Assembly: GCF_030687395.1 (NCBI RefSeq)
Contig: NZ_CP117430.1
Span: 6,324,001 to 6,388,000, forward strand
Length of the DNA stretch: 64,000 bases
DNA from: Pseudomonas wuhanensis
GTDB taxonomy: Bacteria > Pseudomonadota > Gammaproteobacteria > Pseudomonadales > Pseudomonadaceae
Direction of reading: 5' to 3'
Shown: in pieces, positions 1-64,000 of the stretch
Layout of the letters: each line of letters starts with the position of its first letter
Numbering within the stretch: position 1 is the first letter of the stretch
Translations under genes and position numbers: made by a program
The notes under the pieces: model-generated
Seen by the model: only the letters and a program-made list of their open reading frames with translations
The model's database searches: none
Told to the model about the DNA's origin: nothing

Positions 1-788
1 TCGGACATCACCCGCACGCCTTTATCGACGCCGGACACCGCGACGATGATCGCCGCGCCCATCATCAGCGTGATCAGGCCGACCTGAATCCATTGGGTGT
101 GGGCGATGCCGAACAGGTAGTCCAGGCCCGAGTTGAGGTGCAATACGCCAAAGCCCATGTCGGCACCGAGGCCGAACACTGTGGCGATGATGCCGAAGCC
201 ATCCACTGCGTAACCGATGGGGCCGTTGATGCGCTTGCCGATCAGTGGATACAGCGCCGAACGCAGGGCCAGCGGCAGGTTATGTCGATAGGCGAAATAG
301 GCCAGCGCCATGCCGACAAAGGCGAACACGCCCCAGCCGTGCAGGCCCCAGTGCAGAAACAGAATCTGCATCGCCTGACGTGCCGCATCCGCCGTGCCAG
401 CCTCGCCTTGCGGCGGTTGTGCCAAGTGCGTCAGCGGTTCGGACACGCAAAAGAAAAACAGCGTGATGCTGATCCCGGCAGCGAACAGCATGCCGGCCCA
501 GGACAGGTAGCTGAATTCGGGCTCGTCGTGGTCGGCACCGAGCTTGATCTTGCCGTAGCCAGACAAGGCGGTGACCACCACGAAGACCAGATACAGCGTC
601 ATCGCGAGCATGTAGTACCAGCCGACCGTATTGGCCGCCCAGTTTTGTGCTTGCAACAGCCAGGCACCGGCCTGTTCGGGCATCGCCATGACCACAACGG
701 CGAACAACAAAATAAAGGTCGCCGCGAAATAAAAAACCGGCGGATTCATGCGGACCTGGCCGCTTGTGGGGGTGGACGGTGCACTCAT
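1..788 (-). CDS. BCCT-family transporter (choline/betaine type), N-terminal part
   Basis: Reading leftward from an ATG at 788, 262 codons stay open and run off the window edge, so only the N-terminal part is seen. After a short cytoplasmic tail there is a first membrane segment (about residues 17-37), then a segment with AAGISITLFFFCVSEPLTH, which has the layout of the BCCT core (the family uses a W/E-rich stretch here), and GWGVFAFVGMALAYFAYR, also typical. BCCT carriers import choline, betaine or carnitine. The protein resembles BetT-like carriers, but the substrate cannot be fixed from the fragment, so no symbol is given. A perfect 12-bp inverted repeat lies about 90 bp upstream of the start. 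The next gene on the same strand, epsC, is separated by REP repeats and is probably a separate transcript. Confidence 0.85.
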   Translation of the reverse strand, partial: MSAPSTPTSGQVRMNPPVFYFAATFILLFAVVVMAMPEQAGAWLLQAQNWAANTVGWYYMLAMTLYLVFVVVTALSGYGKIKLGADHDEPEFSYLSWAGMLFAAGISITLFFFCVSEPLTHLAQPPQGEAGTADAARQAMQILFLHWGLHGWGVFAFVGMALAYFAYRHNLPLALRSALYPLIGKRINGPIGYAVDGFGIIATVFGLGADMGFGVLHLNSGLDYLFGIAHTQWIQVGLITLMMGAAIIVAVSGVDKGVRVMS

Positions 789-879
789 GAAAGGTGCACC
801 TCAAAGGGGTGAAACAGGGCAATCAATAACGGACTCGGCAAAGGCAAGCCTCCTGTTGTGAGCGGGCAGCAAACCGGCG

Positions 880-909
880 GTTTAACTTGAATGAGCGTTC
901 AAGTTAAAC
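880..909. promoter_or_regulatory. Perfect 12-bp inverted repeat upstream of the BCCT gene
   Basis: GTTTAACTTGAA (880-891) and TTCAAGTTAAAC (898-909) are exact reverse complements around a 6-nt spacer, TGAGCG. The central part, TTGAA-N6-TTCAA, recalls the TTGAACGTTCAA core known for BetI-type TetR repressors. It is placed where an operator of the transporter at 1-788 would be expected. That it is an operator, and for which regulator, is inference. Confidence 0.5.
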
Positions 910-1050
910 ATGGATAGGGGGCTAAGGACTAATCGCAGGGCTGGGCGGTCGCTTTCCTACACTAGTTCAAGGAAGGGTATGACGCGGGGTTTGCGGGATT
1001 CGTTCGGCGGGAAATTAGCTAGATGCCATTATCTCGGCCTGGCCTGAAAC

Positions 1051-1143
1051 CATCGCGGGCAAGCCCGCTCCCACAGGTTTCGTGTCGTTCACGGAATTAC
1101 CGTTCGACACAAACCCTGTGGGAGCGTGGCTTGCCCGCGATGG
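1051..1143. repeat. REP/BIME-like inverted pair
   Basis: Two head-to-head copies of the CATCGCGGGCAAGCCCGCTC type unit flank a short spacer, one on each strand. This is the intergenic repeat pair seen many times in this window. The rest of the gap between the BCCT gene and epsC shows no coding potential. Confidence 0.9.
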
Positions 1144-1173
1144 CGTCAGAAAGACCACTAGAGATTTTGGACC

Positions 1174-2100
1174 CTACTTCTGCGTCCCATCATCATGCTG
1201 CAGATTCGCCTGGGTCAGGTTGCACCCGGCCGGCACGCTGCGGGTCAACCAGACGTTGCCGCCGATGGTCGAGCCCTTGCCGATGGTGATCCGCCCCAGA
1301 ATCGTCGCGCCGGCATAGATCACCACATCGTCCTCGACGATCGGATGCCGCGGATGGCCCTTCTGCAACTGGCCATCTTCGTCCGCCGGGAAGCGTTTGG
1401 CGCCCAAAGTCACCGCCTGATAAATCCGCACGCGCTCGCCAATGATTGCGGTCTCGCCAATCACCACGCCCGTCCCGTGGTCGATGAAGAAACTGCGACC
1501 GATCTGCGCCCCCGGATGGATGTCGATGCCGGTGGCCGAGTGGGCGATTTCCGCGCTAATCCGCGCCAGCAGCGGCAAGCCCGCACGGTACAAATGGTGG
1601 GCCAGGCGATGGTGAATCACCGCCAGGATTCCCGGATAGCAGAGCAACACTTCATCGACACTGCGAGCCGCCGGGTCGCCGTGATAGGCCGCCAGTACGT
1701 CGGTGTCCAGCAGAGTGCGCAACCCCGGCAAAGCGAGGGCGAAATCCTGAATGATCTGGATGGTTTTGGCCTCGACTTCAGTGTCGGCCTGGGCACTGTG
1801 GCGAGCGGCGTAACGCAGTTCGAGCCGCGCCTGAGCCAGCAACGCGTTCAGTGCGACGTCGAGTGTGTGGCCGACGTAAAAATCTTCACTCTCCTCGCGC
1901 AAATCCACCGGCCCCAATCGCATCGGGAACAGCGCACCGCACAAGGCTTCGAGAATGTCCGCCATGGCCGCTCGGGACGGCAACTCGCGACCGCCCTGCT
2001 CGCCGCTGGCACGGCCGTTTTGTGCGCGCCACTGGTCGCGCGCCGTACGCAGTTGGCTGACGATGGTCTGCAATTGCCAATGGCTGGAACGCTCGCTCAC
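1174..2100 (-). CDS. epsC: Serine O-acetyltransferase EpsC
   Basis: It transfers acetyl from acetyl-CoA to serine to make O-acetylserine, the acceptor for sulfide in cysteine synthesis (cytoplasm). The 308-residue protein has the helical N-terminal serine acetyltransferase domain (about 40-185) and a C-terminal left-handed beta-helix. Hexapeptide repeats run from about 190 to 290, with [11 protein letters not shown] and [10 protein letters not shown] containing the two histidines (about 195 and 208) expected at the active site. The long N-terminal extension before the SAT domain is the EpsC form rather than short CysE. It is divergent from dcyD across about 190 bp, so the two may share control. 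The neighbouring cystine and D-cysteine genes support a role in sulfur amino acid supply. Confidence 0.92.
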
Positions 2101-2290
2101 GGTAAAAACTCCTCACGGGCGGCCGGACTGTCTGGCCGCGTTAACCGCGATTACTTTACGGCAACGGCTTGCAGCCGAATTAAGAACCAATAGTGCTGTG
2201 CTCAATACTTTTGGCTATAAGCGATTGGCAGTTGCCCCACTAAATACCCGTGCCTATAGTCCTGACATCTTCCTCCGCCAGTACGGACCC
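2101..2290. promoter_or_regulatory. Divergent promoter region epsC / dcyD
   Basis: These 190 bp lie between the epsC start (leftward) and the dcyD start (rightward) and hold no plausible gene. The middle is AT-richer than its surroundings (about 2180-2270). An open frame runs into dcyD from 1955, but it crosses epsC antisense and is not credible as coding. No specific operator was identified. Confidence 0.4.
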
Positions 2291-3283
2291 ATGATCAAAC
2301 AACAGCTTGCCCGCTTTAACCGCCTCGACCTGCTCGGTCATCCTACTCCCCTGGAAAAACTCGAACGCCTGTCGACCTGGCTGGGCCGCGATCTGTACGT
2401 CAAACGCGATGACCTGACGCCATTGGCACTGGGCGGCAACAAGCTGCGCAAACTCGAATACCTGGCCGCCGATGCCTTGGCCCAGGGCGCTGACACGTTG
2501 ATCACTGCTGGCGCAATCCAGTCCAACCACGTGCGCCAGACCGCCGCCATTGCGGCCAAGCTGGGCCTGGGCTGCGTAGCGCTGCTGGAAAATCCGCTCG
2601 GCACCGACGACAGCAACTATGTCGGCAACGGCAATCGGCTGTTGCTGGACCTGTTCGATGCCAAGGTCGAACTGGTGGAAAACCTCGACAATGCCGATGA
2701 GCAATTGGAAGCACTGGCCGGACGTCTGCGCAGCAACGGCAAGAAGCCATATCTGGTGCCGATTGGTGGCTCGAATGCATTGGGCGCGTTGGGTTATGTC
2801 CGTGCAGGCCTGGAACTGGCCGAACAGATCAAAGACACCGGGCTGCAATTCGCCGCCGTGGTCCTGGCGTCCGGCAGTGCCGGCACCCACAGCGGCCTGG
2901 CGCTGGCATTGAGCGAAGTACTGCCGGATTTGCCAGTGATCGGCGTGACCGTTTCCCGTAGCGATGAAGCACAACGACCGAAAGTCCAGGGCCTCGCCGA
3001 GCGCACGGCCGAACTGTTGGGCATGAGCCTGCCGGCGAATTTCAAAATCGAACTGTGGGACGAATATTTCGGCCCGCGTTATGGCGAGCCGAATGCCGGG
3101 ACATTGTCGGCGCTGAAGCTGCTGGCGAGTCAGGAAGGGTTGTTGCTGGATCCGGTGTATACCGGCAAGGCCATGGCCGGTTTGCTCGACGGCATCGGGC
3201 GCCAGCGCTTCGATGATGGCCCGATCATCTTCCTGCACACCGGTGGGGCGCCGGCGTTGTTTGCCTACAAAGACTTTCTATAA
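2291..3283 (+). CDS. dcyD: D-cysteine desulfhydrase
   Basis: This PLP enzyme converts D-cysteine to pyruvate, sulfide and ammonia. The 330-residue product begins [22 protein letters not shown]. The frame is open further upstream over antisense epsC, but the family starts here. The PLP lysine is K51 in [11 protein letters not shown], followed by the QSNH stretch at 77-80 that contacts cofactor and substrate. ACC-deaminase-like fold type II enzymes share this layout, but the context (tcyJLN directly downstream, epsC upstream) favours D-cysteine desulfhydrase. It is separated from tcyJ by a repeat and an AT-rich stretch, so it may have its own transcript. Confidence 0.9.
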
Positions 3284-3285
3284 CT

Positions 3286-3387
3286 GATCGTTCCCACGCT
3301 CTGCGTGGGAATGCAGCCCGTGACGCTCCGCGTCACTGGACGCGGAGCGTCCCTAGAGGCATTCCGACGCAGAGCGTGGGAACGATC
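3286..3387. repeat. GATCGTTCCCACGCTCTGCG-type palindromic repeat
   Basis: This long imperfect palindrome starts GATCGTTCCCACGCTCTGCG and ends with the reverse complement AGAGCGTGGGAACGATC, with inner GACGCTCCGCGTC-like arms. The same family recurs at 20657 and 25505. It starts two bases after the dcyD stop. The following 200 bp to tcyJ are AT-rich and probably hold the tcy promoter. Confidence 0.9.
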
Positions 3388-3594
3388 TCCAAGCAATCCC
3401 GCATATTTCATAAAAGAATAACAGACTTAATATTTAGTATTTTCCAATCTAAAGACAACATCATATAGTCACGCCGCAGGCGAATTTGCAGCAAGACGCA
3501 TAAGCTGCTTTAGGGCAGGATATCGCAGTCGTTAAAATCCCGAATTTGCCAACTTTCCTTAAGCGTCTTCCATAAGAAAACACAGGGGCTTGTC

Positions 3595-4389
3595 ATGAAT
3601 TTTTCCGCATTACGTCGAAATCTGCTGGTGGGTTCGCTGGGCCTGGCGCTGAGCGCCGGCCTGCTCGGGCAAGCGGTTGCCGGTGAGCAACTGCAAAAAA
3701 TCAAGGACGCAGGCGTGATCAACGTCGGTCTGGAAGGTACTTATCCACCGTTCAGTTTCGTCGACGCCAACGGCAAACTGGCCGGCTTCGAAGTGGAACT
3801 GTCCGAGGCGCTGGCAAAAGAGCTGGGCGTAAAGGTCAAACTGCAACCGACCAAGTGGGACGGCATCCTCGCAGCCCTGGAATCCAAGCGTCTGGACGCC
3901 GTGGTCAACCAGGTCACCATCTCCGAAGAGCGCAAGAAAAAGTATGACTTCTCCGAGCCCTACACCATCTCCGGCATTCAGGCCCTGACCCTGAAAAAGA
4001 ACGAAAGCACCATCAAGACCGCCGCCGACCTGGCTGGCAAAAAGGTCGGTGTGGGCCTAGGCACCAACTACGAACAGTGGCTCAAGGACAACGTCCCGCA
4101 AGCCATCATCAAGACCTACGACGATGACCCAACCAAGTATCAGGACCTGCGCGTAGGCCGCATCGACGCCATTCTGGTGGATCGTCTGGCCGCTCTGGAA
4201 CTGACCGCCAAAGCCAAGGACACCGCCGTTTCCGGCGAACCATTCTCCCGTCAGGAAGCCGGTATTGCCCTGCGTAAAGGCGAGCCTGAACTGCTGGCAG
4301 CGGTGAACCAGGCCCTCGAGAAACTGCGCGCCGACGGTACGCTGGAAAAAATCTCGAAAAAGTACTTCAACGCTGATGTCACTAAATAA
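3595..4389 (+). CDS. tcyJ: Cystine ABC transporter, substrate-binding protein
   Basis: This periplasmic binding protein (264 residues) belongs to the polar amino acid/cystine family. A signal peptide ends at AVA (about residue 29), with no lipobox. The mature part starts with the typical EQLQKIKDAGVINVGLEGTYPPFSF and carries the family stretch RLDAVVNQVTISEERKKKYDFS. The stop codon overlaps the start of the permease gene by one base. The FliY/TcyJ assignment rests on this sequence pattern plus the D-cysteine desulfhydrase neighbour, as in the E. coli fliY-dcyD locus. Confidence 0.9.
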   Translation: MNFSALRRNLLVGSLGLALSAGLLGQAVAGEQLQKIKDAGVINVGLEGTYPPFSFVDANGKLAGFEVELSEALAKELGVKVKLQPTKWDGILAALESKRLDAVVNQVTISEERKKKYDFSEPYTISGIQALTLKKNESTIKTAADLAGKKVGVGLGTNYEQWLKDNVPQAIIKTYDDDPTKYQDLRVGRIDAILVDRLAALELTAKAKDTAVSGEPFSRQEAGIALRKGEPELLAAVNQALEKLRADGTLEKISKKYFNADVTK

Positions 4390-5054
4390 TGGAAGAAGCT
4401 TTCCAACTTGCGCTGGACTCCGCGCCCTTTCTGCTCAAGGGCGCGTACTACACGGTCATCCTGAGCCTGGGCGGAATGTTCTTCGGCCTGCTGATGGGCT
4501 TCGGCCTGGCGTTGATGCGCCTGTCGCGCTTCAAACTGGTGAGCTGGATCGCCCGCATCTACGTGTCGTTCTTTCGCGGCACGCCGTTGCTGGTGCAACT
4601 GTTCGTGATCTATTACGGCTTGCCGCAACTGGGCATCGAACTTGATCCGCTGCCGGCGGCCCTGATCGGCTTCTCGCTGAACATGGCGGCCTACGCCTGC
4701 GAAATCCTGCGTGCCGCCATCAGCTCCATCGAGCGCGGCCAGTGGGAAGCTGCCGCCAGTATCGGTATGACCCGCGCGCAAACCCTGCGCCGGGCCATCC
4801 TGCCGCAAGCGGCGCGCACGGCCTTGCCACCTTTGGGCAACAGCTTCATCTCGCTGGTCAAGGACACTGCGCTGGCGGCCACCATTCAGGTGCCGGAGCT
4901 GTTCCGTCAGGCACAGCTGATTACCGCCCGTACCTTCGAAATTTTCACCATGTATCTTGCCGCTGCGCTGATCTACTGGGTTCTGGCGACTGTACTGTCG
5001 CACCTGCAGAACCAGTTGGAAGCGCGGGTCAATCGGCACGACCAGGAGTCCTGA
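4389..5054 (+). CDS. tcyL: Cystine ABC transporter, permease
   Basis: This 221-residue inner-membrane permease is of the His/Glu/Gln type. The first membrane segment follows [16 protein letters not shown], and the cytoplasmic EAA loop reads [23 protein letters not shown], the contact site for the ATPase. It starts at an ATG overlapping the tcyJ stop (TAATG), which points to translational coupling. Four bases separate it from tcyN. Confidence 0.92.
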
Positions 5055-5058
5055 CCCA

Positions 5059-5808
5059 ATGATTGTCGTGGAAAAACTGACAAAGCAGTTCAAGGGTCAG
5101 GTGGTGCTCAACGGCATCGATCTGCAGGTGAAGGAAGGCGAGGTGGTGGCGATTATCGGCCCCAGTGGCTCGGGCAAGACCACCTTTCTGCGTTGCCTGA
5201 ATTTTCTCGAGGAGCCTAGCAGCGGCCGGATCAAGGTCGGCGACATCGAGATCGATGGCAGCCGCCCCCTGAACCAGCAGCAGAGCCTGGTACGACGCTT
5301 GCGCCAGCACGTGGGTTTTGTGTTCCAGAACTTCAACCTATTCCCCCATCGCACCGCCCTGGAAAACGTGATCGAAGGCCCGTTGGTGGTGAAAAAAATC
5401 CCGCGTGCCGAAGCCGTTGCCCTGGGTAAAAAGCTGTTGGCCAAGGTCGGCCTGGCAGGCAAGGAAGACGCTTACCCGCGACGCCTCTCCGGCGGTCAGC
5501 AACAGCGTGTGGCGATTGCCCGGGCGTTGGCGATGGAACCGGAAGTGATCCTGTTCGATGAACCGACTTCAGCGCTGGACCCGGAACTGGTGGGCGAAGT
5601 GTTGGCGACCATCCGCGGTCTGGCCGAAGAGAAACGCACCATGGTGATCGTCACCCACGAAATGGGCTTTGCCCGGGACGTGGCCAACCGCGTGGTGTTT
5701 TTCGACAAGGGTGTGATCGTCGAGCAAGGCGAAGCCAAGGCACTGTTTGCCAATCCGAAAGAGGAACGGACCAAGCAGTTTCTCAGCAAGTTTCTTAATA
5801 ACGCTTAG
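5059..5808 (+). CDS. tcyN: Cystine ABC transporter, ATP-binding protein
   Basis: This 249-residue ABC ATPase energises the TcyJL importer. Walker A is GPSGSGKTT (about 35-43), the signature is LSGGQQQR, and Walker B is [14 protein letters not shown], followed by the H-loop VTHEMGFA. It belongs to the polar amino acid uptake class. It is the last gene of tcyJLN; a hairpin lies 20 bp downstream. Confidence 0.92.
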
Positions 5809-5827
5809 TGCTGCCCCACTCGAAAAC

Positions 5828-5853
5828 TGTCAACTTCCATGGATGGAAGTGAC
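5828..5853. terminator. Inverted repeat after tcyN, possible terminator
   Basis: ACTTCCAT and ATGGAAGT pair around GG, and the arms extend with GTC/GAC across one bulged base. There is no T-run after the stem, so an intrinsic terminator is only possible, not clear. It could equally be a protein-binding palindrome. Confidence 0.35.
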
Positions 5854-6313
5854 ATTAACTCCGCTTTATAAAAGCCTATAGCAGCTTTCAACGACTTACT
5901 TGATTCGCCCTCATCATAAATAACTCCCCGCCGCCCCATGCGGTACATATATATGTCCTGCAACAGATTCATATCGCCTAAAATCTATAAAACCTCTGGC
6001 TGTTTACGCTCAAAGGGTTACTGCCTCAGAGGCCTAAAACCCACCAAATATTGGACTTTGTTCGACAGAGCGATGCGGTTTATTAACCACGCCGCGTAGG
6101 AGCTTTCTGAATCACGCAAGAACTAACCTTTAACCAACCAACGCTATTGACACCTATTCAAACGCACTCTTATCTAGTCTCCAACAGGCAACAGCCATCC
6201 CACTCAATCATTGTTTAAGCGCGCAAATAGTGAATCGTTTTGTTGCTTGGTAATTCACGCCTTTCGATCTTTCAGAAATGGACTTCGCGGCAAAGCTTCA
6301 AGGAGAGAAACCC
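5854..6313. other. 460-bp AT-rich gap without a gene
   Basis: The sequence is clearly AT-richer than the flanking genes and has no convincing ORF on either strand. It presumably contains the promoter for the gene at 6314, whose ribosome binding site (AAGGAGAG) ends just before its ATG. The drop in GC suggests either a long leader or foreign sequence. Nothing else was recognised. Confidence 0.5.
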
Positions 6314-7072
6314 ATGACAAGCACTTCAAACAAATCTGAACTTGCAGCCCCGACCCTGGCGCAAAGCCACAAGGCCGGCATCAATATCACCTCTGCCGCT
6401 CACCTTATGATCGACGTGGCGCCCTACTCCGGTATGGATGAAGGCGATCTGATCGAGCTGTTCTGGAACAACTGCTATGTGGCCTCCAGTGTCCTGGGCC
6501 CCGACCATGGCGGCAAAACCGTGAGCCTGCGGGTGCCGGAAAGCTTCATTGCCAATGGTTCTGCACGCGTCCATTACAAGGTCATGCAGGTCGGACAGGG
6601 GCCGACGGTATCACCGGCGGCGCGCGTCCAGATCAAGCTCGATTGCCCGGGTGGCCTGCTTCTTTGCGATGAGGAAAACCAGAGCCTGGCGCCCGTATTC
6701 ATCCCTGAGACCATTCGCCGTCAGGGGGTCAATCCGAACCAGGTCAAACGCGGTGTTCCGTTGACCATCGAGCCTTACCTGAACATGGCCGCCGACGACG
6801 AAATCACCCTGCGTTGGGGCGATGTGCGCATGGACCTGCCAAAGCTCAAGGCTTGCGATGTGGGTCAGCCGATTCAGGTCTGGGTGCCCCCGGCGATCAT
6901 TCTCGAAGCTGGCGAAGACCTTCGACTGGAAGTGACCTACTGCATCCTCGACCGCGTGGGTAACAACTCGCGGTGGGCACCGGCACGCACACTGAAGATC
7001 GGCTGTGCCAATCCCTATCTGAAAGTGCCGCCGAAAGAAGTGCTCATGGCCGCGGAGCCCCGAAAGCGGTGA
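6314..7072 (+). CDS. Hypothetical protein with two similar beta-rich domains
   Basis: The function is not recognised. The ATG at 6314 is preceded by AAGGAGAGAAACCC, a good ribosome binding site, so an in-frame ATG at 6278 was not used. The 252-residue product has no signal peptide or membrane segment. It reads as two related modules: GDLIELFWNN...VHYKVMQVG...VQIKLDC (about 35-115) and DDEITLRWGD...LEVTYCILDRVG...LKIGC (about 155-238). Each starts with an acidic strand plus aromatic-Trp pattern and ends with a strand before a cysteine. An immunoglobulin-like or similar beta-sandwich fold is inferred. It stands alone between an AT-rich gap and REP repeats. Confidence 0.7.
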   Translation: MTSTSNKSELAAPTLAQSHKAGINITSAAHLMIDVAPYSGMDEGDLIELFWNNCYVASSVLGPDHGGKTVSLRVPESFIANGSARVHYKVMQVGQGPTVSPAARVQIKLDCPGGLLLCDEENQSLAPVFIPETIRRQGVNPNQVKRGVPLTIEPYLNMAADDEITLRWGDVRMDLPKLKACDVGQPIQVWVPPAIILEAGEDLRLEVTYCILDRVGNNSRWAPARTLKIGCANPYLKVPPKEVLMAAEPRKR

Positions 7073-7113
7073 GCCCCTGTAGCAACACTCCTGTTGTGTC
7101 ATGAGGGCTTTTT

Positions 7114-7245
7114 GTGGCGAGGGAGCTTGCTCCCGCTGGGGTGCGAAGCGCCCCTGAAACCGACAAACGCGTTCTTTCAACTTGAACCCCCTTAACGGTT
7201 TTTGCGACTGCTGCGCAGCCGAACGGGAGCAAGCTCCCTCGCCAC
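7114..7245. repeat. GTGGCGAGGGAGCTTGCTCC-type inverted pair
   Basis: Left arm GTGGCGAGGGAGCTTGCTCC and right arm GGAGCAAGCTCCCTCGCCAC lie about 90 bp apart, with a second small palindromic motif (GCTGCGCAGC) between. The same family is seen at 14007 and 40531, and as a single copy at 25443. Confidence 0.9.
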
Positions 7246-7408
7246 AGGGGCTCCGACCATTCGAGCGATGTCACCTTCTATACATATTCCTAAAAGTTAG
7301 TTCATTAATTATTTATACACGCTTAGGGTATATACACCGGACCACCGGACATTCGTGTTTTTCATTCGCCGCAACCCTTGCGGCGCTTTCATGAGATGTG
7401 AGGTAGGT

Positions 7409-7477
7409 ATGGTCCGGAACACAATCACCCCAGTGCAAATCGCCAGGGCATTGCGTGCAGCCAAGGAGCGGCACTGA
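7409..7477 (+). CDS. 22-residue ORF, possible leader peptide, coupled to the next gene
   Basis: The ORF starts at an ATG preceded by GAGGTAGGT and encodes MVRNTITPVQIARALRAAKE plus RH. Its TGA overlaps the ATG of the following oxidoreductase gene (TGATG), so translation of the two could be coupled. The peptide is basic and likely helical. It has no Cys or Met run that would mark a simple attenuator. The coding call rests only on position, ribosome binding site and overlap. The in-frame AAGGAG near its end also serves as ribosome binding site for the next gene, which could explain the arrangement by chance. Confidence 0.4.
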   Translation: MVRNTITPVQIARALRAAKERH

Positions 7478-8718
7478 TGTCCAGTCTGGCAGATGCAATC
7501 GTCCAGAGTGATCTGGACATCGCCCCATTGTTGTTGCCCGCGCAGGTCTTGCGCAACGACGCACAAGCCATCAAGGCTGCCCATGAGCTGGCGCAAGTCG
7601 CCCGCCTGCAAGCCGCCAAACGTGACCAGCAGCGCAAGCTGCCGTGGTCGGAAATCGAACAGTTCACCCGCAGCGGCCTGGGCAGCATTGCTATCCCCCG
7701 TGAGTACGGTGGCCCGCAGGTTTCGTTCGTCACCTTAGCCTCGGTGTTCGCGATCATTTCCGCGGCCGACCCGGCTTTGGGGCAGATCCCGCAGAACCAG
7801 TTCGGGATTCTCAACCTGATACTCGGCAGCGCCACCGAATCGCAGAAAAAACAGCTGTTCAAAAGCGTGCTCGAAGGTTGGCGAATCGGTAACGCAGGGC
7901 CGGAGCGCGGAACCAAAAACACCCTGGAGCTCAAGGCACGGATCACCGCCGCCGGCGATGGCTTCGTCATCAACGGCCAGAAGTTCTATTCCACCGGCGC
8001 CCTGTTCGCCCACTGGGTGGCCGTCAAGGCGCTGAACGACGACGGCAAGCAAGTGCTGGCCTTCGTTCGTCGTGGTACCCCAGGCCTGCGCATCGTTGAT
8101 GACTGGTCGGGTTTCGGCCAGCGCACCACCGCCAGCGGCACCCTTTTGCTCAACAACGTGCGGGTCGACGCCGAGCTGGTGGTGGATAACTGGAAGATCA
8201 ACGACAGCCCGAATACCCAAGGCGCCGTGTCGCAGCTGATTCAAGCAGCCATCGACGCCGGCATCGCCCGGGGCGCCATCGATGACGCCATCGAGTTTGT
8301 GCAAAAACGCGCACGACCGTGGATCGACGCCAAGGTCGAACGGGCCAGCGACGACCTCTATGTGATCGCCGACATCGGCAAGCTGAAAATCGAACTGCAC
8401 GCCGCCGAAGCACTGCTGCACAAGGCCGGGCAAGTTCTCGACCAGGTCAACGCCGCACCGCTTACCGCCGAGTCCGCTGCACGCGCCTCGATTGCCGTGG
8501 CTGAAGCCAAAGTGCTGACCACCGAGATCTCGCTGCTGGCCAGCGAAAAGCTCTTCGAACTGGCCGGCAGCCGCGCGACCCTCGCCGAATTCAACCTCGA
8601 CCGCCACTGGCGCAACGCCCGAGTGCACACGCTGCACGACCCGGTGCGCTGGAAATATCACGCGGTCGGCGCCTATCGCCTTAACGGCACACTCCCCGCT
8701 CGCCACTCCTGGATTTAA
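7477..8718 (+). CDS. SfnB-family acyl-CoA-dehydrogenase-like oxidoreductase (first copy)
   Basis: This 413-residue flavoprotein has the acyl-CoA dehydrogenase layout: helical N-terminus (about 20-130), beta domain (about 140-240, with GQKFYSTGALFAHWVAV and DWSGFGQRTTASGT) and helical C-terminus ending WRNARVHTLHDPVRWKYHAVG. The sulfur-starvation SfnB family, rather than true fatty acyl-CoA dehydrogenases, has this ending. The start follows AAGGAG. It forms an operon with a second paralogue (overlap TAATG) and an FMN monooxygenase. In Pseudomonas such trios (sfn/seu type) serve release of sulfur from organosulfur compounds. The exact substrate is not readable from the sequence. Confidence 0.85.
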   Translation: MSSLADAIVQSDLDIAPLLLPAQVLRNDAQAIKAAHELAQVARLQAAKRDQQRKLPWSEIEQFTRSGLGSIAIPREYGGPQVSFVTLASVFAIISAADPALGQIPQNQFGILNLILGSATESQKKQLFKSVLEGWRIGNAGPERGTKNTLELKARITAAGDGFVINGQKFYSTGALFAHWVAVKALNDDGKQVLAFVRRGTPGLRIVDDWSGFGQRTTASGTLLLNNVRVDAELVVDNWKINDSPNTQGAVSQLIQAAIDAGIARGAIDDAIEFVQKRARPWIDAKVERASDDLYVIADIGKLKIELHAAEALLHKAGQVLDQVNAAPLTAESAARASIAVAEAKVLTTEISLLASEKLFELAGSRATLAEFNLDRHWRNARVHTLHDPVRWKYHAVGAYRLNGTLPARHSWI

Positions 8719-9917
8719 TGACCATGACTCTTTCCCACCACGTCGCGGTCATCACCAGCGATGAGCAAGCCCTGATCGTCGCCAGTGACCTGGCCGATGA
8801 TTTCAAACGTGACAGCGCCCTGCGCGACCGCGAACGTCGTTTGCCATACCCGGAACTGGAAGTGTTTTCCCGTTCGGGTCTTTGGGGTATCAGCGTGCCA
8901 AAAGAATACGGCGGCGCAGAGGTTTCCAACGTCACCCTGGCCAAGGTCATCGCGTTGATCGCCCAGGCCGACGGTTCCCTCGGACAAATTCCCCAGAACC
9001 ATTTCTACGCCCTCGAGGTGCTGCGCGTGAATGGCACCGACGAGCAGAAAAAACGTCTCTACGCCGAAGTGTTAGCCGGCCAGCGCTTCGGCAATGCACT
9101 CGCGGAACTGGGCACAAAAACCGCCCATGATCGCGTCACCCGCCTGACGCGCGATGGCAGCGGCTACCGCATCAACGGCCGCAAGTTCTACGCTACCGGC
9201 GCGATTTACGCCCAGCGCATCCCGACGTCAGTGGTGGACGAAAACGGCGTGCAGCAACTGGCGTTCGTCCCGCGCAACAGCAAAGGCCTGACGGTGATCG
9301 ACGACTGGAGCGGATTCGGCCAACGCACCACCGGCAGCGGTTCGGTGGTGTTCGAGGATGTCTACGTCAATGCCGGGGATGTGATCCCGTTTCAAAGCGC
9401 GTTCGAACGCCCGACCACCGTCGGCCCGCTGGCACAGATTCTCCACGCCGCCATCGACACCGGCATCGCCCGCGCCGCCTATGAAGATGCCCTGCATTTC
9501 GTGCGGACCAAAACCCGGCCGTGGATCGACGCCACGCATGAAACAGCCACCGAAGACCCGCTGACGATCAAGAGTTTCGGCCACTTGAGCATTCGCCTGC
9601 ACGCCACCGAAGCCTTGCTGAAACGCTCCGGAGAGTTCCTCGACCAGGCCCAGGCCAACACCAATGCCGAGACCGTCGCCGCCGCATCGATTGCCGTCGC
9701 CGAAGCCCGGGCCATCAGCACCGAAATCTCCCTCGCCGCCGGCAGCACGTTGTTTGAACTGGCCGGCAGCCAGGCGACCCTGGTCGAACACGGCCTGGAT
9801 CGCCACTGGCGCAACGCCCGGGTGCATACGCTGCACGACCCGGTGCGCTGGAAATATCACGCGGTGGGCAATTACTACCTCAACGATGAAAACCCGCCGT
9901 TGCGGGGGACCATTTAA
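8718..9917 (+). CDS. SfnB-family acyl-CoA-dehydrogenase-like oxidoreductase (second copy)
   Basis: This 399-residue paralogue of the preceding gene arose by tandem duplication. The blocks GLWGISVPKEYGGAEVSNVT, INGRKFYATGAIYA, DWSGFGQRTTGSG and WRNARVHTLHDPVRWKYHAVG align throughout. The chosen ATG overlaps the upstream stop (TAATG); an ATG six bases later is also possible. The two copies may form a heteromer or act on different substrates. Its stop overlaps the start of the monooxygenase gene (TAATG), so the trio is probably translated as one unit. Confidence 0.85.
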   Translation: MTMTLSHHVAVITSDEQALIVASDLADDFKRDSALRDRERRLPYPELEVFSRSGLWGISVPKEYGGAEVSNVTLAKVIALIAQADGSLGQIPQNHFYALEVLRVNGTDEQKKRLYAEVLAGQRFGNALAELGTKTAHDRVTRLTRDGSGYRINGRKFYATGAIYAQRIPTSVVDENGVQQLAFVPRNSKGLTVIDDWSGFGQRTTGSGSVVFEDVYVNAGDVIPFQSAFERPTTVGPLAQILHAAIDTGIARAAYEDALHFVRTKTRPWIDATHETATEDPLTIKSFGHLSIRLHATEALLKRSGEFLDQAQANTNAETVAAASIAVAEARAISTEISLAAGSTLFELAGSQATLVEHGLDRHWRNARVHTLHDPVRWKYHAVGNYYLNDENPPLRGTI

Positions 9918-11269
9918 TGAGTAAAAAGAAGATCCTGCTCAATGCTTTCAACATGAATTGCATCGGGCACATCAACCATGGCCTGTGGACCCATCCACGG
10001 GACAATTCCACTCAATACAAAACCATCGAATACTGGACTGAACTGGCTCAATTGCTGGAACGCGGACTGTTCGACGGTTTGTTCATCGCCGACATCGTCG
10101 GCGTGTACGACGTCTATCAAAACTCGGTGGACGTGCCGCTCAAAGAGTCGATCCAGTTGCCGGTCAACGACCCGCTGCTGCTGGTTTCGGCTATGGCCGC
10201 AGTGACAAAAAACCTTGGCTTCGGCCTCACCGCCAACCTGACTTACGAACCGCCGTATCTGTTCGCCCGACGCCTGTCGACGCTCGATCACCTGAGTCGC
10301 GGACGGGTCGGCTGGAACATCGTCACCGGCTATCTGGACAGCGCCGCCAAGGCCATGGGCCTGAGCGAACAGGTGGAACACGACCGCCGCTACGACCAGG
10401 CCGATGAATACCTGCAAGTGCTCTACAAACTCTGGGAAGGCAGCTGGGAAAACGGCGCGGTACTCAACGACCGCGAGCAACGGATCTATGCCCAACCCGA
10501 GAAAGTGCACAAGGTCGAGCACAAGGGTGAGTTCTATCAGGTCGAGGGTTATCACCTCTGCGAACCGTCGCAGCAACGCACGCCGGTGCTGTTCCAGGCC
10601 GGCAGTTCCGATCGTGGTCTGCTGTTCGCCGGTCGGCATGCCGAGTGCGTGTTCATCAGCGGCCAGAACAAACCGGCGACACGGGTTCAAGTGGACAAGG
10701 TTCGCGCCAGCGCCGTCGAGGCCGGGCGCAATCCTTGGGACATCAAGGTGTTCATGGGCCTGAACGTGATCGTCGGCGCCACCGAAGCGCTGGCCTGGGC
10801 CAAGCATGCCGAGTACCTGAGCTACGCCAGCGCCGAGGCGGGCGTGGCGCACTTTTCGGCGTCCACCGGGATCGATTTTTCCGAGTACGAACTCGACGAA
10901 CCGATCCAGTACGTGAAGAGCAACGCCATCCAGTCCGCCACCAAGAACCTGCAAAACAACGACTGGACCCGCCGCAAACTGCTGGAACAACACGCCCTCG
11001 GTGGCCGCTACATCACCGTGGTCGGCTCGCCCGAGCAAGTGGCCGATGAGCTGGAATCGTGGATCGCGGAAACAGGGCTGGATGGTTTCAACCTGACGCG
11101 GATTGTCACGCCGGAAAGCTATGTGGATTTCATTGAGCTGGTGATTCCGGAGTTGCAACGCAGGGGGTCGTACAAGACCGCTTATGACGACGGCAGCCTG
11201 CGAGAAAAACTGTTTCACGGCGAGGCGCATTTGCCCGAGCAACACACCGGATCGGCTTTTCGCCGCTAA
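9917..11269 (+). CDS. FMN-dependent monooxygenase, NtaA/SnaA/DszA family
   Basis: This 450-residue luciferase-like monooxygenase uses FMNH2 supplied by a separate reductase. Family marks are the N-terminal KILLNAFNMNCIGHINHGLW, the substrate/flavin loop YEPPYLFARRLSTLDHLSRG, VGWNIVTGYLDSAAKAMG and the C-terminal GFNLTRIVTPESYVDFIELV. DszA and related enzymes oxidise sulfones or nitrilotriacetate, and many homologues act in sulfur scavenging. Linkage to two SfnB-like enzymes argues for oxygenative desulfurisation of an organosulfur compound. No FMN reductase gene is present nearby. Confidence 0.88.
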   Translation: MSKKKILLNAFNMNCIGHINHGLWTHPRDNSTQYKTIEYWTELAQLLERGLFDGLFIADIVGVYDVYQNSVDVPLKESIQLPVNDPLLLVSAMAAVTKNLGFGLTANLTYEPPYLFARRLSTLDHLSRGRVGWNIVTGYLDSAAKAMGLSEQVEHDRRYDQADEYLQVLYKLWEGSWENGAVLNDREQRIYAQPEKVHKVEHKGEFYQVEGYHLCEPSQQRTPVLFQAGSSDRGLLFAGRHAECVFISGQNKPATRVQVDKVRASAVEAGRNPWDIKVFMGLNVIVGATEALAWAKHAEYLSYASAEAGVAHFSASTGIDFSEYELDEPIQYVKSNAIQSATKNLQNNDWTRRKLLEQHALGGRYITVVGSPEQVADELESWIAETGLDGFNLTRIVTPESYVDFIELVIPELQRRGSYKTAYDDGSLREKLFHGEAHLPEQHTGSAFRR

Positions 11270-11272
11270 AAG

Positions 11273-11347
11273 CATCGCGGGCAAGCCCGCTCCCACAGGG
11301 ATTGTGTGAACACCCGAGAACACTGTGGGAGCGGCTTGCCCGCGATG
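11273..11347. repeat. REP/BIME-like inverted pair
   Basis: Head-to-head CATCGCGGGCAAGCCCGCTC units follow four bases after the monooxygenase stop. The pair separates the oxygenase trio from the importer genes. The importer could still be on the same transcript, as REP pairs often sit inside operons. Confidence 0.9.
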
Positions 11348-11396
11348 AGGTCCGAACAGACACCAAAATTTCAATGCACTGACTGGAAAACTCATC

Positions 11397-12224
11397 ATGA
11401 CCAAAAAACTGTTCAACCACCCAGTCAAAGCACTGGCACTGGCACTGGCACTGGCCCTGGCCCTCGGCCTCTTCAGCTCCATCACCTTCGCCGCCGACGC
11501 ACCACTGAAAGTCGGCACCACCGCCGCCTTCGCCATTCCCCTGGAAGCAGCCGTAGAAGAAGCCAACAAACAAGGCCTGAAAGTTGAACTGGTGGAGTTC
11601 AGCGACTGGATCGCCCCCAACGTCAGCCTCGCCTCAGGCGATATCGACGTGAACTATTTCCAGCACATCCCCTTCCTGGAAAACGCCAAGGCCGCCGCCG
11701 GGTTTGACCTGGTGCCGTTCGCCCCAGGCATCATCAATAACGTCGGCCTCTACTCGAAAAAATACAAAAGCTTCGACGCGTTGCCCGAAGGCGCCAGCGT
11801 GGCCATCGCCAACGACCCGATCAACAGCGGTCGTGGCCTGCAACTGCTGGCCAAGGCCGGGCTGATCACCCTCAAACCGGGCGTCGGCTACAAGGCCACC
11901 GAAGAAGACATCATCGCCAACCCGAAGAAAATCAAAATCCTTCAAGTCGAAGCCGTGCAACTGGTGCGCGCCTACGACGATGCGGATCTGGTCCAGGGTT
12001 ACCCGGCCTATATCCGTCTGTCGAAGACCTTCGATGCCAGCTCTGCCCTGCTGTTCGATGGCCTCGATCACAAGGAATACGTGATCCAGTTTGTGATCCA
12101 GCCGAAAAGCAAAACCGACCCGCGCCTGCTCAAATTCGTCGACATCTACCAGCATTCGCCGGCCGTTCGTGCGGCGCTGGATAAGGCCCACGGCAAACTC
12201 TATCAAGCCGGCTGGGAAAGCTGA
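11397..12224 (+). CDS. MetQ/NlpA-family ABC transporter, substrate-binding protein
   Basis: This 275-residue periplasmic protein has a signal peptide ending at about residue 33 (ITFA before AD) with no lipobox cysteine, unlike lipoprotein MetQ. The mature start [21 protein letters not shown] and the stretch [19 protein letters not shown] define the NlpA/MetQ family. The hydrophobic core of the signal is a run of Leu-Ala pairs encoded by repeated CTGGCA units. Two genes downstream complete a MetNI-type importer. Linkage to the oxygenase trio suggests that the ligand is an organosulfur compound rather than, or besides, methionine. Confidence 0.85.
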
Positions 12225-12226
12225 GT

Positions 12227-13348
12227 ATGACGGCCGCTATCCAACGGCGACTGGAACTTCCGGAGCCACATAACGCCACACAAACCGAACTGCACCCAGA
12301 CCTCAATCGCGCCCACCTGCGTTTCATCGGCCTGGGCAAAACCTACAACGGCCAGCAAGGTCCGGTGGCGGCCTTGCACGGCATCGACCTGGCGATCCAG
12401 CACGGCGAAGTGTTCGGCATCATCGGCCGCAGCGGCGCCGGCAAGTCGTCGCTGATCCGCACTATCAACCGCCTCGAACAACCGAGCAGCGGGCGGGTGC
12501 TGATCGATCAGGTCGACATCGGCGAGTTCGGTGAAGACCGCCTGGTGGCGCTGCGACGGAGGATCGGCATGATCTTCCAGCACTTCAATCTGATGTCGGC
12601 CAAGACGGTTTGGCAGAACGTCGAATTGCCGCTGAAAGTCGCGGGTATCCCGAAGCAAAAGCGTGAACAGAAGGTCCGTGAACTGCTGGAACTGGTCGGC
12701 CTGCAAGGCAAGCAAAAGGCATATCCGGCGCAGCTTTCCGGCGGGCAGAAACAACGCGTCGGCATCGCCCGCGCCCTGGTGCATGACCCGGAAATTCTGC
12801 TGTGCGACGAGGCGACCTCGGCCCTTGATCCGGAGACCACGCAATCGATCCTCGGCCTGTTGCGCGAGATCAATCAACGGCTGGATTTGACCATCGTGCT
12901 GATCACTCACGAGATGGCGGTGATCCGCGATATCTGTGATCGGGTGGTGGTGTTGGAGCACGGGCGAATCGTCGAGCAAGGGCCGGTCTGGGAAGTCTTT
13001 GGCAACCCGCAACATGAGGTCAGCAAGACCTTGCTCGCACCGCTGCAACACGGTCTGCCGCAAGAGCTGCAAAGCCGCTTGCGTCCACAACCGCAGTCTT
13101 CGGATGCCGCTGTGGTGCTGCGTTTGCAATTCACCGGCAGCGCGAGCGACGAGCCAGACCTGGCGGCGCTGTTCAGCGCCCTCGGTGGCCGCGTGCGCTT
13201 GCTGCAAGGGGGCGTGGAACGGATTCAGGGGCATGCGCTCGGGCAATTGCTGCTGGCTGTGACCGGTTCGTCCCTCGGCACCGAGGAATTGCGTCAGCGC
13301 GCCGGCCACTGGGCGCAACAGGTGGAGGTGCTGGGTTATGTGGTTTGA
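12227..13348 (+). CDS. MetN-type ABC transporter ATP-binding protein
   Basis: This 373-residue ABC ATPase has Walker [10 protein letters not shown] (about 65-73), signature LSGGQKQR, Walker [15 protein letters not shown] and H-loop ITHEMAV. The C-terminal 80 residues ([20 protein letters not shown] onward) form the ACT-like NIL domain that lets MetN sense ligand on the cytoplasmic side. About 30 residues precede the ABC domain, longer than in MetN of the met locus. The gene starts two bases after the binding-protein stop and overlaps the permease gene by 11 bp. Confidence 0.9.
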
Positions 13349-13982
13349 TCGGTTGCTTCAGGGTTTTATCGACACCTTTTTGATGGTGGGTGTGTCGTCG
13401 CTGATTGCGTTGTTGGCGGGCATTCCGCTGGCGGTGATTCTGGTCACCAGCACCAAGGGCGGGATCTACGAAGCACCGGCGCTGAACCGCGCATTGGGCG
13501 CGTTCGTGAATCTGTTTCGCTCGATTCCGTTTTTGATTTTGATGGTGGCGTTGATTCCGTTCACGCGGCTGATCGTTGGCACTACTTATGGTGTTTGGGC
13601 TGCCGTGGTGCCGCTGACCATTGCGGCCACGCCGTTCTTCGCACGCATTGCCGAGGTCAGTTTGCGCGAGGTCGACCATGGGTTGATCGAAGCGGCGCAG
13701 GCGATGGGCTGCCGACGCTGGCATATCGTCTGGCATGTGCTGCTGCCCGAAGCGCTGCCGGGGATTGTCGGTGGCTTCACCATTACCTTGGTGACCATGA
13801 TCAACTCCTCGGCCATGGCCGGGGCGATTGGCGCTGGTGGGTTGGGCGACATTGCTTATCGGTATGGGTATCAGCGCTTTGACAGCCAGATCATGTTGAC
13901 GGTGATTGTGTTGCTGGTGGTGTTGGTGGCGGTGATTCAGTTGGGTGGGGATCGGTTGGCTCGGGGCCTCAACAAGCGCTAA
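13338..13982 (+). CDS. MetI-type ABC transporter permease
   Basis: This 214-residue inner-membrane permease has about five membrane segments and the EAA loop [22 protein letters not shown]. The stretch [25 protein letters not shown] is typical of MetI. The start overlaps the ATPase gene. It is the last gene of the 7477-13982 run and is followed by a REP-type pair that may stabilise or end the transcript. Confidence 0.9.
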
Positions 13983-14006
13983 GCATGGTGGAGGTCGCAG
14001 GCTTTT

Positions 14007-14137
14007 GTGGCGAGGGAGCTTGCTCCCGCTCGATTGCGCAGCAATCGCAAAACCTGCCCCCCCGGTTTATCTGACCCACCTCATGGAATGGCTTTGGGGC
14101 TGCTTCGCAGCCCAGCGGGAGCAAGCTCCCTCGCCAC
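14007..14137. repeat. GTGGCGAGGGAGCTTGCTCC-type inverted pair
   Basis: Left GTGGCGAGGGAGCTTGCTCC and right GGGAGCAAGCTCCCTCGCCAC are complementary arms, with inner GGGCTGCTTCGCAGCCC. Same family as 7114 and 40531. Confidence 0.9.
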
Positions 14138-14159
14138 AAAAGCACCGCTGCCACAGTTA

Positions 14160-14330
14160 ATGACCCACTCCAGAAGGGAATTTTTCGCACAGGTAAATCA
14201 GAGTGCCAGCAGGCCAGATCCCTTTGACGTGAGCTTCGAAGATGCCCAGCTCTATGTGGCGGATCTGTTGCGCTGCGCCTCGGTCACGGCGTATCAGTGT
14301 GGTGATCAACTCAAGGGCGCCGATCGGGCA
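14160..14330 (+). pseudogene. Truncated DUF3077/DUF6124-like small gene
   Basis: From an ATG at 14160 the frame encodes a stretch (PDPFDVSFEDAQLYVADLLR, then CASVTAYQCGDQLKG) with the look of the small DUF3077/DUF6124 proteins common in this genus and of the intact relative at 47854. After about residue 56 the reading frame passes into the structured repeat element at 14327 and the family's C-terminal helix is missing. The gene is therefore interpreted as cut off by that element. The family assignment is from pattern recognition only. Confidence 0.5.
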
Positions 14331-14442
14331 TTGGTGTTTTCTGTCTGGCATTTTGGTGGCTGTACGCTGGGCACCCTCGGGCGCACCGGTTTTCCTATTG
14401 ACCGGCCTACTAACCTGCGTACAGCCGCCACCCAACAACCCG
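14327..14442 (+). ncRNA. Degenerate copy of the structured leader element
   Basis: Aligned by eye to the copy at 47595-47760, it keeps the blocks GGTGGCTGTACG, TCGGGCGCACCGG and CCTGCGTACAGCCGCCACCC. The outer arms GGTGGCTGTACGC (14355-14367) and GCGTACAGCCGCC (14417-14429) can form a 13-bp helix with one G-T wobble. The second, competing helix of the other copy is absent here, and no small ORF of the same family follows. The next gene is a methyltransferase. Confidence 0.5.
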
Positions 14443-14514
14443 CGAATGGCTGCGCAGCAGCCCCCGGCTTCATGGCGTATATTCGACACATCCCCATTGC
14501 CTGCGCAGCCAACC

Positions 14515-15144
14515 ATGAAACAGACTCCCGCCGATCTGGAGCAGATCACCTCCACCACGTTGGGCCATTACAACGCGGTGGCTGAAGACTTCCGTGAAGG
14601 TACTCGCGATCACGATGTCAGCCAGAACATCGATGCCCTGCTGCGACATATTCAGGGTGAGGCGCCGTTCACCCTTCTCGACTTTGGCTGCGGCCCTGGC
14701 CGTGACCTGAAAACCTTCACGCGCCTAGGCCACATCGCAGTCGGCCTCGACGGTTCGGAAAAGCTTGCGCAGATGGCGCGCGAAGACAGTGGTTGCGAAG
14801 TCTGGCAGCAGGATTTTCTGAAACTCGATTTGCCGGCCGAGCGGTTTGACGGGATTTTTGCCAATGCGGTGCTGTTCCACATCCCGAGTCAGGAGTTACC
14901 GCGAGTATTGAAGCAACTGCGCGAGGCGTTGAAGCCGGGTGGGGTGTTGTTCAGTTCCAATCCGCGAGGGGAGAATCAGGAAGGCTGGAACGGGCCGCGT
15001 TATGGCGCGTATTACGATCTTCAGGCGTGGCAGGAGTTGCTGACTGAGGCGGGTTTTGTGGAGCTGGAGCATTACTACCGGCCGGCGGGGCTGCCCCGGG
15101 AGCAGCAGCCTTGGTTGGCGAGTGTTTGGCGTAAGCCGGTGTAG
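14515..15144 (+). CDS. Class I SAM-dependent methyltransferase
   Basis: The ATG at 14515 gives a 209-residue protein; the frame is open upstream, but that region is the repeat element. Motif I is LLDFGCGPGRD (about 54-64), followed by VGLDGSEKLAQMARE (motif II acid), FDGIFANAVLFH (motif IV) and LKPGGVLFSSNPRG (motif VI region). It methylates an unknown small acceptor in the cytoplasm. No neighbour indicates the substrate. It sits alone between a repeat element and REP copies. Confidence 0.85.
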   Translation: MKQTPADLEQITSTTLGHYNAVAEDFREGTRDHDVSQNIDALLRHIQGEAPFTLLDFGCGPGRDLKTFTRLGHIAVGLDGSEKLAQMAREDSGCEVWQQDFLKLDLPAERFDGIFANAVLFHIPSQELPRVLKQLREALKPGGVLFSSNPRGENQEGWNGPRYGAYYDLQAWQELLTEAGFVELEHYYRPAGLPREQQPWLASVWRKPV

Positions 15145-15157
15145 TCTGACAGGACGC

Positions 15158-15324
15158 CATCGCGGGCAAGCCCACTCCCACAGGAACCGAGTTGTCCAGG
15201 CGAACGCGATCCAATGTGGGAGCGAGCCTGCTCGCGATGACGCAAGCGTTCGCCCTTACTCTCCCACAGGGACCGAGTTTGCCCGAACGACTCGATCACT
15301 GTGGGAGCGGGCTCGCCCGCGATG
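15158..15324. repeat. Cluster of REP units
   Basis: There is one full inverted pair (15158-15239) and a second, partly degraded pair (about 15261-15324) of the CGGGCAAGCCCGCTCCCACA type. The cluster lies between the convergent methyltransferase and triC genes. Confidence 0.88.
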
Positions 15325-15341
15325 AGCGCGCAGCGCTCGCC

Positions 15342-18300
15342 TTACTGCACCTCTTTCTTCGGCTCACGAACCTTGTACCAAGCCACGTACAGCGCCGGCA
15401 AAAACAGCAGCGTCAGCAACGTCGCGATGATGATCCCGCCAATCATCGCGTAGGCCATCGGCCCCCAGAACACTTCCCGGGCAATCGGGATCATCCCCAG
15501 GCTCGCTGCCGCCGCCGTCAACAAAATCGGTCGGCGCCGATGTTCCGTGGCCTGCACCACCGCGTCCCACGGCGTATAACCACTCTTCTCGAAAGAGTCG
15601 ATCTGGGTCACCAGAATCACCGAGTTGCGGATGATGATGCCAATCAGCGCCAGAATCCCGAGGATCGCCACGAAGCCCATCGGCGTGCCGGTCGGGATCA
15701 GCGCCAGCACCACACCGATCAGCCCGAGCGGCGCGACGCTGGCCACCAGGAACAGCTTCTGCACGCTGTGCAACTGGATCATCAGGAAGGTCGCCATCAA
15801 AAACAGCATCAACGGCACGACTTTGGCAATCGGCCCCTGGGCCTTGCCGCTTTCCTCCACCGTACCGCCAGTGGCGACTTTGTAGCCGACCGGCAAACTG
15901 GCGGCGAATTTGTCGATGTCCGGTTGCAGCTGTTGCACCAGATCGGTCGGCTGAATCTCGTCGCGCACGGCAGCCTTGATGGTGATGGTCGGTTTACGAT
16001 CGCGACGCCACACCAGCGGCTGTTCGAGTTCATAACGCACCGTGGCAAATGCCAACAGCGGAATCGAGGTGCCGCCGGGGGTGACGATCTGCAGGTTTTG
16101 CAGCGTTTCCGGGCTGCCGCGCTCGGCATCTTCGGCGCGACCGACCACATTGATCAGGTAGATATCGTCATCGACCTGCGTCACCGGCGAGCCGACAACG
16201 ATGCTGTTCATCAGGTTCGCCACGTCTTCCGACGACAGCCCCAGTTGCCGCGCCTTGTCCTGGGCGATGTCGATGCGCAGCACTTTGCCCGGCTCGTTCC
16301 AGTCGTAAATGATCTCGCCGATGTGCGAGTTCTTATCCAGTTCGGTGGCCAAAGCAATAGCGTGTTTGCGCACCTGATCGATGTCTTTGCCGCTGACCCG
16401 GTACTGAATCGGCCGCCCCACCGGCGGGCCCATTTCCAGGGCCTGGACGTAACTGCCGACACCGACGAACTCTTCACGCAGGCGCTTTTGCAGACGTGCC
16501 GTCAGGGCCGTGCGTGACTCCAGGCCTTTGCTGACGATCACCAGTTGCGCGTAGTACGGGTTCTGCAATTGCTGGTCGAGGGGCAGGTAGAAACGGATCG
16601 CCCCTTCACCGATGTAGGTGCTCCAGCGCACGATGTCCGGGTCGCCCTTGAGCGTCGCTTCGAGCTTATCCACGACCATGCGGGTTTCGGCGATCGAAGC
16701 GTTTTGCGGCAGGTTCAGGTCGACGAGAATTTCCGGGCGGTCCGAGGACGGGAAGAACTGGCTCTGCACGAACTGCATGGAAAACACCGAGAGCACAAAC
16801 AGCGCCACGGTGATGCCGATGGCCCACCAGCGATTGCGCATCGCCCAGAGCAACCCGCCATTGAACGCCCGACCGATGCGCCCTGGCTCTTCGTCGTGAG
16901 GTTTCACATTGGCGCTCAGGATATGCACACCGAGCACCGGGGCGAACAGTACGGCGACGATCCACGACACCAGCATGGCCACCGCGATCACCGCGAACAG
17001 CGTGAAGGTGTACTCACCGGCGGAGCTTGCGTTCAAGCCGATCGGCACGAAACCGGCCACGGTGACTAGCGTGCCGGTGAGCATCGGGAACGCCGTCGAG
17101 GTGTAGGCGAAGGTCGCCGCTTGCTCTTTGGTTTCGCCCATTTCCAGGCGCGTAACCATCATCTCCACCGTGATCATCGCGTCGTCCACCAGCAGGCCGA
17201 GGGCGATGATCAGCGCACCGAGGGAAATCCGCTGCATGGTGATGCCGCTGTATTCCATGAAGAGGAAGACCATCGCCAGCACCAACGGAATCGAACACGC
17301 CACCACCAGCCCGGCGCGCACGCCGAGACTGATGAAGCTGACGATCAGCACAATCACCACCGCCTCAAACAACGCACTGGTGAAGCCGCCGACCGCTTCT
17401 TCCACCACTTCAGCCTGGTCGGAAACGTTGTGCACGCCAACACCCACCGGCAGGTCGGCCGTCAGCTCGTCCATGCGCAGGTGCAGTGCCTTGCCGAAGT
17501 CCTGAATGTTGCCGCCCTTCTTCATGGCGATCGCCAGGCCAATGGCCGGCTGGCCGTTGAAGCGAAACTCCGGGGTGGCCGGGTCGACGTAGCCACGGCT
17601 GATGTTGGCGATGTCGGCCAGGCGGTAGAAGCGATCGTTAAGCTTCAGGTTGACGTTGGCCAGGTCTTTCTCAGAGACGAATTGCCCTGAGGTGCGCACC
17701 GAAATCCGCTCCGGACCGGCCTCGATCACCCCGGCTGGGGTCACGGCGTTCTGCGATTGCAGGCTCTGCACCACCTGGCGTCGATCGATGCCGAGGGCGG
17801 CAAGTTTGCGGGGGGAGAAGTTCAGGTAAAAGACTTCATCCTGCTCGCCGATCATCTCGACCTTGCCCAAGCCCGGGACTTCACGGATTTCGGCACGCAC
17901 CTGTTCCACGTAATCGCGCAACTGGCGCATCGACAGGCCGTCGGAGGTAAAGGCATACACCGAACCGAACACGTCGCCGAACTCATCGTTGAAACCCGGC
18001 CCTTGCAAGCCCTGCGGGAAGTCGCCGCGAATGTCGTTGATCTTCTTGCGCACCTGGTACCAGATTTGCGGAATGTCCTTGCCGCTGGTGGTATCGAGCA
18101 GGTTAACGAAAACCGTTGATTCGCCGGGGCGGGTGTAGCTTTTCACGTAATCGAGCGAGTCGAGTTCTTCGAGTTTTTTCTCGATCCGGTCAGTGACCTG
18201 CTTGAGGGTTTCCTCCTGGGTCGCGCCGGGCCAGCGGGTCTGGATCACCATGGTTTTGATGGTGAACGACGGGTCTTCTTCGCGCCCCAGGTTCAGGTAC

Positions 18301-18395
18301 GAGAACACGCCCATCAGCAGCGCGACGAACATCAAATACCAGACAAACGACTGATGCTTGAGGGCCCATTCGGATAAGTTGAAACTCCCTTTCAT
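15342..18395 (-). CDS. triC: RND efflux transporter, TriC-like
   Basis: This 1017-residue inner-membrane proton antiporter of the HAE1/RND family exports drugs through a tripartite channel. The N-terminus has a membrane helix followed by LNLGREEDPSFTIKTMVIQT and the first porter repeat. The proton relay in the central helix reads ALGLLVDDAMITVEMM. The second half repeats the layout up to the last helices near LALIGIIIRNSVILV. Two membrane fusion protein genes directly upstream are the hallmark of TriABC, which in P. aeruginosa exports triclosan with OpmH. No outer-membrane partner gene is adjacent, so a channel from elsewhere would be needed. Overlaps triB by four bases. Confidence 0.85.
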   Translation of the reverse strand: MKGSFNLSEWALKHQSFVWYLMFVALLMGVFSYLNLGREEDPSFTIKTMVIQTRWPGATQEETLKQVTDRIEKKLEELDSLDYVKSYTRPGESTVFVNLLDTTSGKDIPQIWYQVRKKINDIRGDFPQGLQGPGFNDEFGDVFGSVYAFTSDGLSMRQLRDYVEQVRAEIREVPGLGKVEMIGEQDEVFYLNFSPRKLAALGIDRRQVVQSLQSQNAVTPAGVIEAGPERISVRTSGQFVSEKDLANVNLKLNDRFYRLADIANISRGYVDPATPEFRFNGQPAIGLAIAMKKGGNIQDFGKALHLRMDELTADLPVGVGVHNVSDQAEVVEEAVGGFTSALFEAVVIVLIVSFISLGVRAGLVVACSIPLVLAMVFLFMEYSGITMQRISLGALIIALGLLVDDAMITVEMMVTRLEMGETKEQAATFAYTSTAFPMLTGTLVTVAGFVPIGLNASSAGEYTFTLFAVIAVAMLVSWIVAVLFAPVLGVHILSANVKPHDEEPGRIGRAFNGGLLWAMRNRWWAIGITVALFVLSVFSMQFVQSQFFPSSDRPEILVDLNLPQNASIAETRMVVDKLEATLKGDPDIVRWSTYIGEGAIRFYLPLDQQLQNPYYAQLVIVSKGLESRTALTARLQKRLREEFVGVGSYVQALEMGPPVGRPIQYRVSGKDIDQVRKHAIALATELDKNSHIGEIIYDWNEPGKVLRIDIAQDKARQLGLSSEDVANLMNSIVVGSPVTQVDDDIYLINVVGRAEDAERGSPETLQNLQIVTPGGTSIPLLAFATVRYELEQPLVWRRDRKPTITIKAAVRDEIQPTDLVQQLQPDIDKFAASLPVGYKVATGGTVEESGKAQGPIAKVVPLMLFLMATFLMIQLHSVQKLFLVASVAPLGLIGVVLALIPTGTPMGFVAILGILALIGIIIRNSVILVTQIDSFEKSGYTPWDAVVQATEHRRRPILLTAAAASLGMIPIAREVFWGPMAYAMIGGIIIATLLTLLFLPALYVAWYKVREPKKEVQ

Positions 18396-19459
18396 TGCGG
18401 GCTGCCCTCATCGATTTTCACTTTCTGCCCCGGTTTGAGGCTGTTCACACCAGCACTGACCACCCGCTCGCCGGACTTCACGCCGTTAGCCAGGACCACC
18501 GTGGCATCGGTCCGGCTTATCAGGCTGACCTCCCGTGGCGCAACGGTTTGCGTCTGCGGATCAACGACCCAGATCCGCAACTTTCCATCGACTTCCTGCA
18601 GCGCGCTCACCGGCAGTTCGAGGCGTGGCTTGATCGCGGAGCTCAGGGTCACGCTGATCGCCGTGCCGAGGCGAAAGCCTGGCGGTGTATCGGTCAGGCT
18701 CAGGCGGGTGCGACGGGTACGGGTCGCACTTTGGGCCTGGGGCTCGATTTCACGCACGACGGCGGTGCTGGTGATACTCGGGTCCAGTTGCGAGGCGACC
18801 TGAAACACCACATCGGCAGGCAATTGATCGACCAGGGTGTCGGGCAAATCGATCACCGCTTCCTTGATGTCCGGCTGCGCCAGGGTCACCACTTGCTGGC
18901 CGGCCGTCACCACCTGCCCGGCTTCAGCGTTCCACGCGGTGACGATGGCTTTGTGATCGGTGCGCAGCTCGACGTAGTTGAGTTGATCTTTCGCCTGATC
19001 GACTGCGGCCCTGGCTTGATCGAGGGAGGCCTGGGTGGTTTTAAGATCGGTCTGGGCGATGTCCAGTTGCGCCTGGGCGCCGACTCCGCGATTGAACAAC
19101 TCCTGCTGACGCCGGGCGTTGGCCTGAGCGTTGATGAGCTGCGCCTGCACCCGTGCCAGATCACCTTGAGCGGAGCGCAACTGGTTCTGTTGATCGGTGG
19201 GATCAAGGGTGGCAAGCAAGGCGCCCTTCTGCACTTCGGCACCGACATCGACGTTACGGCTGGCGATACGCCCCGGCACCCGGAAACCGACGTTGCTTTC
19301 GTAACGGGCCTGAATGCTGCCGGCAAACCGGCCGAGGTCTTCTTGATTGAGCGCTTTCACCTCCACGGACAACACCGGCCGAACCGGTTCTGGCGGCGCT
19401 TCCTCATTGGAGCAGGCGACCAGTAGTGCAGCGGCGGACAACAGCAACAGGCGCTTCAT
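18392..19459 (-). CDS. triB: RND periplasmic adaptor lipoprotein, TriB-like
   Basis: This 355-residue membrane fusion protein has the lipoprotein signal MKRLLLLSAAALLVAC (cysteine 16). Then come the barrel-sandwich part (RVPGRIASRNVDVGAEVQKG), a coiled-coil hairpin (about 95-165, rich in AQAN/RQQ/DQAR) and a beta-barrel with IKPRLELPVSALQEVDGKL. It links the RND pump to the outer-membrane channel. It overlaps both neighbours by four bases (ATGA type), so triA-triB-triC are translationally coupled. Confidence 0.85.
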   Translation of the reverse strand: MKRLLLLSAAALLVACSNEEAPPEPVRPVLSVEVKALNQEDLGRFAGSIQARYESNVGFRVPGRIASRNVDVGAEVQKGALLATLDPTDQQNQLRSAQGDLARVQAQLINAQANARRQQELFNRGVGAQAQLDIAQTDLKTTQASLDQARAAVDQAKDQLNYVELRTDHKAIVTAWNAEAGQVVTAGQQVVTLAQPDIKEAVIDLPDTLVDQLPADVVFQVASQLDPSITSTAVVREIEPQAQSATRTRRTRLSLTDTPPGFRLGTAISVTLSSAIKPRLELPVSALQEVDGKLRIWVVDPQTQTVAPREVSLISRTDATVVLANGVKSGERVVSAGVNSLKPGQKVKIDEGSPQ

Positions 19460-20559
19460 GGCTGGGCTCCTGTCGTTGGCGTCTTATAGGTGTTTTCGAC
19501 GATCTCCACCTTCACGCCCGGATGCAGTAATTGGCCGCCTGCGGTGACGACTTTTTCGCCACCGCTGAGGCCGGCGCTGACAATGACTTTGCCGGTCAGA
19601 TAACGGCCGACCGTGACCGTATGCAACTGCGCCTTGCCCTCGGCGTCCACCAGCCAAACGGCCGGGTCACTGAGGTTTTTGGTCAGGGCCGACCAAGGCA
19701 GTTCTACCGCGGTTTTGCCGACTGGCTTGGCGGTGGCGCTCACTACCGAGCCGAGCTGCATGCCCTCGGGAAGACTGTCCAGGGTGACTTTGACTTGTAC
19801 CGTGCCGGTCTGCGCGGACACTGCCGGCGTGACTTCCCGAACGGTGCCCGTGGTCTTGATCTTCGGATTCTCGAGCAGACTGACCACAATCGATCTATCC
19901 GACGGCGGCTCGGCCAGCAGCGATTCGTAAACGTTGAACACCGCGTCACGTTCACCATCCCGGGCCAGGCTGAAAATCGGCACCGTGGCTTGCACCACTT
20001 GGCCAACTTCGGCCTGGCGCGCGGTAATCACGCCTGGCGCATCGGCAATCAACGCGGTGTAGCTCAGTTGATCACGGGCGTTGGCCAACTGCGCCTGAGC
20101 AGCGGTCAGCGCGCTCTGGCTGCTGCGCAAGGCGGCTTGGGCGGAGTCGTATTCGCTCTGGCTGGTGTAGCCCTTGGGCAGGAGTTTTTGTTGGCGAACG
20201 AAGGCGGCGGCGGTTTGTTTGACCCTGGCCTGTTCGGCAACGACCTGGGCCTGGGCCGAGTCGACATTGGTTTGCAGGTCTTTCGGGTCGAGTCTGGCCA
20301 GCACTTGTTTGGCCGAAACCCGGTCACCGACATCGACCATACGCTGGATGATCTTGCCGCCCACGCGGAACGACAATTCGGTTTGAACTCGCGCCTGGAC
20401 GTCGCCGGTGAGGGTCACCGCGGCGGCGTAATCCGATGGCTTGACCTCTTGCACGAAGACTCGCGGGCGGTCCTTCTCGACGGGCTTTTTATCGCCACAG
20501 GCGGTCAGCAAGGCGATTAGGCTCAGGCCAACCATTAATTTCAATCCGGGACCCGCCAT
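19456..20559 (-). CDS. triA: RND periplasmic adaptor lipoprotein, TriA-like
   Basis: This second membrane fusion protein of the system has 367 residues from the ATG at 20559. That start follows AAAGGAGTCTGC, a strong ribosome binding site; a longer frame starts at 20583 without one. The lipobox is LIALLTAC (cysteine about 21). Hairpin and lipoyl-like parts mirror triB (FRVGGKIIQRMVDVGDRVSA). In TriABC both adaptors are needed and are thought to function as a fused pair. First gene of the operon. No local repressor gene is seen next to it. Confidence 0.85.
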   Translation of the reverse strand: MAGPGLKLMVGLSLIALLTACGDKKPVEKDRPRVFVQEVKPSDYAAAVTLTGDVQARVQTELSFRVGGKIIQRMVDVGDRVSAKQVLARLDPKDLQTNVDSAQAQVVAEQARVKQTAAAFVRQQKLLPKGYTSQSEYDSAQAALRSSQSALTAAQAQLANARDQLSYTALIADAPGVITARQAEVGQVVQATVPIFSLARDGERDAVFNVYESLLAEPPSDRSIVVSLLENPKIKTTGTVREVTPAVSAQTGTVQVKVTLDSLPEGMQLGSVVSATAKPVGKTAVELPWSALTKNLSDPAVWLVDAEGKAQLHTVTVGRYLTGKVIVSAGLSGGEKVVTAGGQLLHPGVKVEIVENTYKTPTTGAQP

Positions 20560-20656
20560 GCAGACTCCTTTGCGTTGTACCAACGTGCCAGTGACGATAC
20601 GACTGTGAGCTTAGAACAGGGTTCCACGTCTGCACGAGCGATCCTTATACTCCATT

Positions 20657-20760
20657 GATCGTTCCCATGCTCTGCGTGGGAACGCCGCCATGGACGCTCT
20701 GCGTCCACTGTGACGCGGAGCGTCACGGGATGCATTCCCACGCGGAGCGTGGGAACGATC
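20657..20760. repeat. GATCGTTCCCACGCTCTGCG-type palindromic repeat
   Basis: Outer arms GATCGTTCCCATGCTCTGCG and CGGAGCGTGGGAACGATC pair, with inner GACGCTCTGCGTC/GACGCGGAGCGTC. It fills most of the gap between triA and the divergent ATPase gene and ends 12 bases before the ATPase ATG. Confidence 0.9.
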
Positions 20761-20772
20761 AATGAGGAACTC

Positions 20773-21933
20773 ATGCTCAAAACCCTCGCGGTGGCCAATT
20801 ACCGCTCGATCAATAAATTGGTGATTCCGCTTGGCCGGCTGAACCTGATCACCGGCCCCAACGGCAGCGGTAAATCAAACCTCTACCGCGCCTTGCGCCT
20901 GCTGGCGGAAACCGCTCAGGGTGGCGTGGTCAATGCGTTGGCACGCGAAGGTGGGCTGGACTCGACGTTCTGGGCCGGCCCCGAAAACATCACCCGACGC
21001 ATGCGCAACGGCGAAGTCCCGATCGAGGCGACCGTACGACACGGCGCCAAACGCTTGCGCCTGGGGTTTGCCGGCGAAGATTTCAGCTACTCGATCGCGC
21101 TAGGCCTGCCAGAGCCAAGTCGTTCCGCGTTTTCTCTGGACCCGGAAATCAAAAAGGAATGCATCTGGTCCGGGCCGTTCTATCGCCCGGCCAGCCTGCT
21201 GGTGGATCGCGACGGCCCGATGATTCGCGCTCGGGTCGGTCGCGGCTGGGAAGTGCTGGCGCAGCACACGCCGAACTTCGACAGCCTGTTCGATCAGGTC
21301 GGCAGTTTTCGCACCTCGCCGGAAGTCATGCAGTTGCGTGAGTTCATCCGCCGCTGGCGCTTCTACGATCACTTTCGCAGTGACGCCGACGCGCCAGTGC
21401 GCCAACCGCAACTGGGCACCCGCACGCCGGTGCTGCACCACGACGGTCGCGACCTGGCGGCAGCCTTGCAGACCATCATCGAAATCGGCGATCCCGAGGC
21501 ATTGCAGGCGGCTATCAGCGATGCCTTTCCCGGCGCGCGGCTGAGCATCGAACCGTTGCAGGGCGGACGGTTTGCGATCGAGTTTTATCAGGAAGGATTG
21601 TTGCGGCCGTTATCCGCCGCCGAGTTGTCGGACGGGACGTTGCGTTATCTGCTGCTGGTCGCGGCATTGCTGACCCCTCGCCCACCGACGTTGATGGTGT
21701 TGAACGAGCCGGAAACCAGTCTGCATCCGGACCTGCTGCCGGCGTTGGCGCGGTTGATCATTCGGGCGTCCGAGCAGTGTCAGGTGTGGGTGGTGTCTCA
21801 TGCGCGGCGCTTGATCTCGGCGTTGCAGCAAGACCCGGAATGCAATTGCATTGTGCTGGAGAAGAACTTCGGCCAGACCGGGATGGTCGGGCAGCGGATA
21901 CTGGATGAGCCGGCGTGGTACTGGCCGGATTAG
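20773..21933 (+). CDS. AAA-family ATPase (RecF/SMC-like, AAA_21 type)
   Basis: The ATG at 20773 follows TGAGGAAC and gives 386 residues; the frame upstream lies in the repeat. The N-terminus is ABC/SMC-like: [20 protein letters not shown], then Walker [10 protein letters not shown] (about 30-38). The ABC signature-like part is [16 protein letters not shown], and Walker B is [20 protein letters not shown], followed by [14 protein letters not shown]. Such ATPases occur both as lone housekeeping-like genes and in defence modules (OLD, retron and similar). Here no nuclease or TOPRIM domain and no partner gene is seen. The role is unknown. Confidence 0.8.
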
Positions 21934-21952
21934 ACGGTGCCTGATAAACCTC

Positions 21953-22044
21953 CATCGCGGGCAAGCCCGCTCCCACAGGGTTCAGTGTGGACGCAGATTT
22001 TGTGTCTACTGAAGATCATTGTGGGAGCGGGCTTGCCCGCGATG
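21953..22044. repeat. REP/BIME-like inverted pair
   Basis: Complementary CATCGCGGGCAAGCCCGCTC units lie between the convergent ATPase and binding-protein genes. Confidence 0.9.
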
Positions 22045-22076
22045 ACGGCCGAGAGATCGCCGCAAAGGTTAGAGAC

Positions 22077-22958
22077 TCACCCCTGCCACTTCCCACCCTC
22101 GACAATCACGCTCTCCGGCTTGGTGTCATCGCTCAGCTCTTTACGCACATATTGGTCATACAGCTTGAGCAGGTACTTCTCCTCACCCAACTTCGCCAAC
22201 TCCACATTCACCCAGTCGCGCAGTTCGATATTGCCCTTCTTCACTGCCGGCGCAATTGGCGCTTCAGCACCCAGTTTGTCCTCCAGCACGCGGTAACCCG
22301 GGTTCTGCTTGGCCCAACTGAACAACACCAGATTGTCCTGCGCATAAGCGTCGCCACGACCATTGGCCAGGGCTTGCAAAGACTCGGAGTTTTTCTCGAA
22401 CTTGAGCAGTTTCCAGTCCGGATGATTCTTGGTCAGCCAGATATCCGCCGTGGTGCCCGTGGTCACGATAGTCGTGCGGGTCGCAAGGTCATCGAGGCTC
22501 TTCACTGAACTCGCCAGCGGCACCAGTGCCTGCACCGCAACCTTGAGATTCGGATTGGTGAAGTCCACGGCTTCCTTGCGCTCCGGAGTGACGGTCATGT
22601 TGGCCAGGATCAGGTCGACCTTGTCGCTTTGCAGGAACGGAATCCGGCTCGCCGGCTCCACCGCCACGAACTCGACCTTGTTCTCATCGCCCAACAGATC
22701 CTTGGCGAATTGGCGACCGATGTCGGTATCGAACCCCACGTAGCGCCCGGCCTCATCGACAAAACCGAACGGCGGTTTGTCGGTGAAGACGCCGACGATC
22801 AGCTTGTCCCGGGCTTTGATTTTTTCCAGATACCCGACCGGTGCGGTGCTGACGCTGGCGACTTTCGGCTTCGTCGGTTCTTCGGTTTTGTTGCAGCCGG
22901 CCAGCAGCGCCAGGCCGAACAGCGGGAGTAACAGCAGAGAAGACTTGGCAGTTTTCAT
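22077..22958 (-). CDS. Amino-acid-type ABC transporter, substrate-binding lipoprotein
   Basis: This 293-residue family 3 solute-binding protein has the lipobox LALLAGC (cysteine 22), so it is membrane-anchored. The mature sequence contains KLIVGVFTDKPPFGFVDEAG and ILANMTVTPERKEAVDFTNP, typical for polar amino acids. It is the last gene of a permease-permease-ATPase-binding protein operon (25039 to 22077) whose genes all overlap. The ligand is not readable; the surrounding sulfur genes make a sulfur amino acid possible. Confidence 0.88.
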   Translation of the reverse strand: MKTAKSSLLLLPLFGLALLAGCNKTEEPTKPKVASVSTAPVGYLEKIKARDKLIVGVFTDKPPFGFVDEAGRYVGFDTDIGRQFAKDLLGDENKVEFVAVEPASRIPFLQSDKVDLILANMTVTPERKEAVDFTNPNLKVAVQALVPLASSVKSLDDLATRTTIVTTGTTADIWLTKNHPDWKLLKFEKNSESLQALANGRGDAYAQDNLVLFSWAKQNPGYRVLEDKLGAEAPIAPAVKKGNIELRDWVNVELAKLGEEKYLLKLYDQYVRKELSDDTKPESVIVEGGKWQG

Positions 22959-23737
22959 GGCAGTTCCAGTTCCTTTGTTTGAGTCGTTTTGGGTAGTGCG
23001 GCGACGTAGGAGAACTTCTCCAGGAACTGCTGCGCTCGTGCGGTTTGCGGGTTCGTAAAGAAAATCTCGGGTGGGTTTTGCTCAAGGATGCGCCCGGCAT
23101 CCATGAACACAATGCGATCGGCCACGGCGCGGGCGAAGGCCATTTCGTGGGTGACGATCAGCAGCGTCATGCCTTCGCGGGCCAGGCCCTGAATCACCTC
23201 GAGCACTTCCTTGACCATTTCCGGATCGAGGGCGGCGGTGACTTCGTCGAAGAGCATGACCTTGGGGTTCATGCACAGCGAACGGACGATGGCGATGCGT
23301 TGCTGCTGGCCGCCGGAGAGCTGACGCGGGAAGGCGTCGCGCTTGTCCAAAAGCCCCACACGCTCCAGCAAAGCCTCCGCCTGAGCGCGGGCCTCACGGC
23401 GTTCGCGTTTTTGCACCTTGAGCGGGCCGAGCAACAGGTTGTCGAGCACGCTCATGTGCGGGAACAGGTGGTAGCTCTGGAACACCATGCCGATCTGCTG
23501 ACGCACTTCGCGCCAGTCGGTGCCCTTGTCCAGCAACTCGCGCCCGGCAAAATTCAAGCTGCCGCTGTGAGCGATTTCCAGGCCGTTGAGGCAACGCAGC
23601 AAAGTGCTTTTGCCACAGCCGCTGGGGCCGAGGATGACGATCACTTCGCCAGGCTTTACCTTCAGATCAATGCCGTCGAGCACCTGCTGTTCGCCGAAAA
23701 ACTTGTTGAAACCCTTGAACTCGATCAATGCATTCAT
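22955..23737 (-). CDS. Amino-acid ABC transporter ATP-binding protein
   Basis: This 260-residue ABC ATPase has Walker A GPSGCGKST, signature LSGGQQQR, Walker B VMLFDEVTAALDPE and H-loop VTHEMAFARAVADR. It is of the polar amino acid class. It overlaps the binding-protein gene by four bases and the upstream permease gene by four bases. Confidence 0.92.
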   Translation of the reverse strand: MNALIEFKGFNKFFGEQQVLDGIDLKVKPGEVIVILGPSGCGKSTLLRCLNGLEIAHSGSLNFAGRELLDKGTDWREVRQQIGMVFQSYHLFPHMSVLDNLLLGPLKVQKRERREARAQAEALLERVGLLDKRDAFPRQLSGGQQQRIAIVRSLCMNPKVMLFDEVTAALDPEMVKEVLEVIQGLAREGMTLLIVTHEMAFARAVADRIVFMDAGRILEQNPPEIFFTNPQTARAQQFLEKFSYVAALPKTTQTKELELP

Positions 23738-24393
23738 GCTTGCGTCCAGCGCCGCTCCAGCACACGCGAGGCGGCTGACAGCGGGTAGCAGATGAAAAAG
23801 AAAAACAGGAACAGCGCGCCGTAGATCAGCACTGATTCGTAGGTGCGCTCGATGATCTGTTGGCCGACTTTGATCACGTCCACCACGCCGATCAACACCG
23901 CCAGGGAACTGGTCTTGATGATGCGCGTGTAGACGTTGATGGTCGGCGGCGTCATGCGTTTCAGCGCTTGGGGCAACAGCACGTAGCCGTAGAGTTGCGG
24001 ACCGTCCAAACCGATCGACAACCCCGCTTCACGCTGCCCGCGCGGCAACGAATGCAACGCACCGCGTACCACTTCACCGACTTCGCTGGCGCCCCACAGC
24101 GACAACACCAGCACCGCGCACCAGAAGCTCGGAATGCTCAGCCCGAGAAAAATCGGCAGGCCGAAGAACAGCAAATACAGCCAGACCAGCACCGGGATCG
24201 CCCGGAACAGTTCCAGATAAATCCGCAAGATTGAGTTGAGCCATTTTGAATTCAACATGCACAACACGCCGTAGAGCACGCCGCCGACGGTGCTGAAGGC
24301 GATGCTCAGAAAAGAGATCGACAGGGTTTGCGCAGCGCCCTTGCCCAGTTGCGGCAACGACACCATGAGCAACTCAAGACCCGAACTGGCCAT
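23734..24393 (-). CDS. Amino-acid ABC transporter permease (second)
   Basis: This 219-residue His/Glu/Gln-type permease has GAAQTLSISFLSIAFSTVGG near the start and the EAA loop QREAGLSIGLDGPQLYGYVLLPQALKR. With the next permease it should form the heterodimeric channel. It overlaps the upstream permease gene by 20 bp. Confidence 0.9.
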   Translation of the reverse strand: MASSGLELLMVSLPQLGKGAAQTLSISFLSIAFSTVGGVLYGVLCMLNSKWLNSILRIYLELFRAIPVLVWLYLLFFGLPIFLGLSIPSFWCAVLVLSLWGASEVGEVVRGALHSLPRGQREAGLSIGLDGPQLYGYVLLPQALKRMTPPTINVYTRIIKTSSLAVLIGVVDVIKVGQQIIERTYESVLIYGALFLFFFFICYPLSAASRVLERRWTQA

Positions 24394-25039
24394 GCTGGAG
24401 CCTCCTTTCCAGACGGCTGAGCAGCAGCGACAGCGGCAAAAACAGCAGCACGCAGATCAGCGTCAGCACGGCGAGCATTTCGTAGGTTTTGTAATAGAGC
24501 GCGATGTAGCTCTTGGTGGTGTAGAGAATCTCCGGCACCGCCACCGCCGAGACCACGGTGGTTTCCTTGAGCAGGAAAATGAAATTGGCAAACAGCGACG
24601 GCAAACTGAGGATGCCGGCTTGCGGCAGGATCACGTAGCGCAGCAATTGCCCGTGGGACAGACCAATGGAGCGGCCGGACTCAAGTTGCGCCTGGGGCAC
24701 CGCATCCACGCCGGCGCGCAGCACTTCAGTGAGGTAGGCACCGCCAAGGAAAGTCATGGTGATGATCGCCGCTGCGAAGCCCGAGACCTTGATACCCAGG
24801 GCCGGCAAGGCGAAGTAGACGAAGAACAACTGAATCAGCAGTGGCGTGTTGCGTGCCAGCTCCACGTACAGCCCGACCAGGCGTTGAAGGTAGGGGGGGC
24901 GAAACACCAGAATCGTCGCGTTGATCAGCGCCACCAGCAACGAAGTGCCGATGGCGATAAAGCCGACCTGCAGCGTCACGCCCACGGCGTTGAGAAACGC
25001 CGGCAGGGTGCTGAGGATAAAAGCGTAGTCGAAAGTCAT
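24374..25039 (-). CDS. Amino-acid ABC transporter permease (first)
   Basis: The ATG at 25039 follows AGGATGTTCA and gives 221 residues starting MTFDYAFILSTLPAFLNAVG; a GTG start 63 bases upstream is in frame but unlikely. The EAA loop reads LESGRSIGLSHGQLLRYVILPQAG. It is the first gene of the operon, so the AT-rich region at 25040-25319 is its promoter. Confidence 0.9.
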   Translation of the reverse strand: MTFDYAFILSTLPAFLNAVGVTLQVGFIAIGTSLLVALINATILVFRPPYLQRLVGLYVELARNTPLLIQLFFVYFALPALGIKVSGFAAAIITMTFLGGAYLTEVLRAGVDAVPQAQLESGRSIGLSHGQLLRYVILPQAGILSLPSLFANFIFLLKETTVVSAVAVPEILYTTKSYIALYYKTYEMLAVLTLICVLLFLPLSLLLSRLERRLQHGQFGS

Positions 25040-25319
25040 TGAACATCCTGTACGCCGCTCGGTAAGCGACGATGGCGCAGTCCATGGGCAGTGGATAACC
25101 ACCCGGCAGGAACCGACTTTAAAGGTATAAAAAGAACAATTTAAATACCGTTAAAGCATATTGATATCACGCAAAAAACTATCCTGCGGTTTTGCGGAGG
25201 CAGTGGAGGACGACTATTTTTCTTTGCGCTGTAGGAAGGATCTTTTTTTCAAAATACCCCTCCAAGGACGTACAGCTTTTGGCCAGACTCCCGGCCGAAC
25301 CATCACAAGGAAGAGAAAA
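25040..25319. promoter_or_regulatory. AT-rich divergent control region
   Basis: It lies between the leftward ABC operon and a rightward 31-codon ORF. At 25115-25165 it is strongly AT-rich and contains GGTAT and ATACC arms flanking an A/T stretch, plus overlapping TTTAAA/TTTAAAT words. This is similar in character to the inverted repeat upstream of oscA (37107-37131). A LysR-type (CysB-like) control region is plausible but inferred. Confidence 0.4.
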
Positions 25320-25415
25320 ATGGCTGACGTAAACGTGCCACAGCGGCTGGATCCGCAGGACATCGTGAAATTGCTGGTGGCGTTGCGCAAGGCGTTGAAG
25401 GCCAGCGTGGCCTGA
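25320..25415 (+). CDS. 31-residue small protein, unknown
   Basis: The ATG at 25320 is preceded by AAGGAAGAGAAAA, a clear ribosome binding site. The product begins MADVNVPQRLDPQDIVKLLV and continues ALRKALKASVA; the second half would form an amphipathic basic helix. No family was recognised. It faces away from an ABC importer across an AT-rich control region. Small ORFs of this kind, such as oscA, are known next to sulfur-starvation genes. Coding is supported by ribosome binding site and composition only. Confidence 0.5.
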   Translation: MADVNVPQRLDPQDIVKLLVALRKALKASVA

Positions 25416-25442
25416 ACGATCTTGAGGTGAGCAGGTTCCTCG

Positions 25443-25467
25443 GTGGCGAGGGAGCTTGCTCCCGCTG
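25443..25467. repeat. Single GTGGCGAGGGAGCTTGCTCC unit
   Basis: One arm of the repeat found as pairs at 7114, 14007 and 40531, here without its partner. Confidence 0.8.
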
Positions 25468-25504
25468 GAGGCCGAAGGACTCCCAAAGCGTTGGCTGGGT
25501 TTCT

Positions 25505-25616
25505 GATCGTTCCCACGCTCTGCGTGGGAATGCTGCCCGGGACGCTCTGCGTCCCATCCAAAAGCCGAACGCGGAGCGTCCGTTGAGACATTCCCACGCA
25601 GAGCGTGGGAACGATC
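25505..25616. repeat. GATCGTTCCCACGCTCTGCG-type palindromic repeat
   Basis: Outer arms GATCGTTCCCACGCTCTGCG and GCAGAGCGTGGGAACGATC pair, with inner GACGCTCTGCGTC arms. Third copy of this family in the window. Confidence 0.9.
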
Positions 25617-25677
25617 ACGCCGACGCTGTATTAGCCGTCGGCGTTGAAATCTGGAAGGAGTTCGAGACTGCGATCGA

Positions 25678-26460
25678 TCAGAACGCCGGCAGTACCGCGC
25701 CGCTGTATTTCTTGGCGATGAATGCTTTCACTTCAGGACTGGTCAAAGCCTTGGCCAGTTTCTGGATGGCAACGCTGTCCTTGTTGTCCGGACGAGCCAC
25801 CAGGAAGTTCACGTAAGGCGAATCGGCACCTTCAATCACTAGCGCATCTTTAGCCGGGTTCAGGCCCGCATCCAGCGCGTAGTTGGTGTTGATCATGTCC
25901 AGATCGACCTGATCCAGAACACGCGGCAGCATGGCCGATTCCAGCTCCTTGAATTTGAAGTTGTGCGGGTTCTTGGCGATGTCTTTCGGTGTGGCCACGG
26001 CGTTTTTCGGGTCTTTCAACTCGATCAAGCCTGCCTTTTGCAGCAGGATCAGGGCACGGCCGCTGTTGCTGCCTTCGTTCGGGATGGCGATGGTTGCGCC
26101 GTTTGGCAGGTCAGCCAGTTTTTTGTACTTCTTCGAGTAGCCGCCGAAAGGTTCGACATGCACGCCGATCACGGTCACCAGATTAGTGCCTTTGCCTTCG
26201 TTGAAGTTTTTCAGGTACGGCAGGGTCTGGAAGTAGTTGGCGTCCAGACGCTTCTGGTCGACCTGCACGTTCGGCTGAACGTAGTCGGTGAAGACTTTGA
26301 TCTCCAGGTCCACGCCTTCTTTGGCCAGGGTTGGCTTGATCAGTTCAAGAATTTCAGCATGTGGAATCGGCGTCGCCGCAACCACCAGTTTCTCGCCAGC
26401 CTGGGCCAGGCCCGCAGTCAGGGCAGCCGCCAATGCGGTGAACAACAGAACCTTTTTCAT
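25678..26460 (-). CDS. Orphan MetQ/NlpA-family substrate-binding protein
   Basis: This 260-residue periplasmic protein has a signal peptide ending AQA (about residue 21) without a lipobox. Family marks are EKLVVAATPIPHAEILELIK, DYVQPNVQVDQKRLDANYFQ and PNEGSNSGRALILLQKAGLI. These are closer to the classical methionine binder than the paralogue at 11397. No metN or metI gene is adjacent, so it must use an importer encoded elsewhere, possibly the one at 12227-13982. A palindrome lies about 100 bp upstream. Confidence 0.88.
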   Translation of the reverse strand: MKKVLLFTALAAALTAGLAQAGEKLVVAATPIPHAEILELIKPTLAKEGVDLEIKVFTDYVQPNVQVDQKRLDANYFQTLPYLKNFNEGKGTNLVTVIGVHVEPFGGYSKKYKKLADLPNGATIAIPNEGSNSGRALILLQKAGLIELKDPKNAVATPKDIAKNPHNFKFKELESAMLPRVLDQVDLDMINTNYALDAGLNPAKDALVIEGADSPYVNFLVARPDNKDSVAIQKLAKALTSPEVKAFIAKKYSGAVLPAF

Positions 26461-26558
26461 GCAGTGTCCTTATCGAAAAATCACGGTCGTCATCGACGAC
26501 GGGCTTGTTTAGTACGAGTGCCAGTGAAGTGCCATCGGTGGCGTGACGCGGACAATAC

Positions 26559-26576
26559 CGGGATTTTTTATTCCCG
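26559..26576. promoter_or_regulatory. Small inverted repeat upstream of the orphan MetQ gene
   Basis: CGGGA (26559-26563) and TCCCG (26572-26576) flank TTTTTTAT, inside a longer AT-rich stretch with two TATTGT words read on the minus strand. It is 99 bp upstream of the binding-protein ATG and may be an operator or a terminator from the activator gene at 26653-27585. Not resolved. Confidence 0.3.
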
Positions 26577-26652
26577 AACAATATCTTTTATTCACTTTCA
26601 TATTCCATTTTGTTCATGCAACCGCCGCTCCCACGTAGATTGCGCTTCGCGC

Positions 26653-27585
26653 CTACAAGAGCCCGGTGTCTTTGAGCAGTTGTTTCAAGGTCTCTTTTTC
26701 GGTGGAGGAACCGTTGGCGAGGATTTTTTTGAGTTGCTGCTCGATCTGCACCAACGACACAGGCACCTCGGGCAGATTCAGATGCTCCGGCAAAATCTCA
26801 TCGCCGGTACTCACCAACAGCGCAAAGTGAATGACGTTCTCCAGCTCCCGGGTATTGCCCGGCCAACTGTGCTGCTCCAGCAGATGCTGCGCGGCTTCGC
26901 TGATCAATGGCACCGGCAGGTCGAGGCGTTGGCTGTAGATGCCGAGGAAGTATTCGGCCAGCGACAGAATATCGCCCACCCGTTCACGCAAGGCCGGCAG
27001 TTCGAGTTGGCCTTCGCTGAGGTAGTGATAAAGCCGTTCATGGAATTTCCCGGCAGCCACCGCCTGAGCCAGATCAATGCTGGTGGCGGCCACCAGACGT
27101 ACGTCCACCGGGCTTGGCTGCTGAGCGCCGACGCGAGTGACTTCGTGGTTCTCCAGGGCGGCGAGCAACTTGATCTGGATTGGCAACGGCAAGTCCCCGA
27201 TCTCGTCCAGATAGAGCGTGCCGCCATTGGCCGAACCAAACCAGCCAGCGCGACTGCTGGCCGAACCGCTGTAGCTGCCGGCGGCGTAGCCGAACAGTTC
27301 AGCGTCGGCATAGGTCGGGCTGATCGCCCCGCAATTGACTGATACAAACAACCCGCTGCGGTTACTGGCGCGATGGATGTGTCGCGCCAGCAGTTCTTTA
27401 CCACTGCCGGTTTCACCGCGGATCAACACCGAGATCGAACGTGGCGCCAGTTGTTCCAGCTCCTGGCGCAACTGCCGGGAACGCGGATCGACGAACACCA
27501 ACGCCTTGGCGCGAATGCTCAGCGGGCTTTTTTCCGCGTCAGGAAAGGTCAGCAGCGGCTGACCGAAGGTTTCATGCAAACTCAT
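26653..27585 (-). CDS. Short sigma-54 activator-like AAA+ protein (SfnR-like)
   Basis: This 310-residue protein is almost only a bacterial enhancer-binding AAA+ domain. Walker A is GETGSGKE (57-64), Walker B is GGTLYLDEIGDLPL, and the family end is WPGNTRELENVIHFALL. It has no N-terminal sensor domain, like SfnR-type activators of sulfone utilisation. The sigma-54 contact loop, normally GAFTGA, reads GSYSGS (103-108). The last 45 residues (VSLVQIEQQLKKILANGSST and on) lack a recognisable Fis-type helix-turn-helix. Position beside sulfur transport genes suggests control of organosulfur use. Whether it binds DNA or activates sigma-54 is open. Confidence 0.75.
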   Translation of the reverse strand: MSLHETFGQPLLTFPDAEKSPLSIRAKALVFVDPRSRQLRQELEQLAPRSISVLIRGETGSGKELLARHIHRASNRSGLFVSVNCGAISPTYADAELFGYAAGSYSGSASSRAGWFGSANGGTLYLDEIGDLPLPIQIKLLAALENHEVTRVGAQQPSPVDVRLVAATSIDLAQAVAAGKFHERLYHYLSEGQLELPALRERVGDILSLAEYFLGIYSQRLDLPVPLISEAAQHLLEQHSWPGNTRELENVIHFALLVSTGDEILPEHLNLPEVPVSLVQIEQQLKKILANGSSTEKETLKQLLKDTGLL

Positions 27586-27644
27586 GGCAGACTCCCGCCC
27601 AAAACCGCCGGGAGACGGGGGCGTTCTAAATCAAGGAAAAAGGT

Positions 27645-28226
27645 TCAAGCGCGGCGCAGGGCGTGTTGCTCCATGCGGTTTTGCAGACGATAGAGGTATG
27701 CAAAACCCTGTTCCCAGCGCTGGTGACCGGACTTCACGTTAATGTGCCCGGCACCCGATAAAATCCCCGCCTCGGCGCCCCAGTTGCGCGCCAGTTCAAG
27801 CGCACGTGGCGCGCTCACGGCGGCGTCGTTGTCAGAGCTGACGACCTGGCTGGGGAACGGCAGCAAATGGGTCGGAATCGGCGCGAAATTGCGCAGGGCT
27901 GGCGCGCAAGCCGGACGCTCGACATCCGCCGGTGCGACCAGCAACGCGCCGCGCACCTGACGCAAAAAATGCAGCGGCGCCGTGGCTGCCCAATGGGCGA
28001 CGGTGATGCAGCCCAGGCTGTGTGCGATCAGAATCACTGGCGTGCTGTCGGCGGCGATCGCCTCGGCCAGTGCCGCGACCCAGTCCTCACGACGAGGCGT
28101 CAGCCAGTCGGCCTGCTCCACCCGCGCACTGTTTGGCAGGCTGTTCTGCCAGTGACTTTGCCAATGATCTTCTGGCGATCCTTGCCAGCCCGGCACAATC
28201 AGGTAGCGAATTGATTCGTTGCGCAT
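27645..28226 (-). CDS. RBBP9/YdeN-family serine hydrolase
   Basis: The ATG at 28226 follows GGAGAGCTCCCC and gives 193 residues; an upstream in-frame extension to 28337 is AT-rich and not family-like. The fold is alpha/beta hydrolase: YLIVPGWQGSPEDHWQSHWQ at the start, nucleophile elbow ILIAHSLGCITVAHWA (S in HSLG), an acid in VSSDNDAAVS and the final catalytic His in GAGHINVKSG. The substrate is unknown. It follows the activator gene region on the same strand, with 59 bases between. Confidence 0.85.
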   Translation of the reverse strand: MRNESIRYLIVPGWQGSPEDHWQSHWQNSLPNSARVEQADWLTPRREDWVAALAEAIAADSTPVILIAHSLGCITVAHWAATAPLHFLRQVRGALLVAPADVERPACAPALRNFAPIPTHLLPFPSQVVSSDNDAAVSAPRALELARNWGAEAGILSGAGHINVKSGHQRWEQGFAYLYRLQNRMEQHALRRA

Positions 28227-28348
28227 GGGGGAGCTCTCCTGCTGCGTGTCTGTTCCTGATCGAGTATAGGGAGGAGAGTTATATTCGTTAAGGAATAAGA
28301 AGCTATTTATTAAGACCCATATAGAATAACAGACCAATCACCTGATGT

Positions 28349-28372
28349 GCGGGCTTGCCCGCTCCCACAGGG
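28349..28372. repeat. Single REP unit
   Basis: GCGGGCTTGCCCGCTCCCAC without a partner unit nearby, in the gap upstream of the hydrolase gene. Confidence 0.8.
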
Positions 28373-28391
28373 TTTGGTGTTTGTCCTGAAT

Positions 28392-28428
28392 AAAAAAGGG
28401 ACCGCACCCTGCCAAGGAGACGGCCCCG
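28392..28428 (-). terminator. Probable intrinsic terminator of the desaturase gene
   Basis: Read leftward, GGGGCCG and CGGTCCC form a 7-bp stem (one G-T pair) with a 16-nt loop, followed directly by six Ts. It would stop transcripts coming from the desaturase gene at 28651-29724, which leaves a 220-bp untranslated tail. Confidence 0.5.
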
Positions 28429-28650
28429 GAAACTCAAAATCTGTTTGCGCTGATCAACAATCCTTAAGCCGATGATTGGCGAAATCAGTCATCCAATAAA
28501 GGAATATTTAATTACTTTATTAGACCTAAATTGAATATATCAATCACCCTCAACAACCGCCGAACCATCGCTGCTTGCGTCACAACGTAGCGTCCCTTTG
28601 GGTCAAATTGATGACGAACGTTTTCGCCCTTGAGTTTCCGGAGGCGTTGC
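28429..28650. other. Gap downstream of the desaturase gene, no gene seen
   Basis: This AT-rich stretch lies between the probable terminator and the desaturase stop. Short open frames on the minus strand overlap the desaturase end and show no family features. Confidence 0.4.
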
Positions 28651-29724
28651 TCATACCTGAGCAGCACGCACCTGCTGTGGTTCTGTCGTTTCCTTTCGCA
28701 CAAACCGGTTCGCCCGCCCGAACGTCCCGAAATCATTGAACCTCACACCCATCTCGCGCATCACCTCATGCGCCACCGGGACGGTCATCTGGCGGATGTA
28801 AAACGGCTCCTTCACCACAAAATGATGGATCCCGTGGCTGCTGCCGAAGTTGAAGCAGAACGCCTGCAACGGCCACATCCACCACGGGTTCAACACTTGG
28901 GTCTGCTGAATCACATTCCCCGGCTCCACATCCCCGTAGAAGTGCATGTTCGAACTGACAAAGTGCAGGCAAAACGTGCGTAACACGTTCGGCCCGATGA
29001 TCACCACGGCAGCGATGTCTATTACCTGCATCACCGCCAAAGTAGTCGCGGACCATTCGATGGGCGCCCCCAGCAGATGCGCGATGCCGTTGGCAGCGTG
29101 AAAACCGAGGAACACGTACCACGCCCCCCAATGCACCAGCGCCAGTGGCGCATAGACTTTCACAGAACGCTTGAGGATGCTGAGCTTGTGCGCCCGGGTC
29201 TTGGCCCGCAGCAGGCGGATGAACGCCGACATCACGTTGTCGCCGACCATCAACAGCCGCGCGATGCCCCAAGGCTCACCGTTGGTGATCGCCCGCTCTT
29301 CCATGTCGGCTTCGGTGCCGGACACCTTGTGGTGGTTGAGGTGCAAATGGCGGCGGATCCAGGGGTTGATGGTGCTCGGTCGCGCCAGCCACACCAGGCC
29401 CATCATCAGGTTGTGCGGCACGCGCTGCTTGCGGAAATACATGCTGTGGATCAGGTCATGCTCCAGCTCGTGGGTCAGCGAGGCGAAAAACGCGTTGAGT
29501 AACAGGCATACCCACCAGGCCATGTACCCGGTGATGTACAGCGCTGCCGAACCGACCATCCCGGCCAGGGCGAAGGCCAGAATGCCCGCGCCCAAGGCGT
29601 CCTGATGATTGAGAATCGGGTAGCGCTGACGCAGTTCGACGCCCTTGGCCAATACCACCTCGCGAATATGCGCTGATCGCTGTGCTGCATTCAGTCGCTG
29701 GGGACTTGCAGAAGTACCGTCCAT
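28651..29724 (-). CDS. Membrane fatty acid desaturase
   Basis: This 357-residue integral di-iron enzyme introduces a double bond into an acyl chain. Three histidine clusters are visible: HELEHDLIH (about 94), HLHLNHH (about 133) and SSHGIHH near the C-terminus, separated by membrane segments around 48-85 and 195-265. It differs from the second desaturase at 39305. The divergent AraC-type gene starts 100 bp away and is the likely regulator, as is common for such desaturase/AraC pairs in Pseudomonas. Confidence 0.85.
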   Translation of the reverse strand: MDGTSASPQRLNAAQRSAHIREVVLAKGVELRQRYPILNHQDALGAGILAFALAGMVGSAALYITGYMAWWVCLLLNAFFASLTHELEHDLIHSMYFRKQRVPHNLMMGLVWLARPSTINPWIRRHLHLNHHKVSGTEADMEERAITNGEPWGIARLLMVGDNVMSAFIRLLRAKTRAHKLSILKRSVKVYAPLALVHWGAWYVFLGFHAANGIAHLLGAPIEWSATTLAVMQVIDIAAVVIIGPNVLRTFCLHFVSSNMHFYGDVEPGNVIQQTQVLNPWWMWPLQAFCFNFGSSHGIHHFVVKEPFYIRQMTVPVAHEVMREMGVRFNDFGTFGRANRFVRKETTEPQQVRAAQV

Positions 29725-29824
29725 GCTTCCATCCTCTGGTTATTGATGTTCGCATCCTGCCCTGTGATGATTTACAGAGCGGTAGCCGTGAACGCCAACC
29801 TGTTGACCGGACGCGCCAATCAAC

Positions 29825-30829
29825 ATGACTGAACCGACCTCCCTCGCCAGCTGGACCCGCGCCCTGCGCAAGCAGCTCGACGCGCTGGGGTTCGACAGCA
29901 CAGCCCTGTGCCAACAGGCGGGGCTCGACCCGCAGTTGATGGACGACCCGAACGCCCGTTACCCGTTATCCGGTACCACGCGCCTGTGGCAAATCGCGGT
30001 ACAGGTCAGCGGCGATCCGTCGATTGGCTTGCGGGTGTCGCGTTTCGTCAGCCCCACCACGTTTCATGCGCTGGGTTATGCGTTGGTGGCCAGCGGCAGC
30101 CTGCGGGAAGTCTTCGAGCGCATCGTGCGTTATCACCAAGTGGTCAGCAACGCGCTGGATCTGGAGTTGATCCGCGCTGAGGATCGTTACTGCTTCCGCC
30201 TGAAAATCCCCCAAGGCAACCCCGCGCCCGCTTTCGAAGCCATCGACGCCTTCGCGGCGATTTACGTGCGCACCTGCCGCAATCGCCTGGGCCGGGACTA
30301 CGCCCCCCTGGCGGTGTACTTGCGGCGTCCGGAACCTGCCGACCCGCATCAATGGCACAAAGTGTTCCGCTCGCCGGTGTATTTCAACGCCGATGAGGAC
30401 CGACTGGAGTTCGCTCTGCTGGACTTCGACAGCCATCTGGACGACGCCAACCCGGAACTGGCCGAGCACAATGAAACCGTGCTCAAACGCACCTTGGCGC
30501 AACTCAAACCCCTGACCTGGGAGCGCAAGGTTCGCGACGCCATTGAAGAGCAATTGCCCGAAGGCGAACCGGCGGCTGAACGCATCGCCGAGGCGCTGCA
30601 CTTGAGTCTACGCAGCCTGCAACGGCACCTGGCGGACGAAGGTTGTCGGTTCGATACGCTGCTCAACGAAAGTCGGGAAAACCTGGCGCTGCTGCATCTG
30701 CGCGACCCGCTGTGCTCATTGGGCGAAATCAGTTATCTGCTGGGTTTCGCCGACACCAGCAGCTTCAGTCGTGCGTTCAAACGCTGGACCGGGATGACGC
30801 CGGGGCAGTTTCGGGATGGGTTGCGGTGA
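29825..30829 (+). CDS. AraC-family transcriptional regulator
   Basis: This 334-residue regulator has an N-terminal effector domain of the OruR/ArgR-like arabinose-binding type (about 15-205, with ISYHALGYALVASGSL-like FHALGYALVASGSLREVFER). The C-terminal AraC DNA-binding domain (about 235-334) contains RIAEALHLSLRSLQRHLADE and ISYLLGFADTSSFSRAFKRW. It is divergent from the desaturase gene across a 100-bp spacer and probably controls it in response to fatty acid or membrane state. Confidence 0.9.
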   Translation: MTEPTSLASWTRALRKQLDALGFDSTALCQQAGLDPQLMDDPNARYPLSGTTRLWQIAVQVSGDPSIGLRVSRFVSPTTFHALGYALVASGSLREVFERIVRYHQVVSNALDLELIRAEDRYCFRLKIPQGNPAPAFEAIDAFAAIYVRTCRNRLGRDYAPLAVYLRRPEPADPHQWHKVFRSPVYFNADEDRLEFALLDFDSHLDDANPELAEHNETVLKRTLAQLKPLTWERKVRDAIEEQLPEGEPAAERIAEALHLSLRSLQRHLADEGCRFDTLLNESRENLALLHLRDPLCSLGEISYLLGFADTSSFSRAFKRWTGMTPGQFRDGLR

Positions 30830-30862
30830 CAGATCCGAGAGGTGTTTTGTATGTTCCGGCCT

Positions 30863-30956
30863 CTTCGCGGGCAAGCCTCGCTCCCACAAGGTTTTCGGTT
30901 GCTCACAAAGCATTGACTCACACACGTCCACTGTGGGAGCGGGCTTGCCCGCGATA
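30863..30956. repeat. REP/BIME-like inverted pair
   Basis: Two complementary CGCGGGCAAGCC(T)CGCTCCCACA units lie between the convergent AraC and response-regulator genes; the left unit has one inserted base. Confidence 0.88.
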
Positions 30957-30983
30957 GCAATTTCTCAAACAACACTAAAACCG

Positions 30984-31349
30984 CTACCGCCCCCGATCCC
31001 GCCGCAACAGCTTGCGCACCCGCTTCACCAGCTCACTGACGGCAAACGGCTTTAGCAGGTAATCATCCTCATGCAATTCCAGCCCACGCAGGCGATCTTC
31101 GATGCCGTCCTTGGTGGTGAGGAGCAGCACCGGCGTGTCGCCGAGCTTGCGGATCTGCTGCAGCAACTGCCAGCCGTTGAGCCCCGGCAGCATCACGTCG
31201 AGGATGATCAGTTCGTATTCGCCGGATTCGATAAAGCGCCGGCCGTCCATGCCATTGAGCGCCACATCCACCGCGTAACTCGCTTCGCTCAGGCCTTTGG
31301 CCAGGAGACTGGCGGTCTCGGGTTCGTCTTCCACTAGCAACACACGCAT
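30984..31349 (-). CDS. Receiver-only response regulator
   Basis: This 121-residue product contains one complete CheY-like receiver: acidic pocket LLVEDE (7-9), phospho-acceptor D51 in LIILDVMLPG, the TTKDG threonine and LLKPFAVSELVKRVRKLLRR. The sequence matches the N-terminal half of OmpR/CopR-type regulators and ends exactly where the linker to the DNA-binding domain would begin. No histidine kinase gene is adjacent. It may be a genuine stand-alone receiver or a truncated OmpR-type regulator; a DNA-binding remnant is not visible downstream. Confidence 0.85.
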   Translation of the reverse strand: MRVLLVEDEPETASLLAKGLSEASYAVDVALNGMDGRRFIESGEYELIILDVMLPGLNGWQLLQQIRKLGDTPVLLLTTKDGIEDRLRGLELHEDDYLLKPFAVSELVKRVRKLLRRDRGR

Positions 31350-31424
31350 GGCACACCTCGATTATCGTTGTCACAGGCTAGGCGCGTTCGCGGATAAAGC
31401 CCACCAATACCGTGGCGATCATTT

Positions 31425-32111
31425 TCAAATCACCGCCAACGCTCGCAACCGCTCGGCATCCAGTATCTCGATCTCGCCATACTTGAGATTCAGAATCCCT
31501 TGCCCCTGCAAATCCTTGAGGAGTTGGTTGGTGGTCTGGCGCGACAGCGACAGCATCGACGCCAGTTGCTCCTGGGGCAGTTGCAGGACACGCCGCGGCG
31601 GATCGATTTCGCCGTAGCCCTCGGCGATCATCAACAAGCGATGAGCCAGGCGCGCCGGAGCTGGCATCAGGCTGAGCTGTTCGAGGCTGATGAAGGTCAG
31701 GCGCAGTTTTTGGCTCATCAGCAACGCCAATTGCCGCCAGTACACCGGGTGTTCGTCGAGTAACGCCAGCAGCGTCGTTTGCGGAATGTGCAACAGGATG
31801 CACTGGCCAACGGCATAGGCATCATGGGTTCGCGGCTGGCCATCGAACAGGCAGATTTCGCCGAACCAGTGCGGCGGTTCCACCAGACTCAACAAGGCTT
31901 CCTTGCCCTGCTCGCTCACCGCGCCAATGCGCACCGCCCCTTCAAGCACTGCATATAGGCCGCACGGCGGATCACCGCGTTTGAATAGCAATTGCCCCGA
32001 TGGCAGGCGCCGAACCCGGGCCGCAGCCAGCAGACTATCCTGTAAAGGAACAGGTACATGACTGAACCACTGCCCCGTATCCAGGCGCGAACGCCAAACC
32101 TGCATGTCCAT
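31425..32111 (-). CDS. Crp/Fnr-family transcriptional regulator
   Basis: The ATG at 32111 follows CAGGAG and gives 228 residues; the frame stays open to 32324 but crosses the promoter of the divergent gene. The N-terminal cyclic-nucleotide-type beta-roll (about 28-140) has LLFKRGDPPCGLYAVLEGAV and WFGEICLFDGQPRTHDAYAV. The C-terminal helix-turn-helix (about 175-225) has LPQEQLASMLSLSRQTTNQL. There are no Fnr-type cysteine clusters. It is divergent from the Mpo1-like gene 84 bp away, a likely target. Confidence 0.88.
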   Translation of the reverse strand: MDMQVWRSRLDTGQWFSHVPVPLQDSLLAAARVRRLPSGQLLFKRGDPPCGLYAVLEGAVRIGAVSEQGKEALLSLVEPPHWFGEICLFDGQPRTHDAYAVGQCILLHIPQTTLLALLDEHPVYWRQLALLMSQKLRLTFISLEQLSLMPAPARLAHRLLMIAEGYGEIDPPRRVLQLPQEQLASMLSLSRQTTNQLLKDLQGQGILNLKYGEIEILDAERLRALAVI

Positions 32112-32195
32112 GAAAACTCCTGGAGATTGTCGCCTGGCTGACAGAGCGAGAGATGAACCCGGGGCATCATCCATCACCCTACAGGAGGAATAACA

Positions 32196-32714
32196 ATGAA
32201 AAGCCTCGTTGACCATCTCAGTCAATACGCCGCCTACCACCGTGACCCGCGCAATATCGCCAGCCACTTCGTGGGTATTCCGTTGATCGTGGTGGCGGTG
32301 GCCGTGCTGCTGTCGCGTCCGCAATGGGCCGGGGGCTGGCTGTCACCGGCAGTGCTGGTATCACTGGCGTCGGCGTGGTTTTACCTGCGCCTGGAACTGC
32401 GGCTGGGGGTGCTGATGACGGTATTACTGGGCTTGTCAGTCTGGCTGGGGCACGTGCTTGCGCAGCAAAGCACGCTGGTCTGGTTGGCCAGCGGCCTTGG
32501 AATGTTTGTGATCGGCTGGGCGATTCAGTTTGTCGGTCATCATTACGAGGGACGCAAACCGGCGTTTGTCGATGATGTAACGGGGTTGATTGTCGGGCCG
32601 TTGTTTGTGGTGGTTGAGTTGGCGTTTTTGCTCGGAATGCGGCATGAGCTGAAAGAGCAGATCGAGGCGCGGGTGGGTGGTGTGCGTTTGCGTCAGAAAA
32701 ACGCAGCAACGTAG
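32196..32714 (+). CDS. Mpo1-like (DUF962) membrane protein
   Basis: This 172-residue membrane protein of the Mpo1/YGL010w family has a yeast member that is an Fe(II) dioxygenase of 2-hydroxy fatty acids. Family marks are HLSQYAAYHRDPRNIASHFVGIP at the N-terminus and WAIQFVGHHYEGRKPAFVDD, which supply the conserved histidines, plus four hydrophobic segments. The start follows AGGAGGAATAACA. It is divergent from a Crp/Fnr regulator. A role in lipid turnover is known only for the yeast homologue. Confidence 0.85.
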   Translation: MKSLVDHLSQYAAYHRDPRNIASHFVGIPLIVVAVAVLLSRPQWAGGWLSPAVLVSLASAWFYLRLELRLGVLMTVLLGLSVWLGHVLAQQSTLVWLASGLGMFVIGWAIQFVGHHYEGRKPAFVDDVTGLIVGPLFVVVELAFLLGMRHELKEQIEARVGGVRLRQKNAAT

Positions 32715-32719
32715 GACGC

Positions 32720-32795
32720 CATCGCGGGCGAGCCCGCTCCCACAGTGATCTGTGTCGTTCACAAATCCCCTGTGGGAGCGGGCTTGCCCGCGATG
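32720..32795. repeat. REP/BIME-like inverted pair
   Basis: Complementary units lie between the convergent Mpo1-like and cysA genes. Confidence 0.9.
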
Positions 32796-32803
32796 CTTTT
32801 GCT

Positions 32804-33793
32804 TTAGAGGTTGGCGACTTTCTGCCAGACCTTCGGTTTGAAGAACAACGTCTCACCCTTCGCCAATCCAACCAGGCTGTCGTGATCCTTCACCACTTCA
32901 GCTTCGATCAGCTCGCTCTGGCCTTCGACCTTCAGCGTCACCCGCGTGGTGGCGCCCAGCGGACGAATATCGCGCACTTCAGCCGCGTGGTGGTCTTCCA
33001 GTTCATGGCGCGACAGCGACACTTCGTGTGGGCGGAACAACACGTGCCGGTCTTCACCCAAATGCAGACGGTTCGAATCGCCGAGGAAGTGATAGACGAA
33101 ATCGCTGGCCGGGTTTTCGTAGACGTCGCCCGGTGAGCCGATCTGCTCGATCACACCTTTGTTCATCACCACGATCCGGTCGGCAACTTCCATCGCCTCT
33201 TCCTGGTCGTGGGTCACGAATACCGAAGTCAGGTTGATGTCTTCGTGCAGCCGTGCAAGCCAGCGACGCAGCTCTTTACGGACCTTGGCGTCGAGGGCGC
33301 CGAAGGGCTCGTCGAGCAGCAAAACTTTCGGCTCCACCGCCAGGGCGCGGGCCAACGCGATGCGCTGACGCTGGCCGCCGGAGAGTTGTTCCGGGTAGCG
33401 ATCGGCCAACCAGTCCAGCTGCACCATGTTCAGCAGCTCATGGACTTTCACCGCGATCTGGCTCTCGTTCGGGCGCTGGCTTTTCGGCTTCATGCGCAGG
33501 CCGAACGCGACGTTGTCGAACACCGTCATGTGGCGGAACAGGGCGTAGTGCTGGAACACAAAACCGACGTTGCGATCCCGTACATCATGGCCGGAGACGT
33601 CTTCGCCATGGAACACGATGTTGCCCTGATCCGGGGTTTCCAGGCCGGCGATGATTCGCAGCAACGTGGTCTTGCCGCAGCCGGACGGCCCCAGCAACGC
33701 CACCAGCTCGCCGCTTTGAATGTCCAGGCTGATGTTGTCCAGCGCCTTGAACGCGTGGAAGTTCTTGCTGACGTTACGCACTTCGATCGACAT
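32804..33793 (-). CDS. cysA: Sulfate/thiosulfate ABC transporter ATP-binding protein
   Basis: This 329-residue ATPase of the sulfate importer has Walker [10 protein letters not shown] (about 35), signature LSGGQRQR, Walker [21 protein letters not shown] and H-loop [13 protein letters not shown]. It has a C-terminal regulatory TOBE-like domain (about 235-329, with [15 protein letters not shown]). It is the last gene of sbp-cysT-cysW-cysA and supplies assimilatory sulfate. Confidence 0.93.
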
Positions 33794-33796
33794 GAC

Positions 33797-34666
33797 TTAT
33801 TCCTCCGCGGCGCTGGCGCGCAGGCGGTTAATACGGTTTTCGCTCCACTGCTTGAGCAGCAGGATGAAGAGCGCCAGGATCAGCAACAGGCTCGCCACGG
33901 CGAACGCGGCCACGTGGTTGTATTCGTTGTAAAGGATCTCGACGTGCAGCGGCAGGGTGTTGGTCACCCCGCGAATGTGCCCGGATACCACCGACACCGC
34001 ACCGAACTCACCCATGGCCCGCGCGGTACACAGCACCACGCCGTAGATCAGGCCCCATTTGATATTGGGCACGGTGACGTGCCAGAACATCTGCCAGCCA
34101 TTGGCGCCAAGCAAACGCGCGGCCTCTTCCTCCTGGGTGCCTTGTTCCTGCATCAGCGGGATCAATTCACGGGCCACGAACGGCACAGTGACGAAAATCG
34201 TCGCCAGCACGATGCCCGGCAAGGCGAAGACGATCTGGATGTCGTGATCCTGCAACCACGGGCCAAACAGGCCCTGGGCGCCGAACATCAGCACGTAGAC
34301 CAGACCTGCGATCACCGGCGATACCGAGAACGGCAAGTCAATCAGGGTCACCAGCATGCTCTTGCCGCGGAACGAGTATTTGCTCACGCACCATGCCGCG
34401 CTGACACCGAACACCAGGTTCAGCGGCACCGAGATCAGCACGGCGATCACCGTGAGCTTCAACGCCGACAAGGCGTCCGGTTCGAAGATCGCCGTGAAGA
34501 ACGCACCCAGACCCAGCTTCAGGCCTTGGGACACCACGATGAACAGCGGCAGCAACAGAAACAGCGTAAAGATCAGCCAGCCCAGGCCAATCAGGATTCG
34601 CCGCGAAGTAGCACTGCCACGGCGGGCGGCGTTCGAGGAGGCTGCTGCAATAGACGATTGGGACAT
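33797..34666 (-). CDS. cysW: Sulfate ABC transporter permease CysW
   Basis: This 289-residue inner-membrane permease carries [20 protein letters not shown] and the EAA loop [23 protein letters not shown]. It forms the channel with CysT. Three bases separate it from cysA. The N-terminus is Ser/Ala-rich before the first helix. Confidence 0.93.
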
Positions 34667-34679
34667 TTTTCGCGCCTCC

Positions 34680-35498
34680 TTATGGGGTTTCGATGCGCCG
34701 CTGCAACAAGTTGATCAGCAGCAACAAGACAAAGGAAACCACCAGCATCAGTACACCAATGGAGGTGGCGCCGGTGTAATCGTACTGGTCGAGTTTGACC
34801 ATGATCAGCAGCGGCAGAATTTCGGTTTTCATCGGCATGTTGCCGGCGATGAAAATCACCGAACCGTACTCGCCGACCCCACGGGCAAAGGCCAAAGCGA
34901 AACCAGTCAGCCAGGCTGGCAGCAGCGCCGGCACCAGAATATGGCGGAAAACCTGCAACGGTTTTGCCCCCAGGCACGCCGCCGCCTCCTCCACTTCACG
35001 GGGGATATCGGCCAGTACAGGCTGTACCGTACGTACTACGAATGGAAGTGTTACAAAAGTCAGCGCCAAAGTGATGCCGAGGGGGGTGTAGGCGATCTTG
35101 AAACCCAGGTCCGCCGCGAACTGACCCACCAGGCCGGTGGGGGTGTACAGCGCGGTCAGCGCGATACCGGCCACGGCGGTGGGCAATGCGAACGGCAAAT
35201 CGATCATCGCATCGATGACTTTGCGTCCCGGGAAGGTGTAGCGCACCAGCACCCAGGCCAGGAGTGTGCCGATGATGCCGTTGATGATCGCGGCATAGAG
35301 CGCGGTGCCGAAGCTCAGCTTCAACGCCGCCAGCACCCGTGGCGCCGAGATGATGGCCCAGAACTGGTCCCAGGTCAGTTGAGCGGCATGCACGAACATC
35401 GCCGCCAGTGGAATGAGCACAATCAGGCTGAGGTACACCAAGGTGTAGCCCAGCGTCAGCCCGAAGCCGGGTATGACGGGGGAGATACGACGCGACAT
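34680..35498 (-). CDS. cysT: Sulfate ABC transporter permease CysT
   Basis: The ATG at 35498 gives 272 residues starting [20 protein letters not shown], the standard start; the upstream frame extends into a REP unit and was rejected. The EAA loop is [24 protein letters not shown], and the [19 protein letters not shown] segment is typical. It heads the cysTWA part, separated from sbp by a GC-rich hairpin and a REP pair. Confidence 0.93.
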
Positions 35499-35525
35499 AA
35501 AAGTCCTTGGTTGAGAACGCGCTAA

Positions 35526-35547
35526 GCCCCGACGGTGAAATCGGGGC
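35526..35547. terminator. GC-rich hairpin between sbp and cysT, possible attenuator
   Basis: GCCCCGA and TCGGGGC pair perfectly around an 8-nt loop. No T-run follows in the leftward direction, so partial termination or mRNA end protection is more likely than full termination. It would let sbp be made in excess over the membrane components. Confidence 0.45.
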
Positions 35548-35560
35548 CGTTGGTGCGTAA

Positions 35561-35652
35561 CCTGTGGGAGCGGGCTTGCTCGCGAAAGCGGTGTGTCAGA
35601 CAACATCGATATTGACTCTACCGCCGTCTTCGCGAGCAAGCCCGCTCCCACA
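35561..35652. repeat. REP/BIME-like inverted pair inside the sulfate operon
   Basis: Units of the form CCTGTGGGAGCGGGCTTGCT and its complement flank a 45-bp spacer, between sbp and cysT. Confidence 0.9.
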
Positions 35653-35681
35653 TGAGTTGCGTTTAACTGATCGTTTTCAGG

Positions 35682-36695
35682 TTACTGCGCCTGATAAATC
35701 TGGTCGAACACGCCACCGTCATTGAAGAATTTCGGTTGCGCGGTTTTCCAGCCGCCGAAGTCCTTGTCGATGGTCACCAGCTCCAGTGTCGGGAACTGCT
35801 TGGCGTACTTGGCGGCCACGTCCTTGTCACGTGGACGATAGAAGTTTTTCGCCGCGATTTCCTGGCCGGCCGGGCTGTACAGGTGTTTGAGGTACGCTTC
35901 GGCGATTTCGGTATTGCCCTTTTTCTCGGCGTTCTTGTCGACCACAGCCACCGGTGGCTCGGCCAGAATCGACAGCGAAGGCACGACGATGTCGAATTTG
36001 TCGGCGCCGCCGTCTTCTTTCAACGCCAGGAAGGCTTCGTTTTCCCAGGCCAGCAACACGTCGCCCTGACCGTTGTTGACGAAGGTGATGGTCGACCCGC
36101 GAGCGCCGGTGTCCAGCACAGGCACGTGTTTGAACAGGGTCTGCACGTACTCTTTGGCCTTGGCTTCATTACCGCCGTTGGCTTTCAGGCCATAGGCCCA
36201 GGCCGCGAGGAAGTTCCAGCGTGCGCCGCCGGAGGTTTTCGGATTCGGGGTGATAACTTCCACGCCATTTTTGGTCAGGTCGCCCCAGTCCTTGATGCCT
36301 TTCGGGTTGCCTTTGCGCACCAGGAACACGATGGTCGAGGTGTAAGGCGTGCTCGCTTCCGGCAGACGCTTCTGCCAGTCGACCGGCAGGCTCTTGCCCA
36401 GCTTGGCGACTTCATCGATGTCACCGGCCAGGGCTAGGGTCACCACGTCGGCCCGCAGACCGTCGATCACCGCCCGGCCCTGCTTGCCCGAACCACCGTG
36501 GGACTGCTGGATTTTCACATTGTCGCCAGCGTGGTCTTTTTTCCAGAAGTTGATGAACTCGGCGTTGTACTCCTGGTACAGCTCACGGGTCGGGTCATAC
36601 GACACGTTGAGCAGCTCGTAATCCTTGGCAACCGCGGAACCAGCAAAAAGGGCACTGGCCAAGGCGGCCAAAGCAAAATGACGAATCGACGACAT
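35682..36695 (-). CDS. sbp: Sulfate-binding periplasmic protein
   Basis: This 337-residue binding protein has a signal peptide ending SAVA (about residue 23). Family marks are [20 protein letters not shown], the sulfate-contact loop [16 protein letters not shown] and [21 protein letters not shown]. It delivers sulfate to CysTWA. It lies downstream of oscA on the same strand, with a repeat between. Confidence 0.94.
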
Positions 36696-36762
36696 GGTGA
36701 AAGCTCCTGGAATTCTTGATGTGTTGGCTTTTTCTTATGGCCTGGAACGGGTTGCCTGTTCA

Positions 36763-36824
36763 AAGATCGCAGCGTTCGAAAGCCCTCAGTCTCCCGCAGG
36801 AGCTGCCGAAGGCTGCGATCTTTT
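36763..36824. repeat. AAAGATCGCAGC-type inverted repeat
   Basis: Arms AAAGATCGCAGC (36763) and GCTGCGATCTTT (to 36824) are perfect complements around about 38 bp with a smaller inner palindrome (GCAG/CTGC). It could act as a terminator or stabiliser between oscA and sbp. It is a fourth repeat type in this window. Confidence 0.75.
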
Positions 36825-36842
36825 GATCTTCAATCTTTCGCT

Positions 36843-37025
36843 TCAGCTCGGCTTGTTGCCCGGGTTCTGCAAACGGAATTTCTCTTTGCGTTCGATCTGA
36901 ACCACCTGGGCGTTGTGCACGGTGATTTCCACCGCGCCAAAGCGCAGATCGCGCAAGGCGCTCTGAATCTCACGCAAAATAGTGGCTTCGTCCTGCCCGT
37001 CAACACTACGTAGGGATGCGCTCAT
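36843..37025 (-). CDS. oscA: OscA-type small protein (DUF2292)
   Basis: This 60-residue protein contains the DUF2292 pattern DEATILREIQSALRDLRFGA followed by VEITVHNAQVVQIERKEKFR. OscA is known from Pseudomonas as a small protein encoded with sbp, induced under sulfur limitation and needed for use of organosulfur compounds. The position directly upstream of sbp fits. A 9-bp inverted repeat lies about 80 bp upstream. Confidence 0.88.
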   Translation of the reverse strand: MSASLRSVDGQDEATILREIQSALRDLRFGAVEITVHNAQVVQIERKEKFRLQNPGNKPS

Positions 37026-37106
37026 GGTGCTGCTCCTTTAATGAGATATGCCTGGCAGTGGCGGGCACTGCTTACGGCGTAGGGGCAATAGTAGATAGGC
37101 GCGGAT

Positions 37107-37131
37107 ATTCTTAAAAAGACTATTTAAGAAT
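37107..37131. promoter_or_regulatory. Inverted repeat upstream of oscA
   Basis: ATTCTTAAA (37107-37115) and TTTAAGAAT (37123-37131) are perfect 9-bp arms around a 7-nt spacer, followed by an AT-rich TTTATATAA stretch. It is about 80 bp upstream of the oscA ATG. The inverted arms and position suit a LysR-type activator such as CysB; that identity is inferred. Confidence 0.5.
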
Positions 37132-37236
37132 GTTTATATAACTAGAGTGCATTATTTGATGGAGCAAGGGGTTGCGCAGGACCAACTACTTTCAAGGGCA
37201 CACAAGCCCCCTCGCCACAAAAAGCAGATCAGGCGC

Positions 37237-39168
37237 TCATCCAATCGTTGGCGCCCGAGCCCAATCCAATGCTGCCGCCGGCATTGGCCGTCCAAACCAG
37301 TACCCCTGCCCCAGATCGCAATCGTGTTCGAGCAGGAAAGCCGCCTGCTCGACCTGCTCGATCCCCTCGGCATGCACTTGCATCCCCATGCTCTGCGCCA
37401 GCGCAATGATTACCCGCGCGATCGCCGCGTCATCCTCATCACCCGGCAAGCCTGCGACAAATCCCTGATCGATCTTGAGCTTTTGCACCGGCAAACGCTT
37501 GAGCCGCAGCAACGATGAATAGCCCGTGCCGAAGTCATCGATGGCCAGCCGCACGCCCAACTCGCGCAAGCGATGCATCTGCTCCAGCGCCACTTCCGGG
37601 TCCTCCATCACCGCGCTTTCGGTAACTTCCAGCTCCAGATACGCCGGATCCAGCCCGGTGTCGTGTAGCACCTGAGCCACTTGCTGATACAACTCGCGGC
37701 GGGCAAACAGGCGAGAAGAAACGTTCACCGCGACAAACGACAACCCCACGCCCGCCGCTTGCCACTGGCACATCTGCTGACAGGCCTGGCGCATGATCCA
37801 GGCATCGATCTCGGCAATCAGCCCGGTGCGTTCGGCGATGGGGATGAACTCTGCCGGCGACACAAGCCCACGCTGCGGATGCTCCCAGCGCACCAACGCC
37901 TCGACGCCAATCAGGCGACTGGTTTTGAGGTCATGCACGGGCTGGTAATAAACCCGCAATTCCTGCTCCTCCAAAGCTCGACGCAATTCGAATGCAATCT
38001 CGACGCGTTGCTGGGCATGCGCGGTCAATTCTTCGGTGTAGAGGGCATAGCCGTCGCGGCCAGCGCTCTTGGCCTTGAACAGCGCCGAATCGGCGTTGCG
38101 CAACAGTTGCTCGGCGCTCAAGGCATCGCTGGGGAACAGGCTGATACCGATGCTGGCGTTGATGAACAGCGGATGCCCGTCGATCTGGAACGATTCTCTA
38201 AGGCCATCGATGACCCGCTGAGCCAGAGCCGCGGCGTGCCCCGGCTGCGGGCAATTTTCAGCCAATACCGCAAATTCGTCGCCACTGAGCCGCGCCAGCG
38301 TGATGCCCGGACCGAACAAGACATTCAGGCGCTCAGCCACAGCCTTGAGCAACTGATCGCCGACACTGTGGCCGAGACTGTCGTTGATCAACTTGAAATG
38401 ATCGAGGTCGATCATCAACAACGCGCAACCGCGCTTGTGGACCTGCGCCGAGGCCACGGCCTGCCCGGCACGGTCGGTAAGCAGAAGGCGATTGGGCAGA
38501 TCGGTCAGCGGATCGTGATAGGCCAGGTGCGTCAGTTCATGTTCGGAGTTCTTGATCGCGCTGATGTCGGAAAACACCGCAACGTACTGGCTGAGCCGCC
38601 CCTGATCGTCGCGAATGAGGCGGATCGTCTGCCATTGCGGGTAGATCTCGCCGCTCTTGCGACGGTTCCAGATTTCCCCGCTCCACTCACCAAGGCTTTC
38701 GAGTGCCGCGAACATCGCCTGGTAGAAACCCGGTGGGTGATGACCCGACTTGAACATGTTCGGTCGCTGACCCAACACTTCCTCGCACTGATAGCCGGTG
38801 ATTTCCATGAATGCCCGGTTCACATGGACGATCAAGCCTTTGCTATCAGTGACCAGCACCCCTTCACGGGTGCAATCGAACACCGCTGCCGCCTGACGCA
38901 AACGCTCCCGGTCTGCAGTGCGCCCACGCAATTTGGCGCCGACACCCAGGCAGCGAAACAATCGTGCCCGCGCAATAAAGATCAGCCCCGCACTGAACGC
39001 CACCCAGGCATAGCCGTTGATCAGTTGCCAGCGCAGCAGGTCGGTGGAACTATCGAAGAACCTGTTCAATAAATAACCACTAAACTGGAGCCAGGCTACG
39101 GAAAGCGCCAGATAGAGCAGCGCTGCACGCAAAGCATCGCGATAGGTGGCTGACATTAGAGCGTCCAT
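37237..39168 (-). CDS. Membrane PAS-GGDEF-EAL protein
   Basis: This 643-residue cyclic-di-GMP protein has two N-terminal membrane helices (about 12-35 and 50-68). A PAS domain follows (about 95-205, with TREGVLVTDSKGLIVHVNRA). The GGDEF domain has the degenerate motif SGDEF in LARLSGDEFAVLAE. The EAL domain is intact (GVEALVRWEHP, TESAVMEDPE, DDFGTGYSSL, KIDQGFVAGL). No RxxD inhibitory site precedes SGDEF. Phosphodiesterase activity is therefore likely, with the GGDEF part perhaps regulatory. Encoded alone. Confidence 0.9.
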   Translation of the reverse strand: MDALMSATYRDALRAALLYLALSVAWLQFSGYLLNRFFDSSTDLLRWQLINGYAWVAFSAGLIFIARARLFRCLGVGAKLRGRTADRERLRQAAAVFDCTREGVLVTDSKGLIVHVNRAFMEITGYQCEEVLGQRPNMFKSGHHPPGFYQAMFAALESLGEWSGEIWNRRKSGEIYPQWQTIRLIRDDQGRLSQYVAVFSDISAIKNSEHELTHLAYHDPLTDLPNRLLLTDRAGQAVASAQVHKRGCALLMIDLDHFKLINDSLGHSVGDQLLKAVAERLNVLFGPGITLARLSGDEFAVLAENCPQPGHAAALAQRVIDGLRESFQIDGHPLFINASIGISLFPSDALSAEQLLRNADSALFKAKSAGRDGYALYTEELTAHAQQRVEIAFELRRALEEQELRVYYQPVHDLKTSRLIGVEALVRWEHPQRGLVSPAEFIPIAERTGLIAEIDAWIMRQACQQMCQWQAAGVGLSFVAVNVSSRLFARRELYQQVAQVLHDTGLDPAYLELEVTESAVMEDPEVALEQMHRLRELGVRLAIDDFGTGYSSLLRLKRLPVQKLKIDQGFVAGLPGDEDDAAIARVIIALAQSMGMQVHAEGIEQVEQAAFLLEHDCDLGQGYWFGRPMPAAALDWARAPTIG

Positions 39169-39304
39169 GTCCCTACAAAAAAGGCTGGAATTATAGATTA
39201 AAGAAACATCCGGCCACTCTTATCTGAAAGGGCGACTGGTTTTATCTGTGGGCTAAGTGATAATGCAACGGCTGTTTTTTTCTTTATCGAGGGTCCTATA
39301 GGCT

Positions 39305-40489
39305 ATGTGGTACGAAGGTTTTCTTGGCTTATCGCCCTGGTCACTGGTGGCAGTCACCCTGCTGATGACCCACGTGACGATCGTCGGCGTCACGGTTTAT
39401 CTGCATCGCTATTCAGCCCATCGCTCGCTTGAGCTCAATGCCGGCCTGAAACATTTCTTCCGCTTCTGGCTGTGGCTGACCACGGCGCAGAACACCCGCG
39501 AGTGGACGGCTATCCACCGCAAGCACCACGCCAAATGCGAAACCGTCGATGACCCGCACAGCCCGGTCATCAAGGGTCTGTCCACCGTTCTGCGCAAAGG
39601 CGCCGAGTTGTACCGCGCCGAAGCGGAGAACCCCGAGACCTTGCGCATCTACGGCAAGAACTGTCCCGAAGACTGGATCGAACGCAACCTTTACAGCCGC
39701 TTCCCGCTGCTGGGCGTGGCGATCATGGGCGTCATCGACCTGCTGCTGTTCGGCACCATCGGCATCACCATCTGGGCCATCCAGATGATGTGGATCCCGG
39801 TCTGGGCCGCCGGCGTGGTCAATGGCCTGGGCCATGCCATCGGCTACCGCAACTTCGAATGCCGCGATGCGGCGACCAATCTGGTGCCTTGGGGCATCCT
39901 GATCGGCGGCGAAGAACTGCATAACAACCATCACACCTACCCTAACTCCGCCAAACTGTCGGTGAAGAAATGGGAATTCGATCTCGGCTGGGCCTGGATC
40001 CAGGTCTTCAGTTTCCTGCGTCTGGCCAAGGTCCAGCGGGTTGCACCCATCGCCCACCGCGTTGAAGGTAAAGGCAGCCTGGACATGGACACCGCCATGG
40101 CGATCCTCAACAACCGCTTCCAGATCATGGCTCAGTACCGCAAGCTGGTGATCGCGCCACTGGTCAAGCAAGAGCTGGAAAAGGTCGATCACTCGGTCCG
40201 TCACCAGTTCCACCGGGCCAAGCGCCTGCTGTCGCGGGAAACCAGCCTGCTGGATGACAAGCACCATGTACGCATCCAGACCATGCTCGAGCACAGCCAG
40301 GCGCTGAAGGTAATTTACGAGAAACGTCTGGCCTTGCAGCAGATCTGGGTCAAGACCAGCTCAAATGGTCACGACATGCTGGCTGCCATCAAGGATTGGG
40401 TACACGAGGCCGAGGCCAGCGGGATTCAATCCCTGCGTGACTTCGCCGACCAGTTGAAAACCTACTCGCTGCGCCCTGCCAACGCCTGA
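39305..40489 (+). CDS. Acyl-CoA/acyl-lipid delta-9-type desaturase
   Basis: This 394-residue membrane desaturase has the three stearoyl-desaturase histidine boxes: HRYSAHRS (about 35), HRKHHAK (about 70) and HNNHHTYPNSAK (about 200). Hydrophobic segments lie at 12-32 and 135-180. About 120 further residues follow the last box and are predicted helical (QALKVIYEKRLALQQIWVKT), as in Pseudomonas DesA/DesB. It introduces unsaturation into membrane acyl chains. Which of DesA or DesB it corresponds to cannot be settled here. Confidence 0.88.
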   Translation: MWYEGFLGLSPWSLVAVTLLMTHVTIVGVTVYLHRYSAHRSLELNAGLKHFFRFWLWLTTAQNTREWTAIHRKHHAKCETVDDPHSPVIKGLSTVLRKGAELYRAEAENPETLRIYGKNCPEDWIERNLYSRFPLLGVAIMGVIDLLLFGTIGITIWAIQMMWIPVWAAGVVNGLGHAIGYRNFECRDAATNLVPWGILIGGEELHNNHHTYPNSAKLSVKKWEFDLGWAWIQVFSFLRLAKVQRVAPIAHRVEGKGSLDMDTAMAILNNRFQIMAQYRKLVIAPLVKQELEKVDHSVRHQFHRAKRLLSRETSLLDDKHHVRIQTMLEHSQALKVIYEKRLALQQIWVKTSSNGHDMLAAIKDWVHEAEASGIQSLRDFADQLKTYSLRPANA

Positions 40490-40530
40490 TCCTTTGTGAT
40501 GACGGCTTGCCTCTGATAAGGAGCTTGCCT

Positions 40531-40647
40531 GTGGCGAGGGAGCTTGCTCCCGCTCGGCTGCGCAGCAGACGCAATACCTGACGACGCGTTTTAACTGACA
40601 AAACGCGTCGCCAGTACCGCCCGGCGGGAGCAAGCTCCTCTCGCCAC
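40531..40647. repeat. GTGGCGAGGGAGCTTGCTCC-type inverted pair
   Basis: Left and right complementary arms enclose a perfect inner hairpin, GACGCGTTTT...AAAACGCGTC, on a short loop. It follows the desaturase gene and may aid termination there. Confidence 0.9.
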
Positions 40648-40760
40648 GAAGAGCGGGAACTTCGCTCCAAATCCCCTATCTCAAAGACACTTCGCCATCC
40701 AGGCGGGCTTTGTTCTTGGCCGCTGTCGACATAGCGGCACGCCCTTTGAGATTTGTGCCG

Positions 40761-41750
40761 ATGGTTAATAAATGCCTACAAGACACATCCCTTCCACAGT
40801 GGCCCGAGGCCGCGCAGACTCTGATGGCGCTGATGCATGCCCAGGGTGAAGTGGCGCGCCTGAGCGAACGCGAACAGCTGTTCAGCTCGCTGCTGGTTAG
40901 CGTCAACGCCGTGCTTTGGGCATTTAACTGGGAAACCCGTCAGGTGCTCTATGTCAGCCCGGCCTATGACCGGATTTTCGGCCGTCCCGCCGGCCTGTTG
41001 CTGTCCGACTACAACCACTGGCGCGACAGCGTCTATCCCGACGATCTGGACTACGCCGAGCGCAGCCTGGCGCAGGTGCTGGTCAAAGGCGCCGTTGAAA
41101 ACCGCGAGTACCGCATCATCGCCGCCGACGGCCAGGTGCGTTGGCTCAGCGACAAATGCTTCATCAACCGTCAGGCAGAGCCGGGCCAACCGGTGATCAT
41201 CGTCGGCATTGCCGAAGACATCACCGAAAAAAAGCAGATGGAAGCCGAGTTGCAGCGCCTGGCCAGCACCGATGTGTTGACCCAAAGCAGCAATCGCCGA
41301 CACTTCTTCGAATGCGCCAATCGTGAATTCGAGCAGGCGCGGTTGAACGGTGCGCCGATGGCGTTCCTGCTGCTGGACATCGATGACTTCAAAGTGGTCA
41401 ATGACACCTACGGCCATCAGGAAGGCGACAAGGTGCTGCAACGCATCGCCGAGAGCGGTCGCGCGGCCCTGCGGCGAGGTGATCTGTTCGGACGGATCGG
41501 CGGTGAGGAATTCGCGGCGGTGTTTCCCGGCTGTGCACCGGATATGGCCATGCAGGTGGCCGAGCGCCTGCAACGGGAAATTCAGCGGTTAAGCTTCAGC
41601 CATGACGACCAAACCTTCGGCATCACCGTCAGCCAGGGCCTGAGCAGCCTCACACACGAGGATGAAAGCATCGACAGCCTGTTCGCCCGCGCCGATGCGG
41701 CGATGTACCAGGCCAAGCGCCAAGGCAAGAACCGCATCATTTCTGGCTGA
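40761..41750 (+). CDS. PAS-GGDEF diguanylate cyclase
   Basis: The ATG at 40761 gives 329 residues; a TTG at 40710 is in frame but less likely. A PAS domain of the PAS_3 type (about 45-145: LYVSPAYDRIFGRPAGLLLS, YRIIAADGQVRWLSD) is followed by a GGDEF domain (about 165-329). The catalytic motif is GGEEF, and an RRGD (RxxD) inhibitory site sits five residues before it, so product feedback is expected. It makes cyclic-di-GMP in response to a PAS-sensed signal. No membrane segment. Encoded alone. Confidence 0.9.
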   Translation: MVNKCLQDTSLPQWPEAAQTLMALMHAQGEVARLSEREQLFSSLLVSVNAVLWAFNWETRQVLYVSPAYDRIFGRPAGLLLSDYNHWRDSVYPDDLDYAERSLAQVLVKGAVENREYRIIAADGQVRWLSDKCFINRQAEPGQPVIIVGIAEDITEKKQMEAELQRLASTDVLTQSSNRRHFFECANREFEQARLNGAPMAFLLLDIDDFKVVNDTYGHQEGDKVLQRIAESGRAALRRGDLFGRIGGEEFAAVFPGCAPDMAMQVAERLQREIQRLSFSHDDQTFGITVSQGLSSLTHEDESIDSLFARADAAMYQAKRQGKNRIISG

Positions 41751-41752
41751 TC

Positions 41753-41768
41753 GGCCCGCTCCCACAGG
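41753..41768. repeat. REP remnant
   Basis: GCCCGCTCCCACAGGG, part of one REP unit, lies directly after the diguanylate cyclase stop and abuts the convergent gene. Confidence 0.5.
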
Positions 41769-41776
41769 GTTCGGTG

Positions 41777-42997
41777 TCAGATTCGCTTTTTGCGCAGACG
41801 CATCAACTCCGGCAATCCAATCTTGAGCAATCTTGCCGTACGGCTTTTGGACAACGCCTCGATCCCCTCATGCTCGGTCAGGCGCGCCAGTTGCGCGGCC
41901 ATGTTCATCACCAGCGCTTCGCGGGAGTAAACCCCGCCACCGAGCTGGTAAACCGCCGCAATCAGCTCCCGCAACTCCAGGGGCAGGCGCCAGCGGGTCC
42001 GCAGTGCCGAACCATAGGCCGCGCCGAATTCGGCCAATGCTTCGCCAACCTCTTCCCACTCATCCAGCTCACCGCCGGCCTGCTTCCACTCCTGCAAACA
42101 GCGCAGCAAGGCCAGGTCGCCGAGACGATGCAGCATGCCCGCGCAATAACAACGCTCCTGATCCAGATCCAGCAAACGCGCCAGCGTCCGCGCGTATTCG
42201 GCGGTGTGCAGAGACAACTCCCAATAACGCTCGGCATAGTCCGCCAACTGCGGATCGCTGAGCCGGGCGCTGCGCTTGAGGGCGAGGCCCAGAATAAGAT
42301 TCATGCTTTGCCCGGTGCCCAAGCGGTGCAGCGCCTGGGCCAGGGTTTGCACAGCGACGCCATGATGCTGGGCCGCGCTGTTGGCGGCGGCGATCAGGAC
42401 AGCGGTGATTTGCGGGTCGGTGCGGATCTCGTCTTCCAGCCGTGTCAGATCGAGGCCATTGGGATTGAGGCTACGTTTGATCGCCACCTGCACATCGGTC
42501 ATCAACGGCGCCCCCTCCGCCAGTTCGCGACGCCGCTCCAGGTACACCGACAAGGTCATGCCCGGCGCCAATGAAGGCACCTCGCAGGACACCTCTTCAC
42601 CGGCGTTCAGCAACAAATCCTGCAGGCGCTGGGTCAGGCTTTCCATGTTCAAGGGTTTGGTCAGGTACGCCGTGGGCGCCAGGGGCAAGACTTCACGCAC
42701 GCTGGCGCTGTCATTGCGGCTGCTCATCAGGATGAAGGGCAGAGGTGGATTACGTTTGCGCTGACGGACACTGCGCAAGACGTTCAGACCATCGACGCCA
42801 GGCAACTCCCAGTCGACGATCACCAGGTCGTAAGGATTTTCCGCTAACAGGTGCAGTGTCTCCTGGCCATCGGCACACAAGTCCAGCCGCGCGTCGCAGC
42901 GCACATTCAACAACACCTGCTTGAGCAGGTCGCGAGACCAAGGGTCGGCCTCGGCAATCAGCACTCGCGGTACAGCGGGTAACACCACAGCAGTCAT
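41777..42997 (-). CDS. Response regulator with HDOD domain
   Basis: The ATG at 42997 follows TTGGAGTGTGC and gives 406 residues; an upstream extension to 43084 was not chosen. The N-terminal receiver (about 10-130) has the acceptor in DLVIVDWELPG and a conserved lysine in AYLTKPLN. The C-terminal HDOD domain (about 165-365) has LEDEIRTDPQITAVLIAAAN and ERCYCAGMLHRLGDLALLRC. HDOD proteins signal in motility, biofilm and c-di-GMP networks but lack the metal site of HD-GYP enzymes. No kinase gene is adjacent. It is convergent with the diguanylate cyclase gene. Confidence 0.85.
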   Translation of the reverse strand: MTAVVLPAVPRVLIAEADPWSRDLLKQVLLNVRCDARLDLCADGQETLHLLAENPYDLVIVDWELPGVDGLNVLRSVRQRKRNPPLPFILMSSRNDSASVREVLPLAPTAYLTKPLNMESLTQRLQDLLLNAGEEVSCEVPSLAPGMTLSVYLERRRELAEGAPLMTDVQVAIKRSLNPNGLDLTRLEDEIRTDPQITAVLIAAANSAAQHHGVAVQTLAQALHRLGTGQSMNLILGLALKRSARLSDPQLADYAERYWELSLHTAEYARTLARLLDLDQERCYCAGMLHRLGDLALLRCLQEWKQAGGELDEWEEVGEALAEFGAAYGSALRTRWRLPLELRELIAAVYQLGGGVYSREALVMNMAAQLARLTEHEGIEALSKSRTARLLKIGLPELMRLRKKRI

Positions 42998-43083
42998 CGC
43001 ACACTCCAACGGCAATGCTTGCACCTTAGTCAATGATGGCCATTCGATACAGCTCAATTGCCCCTGATGTGTTTCAAGCCCCA

Positions 43084-43112
43084 TAAAAAAACCCGCCGAA
43101 GCGGGTTTTTGT
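43084..43112 (-). terminator. Intrinsic terminator of gabT
   Basis: Read leftward: AAAACCCGC, TTCG loop, GCGGGTTTTTTT. A strong GC stem with a T-run lies 20 bases after the gabT stop. Confidence 0.88.
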
Positions 43113-43131
43113 CGATCAGATCACAAACGGA

Positions 43132-44409
43132 TCAGAGCTCGGCGAAGCACTCTTCGATGATCGCCAGGCCTTTGTCCAGTTGCTCGTCCGGCGCGGTCAG
43201 CGGTACCAGCACGCGCAGAACGTTGCCATAGGTGCCGCACGACAGCAGGATCAGGCCCTTGTCGCGAGCCTTGGCCACAACGGCGGCTACAGCAGCCGGG
43301 TTCGGCTTGTGGCTGTCGCCGTTTTCAAACAGCTCGACGGCGATCATCGCACCCAGGGCACGCACGTCGCCGATCACCGGGTATTTGGCCTGAATGGCTT
43401 TCAGACCAGTCACCAGACGCTCGCCAACCGCTTTGCAGCGATCCAGCAGGTGCTCTTCTTCGAACACTTCCATCACGGCCAGGGCCGCGGCGCAAGCGAT
43501 CGGGCTACCGGCGTAAGTGCCGCCCAAGCCGCCTGGAGCGATGGCGTCCATGTATTCGGCCTTGCCGCACACGCCGGCCAGCGGGAAGCCGCCAGCGATG
43601 GATTTGGCGAAGGTGGTCAGGTCGGCGGCAACGCCCATCTGTTCCATGGCGAAGAAGGTGCCGGTACGGCCAGCGCCAGTCTGCACTTCGTCAGCGATCA
43701 ACAGAATGCCGTGCTGGTCGCACAGGGCGCGCAGACGCTTCATGAACTCTTTAGGCGCGACGTAGAAACCACCTTCGCCCTGAACCGGCTCAATGATGAT
43801 GGCAGCGATGTCACGCGGCTCGGCGTCGTTCTTGAAGATGCGCTCGATGCTGGCGATCGAATCGTCGATGCTCACACCGTGCAATTCGTTCGGGTACAGC
43901 GCGCGGAAGATGCCGCCTGGCATCAGGCCCATGCCAGCCGAGTAAGGCACGACTTTACCGGTCAGGCCCAGGGTCATCATGGTGCGACCGTGGTAAGCGC
44001 CGGTGAACGCGATCACACCGGCACGGCCAGTGGCGGCACGGGCGATCTTGATGGAGTTTTCCACGGCTTCGGAGCCGGTGGTCACCAGCAGGGTTTTCTT
44101 GGCGAAATCACCCGGTACCTTGGCGTTGATTTTTTCGCACACTTCCACGTACGGCTCGTAGGCCAGTACCTGGAAGCAGGTGTGGGTCAGCTTGTTCAGT
44201 TGTTCGGTGACGGCGGCGATGATTTTCGGGTGCACGTGACCGGTGTTCAGCACAGCGATACCGCCGGCGAAGTCGATGAACTCACGACCTTCAACGTCGG
44301 TCACGGTGGCGTTCTTCGCGTGGTCGGCGAAGATCGGGTGAATCTGGCCAACACCACGGGGTACAGCAGCGGTGCGGCGGGCCATCAACTCAGCGTTAGT
44401 CTTGCTCAT
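43132..44409 (-). CDS. gabT: 4-aminobutyrate aminotransferase
   Basis: This 425-residue class III PLP aminotransferase transfers the amino group of GABA to 2-oxoglutarate, giving succinate semialdehyde. The start is MSKTNAELMARRTAAVPRGV. Marks are VTTGSEAVENSIKIARAATG (PLP phosphate site), IIEPVQGEGGFYVAP, LIADEVQTGAGRTG (aspartate contacting the ring) and TFAKSIAGGFPLAGV with the Schiff-base lysine. It is downstream of gabD (175 bp apart) and ends at a clear terminator. Confidence 0.94.
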   Translation of the reverse strand: MSKTNAELMARRTAAVPRGVGQIHPIFADHAKNATVTDVEGREFIDFAGGIAVLNTGHVHPKIIAAVTEQLNKLTHTCFQVLAYEPYVEVCEKINAKVPGDFAKKTLLVTTGSEAVENSIKIARAATGRAGVIAFTGAYHGRTMMTLGLTGKVVPYSAGMGLMPGGIFRALYPNELHGVSIDDSIASIERIFKNDAEPRDIAAIIIEPVQGEGGFYVAPKEFMKRLRALCDQHGILLIADEVQTGAGRTGTFFAMEQMGVAADLTTFAKSIAGGFPLAGVCGKAEYMDAIAPGGLGGTYAGSPIACAAALAVMEVFEEEHLLDRCKAVGERLVTGLKAIQAKYPVIGDVRALGAMIAVELFENGDSHKPNPAAVAAVVAKARDKGLILLSCGTYGNVLRVLVPLTAPDEQLDKGLAIIEECFAEL

Positions 44410-44584
44410 ACATTCCTCATTCGCCGCTCATCGGTCGGCGTGGTTCAAGGATTAAGCGGTGGGGAGGCAACTACGGCAGCATGCGATGATCGACTGCCAC
44501 AGCGTTCCCGGCCACAGAGAAAATTCCGTTTGAAGCGCGCAAAGGGGCAGCGCTCTCGTGCCCTTTGCGCTTGAAGCAATGGAC

Positions 44585-46027
44585 TCAGATACCCAGGCAG
44601 AGGTATTTGATTTCCAGGTAATCCTCAATGCCGTACTTGGAGCCTTCACGGCCCAGGCCCGACGCCTTGATGCCGCCGAACGGCGCGACTTCGTTGGAGA
44701 TCAACCCGGTGTTGACGCCGACCATGCCGTACTCCAGGGCTTCAGCCACACGGAACACACGACCCAGGTCGCGCGCATAGAAGTACGAGGCCAGACCGAA
44801 CTCGGTGTCGTTGGACATCGCGATCACGTCGGCTTCGTCTTTGAAGCGGAACAGCGGCGCCAACGGACCGAAGGTTTCTTCCTTGGCCACGGCCGCGTTG
44901 TTCGGCACGTTGGTCAGGATGGTCGGCTCGAAGAAGTTGCCTTGCATGCTCTTGCCACCCGCCAGCACGGTAGCGCCTTTGCCGACAGCGTCAGCAATGT
45001 GCTCTTGAACCTTGGCCACGGCTTTTTCGTCGATCAGCGGGCCAGTGGTGGTGCCGTCTTCCAGACCGTTGCCGATCTTGAGTTTGGCCACGGCCACTTT
45101 CAGCTTCTCGGCGAACGCGTCGTAGACCGAATCCTGAATGTACAGGCGGTTGGCGCAGACGCAGGTCTGGCCGTTGTTGCGGTACTTGGAAATGATCGCG
45201 CCTTCGACGGCCTTATCCAGGTCCGCGTCGTCGAACACAATGAACGGCGCATTGCCGCCCAGCTCCAGCGAGACTTTCTTGATGTCCTTGGCGCACTCGG
45301 TCATTAACTGACGACCGATTTCGGTCGAGCCGGTGAACGACAGTTTGCGTACGATCGGGTTGCCGGTCAGCTCGCTGCCGATGTCGCCGGCGCTGCCGGT
45401 CACCACGCTGAACACGCCGTTCGGAATACCGGCACGCTGAGCCAGTTCAGCCAGGGCGAACGCGGAAAACGGGGTTTGCGAAGCAGGCTTGAGCACCATG
45501 GTGCAACCGGCGGCCAGGGCCGGGCCGGCTTTACGGGTGATCATCGCGGCCGGGAAGTTCCACGGGGTGATTGCAGCGGTCACGCCGATCGGCTGCTTGA
45601 TCACGATCAGGCGCTTGTCTGGCTGGTGGCCCGGAATCACGTCACCGTAGACGCGCTTGGCTTCTTCGGCGAACCACTCGATAAAGGAAGCGGCGTAAAC
45701 GATCTCGCCCTTGGCTTCAGCCAATGGCTTGCCCTGCTCGAGGGTCATCAGGCGAGCCAGGTCGTCCTGATTCTCGATGATCAGCTCGAACCAGCGACGC
45801 AGCTTGTTCGCGCGCTCCTTGGCGGTCAGTGAACGCCAAGCCGGCAGCGCTTTGTCAGCGGCTTCGATCGCACGGCGGGTTTCGGCAGCGCCCATTTTCG
45901 GCACAGTACCCAGAATTTCGCCCGTTGCCGGGTTATTGACCTTGATCGTCTGACCGTTGTCCGCATCGACCCAAGCGCCATCGATAAAGGCTTGCTGGCG
46001 GAACAACTGGGTGTCTTTAAGCTGCAT
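44585..46027 (-). CDS. gabD: Succinate-semialdehyde dehydrogenase (NADP)
   Basis: The ATG at 46027 follows AAGGAAAGCC and gives 480 residues starting MQLKDTQLFRQQAFIDGAWV. This aldehyde dehydrogenase has PWNFPAAMITRKAGPALAAG, the coenzyme motif FTGSTEIGRQLM, the general base in LELGGNAPFIVF and the catalytic cysteine in NNGQTCVCANRLY. The CVC pair (Cys plus second Cys) is typical of GabD redox control in enterics. It oxidises succinate semialdehyde to succinate; with GabT it completes GABA catabolism. Confidence 0.94.
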   Translation of the reverse strand: MQLKDTQLFRQQAFIDGAWVDADNGQTIKVNNPATGEILGTVPKMGAAETRRAIEAADKALPAWRSLTAKERANKLRRWFELIIENQDDLARLMTLEQGKPLAEAKGEIVYAASFIEWFAEEAKRVYGDVIPGHQPDKRLIVIKQPIGVTAAITPWNFPAAMITRKAGPALAAGCTMVLKPASQTPFSAFALAELAQRAGIPNGVFSVVTGSAGDIGSELTGNPIVRKLSFTGSTEIGRQLMTECAKDIKKVSLELGGNAPFIVFDDADLDKAVEGAIISKYRNNGQTCVCANRLYIQDSVYDAFAEKLKVAVAKLKIGNGLEDGTTTGPLIDEKAVAKVQEHIADAVGKGATVLAGGKSMQGNFFEPTILTNVPNNAAVAKEETFGPLAPLFRFKDEADVIAMSNDTEFGLASYFYARDLGRVFRVAEALEYGMVGVNTGLISNEVAPFGGIKASGLGREGSKYGIEDYLEIKYLCLGI

Positions 46028-46376
46028 GTCGGCTTTCCTTAACAGCACCGCGGCACGCGCGGAGCGAATTATGATTATAGAAAGGCGCCTTATAGGCTGC
46101 CGTCAGGGAAATCATTCACCGGGCTGAAGCACATAAATAGCGCACGGAACGAACTCGTGCGGTTCAGCACCCAGACAAGAGCGTTTGAAATCTCAAACGA
46201 ATCCTAGGATCAAAGGGGGTAAAGGACAATAGGCTGTTCGAAAAAAAGAACGAAAACGCCGCATTTGCCTATTTTTTCGGATCAGCGTAGCAAACGCAGG
46301 TTACGCTTTGGAAAAACGCAGACGATTCAGCAGCATGGACGCCCGCAGCGCATATGAGTATCATGGCGCCCGCATT
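46028..46376. other. Intergenic region gabD to tRNA
   Basis: About 350 bp without a credible gene. It must hold the leftward gabD promoter and the rightward tRNA promoter. Small hairpins are visible (GTTTGAAATCTCAAAC near 46184; GTTC-GAAAAAAA-GAAC near 46236), but no sigma-54 type -24/-12 box was found on inspection. Confidence 0.4.
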
Positions 46377-46453
46377 GCACCAGTAGCTCAGCTGGATAGA
46401 GTACTGCCCTCCGAAGGCAGGGGTCGTGGGTTCGAATCCCGCCTGGTGCACCA
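46377..46453 (+). tRNA. tRNA-Arg (anticodon CCG)
   Basis: The 77-nt sequence folds as a standard cloverleaf. The acceptor stem GCACCAG pairs with CTGGTGC, the anticodon stem CTGCC/GGCAG holds loop CTCCGAA with anticodon CCG, the T arm contains GGTTCGAATCC, and the 3' CCA is encoded. It decodes CGG. A T-rich terminator follows 15 bases later. The adjacent small accessory genes make this a possible integration site, but no integrase or att repeat was found. Confidence 0.95.
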
Positions 46454-46467
46454 TATGTAGAAGCGAG

Positions 46468-46500
46468 AAAGCCTCAGGCCGTTGGGTCTGGGGCTTTTTT
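46468..46500 (+). terminator. Terminator of tRNA-Arg
   Basis: AAAGCCTCAG and CTGGGGCTTTTTT form an imperfect stem followed by a T-run, just downstream of the tRNA. Confidence 0.8.
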
Positions 46501-46529
46501 GTGGGTAAGCCATTTTCAATGGTTTGGGT

Positions 46530-46838
46530 CTAGTGATCAGCACTGCCTGATTCGAATAGACGTCCAACGTCCCTTGCGGCATGCAGGACACGCTCAATCT
46601 GAACATCGCCCTCGAAAAGACTATAAAAGATCAAATATCGGCCGTGGGAAATCATTCGCAGCCCTCTGGCATAGTCATCTCGGGGAATACCTTGATTAGG
46701 CTGATCCAGCAGCCGAGCACAGCACACTCGTAGCTCACCAACAAAAGTCCGAGCTCGACCCGGATTGTCACGGGCAATGTAGCGGGCGATTTGCTGCAGA
46801 TCCTCTCGTGCCAGTGCGGAGAAAAACAATTGTCTCAT
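46530..46838 (-). CDS. ParE/RelE-type toxin
   Basis: This 102-residue toxin matches the ParE fold: N-terminal helices FSALAREDLQQIARYIARDN, then beta strands with GLRMISHGRYLIFYSLFEGD and VQIERVLHAARDVGRLF. ParE proteins poison DNA gyrase; RelE relatives cleave mRNA. The sequence lacks the His-rich RelE active site and fits ParE better. It overlaps the antitoxin stop by four bases and is second in the operon, the usual order. Confidence 0.85.
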   Translation of the reverse strand: MRQLFFSALAREDLQQIARYIARDNPGRARTFVGELRVCCARLLDQPNQGIPRDDYARGLRMISHGRYLIFYSLFEGDVQIERVLHAARDVGRLFESGSADH

Positions 46839-47134
46839 GGGCGCTTCTGCTCTGCTTCGACCTCATCAATGAGCGCATCAAGCTCGGCAAACACGGTATC
46901 GGCAGCAATGGCCGGACGTGGGTCATTGCGGCTGGTCGCAATAGCTACACATATTTCTGCGGCTCGTAATCTATCCAGGAGCTGCTGATAAGCGGCGTGC
47001 GGCAAAAGGTAGGCAGCAGGACGATTGTGGTTGAGAACGGCAACTGGCTCTGAGCCTGCTTGCTCAATCACAGTACTTGGGCTGCGTTTCAGCTCGGTAA
47101 TACTGACCGACCGACTCGCAAGTAATTGCTCCAT
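46835..47134 (-). CDS. Phd/YefM-type antitoxin
   Basis: This 99-residue antitoxin has the Phd-type DNA-binding N-terminus SVSITELKRSPSTVIEQAGS and EPVAVLNHNRPAAYLLPHAA. A toxin-binding C-terminal tail reads DTVFAELDALIDEVEAEQKR. It neutralises the ParE-like toxin encoded next and represses its own promoter. A 7-bp inverted repeat 11 bp upstream of the ATG is the likely operator. A decayed duplicate of this gene lies at 48211-48441. Confidence 0.88.
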   Translation of the reverse strand: MEQLLASRSVSITELKRSPSTVIEQAGSEPVAVLNHNRPAAYLLPHAAYQQLLDRLRAAEICVAIATSRNDPRPAIAADTVFAELDALIDEVEAEQKRP

Positions 47135-47144
47135 GACGACTCCA

Positions 47145-47166
47145 AAGGTACAAAAAATAGTACCTT
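47145..47166. promoter_or_regulatory. Probable operator of the toxin-antitoxin operon
   Basis: AAGGTAC (47145-47151) and GTACCTT (47160-47166) are perfect inverted arms around AAAAAATA, 11 bp upstream of the antitoxin start. Phd-type antitoxins bind short palindromes with a GTAC core (phd operators contain GTGTACAC-like sites), so this is a good candidate for autoregulation. Confidence 0.6.
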
Positions 47167-47407
47167 ATAGTGCTCGATTTTCCGAACAACGGTCAACGTG
47201 CAACTGACCGGGGCCATCTGCCCCACAAAAAACCATCGAAACGGGTTTCCTTTGCTGTCGTTAAATCGAGATTCGCTGGTCAAATGACCGGCAAATGAGC
47301 GGCACGAACAAAGGCGGCTGAAACCGCACCTTGGCCAGTTGCTGTCTGCTGCCAGCGCCTTGTTCAATCAAATGACCGTCAAATGACGATAATACCCAGC
47401 CGGGTAC

Positions 47408-47503
47408 TTAGCGAACTTTGCGATTAGCCTTGGGATCATCGACGTCATCTTCTTCCGACCGATTCAGCAGAAAATCCTTACGACTTTCGACGGTTGCAGG
47501 AGA
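47408..47503 (-). pseudogene. Fragment related to the acidic protein gene at 48426
   Basis: Leftward translation gives ATVESRKDFLLNRSEEDDVD ending at a TAA at 47408. It aligns with AVTESRKEFLLAKQAEEGLE of the intact 89-residue protein. The first half of the gene is missing, and no start or ribosome binding site is visible. It is therefore a remnant of a second copy. Confidence 0.55.
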
Positions 47504-47594
47504 TCAGCCTGCACGATACCCTTCCGCCGTCGCTGCCAATTCAGCGACCGGGCTTGGTAACCCGAGAGTTAAGCGCAACAGCGCCCCCATTGAG

Positions 47595-47760
47595 AATTGC
47601 AGGCGTTTGTTTACGCCCGCAATTTTGAGTTATGGCGGCTGTACGTGGGACGTCTTCGGGCGTGCCGGATTCCTTGACTCCCGGTTTACCAACCTGCGCA
47701 CAGCTGCCACCCATTCGCTTGGTAACGAAAAAGTGGCAGTTCCTCGTCAAGGAGCTAGAC
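47595..47760 (+). ncRNA. Candidate structured leader RNA with competing helices
   Basis: Several helices can be drawn by eye. P0: AATTGCaGGCGT (47595-47606) pairs with ACGCCcGCAATT (47613-47624). P1: GGCGGCTGT (47634-47642) pairs with ACAGCTGCC (47700-47708). P2: AGCTGCCAC (47702-47710) pairs with GTGGCAGTT (47733-47741), enclosing a TTCG/CGAA stem. P1 and P2 share 47702-47708 and exclude each other. A small stem TCCT/AGGA (47741-47753) would mask the ribosome binding site of the 31-codon ORF that begins at 47762. A related but degenerate copy lies at 14327. Confidence 0.55.
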
Positions 47761-47761
47761 C

Positions 47762-47857
47762 ATGCGCAATGTAAATCCGTACGAAATTAGGCTTATCCCT
47801 CACCCCGACTTCGAATCGCGCCCCCACCGCACCTCCGTCATTGGAGGTGGCAAATGA
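47762..47857 (+). CDS. 31-residue ORF between the structured leader and the DUF3077-like gene
   Basis: The ATG is preceded by AAGGAG with 7-nt spacing. The product reads MRNVNPYEIRLIPHPDFESR and continues PHRTSVIGGGK. Its TGA overlaps the next ATG (ATGA), and its last codons contain GGAGGTGG, the ribosome binding site of the downstream gene. This suggests that its translation controls the next ORF. No family was recognised. Confidence 0.5.
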   Translation: MRNVNPYEIRLIPHPDFESRPHRTSVIGGGK

Positions 47858-48147
47858 CTGAATACTCAGAAGCAAAAACCATCGGCTTCACGCCCTGCCT
47901 CTACAGTGCAGACGATCCGCTGTTTCATGTCAGCGCTGGGGTGCCTATTAGTAAAGCATTGGCACAGGCGTCCGACCTGTTGTTCCTGGCCAAGTCGTTT
48001 GCTGAGGATGCAGCCTATGCAAAAGACACCGACCGCTATGCCTGGGCCGCGCACTATTTGACGGCGATGGGTAAAGCGGTGGTTGATGATGTGGTGAAAG
48101 TTCTGACGCAACCTCCGCAGACGGCGACGCCACAAACCGTAAAATAG
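47854..48147 (+). CDS. DUF3077-like small protein
   Basis: This 97-residue protein is of a family frequent and multicopy in fluorescens-group Pseudomonas, with no known function. It has PLFHVSAGVPISKALAQASD at about 25-44, then a helical part with YAWAAHYLTAMGKAVVDDVV. There is no signal peptide or membrane segment. The predicted all-helical C-terminal two thirds recall small regulatory or toxin-neutralising proteins, but that is speculation. It starts by ATGA overlap with a 31-codon ORF behind a structured leader. A hairpin follows 22 bases after its stop. Confidence 0.75.
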   Translation: MTEYSEAKTIGFTPCLYSADDPLFHVSAGVPISKALAQASDLLFLAKSFAEDAAYAKDTDRYAWAAHYLTAMGKAVVDDVVKVLTQPPQTATPQTVK

Positions 48148-48169
48148 CGGCAACTCACCCTTGAAATGC

Positions 48170-48187
48170 GCCCCGATTTTTCGGGGC
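48170..48187. terminator. Hairpin after the DUF3077-like gene
   Basis: GCCCCGA and TCGGGGC pair around TTTT. A short T-run occurs 8 bases later rather than directly after the stem, so termination efficiency is uncertain. It could serve both convergent genes. Confidence 0.55.
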
Positions 48188-48210
48188 CTGCAATTTTTGG
48201 GTGAGTGTTT

Positions 48211-48441
48211 TCATCGGCGGTTACGCTCCGCTTCAACCTCATCAATGAGTGCATCAAGCTCGGCAAATAGGATTTCGGCAGGAATAGCCGGACGTGGGTC
48301 ATTACGGCTGACGCCTATAGACTCACGTATTTCTGCGACTCGTTGCTGATAAGCCGCGTGCGGCAAGGGGTGAGCAACAGGATGGTTGTGGTTGAGAACG
48401 GCAACGGGCCGCCAGAGCGTTTTCTTCATTCTGTCGTCCAA
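48211..48441 (-). pseudogene. Decayed duplicate of the antitoxin gene
   Basis: The frame contains RPVAVLNHNHPVAHPLPHAA and a stretch ending PAEILFAELDALIDEVEAER, nearly identical in pattern to the intact antitoxin at 46835. The N-terminal DNA-binding part is gone, a stretch near the middle (LLDRLRA) is deleted, and no toxin gene follows. The first possible ATG (48429) overlaps the stop of the acidic-protein gene. Either a pseudogene or a retained antitoxin tail. Confidence 0.6.
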
Positions 48442-48695
48442 TCAAACTCGTCGTATTCATCATCGTCTTCTTCGTCCTCGATCAACTCATCATCAAGAAC
48501 GTCTTCCTCAAGACCCTCTTCTGCCTGCTTCGCCAGAAGAAACTCCTTGCGACTCTCAGTCACTGCTCGCCTTAATTCCTCACCCTTCACCGGGCAGTTG
48601 AGCATTTGGGCGATGCGGTCGATTTTTTGTGCCACGGCATCCTCCAACGCATCGGCTATGGGCTGATAGTGCGCGCTTTCGGGTGTTGTTGCCAA
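48426..48695 (-). CDS. Acidic small protein, unknown
   Basis: This 89-residue protein starts MATTPESAHYQPIADALEDA, has a helical middle (VAQKIDRIAQMLNCPVKGEE) and ends in a very acidic tail rich in Glu/Asp. No family was recognised. A fragment of a second copy lies at 47408-47503. Its stop overlaps the ATG of the decayed antitoxin, so the two may once have formed an operon. The highly acidic tail is like that of DNA-mimic or chaperone-binding proteins, without further support. Confidence 0.55.
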   Translation of the reverse strand: MATTPESAHYQPIADALEDAVAQKIDRIAQMLNCPVKGEELRRAVTESRKEFLLAKQAEEGLEEDVLDDELIEDEEDDDEYDEFDWTTE

Positions 48696-48715
48696 ATCGG
48701 CGACCGCTGTTCAGC

Positions 48716-49315
48716 TCATTTTTTCTGCAATTCCTTGAGTCGGGCCGCAAGGTTTTCCTTGGGAAAGCGCTTGTGCAATGTCGTCATCAGTGCCTCGGCG
48801 GCTTGGGTTTGTCCGGCGTCTTGCAGGCGTATCACCTCGCGTAATTGATCATCCAGTGACTTAACCGGCGCGGCGGCGCGTTTGCTGAGTTTGGCTTCGT
48901 CGGCCATTTCGCTGTTGATCGATTCACGTTGCATAGGTGCAGCAAAATCCGCCATCGGCGCAGCCGGTGCGGGCGCAGCCTGGGAGCGCGCGGCGGCTTC
49001 CGGTTTGGCGAGCGGTACGGAGGCTTTCGGCGCAGGCACGAAGTCGTAACTCGGCAATTGCTCGGGCGTGCGTTGCACCAGCGCCAGCATCAACGCCACG
49101 CCAACGAGACTGGCGAAAGCCACTTGCCAGCGGGGTTGTTGGCAGGCGCGGAGCCAGCGTTGCCACAGGTTTGGCTTCCGCGCGGGAGCTTCTCGGTGCG
49201 CGGTGGCGAGGATGAAGGCGTCGAGATGGGCCGGTGGTTCGCCGCTGCTGTGGTCGCGGAAGTGCTTGAGCACTTCTTCGTCGGGCGATGGCGGTGTTTG
49301 TTTGGCGTCAGTCAT
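48716..49315 (-). CDS. Single-pass membrane protein, probable anti-sigma factor
   Basis: This 199-residue protein has a cytoplasmic N-terminal part (about 1-63: DEEVLKHFRDHSSGEPPAHL), one membrane helix (about 64-81), an Ala/Pro-rich periplasmic linker and a helical end (LDDQLREVIRLQDAGQTQAA). It overlaps the upstream ECF sigma factor gene by four bases, the classical arrangement for an anti-sigma factor. There is no zinc-binding HxxxCxxC motif, so it would be an atypical one. The function is inferred from topology and position. Confidence 0.65.
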   Translation of the reverse strand: MTDAKQTPPSPDEEVLKHFRDHSSGEPPAHLDAFILATAHREAPARKPNLWQRWLRACQQPRWQVAFASLVGVALMLALVQRTPEQLPSYDFVPAPKASVPLAKPEAAARSQAAPAPAAPMADFAAPMQRESINSEMADEAKLSKRAAAPVKSLDDQLREVIRLQDAGQTQAAEALMTTLHKRFPKENLAARLKELQKK

Positions 49316-49905
49316 GTCAGTACCTCCTCGGCCAGCAGCCGACGCAGTTTTTGCTGGGCGTAGCGCAAGCGACTTTTGACGGTTTCCAGCGGGGTTTCGG
49401 TGAGGGTGGCGATTTGCGGCAGGTCGAGGTCGCCGTGGGCGCGCAGCAGGAACACTTCGCGCTGGTCGGCGGGCAGGGTTTGCAGAGCGGCTTCGAGGCG
49501 TTGACCGTCGCGGCTCAGGCTCAGCAGTTGTTCGGGGTCGGCGGCGTCATCGATGACGGCGTGTGATTGCTCGTCATAGCTGTCGTGCAAGGGGTTTTGG
49601 ATGCCGTGTTTACGCCAGTGATCGATCAGTCGGTTGCGGGCAATCTGGTAGAGCCAGGTACGAAAATTCGCCCGGCCTTGTGGCTGACTGGTGCTGCGGA
49701 TCAGGCTCAGCCAGGTTTCCTGATACACCTCTTCGGCCAGTTCGGGTTTGCCGCTGAGGCCGAGGAGGAATCGATACAGGCCCTGGCGGTGGCGGGCATA
49801 CAAAACTTCGAACGCTGCCCCCTCGCCAGAGCGATAACGCGCCAGCAGCGATTCATCGCTGCCGGCGGTTGAGCTGATTGCAGGATCGGACATGTCAGCT
49901 TTCAC
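49312..49905 (-). CDS. ECF-type RNA polymerase sigma factor
   Basis: This 197-residue sigma-70 protein has region 2 (about 25-95: FLLGLSGKPELAEEVYQETWL, FRTWLYQIARNRLIDHWRKH) and region 4 (about 130-185: LPADQREVFLLRAHGDLDLP, TLTETPLETVKSRLRYAQQK). Regions 1 and 3 are absent. It overlaps the vWA gene upstream and the membrane protein gene downstream by four bases each, so the three are translationally coupled. Which promoters it recognises is unknown. Confidence 0.9.
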   Translation of the reverse strand: MKADMSDPAISSTAGSDESLLARYRSGEGAAFEVLYARHRQGLYRFLLGLSGKPELAEEVYQETWLSLIRSTSQPQGRANFRTWLYQIARNRLIDHWRKHGIQNPLHDSYDEQSHAVIDDAADPEQLLSLSRDGQRLEAALQTLPADQREVFLLRAHGDLDLPQIATLTETPLETVKSRLRYAQQKLRRLLAEEVLT

Positions 49906-51623
49906 TCTATCCGGTTGTCATTGGGCTGCTGATTGGAGGCGGTCGAGGTTCGCAGGCTCTGCGCCAACTCCACCAATTGCACGAATTCACCGCGCAGGCC
50001 GAACTGATCATCGCCCCGTGCGCCACGGGCCAGGGCTTCGGTGTCTTTCAGGCTGAAAACACCGGTGTAACGTCCGTCCTTGAGCTGTTGGGAGAAAGCT
50101 GCAACGGCGGCGGCAAAGCGCAGATCATCACTGGCGGCCGAGAGTTTTCCGGCCTCATCCTTCAGGATTGGCCGTTCGATCAAGCGACTGCTCCCACCTT
50201 CCGGCGACTGATATCGCACCCGCAGCATCGCCAATTCCCCGTTTTTTGCGGAAACATCGGCCGCAGATTTGCCATAGCGCAACGGCTCCAGCCAGCCCTT
50301 CTCGCCGTTGGGCACAATTTCATACAACGCCGTCACCGTATGCCCTGCGCCGATTTCTCCGGCGTCGACTTTGTCGTTGCTGAAATCCTCACGCTTCAAG
50401 GCACGATTCTCATAACCCAACAGCCGATATTCACTGACCTGAGCCGGATTGAACTCCACCTGCAGCTTCACGTTTTTCGCTACTACTGCGAGGGTTGAGC
50501 CGAGTTGATCCACCAGCACTTTGCGCGCCTCGCGCAGGTTGTCGATGTAGGCGTAGTTGCCATCACCGGCATCGGCCAGTTGTTCCATCAGGTGTTCATT
50601 GTAGTTATCCACACCAAAACCCAAGGTGGTCAGGGACACGCCGGTCTTGCGTTTATCCACAGCCATTTGCTTGAGGCTGTCGAAGTCGCTGATGCCGACG
50701 TTGAAGTCACCGTCGGTGGCCAGCAGGATGCGGTTGATGCCTTTGGGGATAAACGCCTGTTGGGCCATTTGATAAGCCAGTTCGATACCCGACGCGCCGG
50801 CGGTCGAGCCGCCTGCGGTCAATTGATCGATGGCGGTACGAATTTTCGCTTTTTCCCGTCCGGAGGTCGGCTCCAGCACCACGCGAGATTGTCCGGCGTA
50901 GACCACCAGCGAAACCCGGTCCTGCTCGCGCAGTTGATCGACCAGCAATTTCAGGGTGCTTTTGACCAAGGGCAAGCCTTCGCGACGGTCCATGGAGCCG
51001 GACACGTCCACCAGAAACACCAGGTTCGCCGGGGCCAGTTCCGCCACCGCGCGATCAGACGCCTTTATGCCGATACGCAACAATCGTGTATGCGGGTTCC
51101 AGGGTGACGGCGCCAGCTCGGTGGTCACGCCGAATGGCGAGCCGTCGGTGGGCAAGGCGTAATCGTAGGGGAAGTAATTGACCATTTCTTCCAGCCGCAC
51201 CGCCCCTTCGGGAGGTAAGCGCCCCTGATTGAGCAAGCGCCGGACGTTGGCGTAAGCGCCGGTGTCGACATCGGCACTGAAGGTCGACACCGGCGCCTCG
51301 GTCACGCTGTGAATCGGGTTATCGGCCAGCGTCTGATATTGCTCCCGCTGTTCATCCCGGTAGCCCTGTGGATAAGCCTCGCCGGCCGGCGTAGGCGCAA
51401 AAGAGACCAACGGCGCCGGTCGCGCGCTGTGCTTGGCCATCGCAGAGTCAGCCATGACGGCTTCGCGACGCACCAGCGCTTCTGTTTTCGGTTCACTTTG
51501 AGCCGGCGGCGCCACCACTGCCGAGTCTGGCGTGGATGAAGCGCCGCAACCGGCAACGGCCAGCAGCAACCCGGCGGCGAAACCCTGGGCGGCCGGGCGG
51601 AGAAAATGCAGAGGGAGGGACAT
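49902..51623 (-). CDS. vWA-domain lipoprotein (YfbK-like)
   Basis: This 573-residue protein has a lipobox at LLAVAGC (cysteine 26). An N-terminal VWA-associated region (about 85-190: QYQTLADNPIHSVTEAPVST) is followed by a von Willebrand factor A domain (about 200-370) with an intact MIDAS motif DVSGS (206-210) and TDGDFNVGISDFD. The C-terminal DUF3520-type region has VTALYEIVPNGEKGW. It is expected to be anchored in the periplasm and to bind a partner through metal. It is the first gene of an operon with an ECF sigma factor and a membrane protein. Confidence 0.87.
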   Translation of the reverse strand: MSLPLHFLRPAAQGFAAGLLLAVAGCGASSTPDSAVVAPPAQSEPKTEALVRREAVMADSAMAKHSARPAPLVSFAPTPAGEAYPQGYRDEQREQYQTLADNPIHSVTEAPVSTFSADVDTGAYANVRRLLNQGRLPPEGAVRLEEMVNYFPYDYALPTDGSPFGVTTELAPSPWNPHTRLLRIGIKASDRAVAELAPANLVFLVDVSGSMDRREGLPLVKSTLKLLVDQLREQDRVSLVVYAGQSRVVLEPTSGREKAKIRTAIDQLTAGGSTAGASGIELAYQMAQQAFIPKGINRILLATDGDFNVGISDFDSLKQMAVDKRKTGVSLTTLGFGVDNYNEHLMEQLADAGDGNYAYIDNLREARKVLVDQLGSTLAVVAKNVKLQVEFNPAQVSEYRLLGYENRALKREDFSNDKVDAGEIGAGHTVTALYEIVPNGEKGWLEPLRYGKSAADVSAKNGELAMLRVRYQSPEGGSSRLIERPILKDEAGKLSAASDDLRFAAAVAAFSQQLKDGRYTGVFSLKDTEALARGARGDDQFGLRGEFVQLVELAQSLRTSTASNQQPNDNRIE

Positions 51624-51710
51624 GGGGGCTGACCTCAGGAGGAAATTGACTCATTCATCCTCTGAGACGGACAGCCCGCCGGGTTCGGGTTAACTCACCG
51701 GAAAAAATCT

Positions 51711-52271
51711 TCAGCGGTGATAACGCCGCACCACGCTGCTGTTTTTCAGCACATGGCCTTTGATCTGTTCCAGCAGCTGCGCGCGGGTCAGGCCGGCGGG
51801 CAAGGCGTCTGGCGCCAGGTCCAGGGCGTAGAGCTGGATGATGTAGTGATGGGAGCTGTCGCCGATGGGCGGGCACGGGCCGATGTAGCCGGTGGTGCCT
51901 TTGCTGTTGCTGCCGCCCACGCCTTCGAGGGCGGATTTGGCGCCGACGCCGGCCGGGATCTGACGCGTCGCGGCCTTGATCCCGTAATGAATCCAGTGAT
52001 CGACACCCTGGCCTTTCTGGCCATCCGGATCATGCATGACGATGGCGTAGCTGAGGGTGCCAGGAGGGCCAGCGTTCCAGCTCAGGGCCGGGGACTGGTT
52101 CTTGCCGCCGCAGCCGCTGGCATCGCTGGCCTGCGCCGACGTGAACAGCCGATTGTCCGAAACACCGGGAATGCTGAGGGTGAAACGCTCCTGGGCCTGC
52201 GCCGGAAACTGCACGCAAAAGGCGACTGCAACGGCCGCCAGCCAAGGGTTCAAAGAGGTCAATCGGGTCAT
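51711..52271 (-). CDS. PEBP family (YbhB/YbcL, Raf kinase inhibitor-like) protein
   Basis: The ATG at 52271 gives 186 residues with a signal peptide ending AQA (about residue 26). An open frame extends to 52481 but was rejected because the signal peptide starts here. The phosphatidylethanolamine-binding fold is shown by NQSPALSWNAGPPGTLSYAI, MHDPD and GYIGPCPPIGDSSHHYIIQL (ligand-pocket D-P-D and G-P-C-P elements). These are periplasmic proteins of uncertain role. Convergent to no operon; encoded alone. Confidence 0.88.
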   Translation of the reverse strand: MTRLTSLNPWLAAVAVAFCVQFPAQAQERFTLSIPGVSDNRLFTSAQASDASGCGGKNQSPALSWNAGPPGTLSYAIVMHDPDGQKGQGVDHWIHYGIKAATRQIPAGVGAKSALEGVGGSNSKGTTGYIGPCPPIGDSSHHYIIQLYALDLAPDALPAGLTRAQLLEQIKGHVLKNSSVVRRYHR

Positions 52272-52410
52272 ACCGGAGCACCTTGTGCGGGTGGGGCCGT
52301 CGTCGGCTCGCAAACTATAGCCGGACCGTTCGTGCGGTGGCAGCGGCAATTGGCTGAACCTCGGAATAAGCGCCAAACTCCTAAGTGAAACACCTGTCTG
52401 GAGATCGATC

Positions 52411-53940
52411 ATGGCACTGCACCGCGTCGCCCGTTTCGCCGATGTGCCCCTTGACCGTGGCCTTGAGGTCCGGATCGACAAGATGAAAATAGTCTTGCTG
52501 CGGGTCGGCGATCAATTGCGCGCCTATCAGGGCAAATGTCCCCACGCCGGGGCGCCCTTGGCCAAGGGTGCGCTGTGCGAAGGACGGCTGATCTGCCCGT
52601 GGCACAAGGCGGCTTATCGGCTTGAAGACGGCGCGTTGTGCGAGCCACCGTCCCTGGACAGTCTGCGGCGCTATCCACTCGAAATCCGCGACGATGAGGT
52701 TTGGGTCGACGATCAGCCGATGCCCACCCCCAGCACGCCGCCGGCGGACGATAAGCGAAGCTTTGTGATCATCGGTGCCGGTGCAGCGGGTACGGCCTGC
52801 GCGGCGGCGCTGAGGGAGAAAGGTTTCGGCGGCCGGGTGCTGCTGATCGACCGTGAACCCGAGGCTGGTTACGACCGTACCGTTTTGAGCAAATTCGTGA
52901 TTGCCGGGGAGATGCCGCCGGACGAAGTCCCGCCGCTGCGGGATGAAAGCTTTTACAGCGAACAACGCATTGAACGGATAAACAGCGATGTGATGGGCCT
53001 GGATGCAGTCAACCGGACGCTGCGCCTGGCCGATGGCCAATCGCTGAGCTATGACGCCGCCGTAATCGCCACTGGCGGCATCCCCAAGTCCTTGGCGCTG
53101 CCCGGTGCCGATCTGCCGCAGGTATTCGTGCTGCGCTCAATGGCGCAGGCGCAGCAGATTCTGACTGCCGCGAAACCCGGTCAACGGGCAGTGATTGTCG
53201 GTGGCAGCTTCATTGGTCTGGAATCCGCTTCATCCCTGCGCCAGTACGGCCTGGACGTCACCGTCCTGACCCGCCATGCCATCCCTTTCGCGGCGCAATT
53301 CGGCGATACCGTCGGCAAGGCAATTCGTGCCCTGCACGAGGCCAACGGCGTGGTGTTTCATACCGATGGCGAAGCCGCGCAGATCGAAGGCACAGACAAA
53401 GTCGAAGCGGTGCTGCTGGACAACGGTCAGCGCTTGCCGGCGGATCTGGTGCTGGTCGGCATTGGCGTCACCCCGGCGACCACCCCGTTTACCGATCTGC
53501 CGAAGGAAAAAGATCAGTCATTGAAGGTCGACGGTGGAATGCGCGTGACCGACGGGCTCTGGGCCGTCGGCGACATCGCGACCTTCCCGCTCAACGGCCA
53601 GCCCCAACGGATCGAACACTGGCGCCTGGCCCAGCAACAGGCGCGAATTGCGGCGACGAATATGCTCGGCGGTGACGAGCGCTACCTCGACGTACCGTAT
53701 TTCTGGACCTGGCACTTCGGCAAAAACTACGACTACCTCGGACACGCCGAAGCCTGGGACGAGGTCGAGTTCAAAGGCGATCCTGACCATCCACCGTTTA
53801 TCGGCCTGTTCGGCAAGAACGGCGTGGTGGCGGCGGCCGTTGCCTGCGATCAGGAGCGAGCCATGGCAATGCTCGCCGAACGCATGAAACAACCGCTGTC
53901 AGTGGATGAGGCCTGGCGCCTGATTCGGGACGTTGGCTAA
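52411..53940 (+). CDS. Rieske-FAD pyridine nucleotide-disulfide oxidoreductase (AIF-like)
   Basis: This 509-residue cytoplasmic protein has an N-terminal Rieske [2Fe-2S] domain (about 1-105; ligands in KCPHAGAPL and CPWHKAA). It is followed by an FAD/NAD(P) reductase (about 115-420; FAD site FVIIGAGAAGTACAAAL, NAD site AVIVGGSFIGLESA, second FAD contact GLWAVGDIATFP) and a C-terminal reductase dimerisation-like domain. Such fusions act as ferredoxin-reductase-like electron carriers; the partner is unknown. A gene of this type often stands alone, as here. Confidence 0.88.
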   Translation: MALHRVARFADVPLDRGLEVRIDKMKIVLLRVGDQLRAYQGKCPHAGAPLAKGALCEGRLICPWHKAAYRLEDGALCEPPSLDSLRRYPLEIRDDEVWVDDQPMPTPSTPPADDKRSFVIIGAGAAGTACAAALREKGFGGRVLLIDREPEAGYDRTVLSKFVIAGEMPPDEVPPLRDESFYSEQRIERINSDVMGLDAVNRTLRLADGQSLSYDAAVIATGGIPKSLALPGADLPQVFVLRSMAQAQQILTAAKPGQRAVIVGGSFIGLESASSLRQYGLDVTVLTRHAIPFAAQFGDTVGKAIRALHEANGVVFHTDGEAAQIEGTDKVEAVLLDNGQRLPADLVLVGIGVTPATTPFTDLPKEKDQSLKVDGGMRVTDGLWAVGDIATFPLNGQPQRIEHWRLAQQQARIAATNMLGGDERYLDVPYFWTWHFGKNYDYLGHAEAWDEVEFKGDPDHPPFIGLFGKNGVVAAAVACDQERAMAMLAERMKQPLSVDEAWRLIRDVG

Positions 53941-53985
53941 CCGACCTCTTCCAATCCTCCGCATCCCCCCGGAGCTGCCGCAAGC

Positions 53986-54513
53986 TCAGACGTGGCTCAG
54001 CGGCTCTCGATTGTCGTCATCTTCGGCCGACAGACGGATCACCAGCGGATGCTCCAGTGGCGCCAAAGGCGGCGGTAGGTCAGCCGGGTCGACTGGGAAG
54101 AAGTGCGTAACGACATGGCTGACATCGCCATCCTGATTGTTATGAATGGTCATCGAGCCCGGCGTTCGTAGCTTCTCCAGCCGATCGCCGGTCAGCTTGA
54201 AGCTTTTGCTCAGCCCTTGATCGTCCACCACCGGCGCCGGTAAACGGCGCTGGGCAAAGCTTTTGCTTTTGCGCTGTTGATAACGCGCCCAGCCGATCAG
54301 GATCACCGCGTTGAACAGTGCCACCCACAGGTAAATCTGCAACGTGCCGAGGGCGTCGAAAAGCGATGCATCGATGCGCGGGCCGTCATGGGTATCGATC
54401 AACGGCCACAGACCACGCATCAGCAAATACAGCAGCCCGATCCAGGCCAATACGGTGAAGAAAACATCGATCACGATCAGAAAGGGCCGCTGCCGGGTTC
54501 TGATGATTCTCAT
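53986..54513 (-). CDS. pgaD: Poly-beta-1,6-N-acetylglucosamine biosynthesis protein PgaD
   Basis: This 175-residue inner-membrane protein has two hydrophobic segments (about 12-33 and 55-74) and a soluble C-terminal part. The N-terminus [20 protein letters not shown] is typical. PgaD supports the synthase PgaC and takes part in c-di-GMP activation of polymer export. Last gene of pgaABCD; overlaps pgaC by four bases. Confidence 0.88.
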
Positions 54514-55865
54514 AGGAAGACTTCCTCTTCATCGTCGTTCAGCGGCTTGATGCCCCGGTCCGGGCTGACCCAGCGTGCGCGCTTCTGATGTTGGCCGAAC
54601 AATACTTTGGGAAAGCTGACCAGGGTGGTGAACAGACTGATGAACCAGAACACCAGCGGATACCAGACCACCCAGAACATGGTCTTGCCGAGGCCCTTTT
54701 CATAGCGGCGGTCGATCAGGATGCTGACCGCGAATTGCACCAGGCAAACCACTGCCAATAGCAGCCCGGTAAACGCCGGTGGCATGAGGTGATCGACGGC
54801 AATGGCTGGCGGCATTTCGACGAATTTGCCGATGCCCCAGAAAATCACCGACAGCAGAAAGGTGAACGCCCAACCGGTAGACAGGCAGTACTCGAACAGC
54901 AGCGGCCACAGGTAACGATGGCGGTATTGCCAGATGCCACGGATATTCTTGAACAGCACCTCGGCGCCGCCCTGGGCCCAGCGCAGGCGCTGCTTCCACA
55001 GACCACCGAGGGTTTCCGGCATAAGGATCCAGCACAACGCGCGGGGCTCGTAGAAAATGCTCCAGTGATCCAGTTGCAGCTTCCAACTGATGTCGATGTC
55101 TTCGGTGATCATGTCGGGGCTCCAGTAGCCGACCCGGTTCAGAGCCGTGCGGCGGAAGGCGACGATCACCCCGGAGACGGTAAAGATCCGCCCGAACACC
55201 CGCTGGGTGCGCTTGATCAGGCCGATGATCGACGAGAACTCGCCGACCTGCACGCGGCCGATCAAGGTCGAACGGGTGCGGATTCGTGGGTTGCCGGTCA
55301 CCGCGCCCAGTCGCGCATTGTCGAGCATCGGCGCCACCAGATACGCCGCGGTGTTCGGCGCCAGCAGCGCGTCACCGTCGATGCACACCAGATACTCGCT
55401 GCGCGCCGCAATGGCGCCCATGCGCAGGGCCACGGCCTTGCCCTGGTTCTCTGCCAGGTGCAGCACCCGCAGACGCGGATCCTGCGCCGCCAGTGCATCG
55501 AGCACCGCGGCGGTGTTGTCCTTGGAGCCGTCGTTGATCGCGATCACTTCGATGTTCGGGTAATGCTGGGCCAGCGCCGCATGGATGGTATCGGCCGCGT
55601 TGTCGCCTTCGTTGTAGCAAGGGATCAGGATTGAGATCAGCGGTTCGCCGGCCAGCGGTGGCGGCAAAGTGTCGTCCTGCCACGGCCAGTGCCGCTCCCA
55701 GTGCAGCCAGAAATACAGGCCACCGGCGATCCACAGTCCCGACATGAACAGTGGATAGAAGAACACGAAGTCCATCAGGAATTGCCCGGTGAGCAGAAAG
55801 ATCAGCCCAAGGGGAACCCCAAGGACGATCGCCAGAACCAGCAGGGCTAAAAGTCTGTCCAGCAT
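54510..55865 (-). CDS. pgaC: Poly-beta-1,6-N-acetylglucosamine synthase PgaC
   Basis: This 451-residue GT2 glycosyltransferase polymerises UDP-GlcNAc at the inner membrane. N-terminal helices are followed by [20 protein letters not shown], a DxD motif in [22 protein letters not shown] and [12 protein letters not shown] (the Q-x-x-R-W processivity motif), then C-terminal membrane helices. One base separates it from pgaB. Confidence 0.93.
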
Positions 55866-55866
55866 G

Positions 55867-57870
55867 TTATGGATTCCACTTGTTGGAGAGCGCGGGCCGC
55901 ACGGCTTTCAGGTCCGGCTGGTTCTCGAGGAAGTCGTCCGGGTAGTAGCCGAAACTGGTGGCGCCCTGACGCTTGAGGCGGCCCATCCAGTCAGCCAACT
56001 GTTCGCCGTCGATGTCGGCGTCGGCTTTTTTCGTCCAGTCACGGGCCTGCAATTCGAACACCGTGCGGTCGAGTGCGCCGGGGCGCGATTTCACCGTCGC
56101 CACCAGCGTTTCGAGCCAAGGGCCGGATTGCTGGAGGCTCTGTTTTTCCATGAGCGGCATGGCCATCGGCGCTGTCCAGTCGTAGGCCCCCAGGAAGTCG
56201 TCGAGGTTCTGCGCGAACCAGGCTTCGCTCTCGGGGTTGAGCATTGGCTCGGCGAAAATATTACGCGCCGTTTTCACTTGCGGGCCGCGAATGGCGCGGA
56301 CCTTGGCGGTCAGCTCGTGAGTGAAATCAATCAGGTAGCGGCTCTTGAATCGCGTCCAGCGTTGCAGCATGGCTGGATCGTCACGCAGGGTGGCAATCGA
56401 ACCGGGCAGACCGTTGGCGGCATAGACCTTCAGGGCTTCAGGCCCGGCGTCTTCGAAGTCCGACAGCACCGCGTCATCGTGATAGAGGACGCCGTCGATC
56501 GAGGTCAGGCGTGCTATGTCTTCGTAGATTTCACCGATGATGCGCCGCACGTTCGGGTCGAATGGCGACAAGCGTTTGTACTGATCCGGATCGATCGACG
56601 TGGTACCGGTTTTCGGGTCCCAGCGAGTGACCCGTGGCAACTTCGAGTCCAGGGCAAAACTCAGCACCGGCATCCACGCGAAGACCTTGACGTTAGCCCG
56701 AGTACGCAACTGCCAGGCCACGCGGTCGAAAAGGTCGGCGCGCACCGGCAGGTGACGGTTGGGGAAGTACAGCGAATGCACCAGGCCATCGCCCACTGGG
56801 TCGGCGAAGGCTTGCAGGAATACGGTGTTGGCGCCCATGTCGGCCATGCGCTGGATCAGTTTGCCGAGGTTGATTTCCTGTTGGGCCGGGTCCGCGTCGT
56901 AGACGTTGTCCAGGTCCACATGCACCACGCGCATCGGCGATTCGGTCTGTACCGAGACGATGCTGTTGGCGAAGTGTTCGCCATCCGGGTCCGAGGCCAC
57001 CAGAAAGCGCGGGCTGCTCATCAGGTTGTCGAGAGCATCGAGGCCGTCTTCCAGGGTCAGGGCCAGCTGATAACCCTGCTCGTTGACCACTTGCAGCGAG
57101 GTGCCGTCCGCCGCGCCATAAGGCCAGACCCAGACCCGCGGTTTGTAACCGGTGACCTTGCGGATCTTCTCCGAGATGGCCGCCACGTCGGCACGCATCC
57201 GGGCCTGGAATTGGGCTTCGGTTTCATAGCGCCCGGTAGCGGCGTCATAACGCCGAGTGGCGGCCGCCGGTTGCAGGTTGCCTTGCGGGTTGGCCAACAC
57301 GCCTTTGTGGCTGGCGTCGGTATGGGCGGCGATTTCCACCAGGCCGGATCGGGAAATTTCGCGGATCTGTTCCCAGGTCAGGAAGTCCGACCGCTTGCGC
57401 GGTGTACCGGCGAAATCCACCGGCTGGTTCAGCGGTGTATCGATCCACACCCCGACCGGCGCCAGCAAGGCATGCCAGTTATAGGCACGCAGCACTGGCA
57501 ACACGCGGGTATAGAAGCTCGAATAACCGTCATCGAAACTCAGCATGATCGCCCGTGGCGGCAGTTCGGGGCCACCGTTGCGAGCAGCCATGATCTGGTC
57601 GACGGTGACCGGTTTGTAGTTGTTCTCCCGCAGCCAGGCCAGTTGCTCGAGCAGGCGCTCGGTGCGCACGGCCACTACCGCCTGATCGGGGTCACGGTCT
57701 TCGACATCGTGGTAAGAGATCCCGAGTACATGGTTTTTCGGCCACGGCTTTTCATTGGCCGACACCGGGCGTTCGGACGGCGGTGCGAAGGCCGGGGCTT
57801 GCTGGGCGCAGGCGCTGATCAACAGCGCTCCCAGCAGAAGGATGAAACGCGAAATAAAAGGCATCTTCAA
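55867..57870 (-). CDS. pgaB: Poly-beta-1,6-N-acetylglucosamine deacetylase PgaB
   Basis: This 667-residue periplasmic lipoprotein has a lipobox at LLISAC (cysteine 21). The N-terminal polysaccharide deacetylase domain (about 50-290) has the metal aspartates in [11 protein letters not shown] and the histidines in [12 protein letters not shown]. The C-terminal domain (about 310-650, with [20 protein letters not shown] and [17 protein letters not shown]) is the glycoside-hydrolase-like part that binds and cleaves polymer. Partial deacetylation is needed for export. Confidence 0.93.
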
Positions 57871-57876
57871 ACTCTT

Positions 57877-60357
57877 CTAGAAGCGGTAAGTAAGGTCGAC
57901 GAGCAGGCGCAGATCGGTTTCGCGGTCGCCGTCATAAGGCCGGTTGATCACGCTCAGCAGGCCGCCCACCTCGAATACGTCGTTCCAGCTGTAGCGCTGG
58001 CCGTAACCCAGCAGGCCGACGACGCCGGTCCCGTGATCGCGCTGGCTATAGGTGCCCGCACCGGCCTGGAACTGTTGGCTCCAGGAGGTTTCATAGCGGC
58101 GGTAGAGCACGTGGTTGACGTTCACCGTCGGCAGCACGCTGAAATCGGATTTGGGGTTGAAGTACGGCACATCGTCGGACTTGGAGTTATGGCTGGTGCC
58201 GACCTCCAGGCCCAGGTCGACCTGCAAGGCCGGCGCGCGGTAAACACCCTCGCGACCGGTGAGCAAGGCTTCGACACGGTTGTTGCCGTCACTGAAGTGC
58301 GAGGGGCTGACCGCCAGCCTCCACTCGCGGCTCTCATTGGCGCGCCAACGGATGAAACCGCTGCCGCCGTTGGCGGTGATGTCGCTGTTCAAGGCCCGCA
58401 ACGGCGTTTGCGCCGACAGGTATTCGAGGCTGCCGCCGTACTGCCAGTGATCGTCGATATCTCGGGCAATCGCCAGGCGCGCACCCTGTTTGTCACCGAA
58501 GCCATAGGAGTGGTTGGAGACTTCCGCTTCCAGGGTCATGTCGCGGCTCCGACGTTCAAGCCCGACGCGCTGAAAACGGTGGTGGCCGGTGCCTTCCTGG
58601 AAGTCGCCGGTGGCGTAACCGGCACCGGCGAACAGACGCCAGTCTTCATCGATGGGCGGGCTGTACAGCGTGGTTTCGATGCCGAAATCGCGACTGCCGT
58701 TGACCGCCCCAGCATCGCCGTTGCCCCCGCCATAACTCTTGCCGCCATAGGCCTCCACCCGCAGCTCGGCCATGTCATGGACCGCACGCTGGCGCTGCAA
58801 ACGCTGGACCTGACGGTTGTCGGGGAAACGCGCGACCACATCGTCGGTCAGCGCATCCATCTGCCGCCATTCCTGCAGGTCCATGGCGGTGTGGCCTTGC
58901 GCAATTTCCAGGCCGATGTCCCGTGGCACCATACTCTCGGTTTCCTTGAGCTGATTTTCGGCGCGCCGTGGCCAGTCCCGGGCCAGGTACAGATCGGCCT
59001 GGGCCAGACGCAGGCCAAGGTTGCCCGAGGCCTGATTCACCAGCACCTGCAAACGCTGCTCGCCCGATGGCAGATCAGCGCCATAGGTGCCGGCCTGGGC
59101 GGCGAGTTGCTGCGCGTCCATCCATTCATCGTTGGGATTGCCCACCGGCAAGCCCTTGAGTTCGACCCGTGGCTTCTGGGTCTTGGCCAGGTCTTCAGCG
59201 ACCTGACGCGCTTCATCGGCCTTATCGCTTTCGAGCAAGGCGTAATAGAGCGCGGTGCTGTCTTCCAGGCGGTCGCCGACATCGGCATCCGGTGCCACCA
59301 GCACCTGACGATACAAATCGGTGGCGATTTCTGGCTGACGCTGGTCCAGATAGGAAGACGCCACCCAACGCAGGGCGTAGGTCGGAATCTTCACGCCTTC
59401 GGCGAGCAGCTTCTGGTATTCGGCGATCACATCGGCGGTGCGCGCACGGGCCTTGAGGGCGCCCATGCGATCGATTCGCCAGCGGATGACGTCATCGTGG
59501 GCCTGAGGATCCGGCGTCCAGGTCGACAGCAACTGGTCGTAATCGGCCAGCGCCCGATCGGCGATCATATAACGTTCTTTTTCGCTGCGAGTGGCCAGTT
59601 CGGCCAGGCGCACGCGCTCTGCGGCCAGGTCACCTTCAAGGCGTCGCAGCGTGACCGGATCCAGCAACCCCGACCGCTGACGCGCCAGGCGCAAGGCCGG
59701 TTCCGGCAGGCGGGCGCGTTGCAGGGCAATCACGTATTCCCGAGCGACGTCGGGCTTGCTGCCGGCGCGAATGAAAGCCTGGTCGTATTCAAACAACGCG
59801 TCGTAGGTGGCGCCGGCGCGGGTCAAAGCGTAGGCCAGGGCCAGGCGGCGGGAAGGATCCTCCGGTTGCGCCGCCACCAGCGCCCTGGTGCGGGCAACGG
59901 CCTCGTCAGGTTTACCGGCGTCGGCCTGGGTCATTGCCAGGCCCAGTTGAAGGTCGGGATTTTGCGGTGCAAGGGTCAGGGCCTTGTTGTACACCTGGGT
60001 CGCCGAGTCCCAACGCTTGAGGTTGCGATAGGCACGTGCGGTGGCGGTCAGGGCCTGAACCGGCAGCGCCCGATTGTGCCCCTGGGTTTCATAGACCTGG
60101 GCCACTTCGGCGTCCAGACCCGCCCAGCTGGCGATCTGCAAGTGATCGCTGATCTGGCCGGTGGTGGCCTGGTTTACCGGTACCTGGCGCAACACAGTCA
60201 GCGCAGGCGTGTAGTTGCCGGCCCGTGCATCACGAACCATTTGGTCGTAGGGGGTGTCGGCGAGCGCCTGCATCGGCCACAGCAACTGGCCGCACAGCGC
60301 AACGCGAAACAAGGGGCGCAAACCACGATGAATAAAGGGACCAGCAAAACACGGCAT
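57877..60357 (-). CDS. pgaA: Poly-beta-1,6-N-acetylglucosamine export porin PgaA
   Basis: This 826-residue outer-membrane exporter has a signal peptide ending QALA (about residue 34). TPR-like helical repeats (about 40-500, for instance LTLAPQNPDLQLGLAMTQAD) are followed by a beta-barrel (about 510-826) ending LRLLVDLTYRF with a terminal phenylalanine. It is the first gene of the operon. The polymer is a biofilm matrix component. The 195 bp upstream of its start should hold the promoter. Confidence 0.92.
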   Translation of the reverse strand: MPCFAGPFIHRGLRPLFRVALCGQLLWPMQALADTPYDQMVRDARAGNYTPALTVLRQVPVNQATTGQISDHLQIASWAGLDAEVAQVYETQGHNRALPVQALTATARAYRNLKRWDSATQVYNKALTLAPQNPDLQLGLAMTQADAGKPDEAVARTRALVAAQPEDPSRRLALAYALTRAGATYDALFEYDQAFIRAGSKPDVAREYVIALQRARLPEPALRLARQRSGLLDPVTLRRLEGDLAAERVRLAELATRSEKERYMIADRALADYDQLLSTWTPDPQAHDDVIRWRIDRMGALKARARTADVIAEYQKLLAEGVKIPTYALRWVASSYLDQRQPEIATDLYRQVLVAPDADVGDRLEDSTALYYALLESDKADEARQVAEDLAKTQKPRVELKGLPVGNPNDEWMDAQQLAAQAGTYGADLPSGEQRLQVLVNQASGNLGLRLAQADLYLARDWPRRAENQLKETESMVPRDIGLEIAQGHTAMDLQEWRQMDALTDDVVARFPDNRQVQRLQRQRAVHDMAELRVEAYGGKSYGGGNGDAGAVNGSRDFGIETTLYSPPIDEDWRLFAGAGYATGDFQEGTGHHRFQRVGLERRSRDMTLEAEVSNHSYGFGDKQGARLAIARDIDDHWQYGGSLEYLSAQTPLRALNSDITANGGSGFIRWRANESREWRLAVSPSHFSDGNNRVEALLTGREGVYRAPALQVDLGLEVGTSHNSKSDDVPYFNPKSDFSVLPTVNVNHVLYRRYETSWSQQFQAGAGTYSQRDHGTGVVGLLGYGQRYSWNDVFEVGGLLSVINRPYDGDRETDLRLLVDLTYRF

Positions 60358-60552
60358 TCGTCAGCATCCTTACATGGCCAGCCGGGTCGCAATGTCCCTT
60401 GCCCATTCGTAGCGGAAAGCCGGGTCGAAAGACCCAGCCAAGCTTTATCGACGCAGTTTTGCATGCAGGCGTAGTCGACTCTTCAGAACACAATAATTGT
60501 TCAGATTCGTGACGCTCGGGCCTTCTCCAATGCCGATCCGCCGGGTGCGGAA
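60358..60552. promoter_or_regulatory. Probable pgaA promoter region
   Basis: These 195 bp lie between the pgaA start (leftward) and a REP pair. They contain no credible gene. An AT-rich spot (ACACAATAATTGTT near 60488) with an AATT-centred palindrome, ACAATAATTGT, is the best candidate control site. Confidence 0.35.
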
Positions 60553-60645
60553 CCTGTGGGAGCGGGCTTGCCCGCGATGAGGTCGCGTCAGTCGATAAAG
60601 ATGTGGCTGATAGATCGCTATCGCGGGCAAGCCCGCTCCCACAGG
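60553..60645. repeat. REP/BIME-like inverted pair
   Basis: Complementary CCTGTGGGAGCGGGCTTGCC units lie in the gap between pgaA and the YdgA-like gene. Confidence 0.9.
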
Positions 60646-60715
60646 TTCCGTGCCTTGATTGACGGGCATTGGAACCTCCTCCCCCCTCTCCCCGTTTCGA
60701 AACCCCCAGACAGCA

Positions 60716-60757
60716 AAACGCCCGGCGTCTGCATGTTGCAGAGGCCGGGCGTTGCGC
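60716..60757 (-). terminator. Intrinsic terminator of the YdgA-like gene
   Basis: Read leftward, AACGCCCGGC and GCCGGGCGTTTT form a 10-bp GC-rich stem with a CTCTGCAACATGCAGA inner stem-loop, followed by TTTT. It starts 15 bases after the stop of the gene at 60772. Confidence 0.85.
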
Positions 60758-60771
60758 TGAAGCCTGCGGTT

Positions 60772-62283
60772 TTACTGGAGGGTGACGTCGCCCGTGCCGC
60801 CGAGTTTGCTCATCACGAAGCCGACAAATTCCTCGAGGGTCATTTTCTGGCCGTTGAAGTCCACCTGATTGTTGGCGTAGTGCAGCTTGGTGACGACATT
60901 GTTACCGTCCAGTTTCGCCAGTTGCGTGCCCACCGCCATGCTGCTGAACATGTCGGCAGTTGCGCTCGCCTGATCGGCGATTAGTTTGGCGTCGGTCTGG
61001 CCGTCGATTTGCGACTGCACGGTGAGCACGTCAACCAGCATCGGCTTGGACACCAACAGGTTGAAGTCCAGCAGGGCGATCAACTGCTTGACCAACTGGT
61101 CTGGCGGCAGGTCCATGGACTGCGGTTTGGTCAGGTCCAGCACCAGGTTGGCGCGGCTTTCGCCGTTGCTGGTGTTGAACGACAGGTTTTCCAGGGCCAC
61201 CTGCGGGCCGGCGGCCAGCAGTTTCTCCAGGCCGGTCTTGACCTGTGCCTCTTCGGCCGGCGTCAGCTTCAGCTCCGGCACCGGCAGACCGGCGGCAGCA
61301 GCTTCAGCGGCGGCCTTCTCGTACGGTTGCAGTTTGGTCTGGTAGATCTGCATCAGCGACATCGTTGACGGAATGTCGAGGTTTTTCAGGCTCATGGCCA
61401 TCTGCGCAGAACCGACAACCTTGCCGTTCAAAGACACTTCACCGACCTTGTAATCGGCACGCCCCGAAGCATTGGTGCCCGATTCCTCGGTCTTGTTCTT
61501 CATTTCAAAGTTCTTGACGCCGAGTACCGACTGCTTGGCGCCGAAGGTGGTCTTGCTGTTGGTCAGCTCGACGGTGTTTTCGCCGGTGTAATAGCCGTAC
61601 GTGCTTTTGTTCAGGTTACTGGCCACGGTCAAGCCGTTGAGCTCGACCTGCACCGGGGTCTGATCTTCGGCCACGGTGGTCAGTTTCAGGCTGTCCATGT
61701 AACCGTCTGCCTTGACCTTTTGCGCCTGGGCACTGGCGGCTACATCGAGTTTCATACCGGAGAAGGTCAGATTGGATTTGTCATCCAGCGCTGTTTCCAG
61801 CGGCAGAAATTCGAGGGTGCCCTTGGTGGAATTGTCGTAGCCGATGTTGACCACGCCTTTGACCGGGGAATTGTTCTTGGCGGCGGCGAACCATTTCTCG
61901 GTCAGCGGGGTCTTTTCCAGCTCGTAGTGACTGGTGGCCAGGACCGGCAACCACTTCAGCGACACCAGGCGCGAGAACGGCAGCGGGCCGTGTTCGATAC
62001 GGTCGACGAACAGCAACTCGACCGGCGCTTCACCAAACATCTCGCCCTCGCCCTTGAGGCGGTAGTGCGCGGTGCTGCTGAACACATGGCGGTCCAGCGA
62101 CACCAGCTCCAGCGACGCCGTGCCGTTGGAACCAGCCAGAGCGGCTTGCAGCTCTTTGTTGGCGTCGGCGATCGAGGTGTTCAGCACCCCATCGAGTTTG
62201 CTGCCGGTGTACCACGCACCGCCAGCGCTGATTGCACCGATGGCCACGACAATTCCTAGAAGCACGCCTGCTGATTTATTCAT
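60772..62283 (-). CDS. YdgA/DUF945 family protein
   Basis: The ATG at 62283 gives 503 residues starting MNKSAGVLLGIVVAIGAISA; a TTG five codons upstream is in frame but less likely. A single N-terminal membrane helix (about 5-25) anchors a large periplasmic part. It has the YdgA layout: AWYTGSKLDGVLN, HGPLPFSRLVSLKWLPVLAT and a Lys/Ala-rich middle. The family is of unknown function. No operon partners. Confidence 0.8.
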   Translation of the reverse strand: MNKSAGVLLGIVVAIGAISAGGAWYTGSKLDGVLNTSIADANKELQAALAGSNGTASLELVSLDRHVFSSTAHYRLKGEGEMFGEAPVELLFVDRIEHGPLPFSRLVSLKWLPVLATSHYELEKTPLTEKWFAAAKNNSPVKGVVNIGYDNSTKGTLEFLPLETALDDKSNLTFSGMKLDVAASAQAQKVKADGYMDSLKLTTVAEDQTPVQVELNGLTVASNLNKSTYGYYTGENTVELTNSKTTFGAKQSVLGVKNFEMKNKTEESGTNASGRADYKVGEVSLNGKVVGSAQMAMSLKNLDIPSTMSLMQIYQTKLQPYEKAAAEAAAAGLPVPELKLTPAEEAQVKTGLEKLLAAGPQVALENLSFNTSNGESRANLVLDLTKPQSMDLPPDQLVKQLIALLDFNLLVSKPMLVDVLTVQSQIDGQTDAKLIADQASATADMFSSMAVGTQLAKLDGNNVVTKLHYANNQVDFNGQKMTLEEFVGFVMSKLGGTGDVTLQ

Positions 62284-62475
62284 GAAGTACCCGTTCAATG
62301 TCCGTTGTTGAAAGTGTGGTCGTCTTCCCTGAACCCATGACAGGTTGCGGTCACGACTGTGCGAAAAGTGGGATGGAGATTAGCATTTGCGCCGCAAGGC
62401 GGCCCAATGATTAAAGGTGAAAGAGTGTCTATGGACCGCGCAGAAGAAGCGAGAGTTTCGGCGGCTGTAAGATTG

Positions 62476-62542
62476 CCATCGCGGGCAAGCCCGCTCCCAC
62501 AAGGATCGCGCTGAACCTGTGGGAGCGGGCTTGCCCGCGATG
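62476..62542. repeat. REP/BIME-like inverted pair
   Basis: A compact pair of CATCGCGGGCAAGCCCGCTC units lies between two leftward genes. Confidence 0.9.
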
Positions 62543-62565
62543 GCGTCAGTCCAGCCAACCTCAAT

Positions 62566-63201
62566 TCACGAATACTGCACTTCAATTTCATCAAGCTGAT
62601 GATCGAAGCTTTTCAGCCGTGCCGTCCACGTATACACCAGCACTTCAAAATCCCGATTGATCACCGCCCCGCCGGTCACTTCCGCGCGCGGGTCGCAGAA
62701 ATCCAGCTGATAGCGTTCGCGGGCCATGGCGTTGGCGACATCGGACAGCTCTCGCGCATTGTTGAGCCAGTGCCAGCCCTCGTCGGCCACTTGCTTGTCC
62801 AGCGCCAGGCATTGTTTTTTCAAGGTTTCGAGGCTTTTTTCCAGCGGTGTACCGGTGAGTTCGCCCATCACCTCCTGGAACGTGCGCCCCGGTTGCCAGT
62901 AACTGCCCCAGAAATACCGGTCGAACACCGTTTCGACGCGACGCAAAGCCACCTTGGTGTCCCAGATCAGCACCAGGGTCTTGCCTTGTTCGAGTTGTCG
63001 TTTCTTGATGCGCTGGTTCTGAAGCGAAGCCCACGCGACCACCACGATAGCCATCACGGCGATCAACGCCGCCGCGCTGTCGAGGAATATCAGCGCCGTG
63101 TCGAGCTGGTGGGCCAGCATGATGCCGTAGAAATAGGTGGCCGACAGCAAAACCAATGCCGCAATGGCGCACCAAAAGCCGGGAGCGTAAGGGTTTTTCA
63201 T
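62566..63201 (-). CDS. Two-helix membrane protein, unknown
   Basis: This 211-residue protein has two N-terminal membrane helices (about 9-28 and 40-61), then a cytoplasmic helical domain with basic start NQRIKKRQLEQGKTLVLIWD. It contains many charged helices (LEKSLETLKKQCLALDKQVA) and a final strand-like VYTWTARLKSFDHQLDEIEV. No family was recognised. The topology recalls small membrane-anchored proteins found singly in Pseudomonas. Confidence 0.7.
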   Translation of the reverse strand: MKNPYAPGFWCAIAALVLLSATYFYGIMLAHQLDTALIFLDSAAALIAVMAIVVVAWASLQNQRIKKRQLEQGKTLVLIWDTKVALRRVETVFDRYFWGSYWQPGRTFQEVMGELTGTPLEKSLETLKKQCLALDKQVADEGWHWLNNARELSDVANAMARERYQLDFCDPRAEVTGGAVINRDFEVLVYTWTARLKSFDHQLDEIEVQYS

Positions 63202-63282
63202 TATTAGATCCCCATGACCAACGCAAGCCTTGATCGACGGGTTCGCCGCGCGCCCCCATCAAATCAAAGCATAGCAACGGCC

Positions 63283-64000
63283 TCAGGGTTTGCCGGGTTG
63301 TGACCCTTGCGTTCGTCCGCTTTCCCAGCCGCCGCCCAAAGCAAGGAACAAATCGATCTGGCTCATCGCGACTTGGGTGTTGGCCGAGGCCAGTTGCGCC
63401 CGTACGTCGGTGTAGGTGCGGGTGGCTTGCAGGTCCGCCAAAAACGACTCGCGACCGGCCTGAAAGAAGCGGTGGGTCTGGTCTGCCGCCCGTTGTGCCG
63501 ATTGCTCGGCGTCTGCCAACGCATCGCGGCGTTGAAGCTGCGCGGAATATTGCGCCAGGCCGGTCTGAGTTTCGCGGATGGCGTTGAGCACCACGCCATC
63601 GAAATGCGCCAGCGCGCCTTGGGTCGCGGCCTCGGCCTCACGGATTCGCGCGCGGGAGCCGTTGGACGGCACGGTCCAGCTCAGCAACGGGCCGAAGCCC
63701 CAGCGATTGGTCGCCGGTTTGCCGAGGTTTTCCAGTATCCCGACGGTGCCAACGCTCGCGCCAATGCTGATGTCCGGGTACAACTCGCCGGTTGCAATGC
63801 CAATCCCGGCGGTCGCGGCCGCCAATCTGCGCTCGGCCTGCCGCACGTCGGGTCGACGCTTGAGCAGCGTGGCGCCGTCACCTACCGGTAACAATTGCGC
63901 AATTTTCGGCAGCTCGGCGCAGTCACTGGTGCCCGCAGGCAATTGCTCGACCGGTTTGGCCAGCAGCATCGACAAGCGGAACAATCCGACCTGACGTGCG
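63283..64000 (-). CDS. NodT-family outer-membrane efflux protein, C-terminal part
   Basis: The frame enters from the window edge with no start inside; a TTG at 63984 is internal. About 239 residues are seen, matching the second repeat of TolC/OprM-type channels: LLKRRPDVRQAERRLAAATA, IGIATGELYPDISIGASVGT, then a helical hairpin with ALAHFDGVVLNAIRETQTGL. This outer-membrane factor belongs to an RND or similar pump whose other genes lie outside the window. The lipoprotein signal is not visible. Confidence 0.88.
   Translation of the reverse strand, partial: ARQVGLFRLSMLLAKPVEQLPAGTSDCAELPKIAQLLPVGDGATLLKRRPDVRQAERRLAAATAGIGIATGELYPDISIGASVGTVGILENLGKPATNRWGFGPLLSWTVPSNGSRARIREAEAATQGALAHFDGVVLNAIRETQTGLAQYSAQLQRRDALADAEQSAQRAADQTHRFFQAGRESFLADLQATRTYTDVRAQLASANTQVAMSQIDLFLALGGGWESGRTQGSQPGKP

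Follow-up and report, generated by a model that had tools for sequence, protein, structure and literature searches.

Identity of the leader RNA

What is the RNA that precedes the small DUF3077 gene at position 47854 of our window (the whole stretch of 64,000 nucleotides of the Pseudomonas wuhanensis chromosome that was analysed), and how does it act on this gene? The first-pass annotation, made from the letters alone, described a leader with two mutually exclusive helices in front of a small coupled ORF, and proposed a widespread, undescribed module working as a riboswitch, thermosensor or translational switch. The Rfam search that it suggested matched two existing families above their gathering scores at this locus. 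The leader is a C4 antisense RNA (RF01695, gathering score of 45), and it is preceded by a c4-a1b1 element (RF03163, gathering score of 46.7). It is a member of the known kind of C4 phage immunity RNAs, and it cannot be called undescribed since these two families cover it; both motifs are listed in the available text of Weinberg 2010 (PMC2864571). There was no match to isrK above the gathering score of Rfam in the window, and a promoter scan found no sigma-70-like promoter in 47200-48300. The elements of the locus are the following.

47516..47568, + strand: c4-a1b1 element RF03163, upstream C4 target (Rfam, 57.3 bits)
47554..47560, + strand: site a1, TTGGTAA, displayed by a hairpin loop and matching loop a' of C4 (sequence)
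47566..47573, + strand: site b1, GAGTTAAG, can pair with 47673-47680 if one G-U is allowed (sequence)
47628..47714, + strand: C4 antisense RNA, span of the RF01695 model (Rfam, 80.6 bits; the fold covaries)
47669..47680, + strand: C4 loop b', ATTCCTTGACTC (sequence)
47671..47678, + strand: TCCTTGAC within loop b', pairs with the Shine-Dalgarno site b2 (sequence)
47686..47692, + strand: C4 loop a', TTACCAA, the complement of both a1 and a2 (sequence)
47702..47741, + strand: alternative stem P2, C4 3' arm 47702-47710 with 47733-47741, bearing the a2 hairpin
47719..47725, + strand: site a2, TTGGTAA, in a hairpin loop with stem 47714-47717/47726-47729
47746..47753, + strand: site b2, GTCAAGGA, overlapping the Shine-Dalgarno AAGGAG at 47749-47754 (sequence)
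47762..47857, + strand: leader ORF of 31 codons in an icd-like position, its stop and the next start forming ATGA
47830..47849, + strand: hairpin predicted within the leader ORF, covering the DUF3077 Shine-Dalgarno (GGAGG, 47843-47847)
47854..48147, + strand: DUF3077 protein, 97 aa (Pfam PF11275, E 6.2e-30)

The mature C4 is likely to extend from about 47634 to 47710, with GG at its start: if its ends are set by analogy with phage P1, at the equivalent GG and where the closing stem finishes, the RNA has 77 nt. The GG at 47634-47635 fits the processing motif quoted in the available text of PMC5320573, and the C4 precursor would be processed by RNase P.

The immI locus of phage P1 (c4-icd-ant1) offers the closest comparison. 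In its record (AF234172), the annotated features follow one another as a1, b1, C4 (77 nt), a2, b2, icd, ant1, and the last two share four bases. The P1 sequence also contains an alternative stem (duplex of -17.4 kcal/mol) and a predicted hairpin before the ant1 start. The window module shares with it the RNA family, the three-stem fold, the order of the sites, the 77-nt RNA, the ATGA overlap of the small ORF, the hairpin before the second gene, and the alternative stem. It differs from immI of P1 and P7, as judged from the P1 record, in that the putatively controlled gene is DUF3077 and not the anti-repressor ant1, and in that it is chromosomal, with dozens of copies bearing different seeds. 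According to the available text of PMC5320573, C4 of phage P1 hides ribosome sites, and a difference of 4 nt between the C4 of P1 and P7 is enough to prevent cross-reaction. The accessible part of PMC8198154 describes the role of C4 in repressing ant, and both sources cite Citron and Schuster 1990.

Two mutually exclusive helices

Both helices seen in the first pass are present, each with 9 pairs including one G-T pair. P1 (47634-47642 with 47700-47708) is the outer part of the C4 closing stem, and P2 links the C4 3' arm to the segment between a2 and b2. They are mutually exclusive, as had been claimed, because both use 47702-47708, and the second small stem reported within P2 is the hairpin that displays a2. 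The TCCT/AGGA stem proposed over the Shine-Dalgarno would be just 4 pairs long.

The covariation check proposed with the annotation was run on the paralogues of the genome, i.e. on 46 of its 48 C4 copies (leaving out the orphan L083 and L048, which is split by an insertion sequence), and it backs P1 strongly and P2 modestly. In the C4 fold, 95.1% of the cells are paired, 15 pairs changed on both sides, and the covariation score is 0.407; none of 500 shuffles reaches any of the five measures, and at most 41.3% of the cells are paired when the fold is slid. Covariation upholds the closing stem, the second hairpin and the seed hairpin. For P2, 83.1% of the cells are paired versus a shuffled mean of 80.7 (3/500 shuffles reach this value), and the covariation score is 0.280 versus 0.228 (reached by 0/500). 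The number of P2 pairs changed on both sides shows no excess over shuffles (276/500 reach it), and 66.0% of the cells are still paired after sliding by 3 columns. The duplex of P2 with its own arm has -13.47 kcal/mol, versus -12.53 for permuted arms, and 35 of 10000 permutations are as good. P2 is supported as a conserved helix with modest covariation, much more weakly than P1. Sites a1 and a2 lie within stems of at least 4 pairs in, respectively, 42 and 40 of the 45 modules tested, versus fractions of 0.42 and 0.45 with shuffled flanks.

Forcing either fold on the window transcript gave -54.3 kcal/mol for P1 and -50.5 kcal/mol for P2. The P1-forced fold is better by 3.8 kcal/mol, and therefore P2 would need help, which could come for example from C4 or from ribosomes acting on the rest of the leader. 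Two conserved and mutually exclusive helices with forced energies just 3.8 kcal/mol apart are compatible with a ligand-sensing riboswitch or a thermosensor, in which P1 and P2 would exchange in cis. However, the variable loops track distant target sites (see below) and form no conserved pocket, no described riboswitch family of Rfam reaches its gathering score in the window, and the C4 family accounts for the elements that we observe. Such a sensor is very improbable. A more fitting view of the leader is that of a precursor from which an antisense RNA acting in trans would be made, with two seeds that match sites before it and on the ribosome site behind it.

Most C4 loops match their own targets

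In the window copy, loop a' is complementary to a1 and a2, and loop b' is complementary to b2, on the ribosome site, and to b1 with one G-U pair, the exact Watson-Crick run with b1 being just 4 nt. We compared the loops of all 48 C4 of the genome with the sites of their own and of the other modules. The cognate test is passed when the two seeds form, in order, Watson-Crick runs of at least 6 pairs for a' and at least 7 pairs for b'; these thresholds were chosen after seeing the run data, and we report three of them. The non-cognate set comprises the upstream and downstream sites of every other module, and in addition eight sites from loci that lack C4 or are split by an insertion sequence (IS). 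With b' runs of at least 7, the test is passed by 38/48 own downstream sites, 29/48 own upstream sites, and 26/4896 non-cognate pairs; in one of these 26, the partners are the two halves of a module split by an IS. These numbers become 42/48, 36/48 and 74/4896 with runs of at least 6, and 29/48, 18/48 and 9/4896 with runs of at least 8. Among downstream sites alone, 16 of 2256 non-cognate pairs pass. In seven other genomes, 38/40 cognate pairs pass versus 5/266 non-cognate pairs of the same genome. The mean Watson-Crick runs with downstream sites are 7.60 (own) and 4.81 (other) for b', and 6.96 and 4.46 for a'; with upstream sites they are 6.85 and 4.75 for b', and 6.92 and 4.79 for a'. All four own-target means exceed the largest of 10000 permutations. 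For most of the 48 C4, complementarity is far greater to the own target than to those of other copies.

Raw duplex energy was also considered as a test of specificity, but it is noisy and ordered runs were used instead. It ranks the own target first in 14/48 cases for b' downstream, 5/48 for b' upstream, 1/48 for a' downstream, 13/48 for a' upstream, and 30/48 when the four are summed.

Insulation of the C4 within the chromosome is partial: 27 of the 48 pass for their own downstream target and no other downstream target, and 10 fail the test for their own downstream target. The window copy itself passes both ways with a module of DUF3077 (L074, genome position 5283607) and with one of DUF6124 (L061, genome position 3081610). 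It may therefore share control with L074 and L061, and sharing with one or two copies overall is probable.

The leader ORF and the DUF3077 protein

As described in the first pass, the 31-codon leader ORF (47762-47857) overlaps the 97-codon ORF at 47854 by ATGA, the latter is DUF3077-like (PF11275, E 6.2e-30), and the small ORF carries the ribosome site of this gene, GGAGG at 47843-47847. The hairpin over the site has a predicted energy of -13.6 kcal/mol (without shuffle control). We folded 13 further DUF3077 loci from other records, chosen for a visible leader ORF, which was picked heuristically as the first start with a Shine-Dalgarno-like stretch. In 11 of these 13 chosen loci the ORF stops at the ATGA position, as in the window, and in the other two it ends at +8 and -2. 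All 13 have a predicted hairpin over the Shine-Dalgarno region, with -8.4 to -17.7 kcal/mol (by eye and without shuffle control). The leader ORFs at the chosen loci have 17 to 38 codons and form several unlike groups, as would be expected if the ORF served for coupling and its peptide were not conserved. The small-ORF arrangement is present at the window locus and is not a general trait. Most modules of the genome lack a leader ORF: three DUF3077 genes (L045, L063, and L074) have none and start directly behind b2, as do most DUF6124 genes of the genome. At many loci the ORF that comes first after C4 has a similar beginning, in which a few residues precede Asn-Pro or a pair resembling it (e.g. 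MRNVNP, MHALNP, MFKVTPNP, and MVNANP in icd of phage P1); this might reflect common origin or a constraint on the RNA.

The AlphaFold2 model of DUF3077 is a two-helix hairpin (mean pLDDT 81.7), and its comparison with known folds gave no informative match. At a threshold of E 0.1, none of four proteins matched PADLOC. Profile comparisons among DUF3077, DUF6124 and other small C4-controlled proteins revealed no significant link, with E values of 0.0067 (at 5.7% probability), 0.067, and 0.17. The sole hint of a common origin of DUF3077 and DUF6124 is the locus at 4177576-4177770, where both Pfam models match.

The locus could be likened to a type I toxin-antitoxin pair, in which C4 would be the RNA antitoxin and either DUF3077 or the leader peptide a growth inhibitor. 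In line with this idea, the antisense RNA is self-matching, the paralogues are multicopy, the leader ORF is coupled and in an icd-like position (Icd of phage P1 is annotated as an inhibitor of cell division), and toxin-antitoxin genes lie nearby in the window and at two inspected viral-contig loci. In type I systems, the antisense RNA is encoded opposite or apart from the toxin leader, whereas C4 lies on the same strand as its target, in the same leader, and not opposite to it. Furthermore, the leader peptides are of several unlike groups and of varying length (17 to 38 codons), and neither the helical hairpin of the DUF3077 model nor the PADLOC search produced an informative match. We regard this reading as quite unlikely and retain that of a C4 RNA that silences the gene behind it.

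Copy number, cargo and distribution

On its single contig of 6.59 Mb, the genome carries 48 matches to C4, of which 46 are over the cut-off, and 47 a1b1 matches, of which 23 are over the cut-off; a1b1 is found at most 400 nt upstream of 40 of the 48 C4. It also has 39 DUF6124 and 8 DUF3077 matches, with one locus in both lists. The suggestion of a widespread multicopy module is borne out. Of the 48 C4, 38 have a DUF6124 or DUF3077 match at most 1500 nt downstream (37 at a distance of 72-245 nt and one at 501 nt). Two C4, at 248501 and 5417431, precede Bro-N proteins matching phage anti-repressor families, the Bro-N gene at the second position coming after a small ORF. Six others precede other small proteins, with no Pfam family over the cut-off among the families scanned. 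Of the remaining two, one lies before a further small ORF and a 101-aa protein, and the other is an orphan.

At least 110 of 119 sampled genomes of the genus, own genome included, have C4 (in this survey at most 33 candidates per genome were scored). In a sample of 40 genomes of the genus, C4 was found in 36 and DUF6124 in 32 (696 and 490 matches, respectively), and 17 genomes have at least 20 C4. The counts of the two are correlated (Spearman 0.86, uncorrected for relatedness), and they are unequal in some genomes, such as G009 with 38 C4 and 2 DUF6124. Genome G006 has 41 C4 and 15 DUF6124; both genomes are below most C4-rich genomes in DUF6124, and several of their copies that were read precede other small proteins. 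At the level of the order, with 194 genomes, DUF6124 was found in two, both of this genus and one of them the own genome, and C4 in 29 of 194 genomes and 17 of 96 genera. Among loci of DUF3077 relatives in named Pseudomonas contigs, 50 of 58 have C4 at most 450 nt upstream. The C4 of fetched loci were identified with the covariance model; a regular-expression search found just part of them.

Some genes and modules depart from this organization. The DUF6124 genes at genome positions 3975656, 5658374, and 5776950 (L087, L089, and L095) have an a1b1 match and no C4; among them, the gene at 5776950 may be targeted in trans by the C4 next to it, at 5775806. Two DUF3077 genes also lack C4: that at 6266809 (L091) keeps an apparent b2 region, leader ORF, and Shine-Dalgarno hairpin, and that at 5458449 (L092) just the hairpin (by eye). 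Two modules, L090 (2428334/2430144) and L048/L093 (1331239/1332771), seem to be interrupted within C4 by insertion sequences of one kind, with a shared stretch that has a transposase-like start (by eye). Near a C4-less gene matching both DUF6124 and DUF3077 (L088), positions 1263-1410 of L088 match the PrrF RNA (RF00444, 160.8 bits).

Neighbourhood of the locus and mobile relatives

The window has a second C4 at 14349-14435 (Rfam, 69.9 bits). It is an orphan (14200-14435), with no target behind it, and comes directly after a broken DUF6124-like coding stretch that resembles, by eye, the gene at genome position 4177585. Its loop b' has a 10-pair match to the ribosome-site region of the module at 3780829, the match of a' being 5 pairs. 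A ParE/Phd toxin-antitoxin pair (46530-47134, - strand) adjoins the DUF3077 module, and a truncated second copy of the antitoxin lies at 48211-48441 (- strand), the repeats being 82-86% identical; since antitoxin copies flank both sides, the C4-DUF3077 module is located between direct repeats. A gabT RNA motif (RF01738, 59.6 bits) is found at 44455-44516 (- strand); the gene in front of it resembles, by eye, that of an aldehyde dehydrogenase.

Relatives of the module occur in mobile elements. The C4 at genome position 5444022 is in a tRNA-integrase-AlpA element, where it is followed by a 52-codon ORF, a 94-aa protein, DUF3077, and a DUF927 protein. Three Pseudomonas phage records (phiAH14b, vB_Pae_U10, and Phipami28) have C4 modules, followed in two of them by primase or helicase genes, and the isrK model of Rfam matches the a1b1 region of two Pseudomonas phage records. 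We found DUF3077 at 37 viral-contig loci, 30 of which have C4; of two that were inspected, one is near Ogr/Delta and HicB genes and the other near Fic and integrase genes. PHROG 36471 matches DUF3077 (E 2e-11). A tblastn search with the window DUF3077 gave no match at E 0.01 in phage records and one match in plasmid records. These modules are likely to originate from phages or satellites.

Chromosomal C4 might then serve in superinfection immunity, silencing incoming phages or satellites of the same specificity, as C4 does in P1 and P7. The modules in the three phage records, the presence of DUF3077 in the integrase-AlpA-C4-DUF927 element and at the viral-contig loci (30 of 37 with C4), and the two copies before Bro-N anti-repressor-like genes argue for such a role. 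However, some of the "viral" contigs may be chromosomal flanks, and many copies look solo (the wider neighbourhood was read for the window and for L160). We see superinfection immunity as possible, if somewhat unlikely, and keep silencing of the module's own gene as the preferred reading.

Evolution of specificities

The b' seed diverges much more than the rest of the module. In 31 within-genome pairs whose proteins are at least 75% identical, the mean identity is 0.876 for both protein and gene, 0.764 for the C4 scaffold, 0.723 for a' and 0.537 for b'; for comparison, the b' identity is 0.524 over all pairs and drops to 0.493 when the loops are shuffled. The most similar paralogues have proteins 98% identical and b' loops 50% identical. 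Across 163 modules and with the same cut-off on protein identity, b' loops are 90% identical in 0/40 within-genome pairs versus 88/576 between-genome pairs (Fisher p 0.0036, for non-independent pairs pooling orthologues and paralogues), or 86/574 of the latter without pairs of named with unnamed records. Therefore, specificities differ inside a genome and some of them recur between genomes; some loops are identical between genomes though the proteins differ. This pattern fits selection for insulation, and drift followed by sorting could also have produced it.

One may wonder if the copies are just old phage remnants, non-functional and drifting. Insertion sequences seem to interrupt two of them, one has lost its target and adjoins a broken DUF6124-like stretch, some DUF genes lack C4, and 10 of 48 C4 fail the own-target test. 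Yet, the loops have diverged to near-random identity and 38 of 48 still keep the complementarity to their own site, cognate pairing is much better than non-cognate pairing, and certain loops are the same in different genomes despite differing proteins. There is very little chance that decay explains the repertoire as a whole, and we return to the reading of working antisense switches.

Proposed mechanism and significance

It is very likely that the module is a C4-type antisense RNA that silences its own DUF3077 gene unless C4 runs short. One transcript would carry, in this order, a1/b1, the C4 RNA and a2/b2, with b2 on the ribosome site of the leader ORF. By analogy with phage P1, C4 would be cut out of the transcript and act in trans on further copies, its loop a' pairing with a2 and its loop b' with b2, which would hide the Shine-Dalgarno. 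C4 probably silences the gene behind it in this way, by pairing with its ribosome site. DUF3077 would be off because the leader ORF is untranslated and ribosomes leave the hairpin over the DUF3077 Shine-Dalgarno closed. The transcript would take one of two fates, because P2 and the C4 closing stem compete for one strand: it may be a donor of C4 or an unprocessed mRNA that presents a2. The module would be self-silencing by default, and released once C4 drops below its target. Since the seed pairs differ among dozens of modules, many copies should be regulated separately. Of the initial interpretation, the exclusive helices, the coupling at this locus, the multiplicity of copies and the (putative) translational switch all carry over; its undescribed nature and the riboswitch or thermosensor do not.

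Several known systems resemble this one. As reported in the available text of PMC5320573, Acinetobacter baumannii has many C4-like Group 1 sRNAs with variable seed loops, which are expressed and apparently processed starting at GG. They are like the Pseudomonas C4 in their number per genome and their variable seeds. The portion of that text available leaves their targets open (phage or bacterial mRNA), whereas in this genome these are mostly cis cognate sites before a named gene family. The CI RNA of P4 (seqA/seqC) and IsrK/STnc1160 of Salmonella Gifsy-1 are also RNAs processed from a leader, with target sites before and after, and CI differs in acting via transcription termination (both in the available text of PMC4825925). 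In the open-access literature searched, we found no title or beginning of an abstract linking C4 to DUF3077 or DUF6124, and the sole mention of these families concerns a pseudogene. The part that seems unreported is the scale, with 48 C4 RNAs on one chromosome.

We tentatively propose, while thinking it less probable than not, that Pseudomonas made of a phage immunity locus a largely insulated repertoire of antisense-RNA switches. A chromosome would hold as many as about 48 of them, and every switch would keep one small helical protein silent. Specificities would be born at duplication and kept across species like immunity types, and the proteins may act against, or compete with, phages or satellites with the same module. 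Our results provide a regulatory setting for two uncharacterised families, DUF3077 and DUF6124, and give the C4 RNAs, which have become numerous on this bacterial chromosome, targets in cis. They also bring together, in one cell, dozens of natural antisense RNAs with matching targets for studying how specificities split after duplication, a question for which the set is useful because up to three separate sites (b', b1, and b2) must change together.
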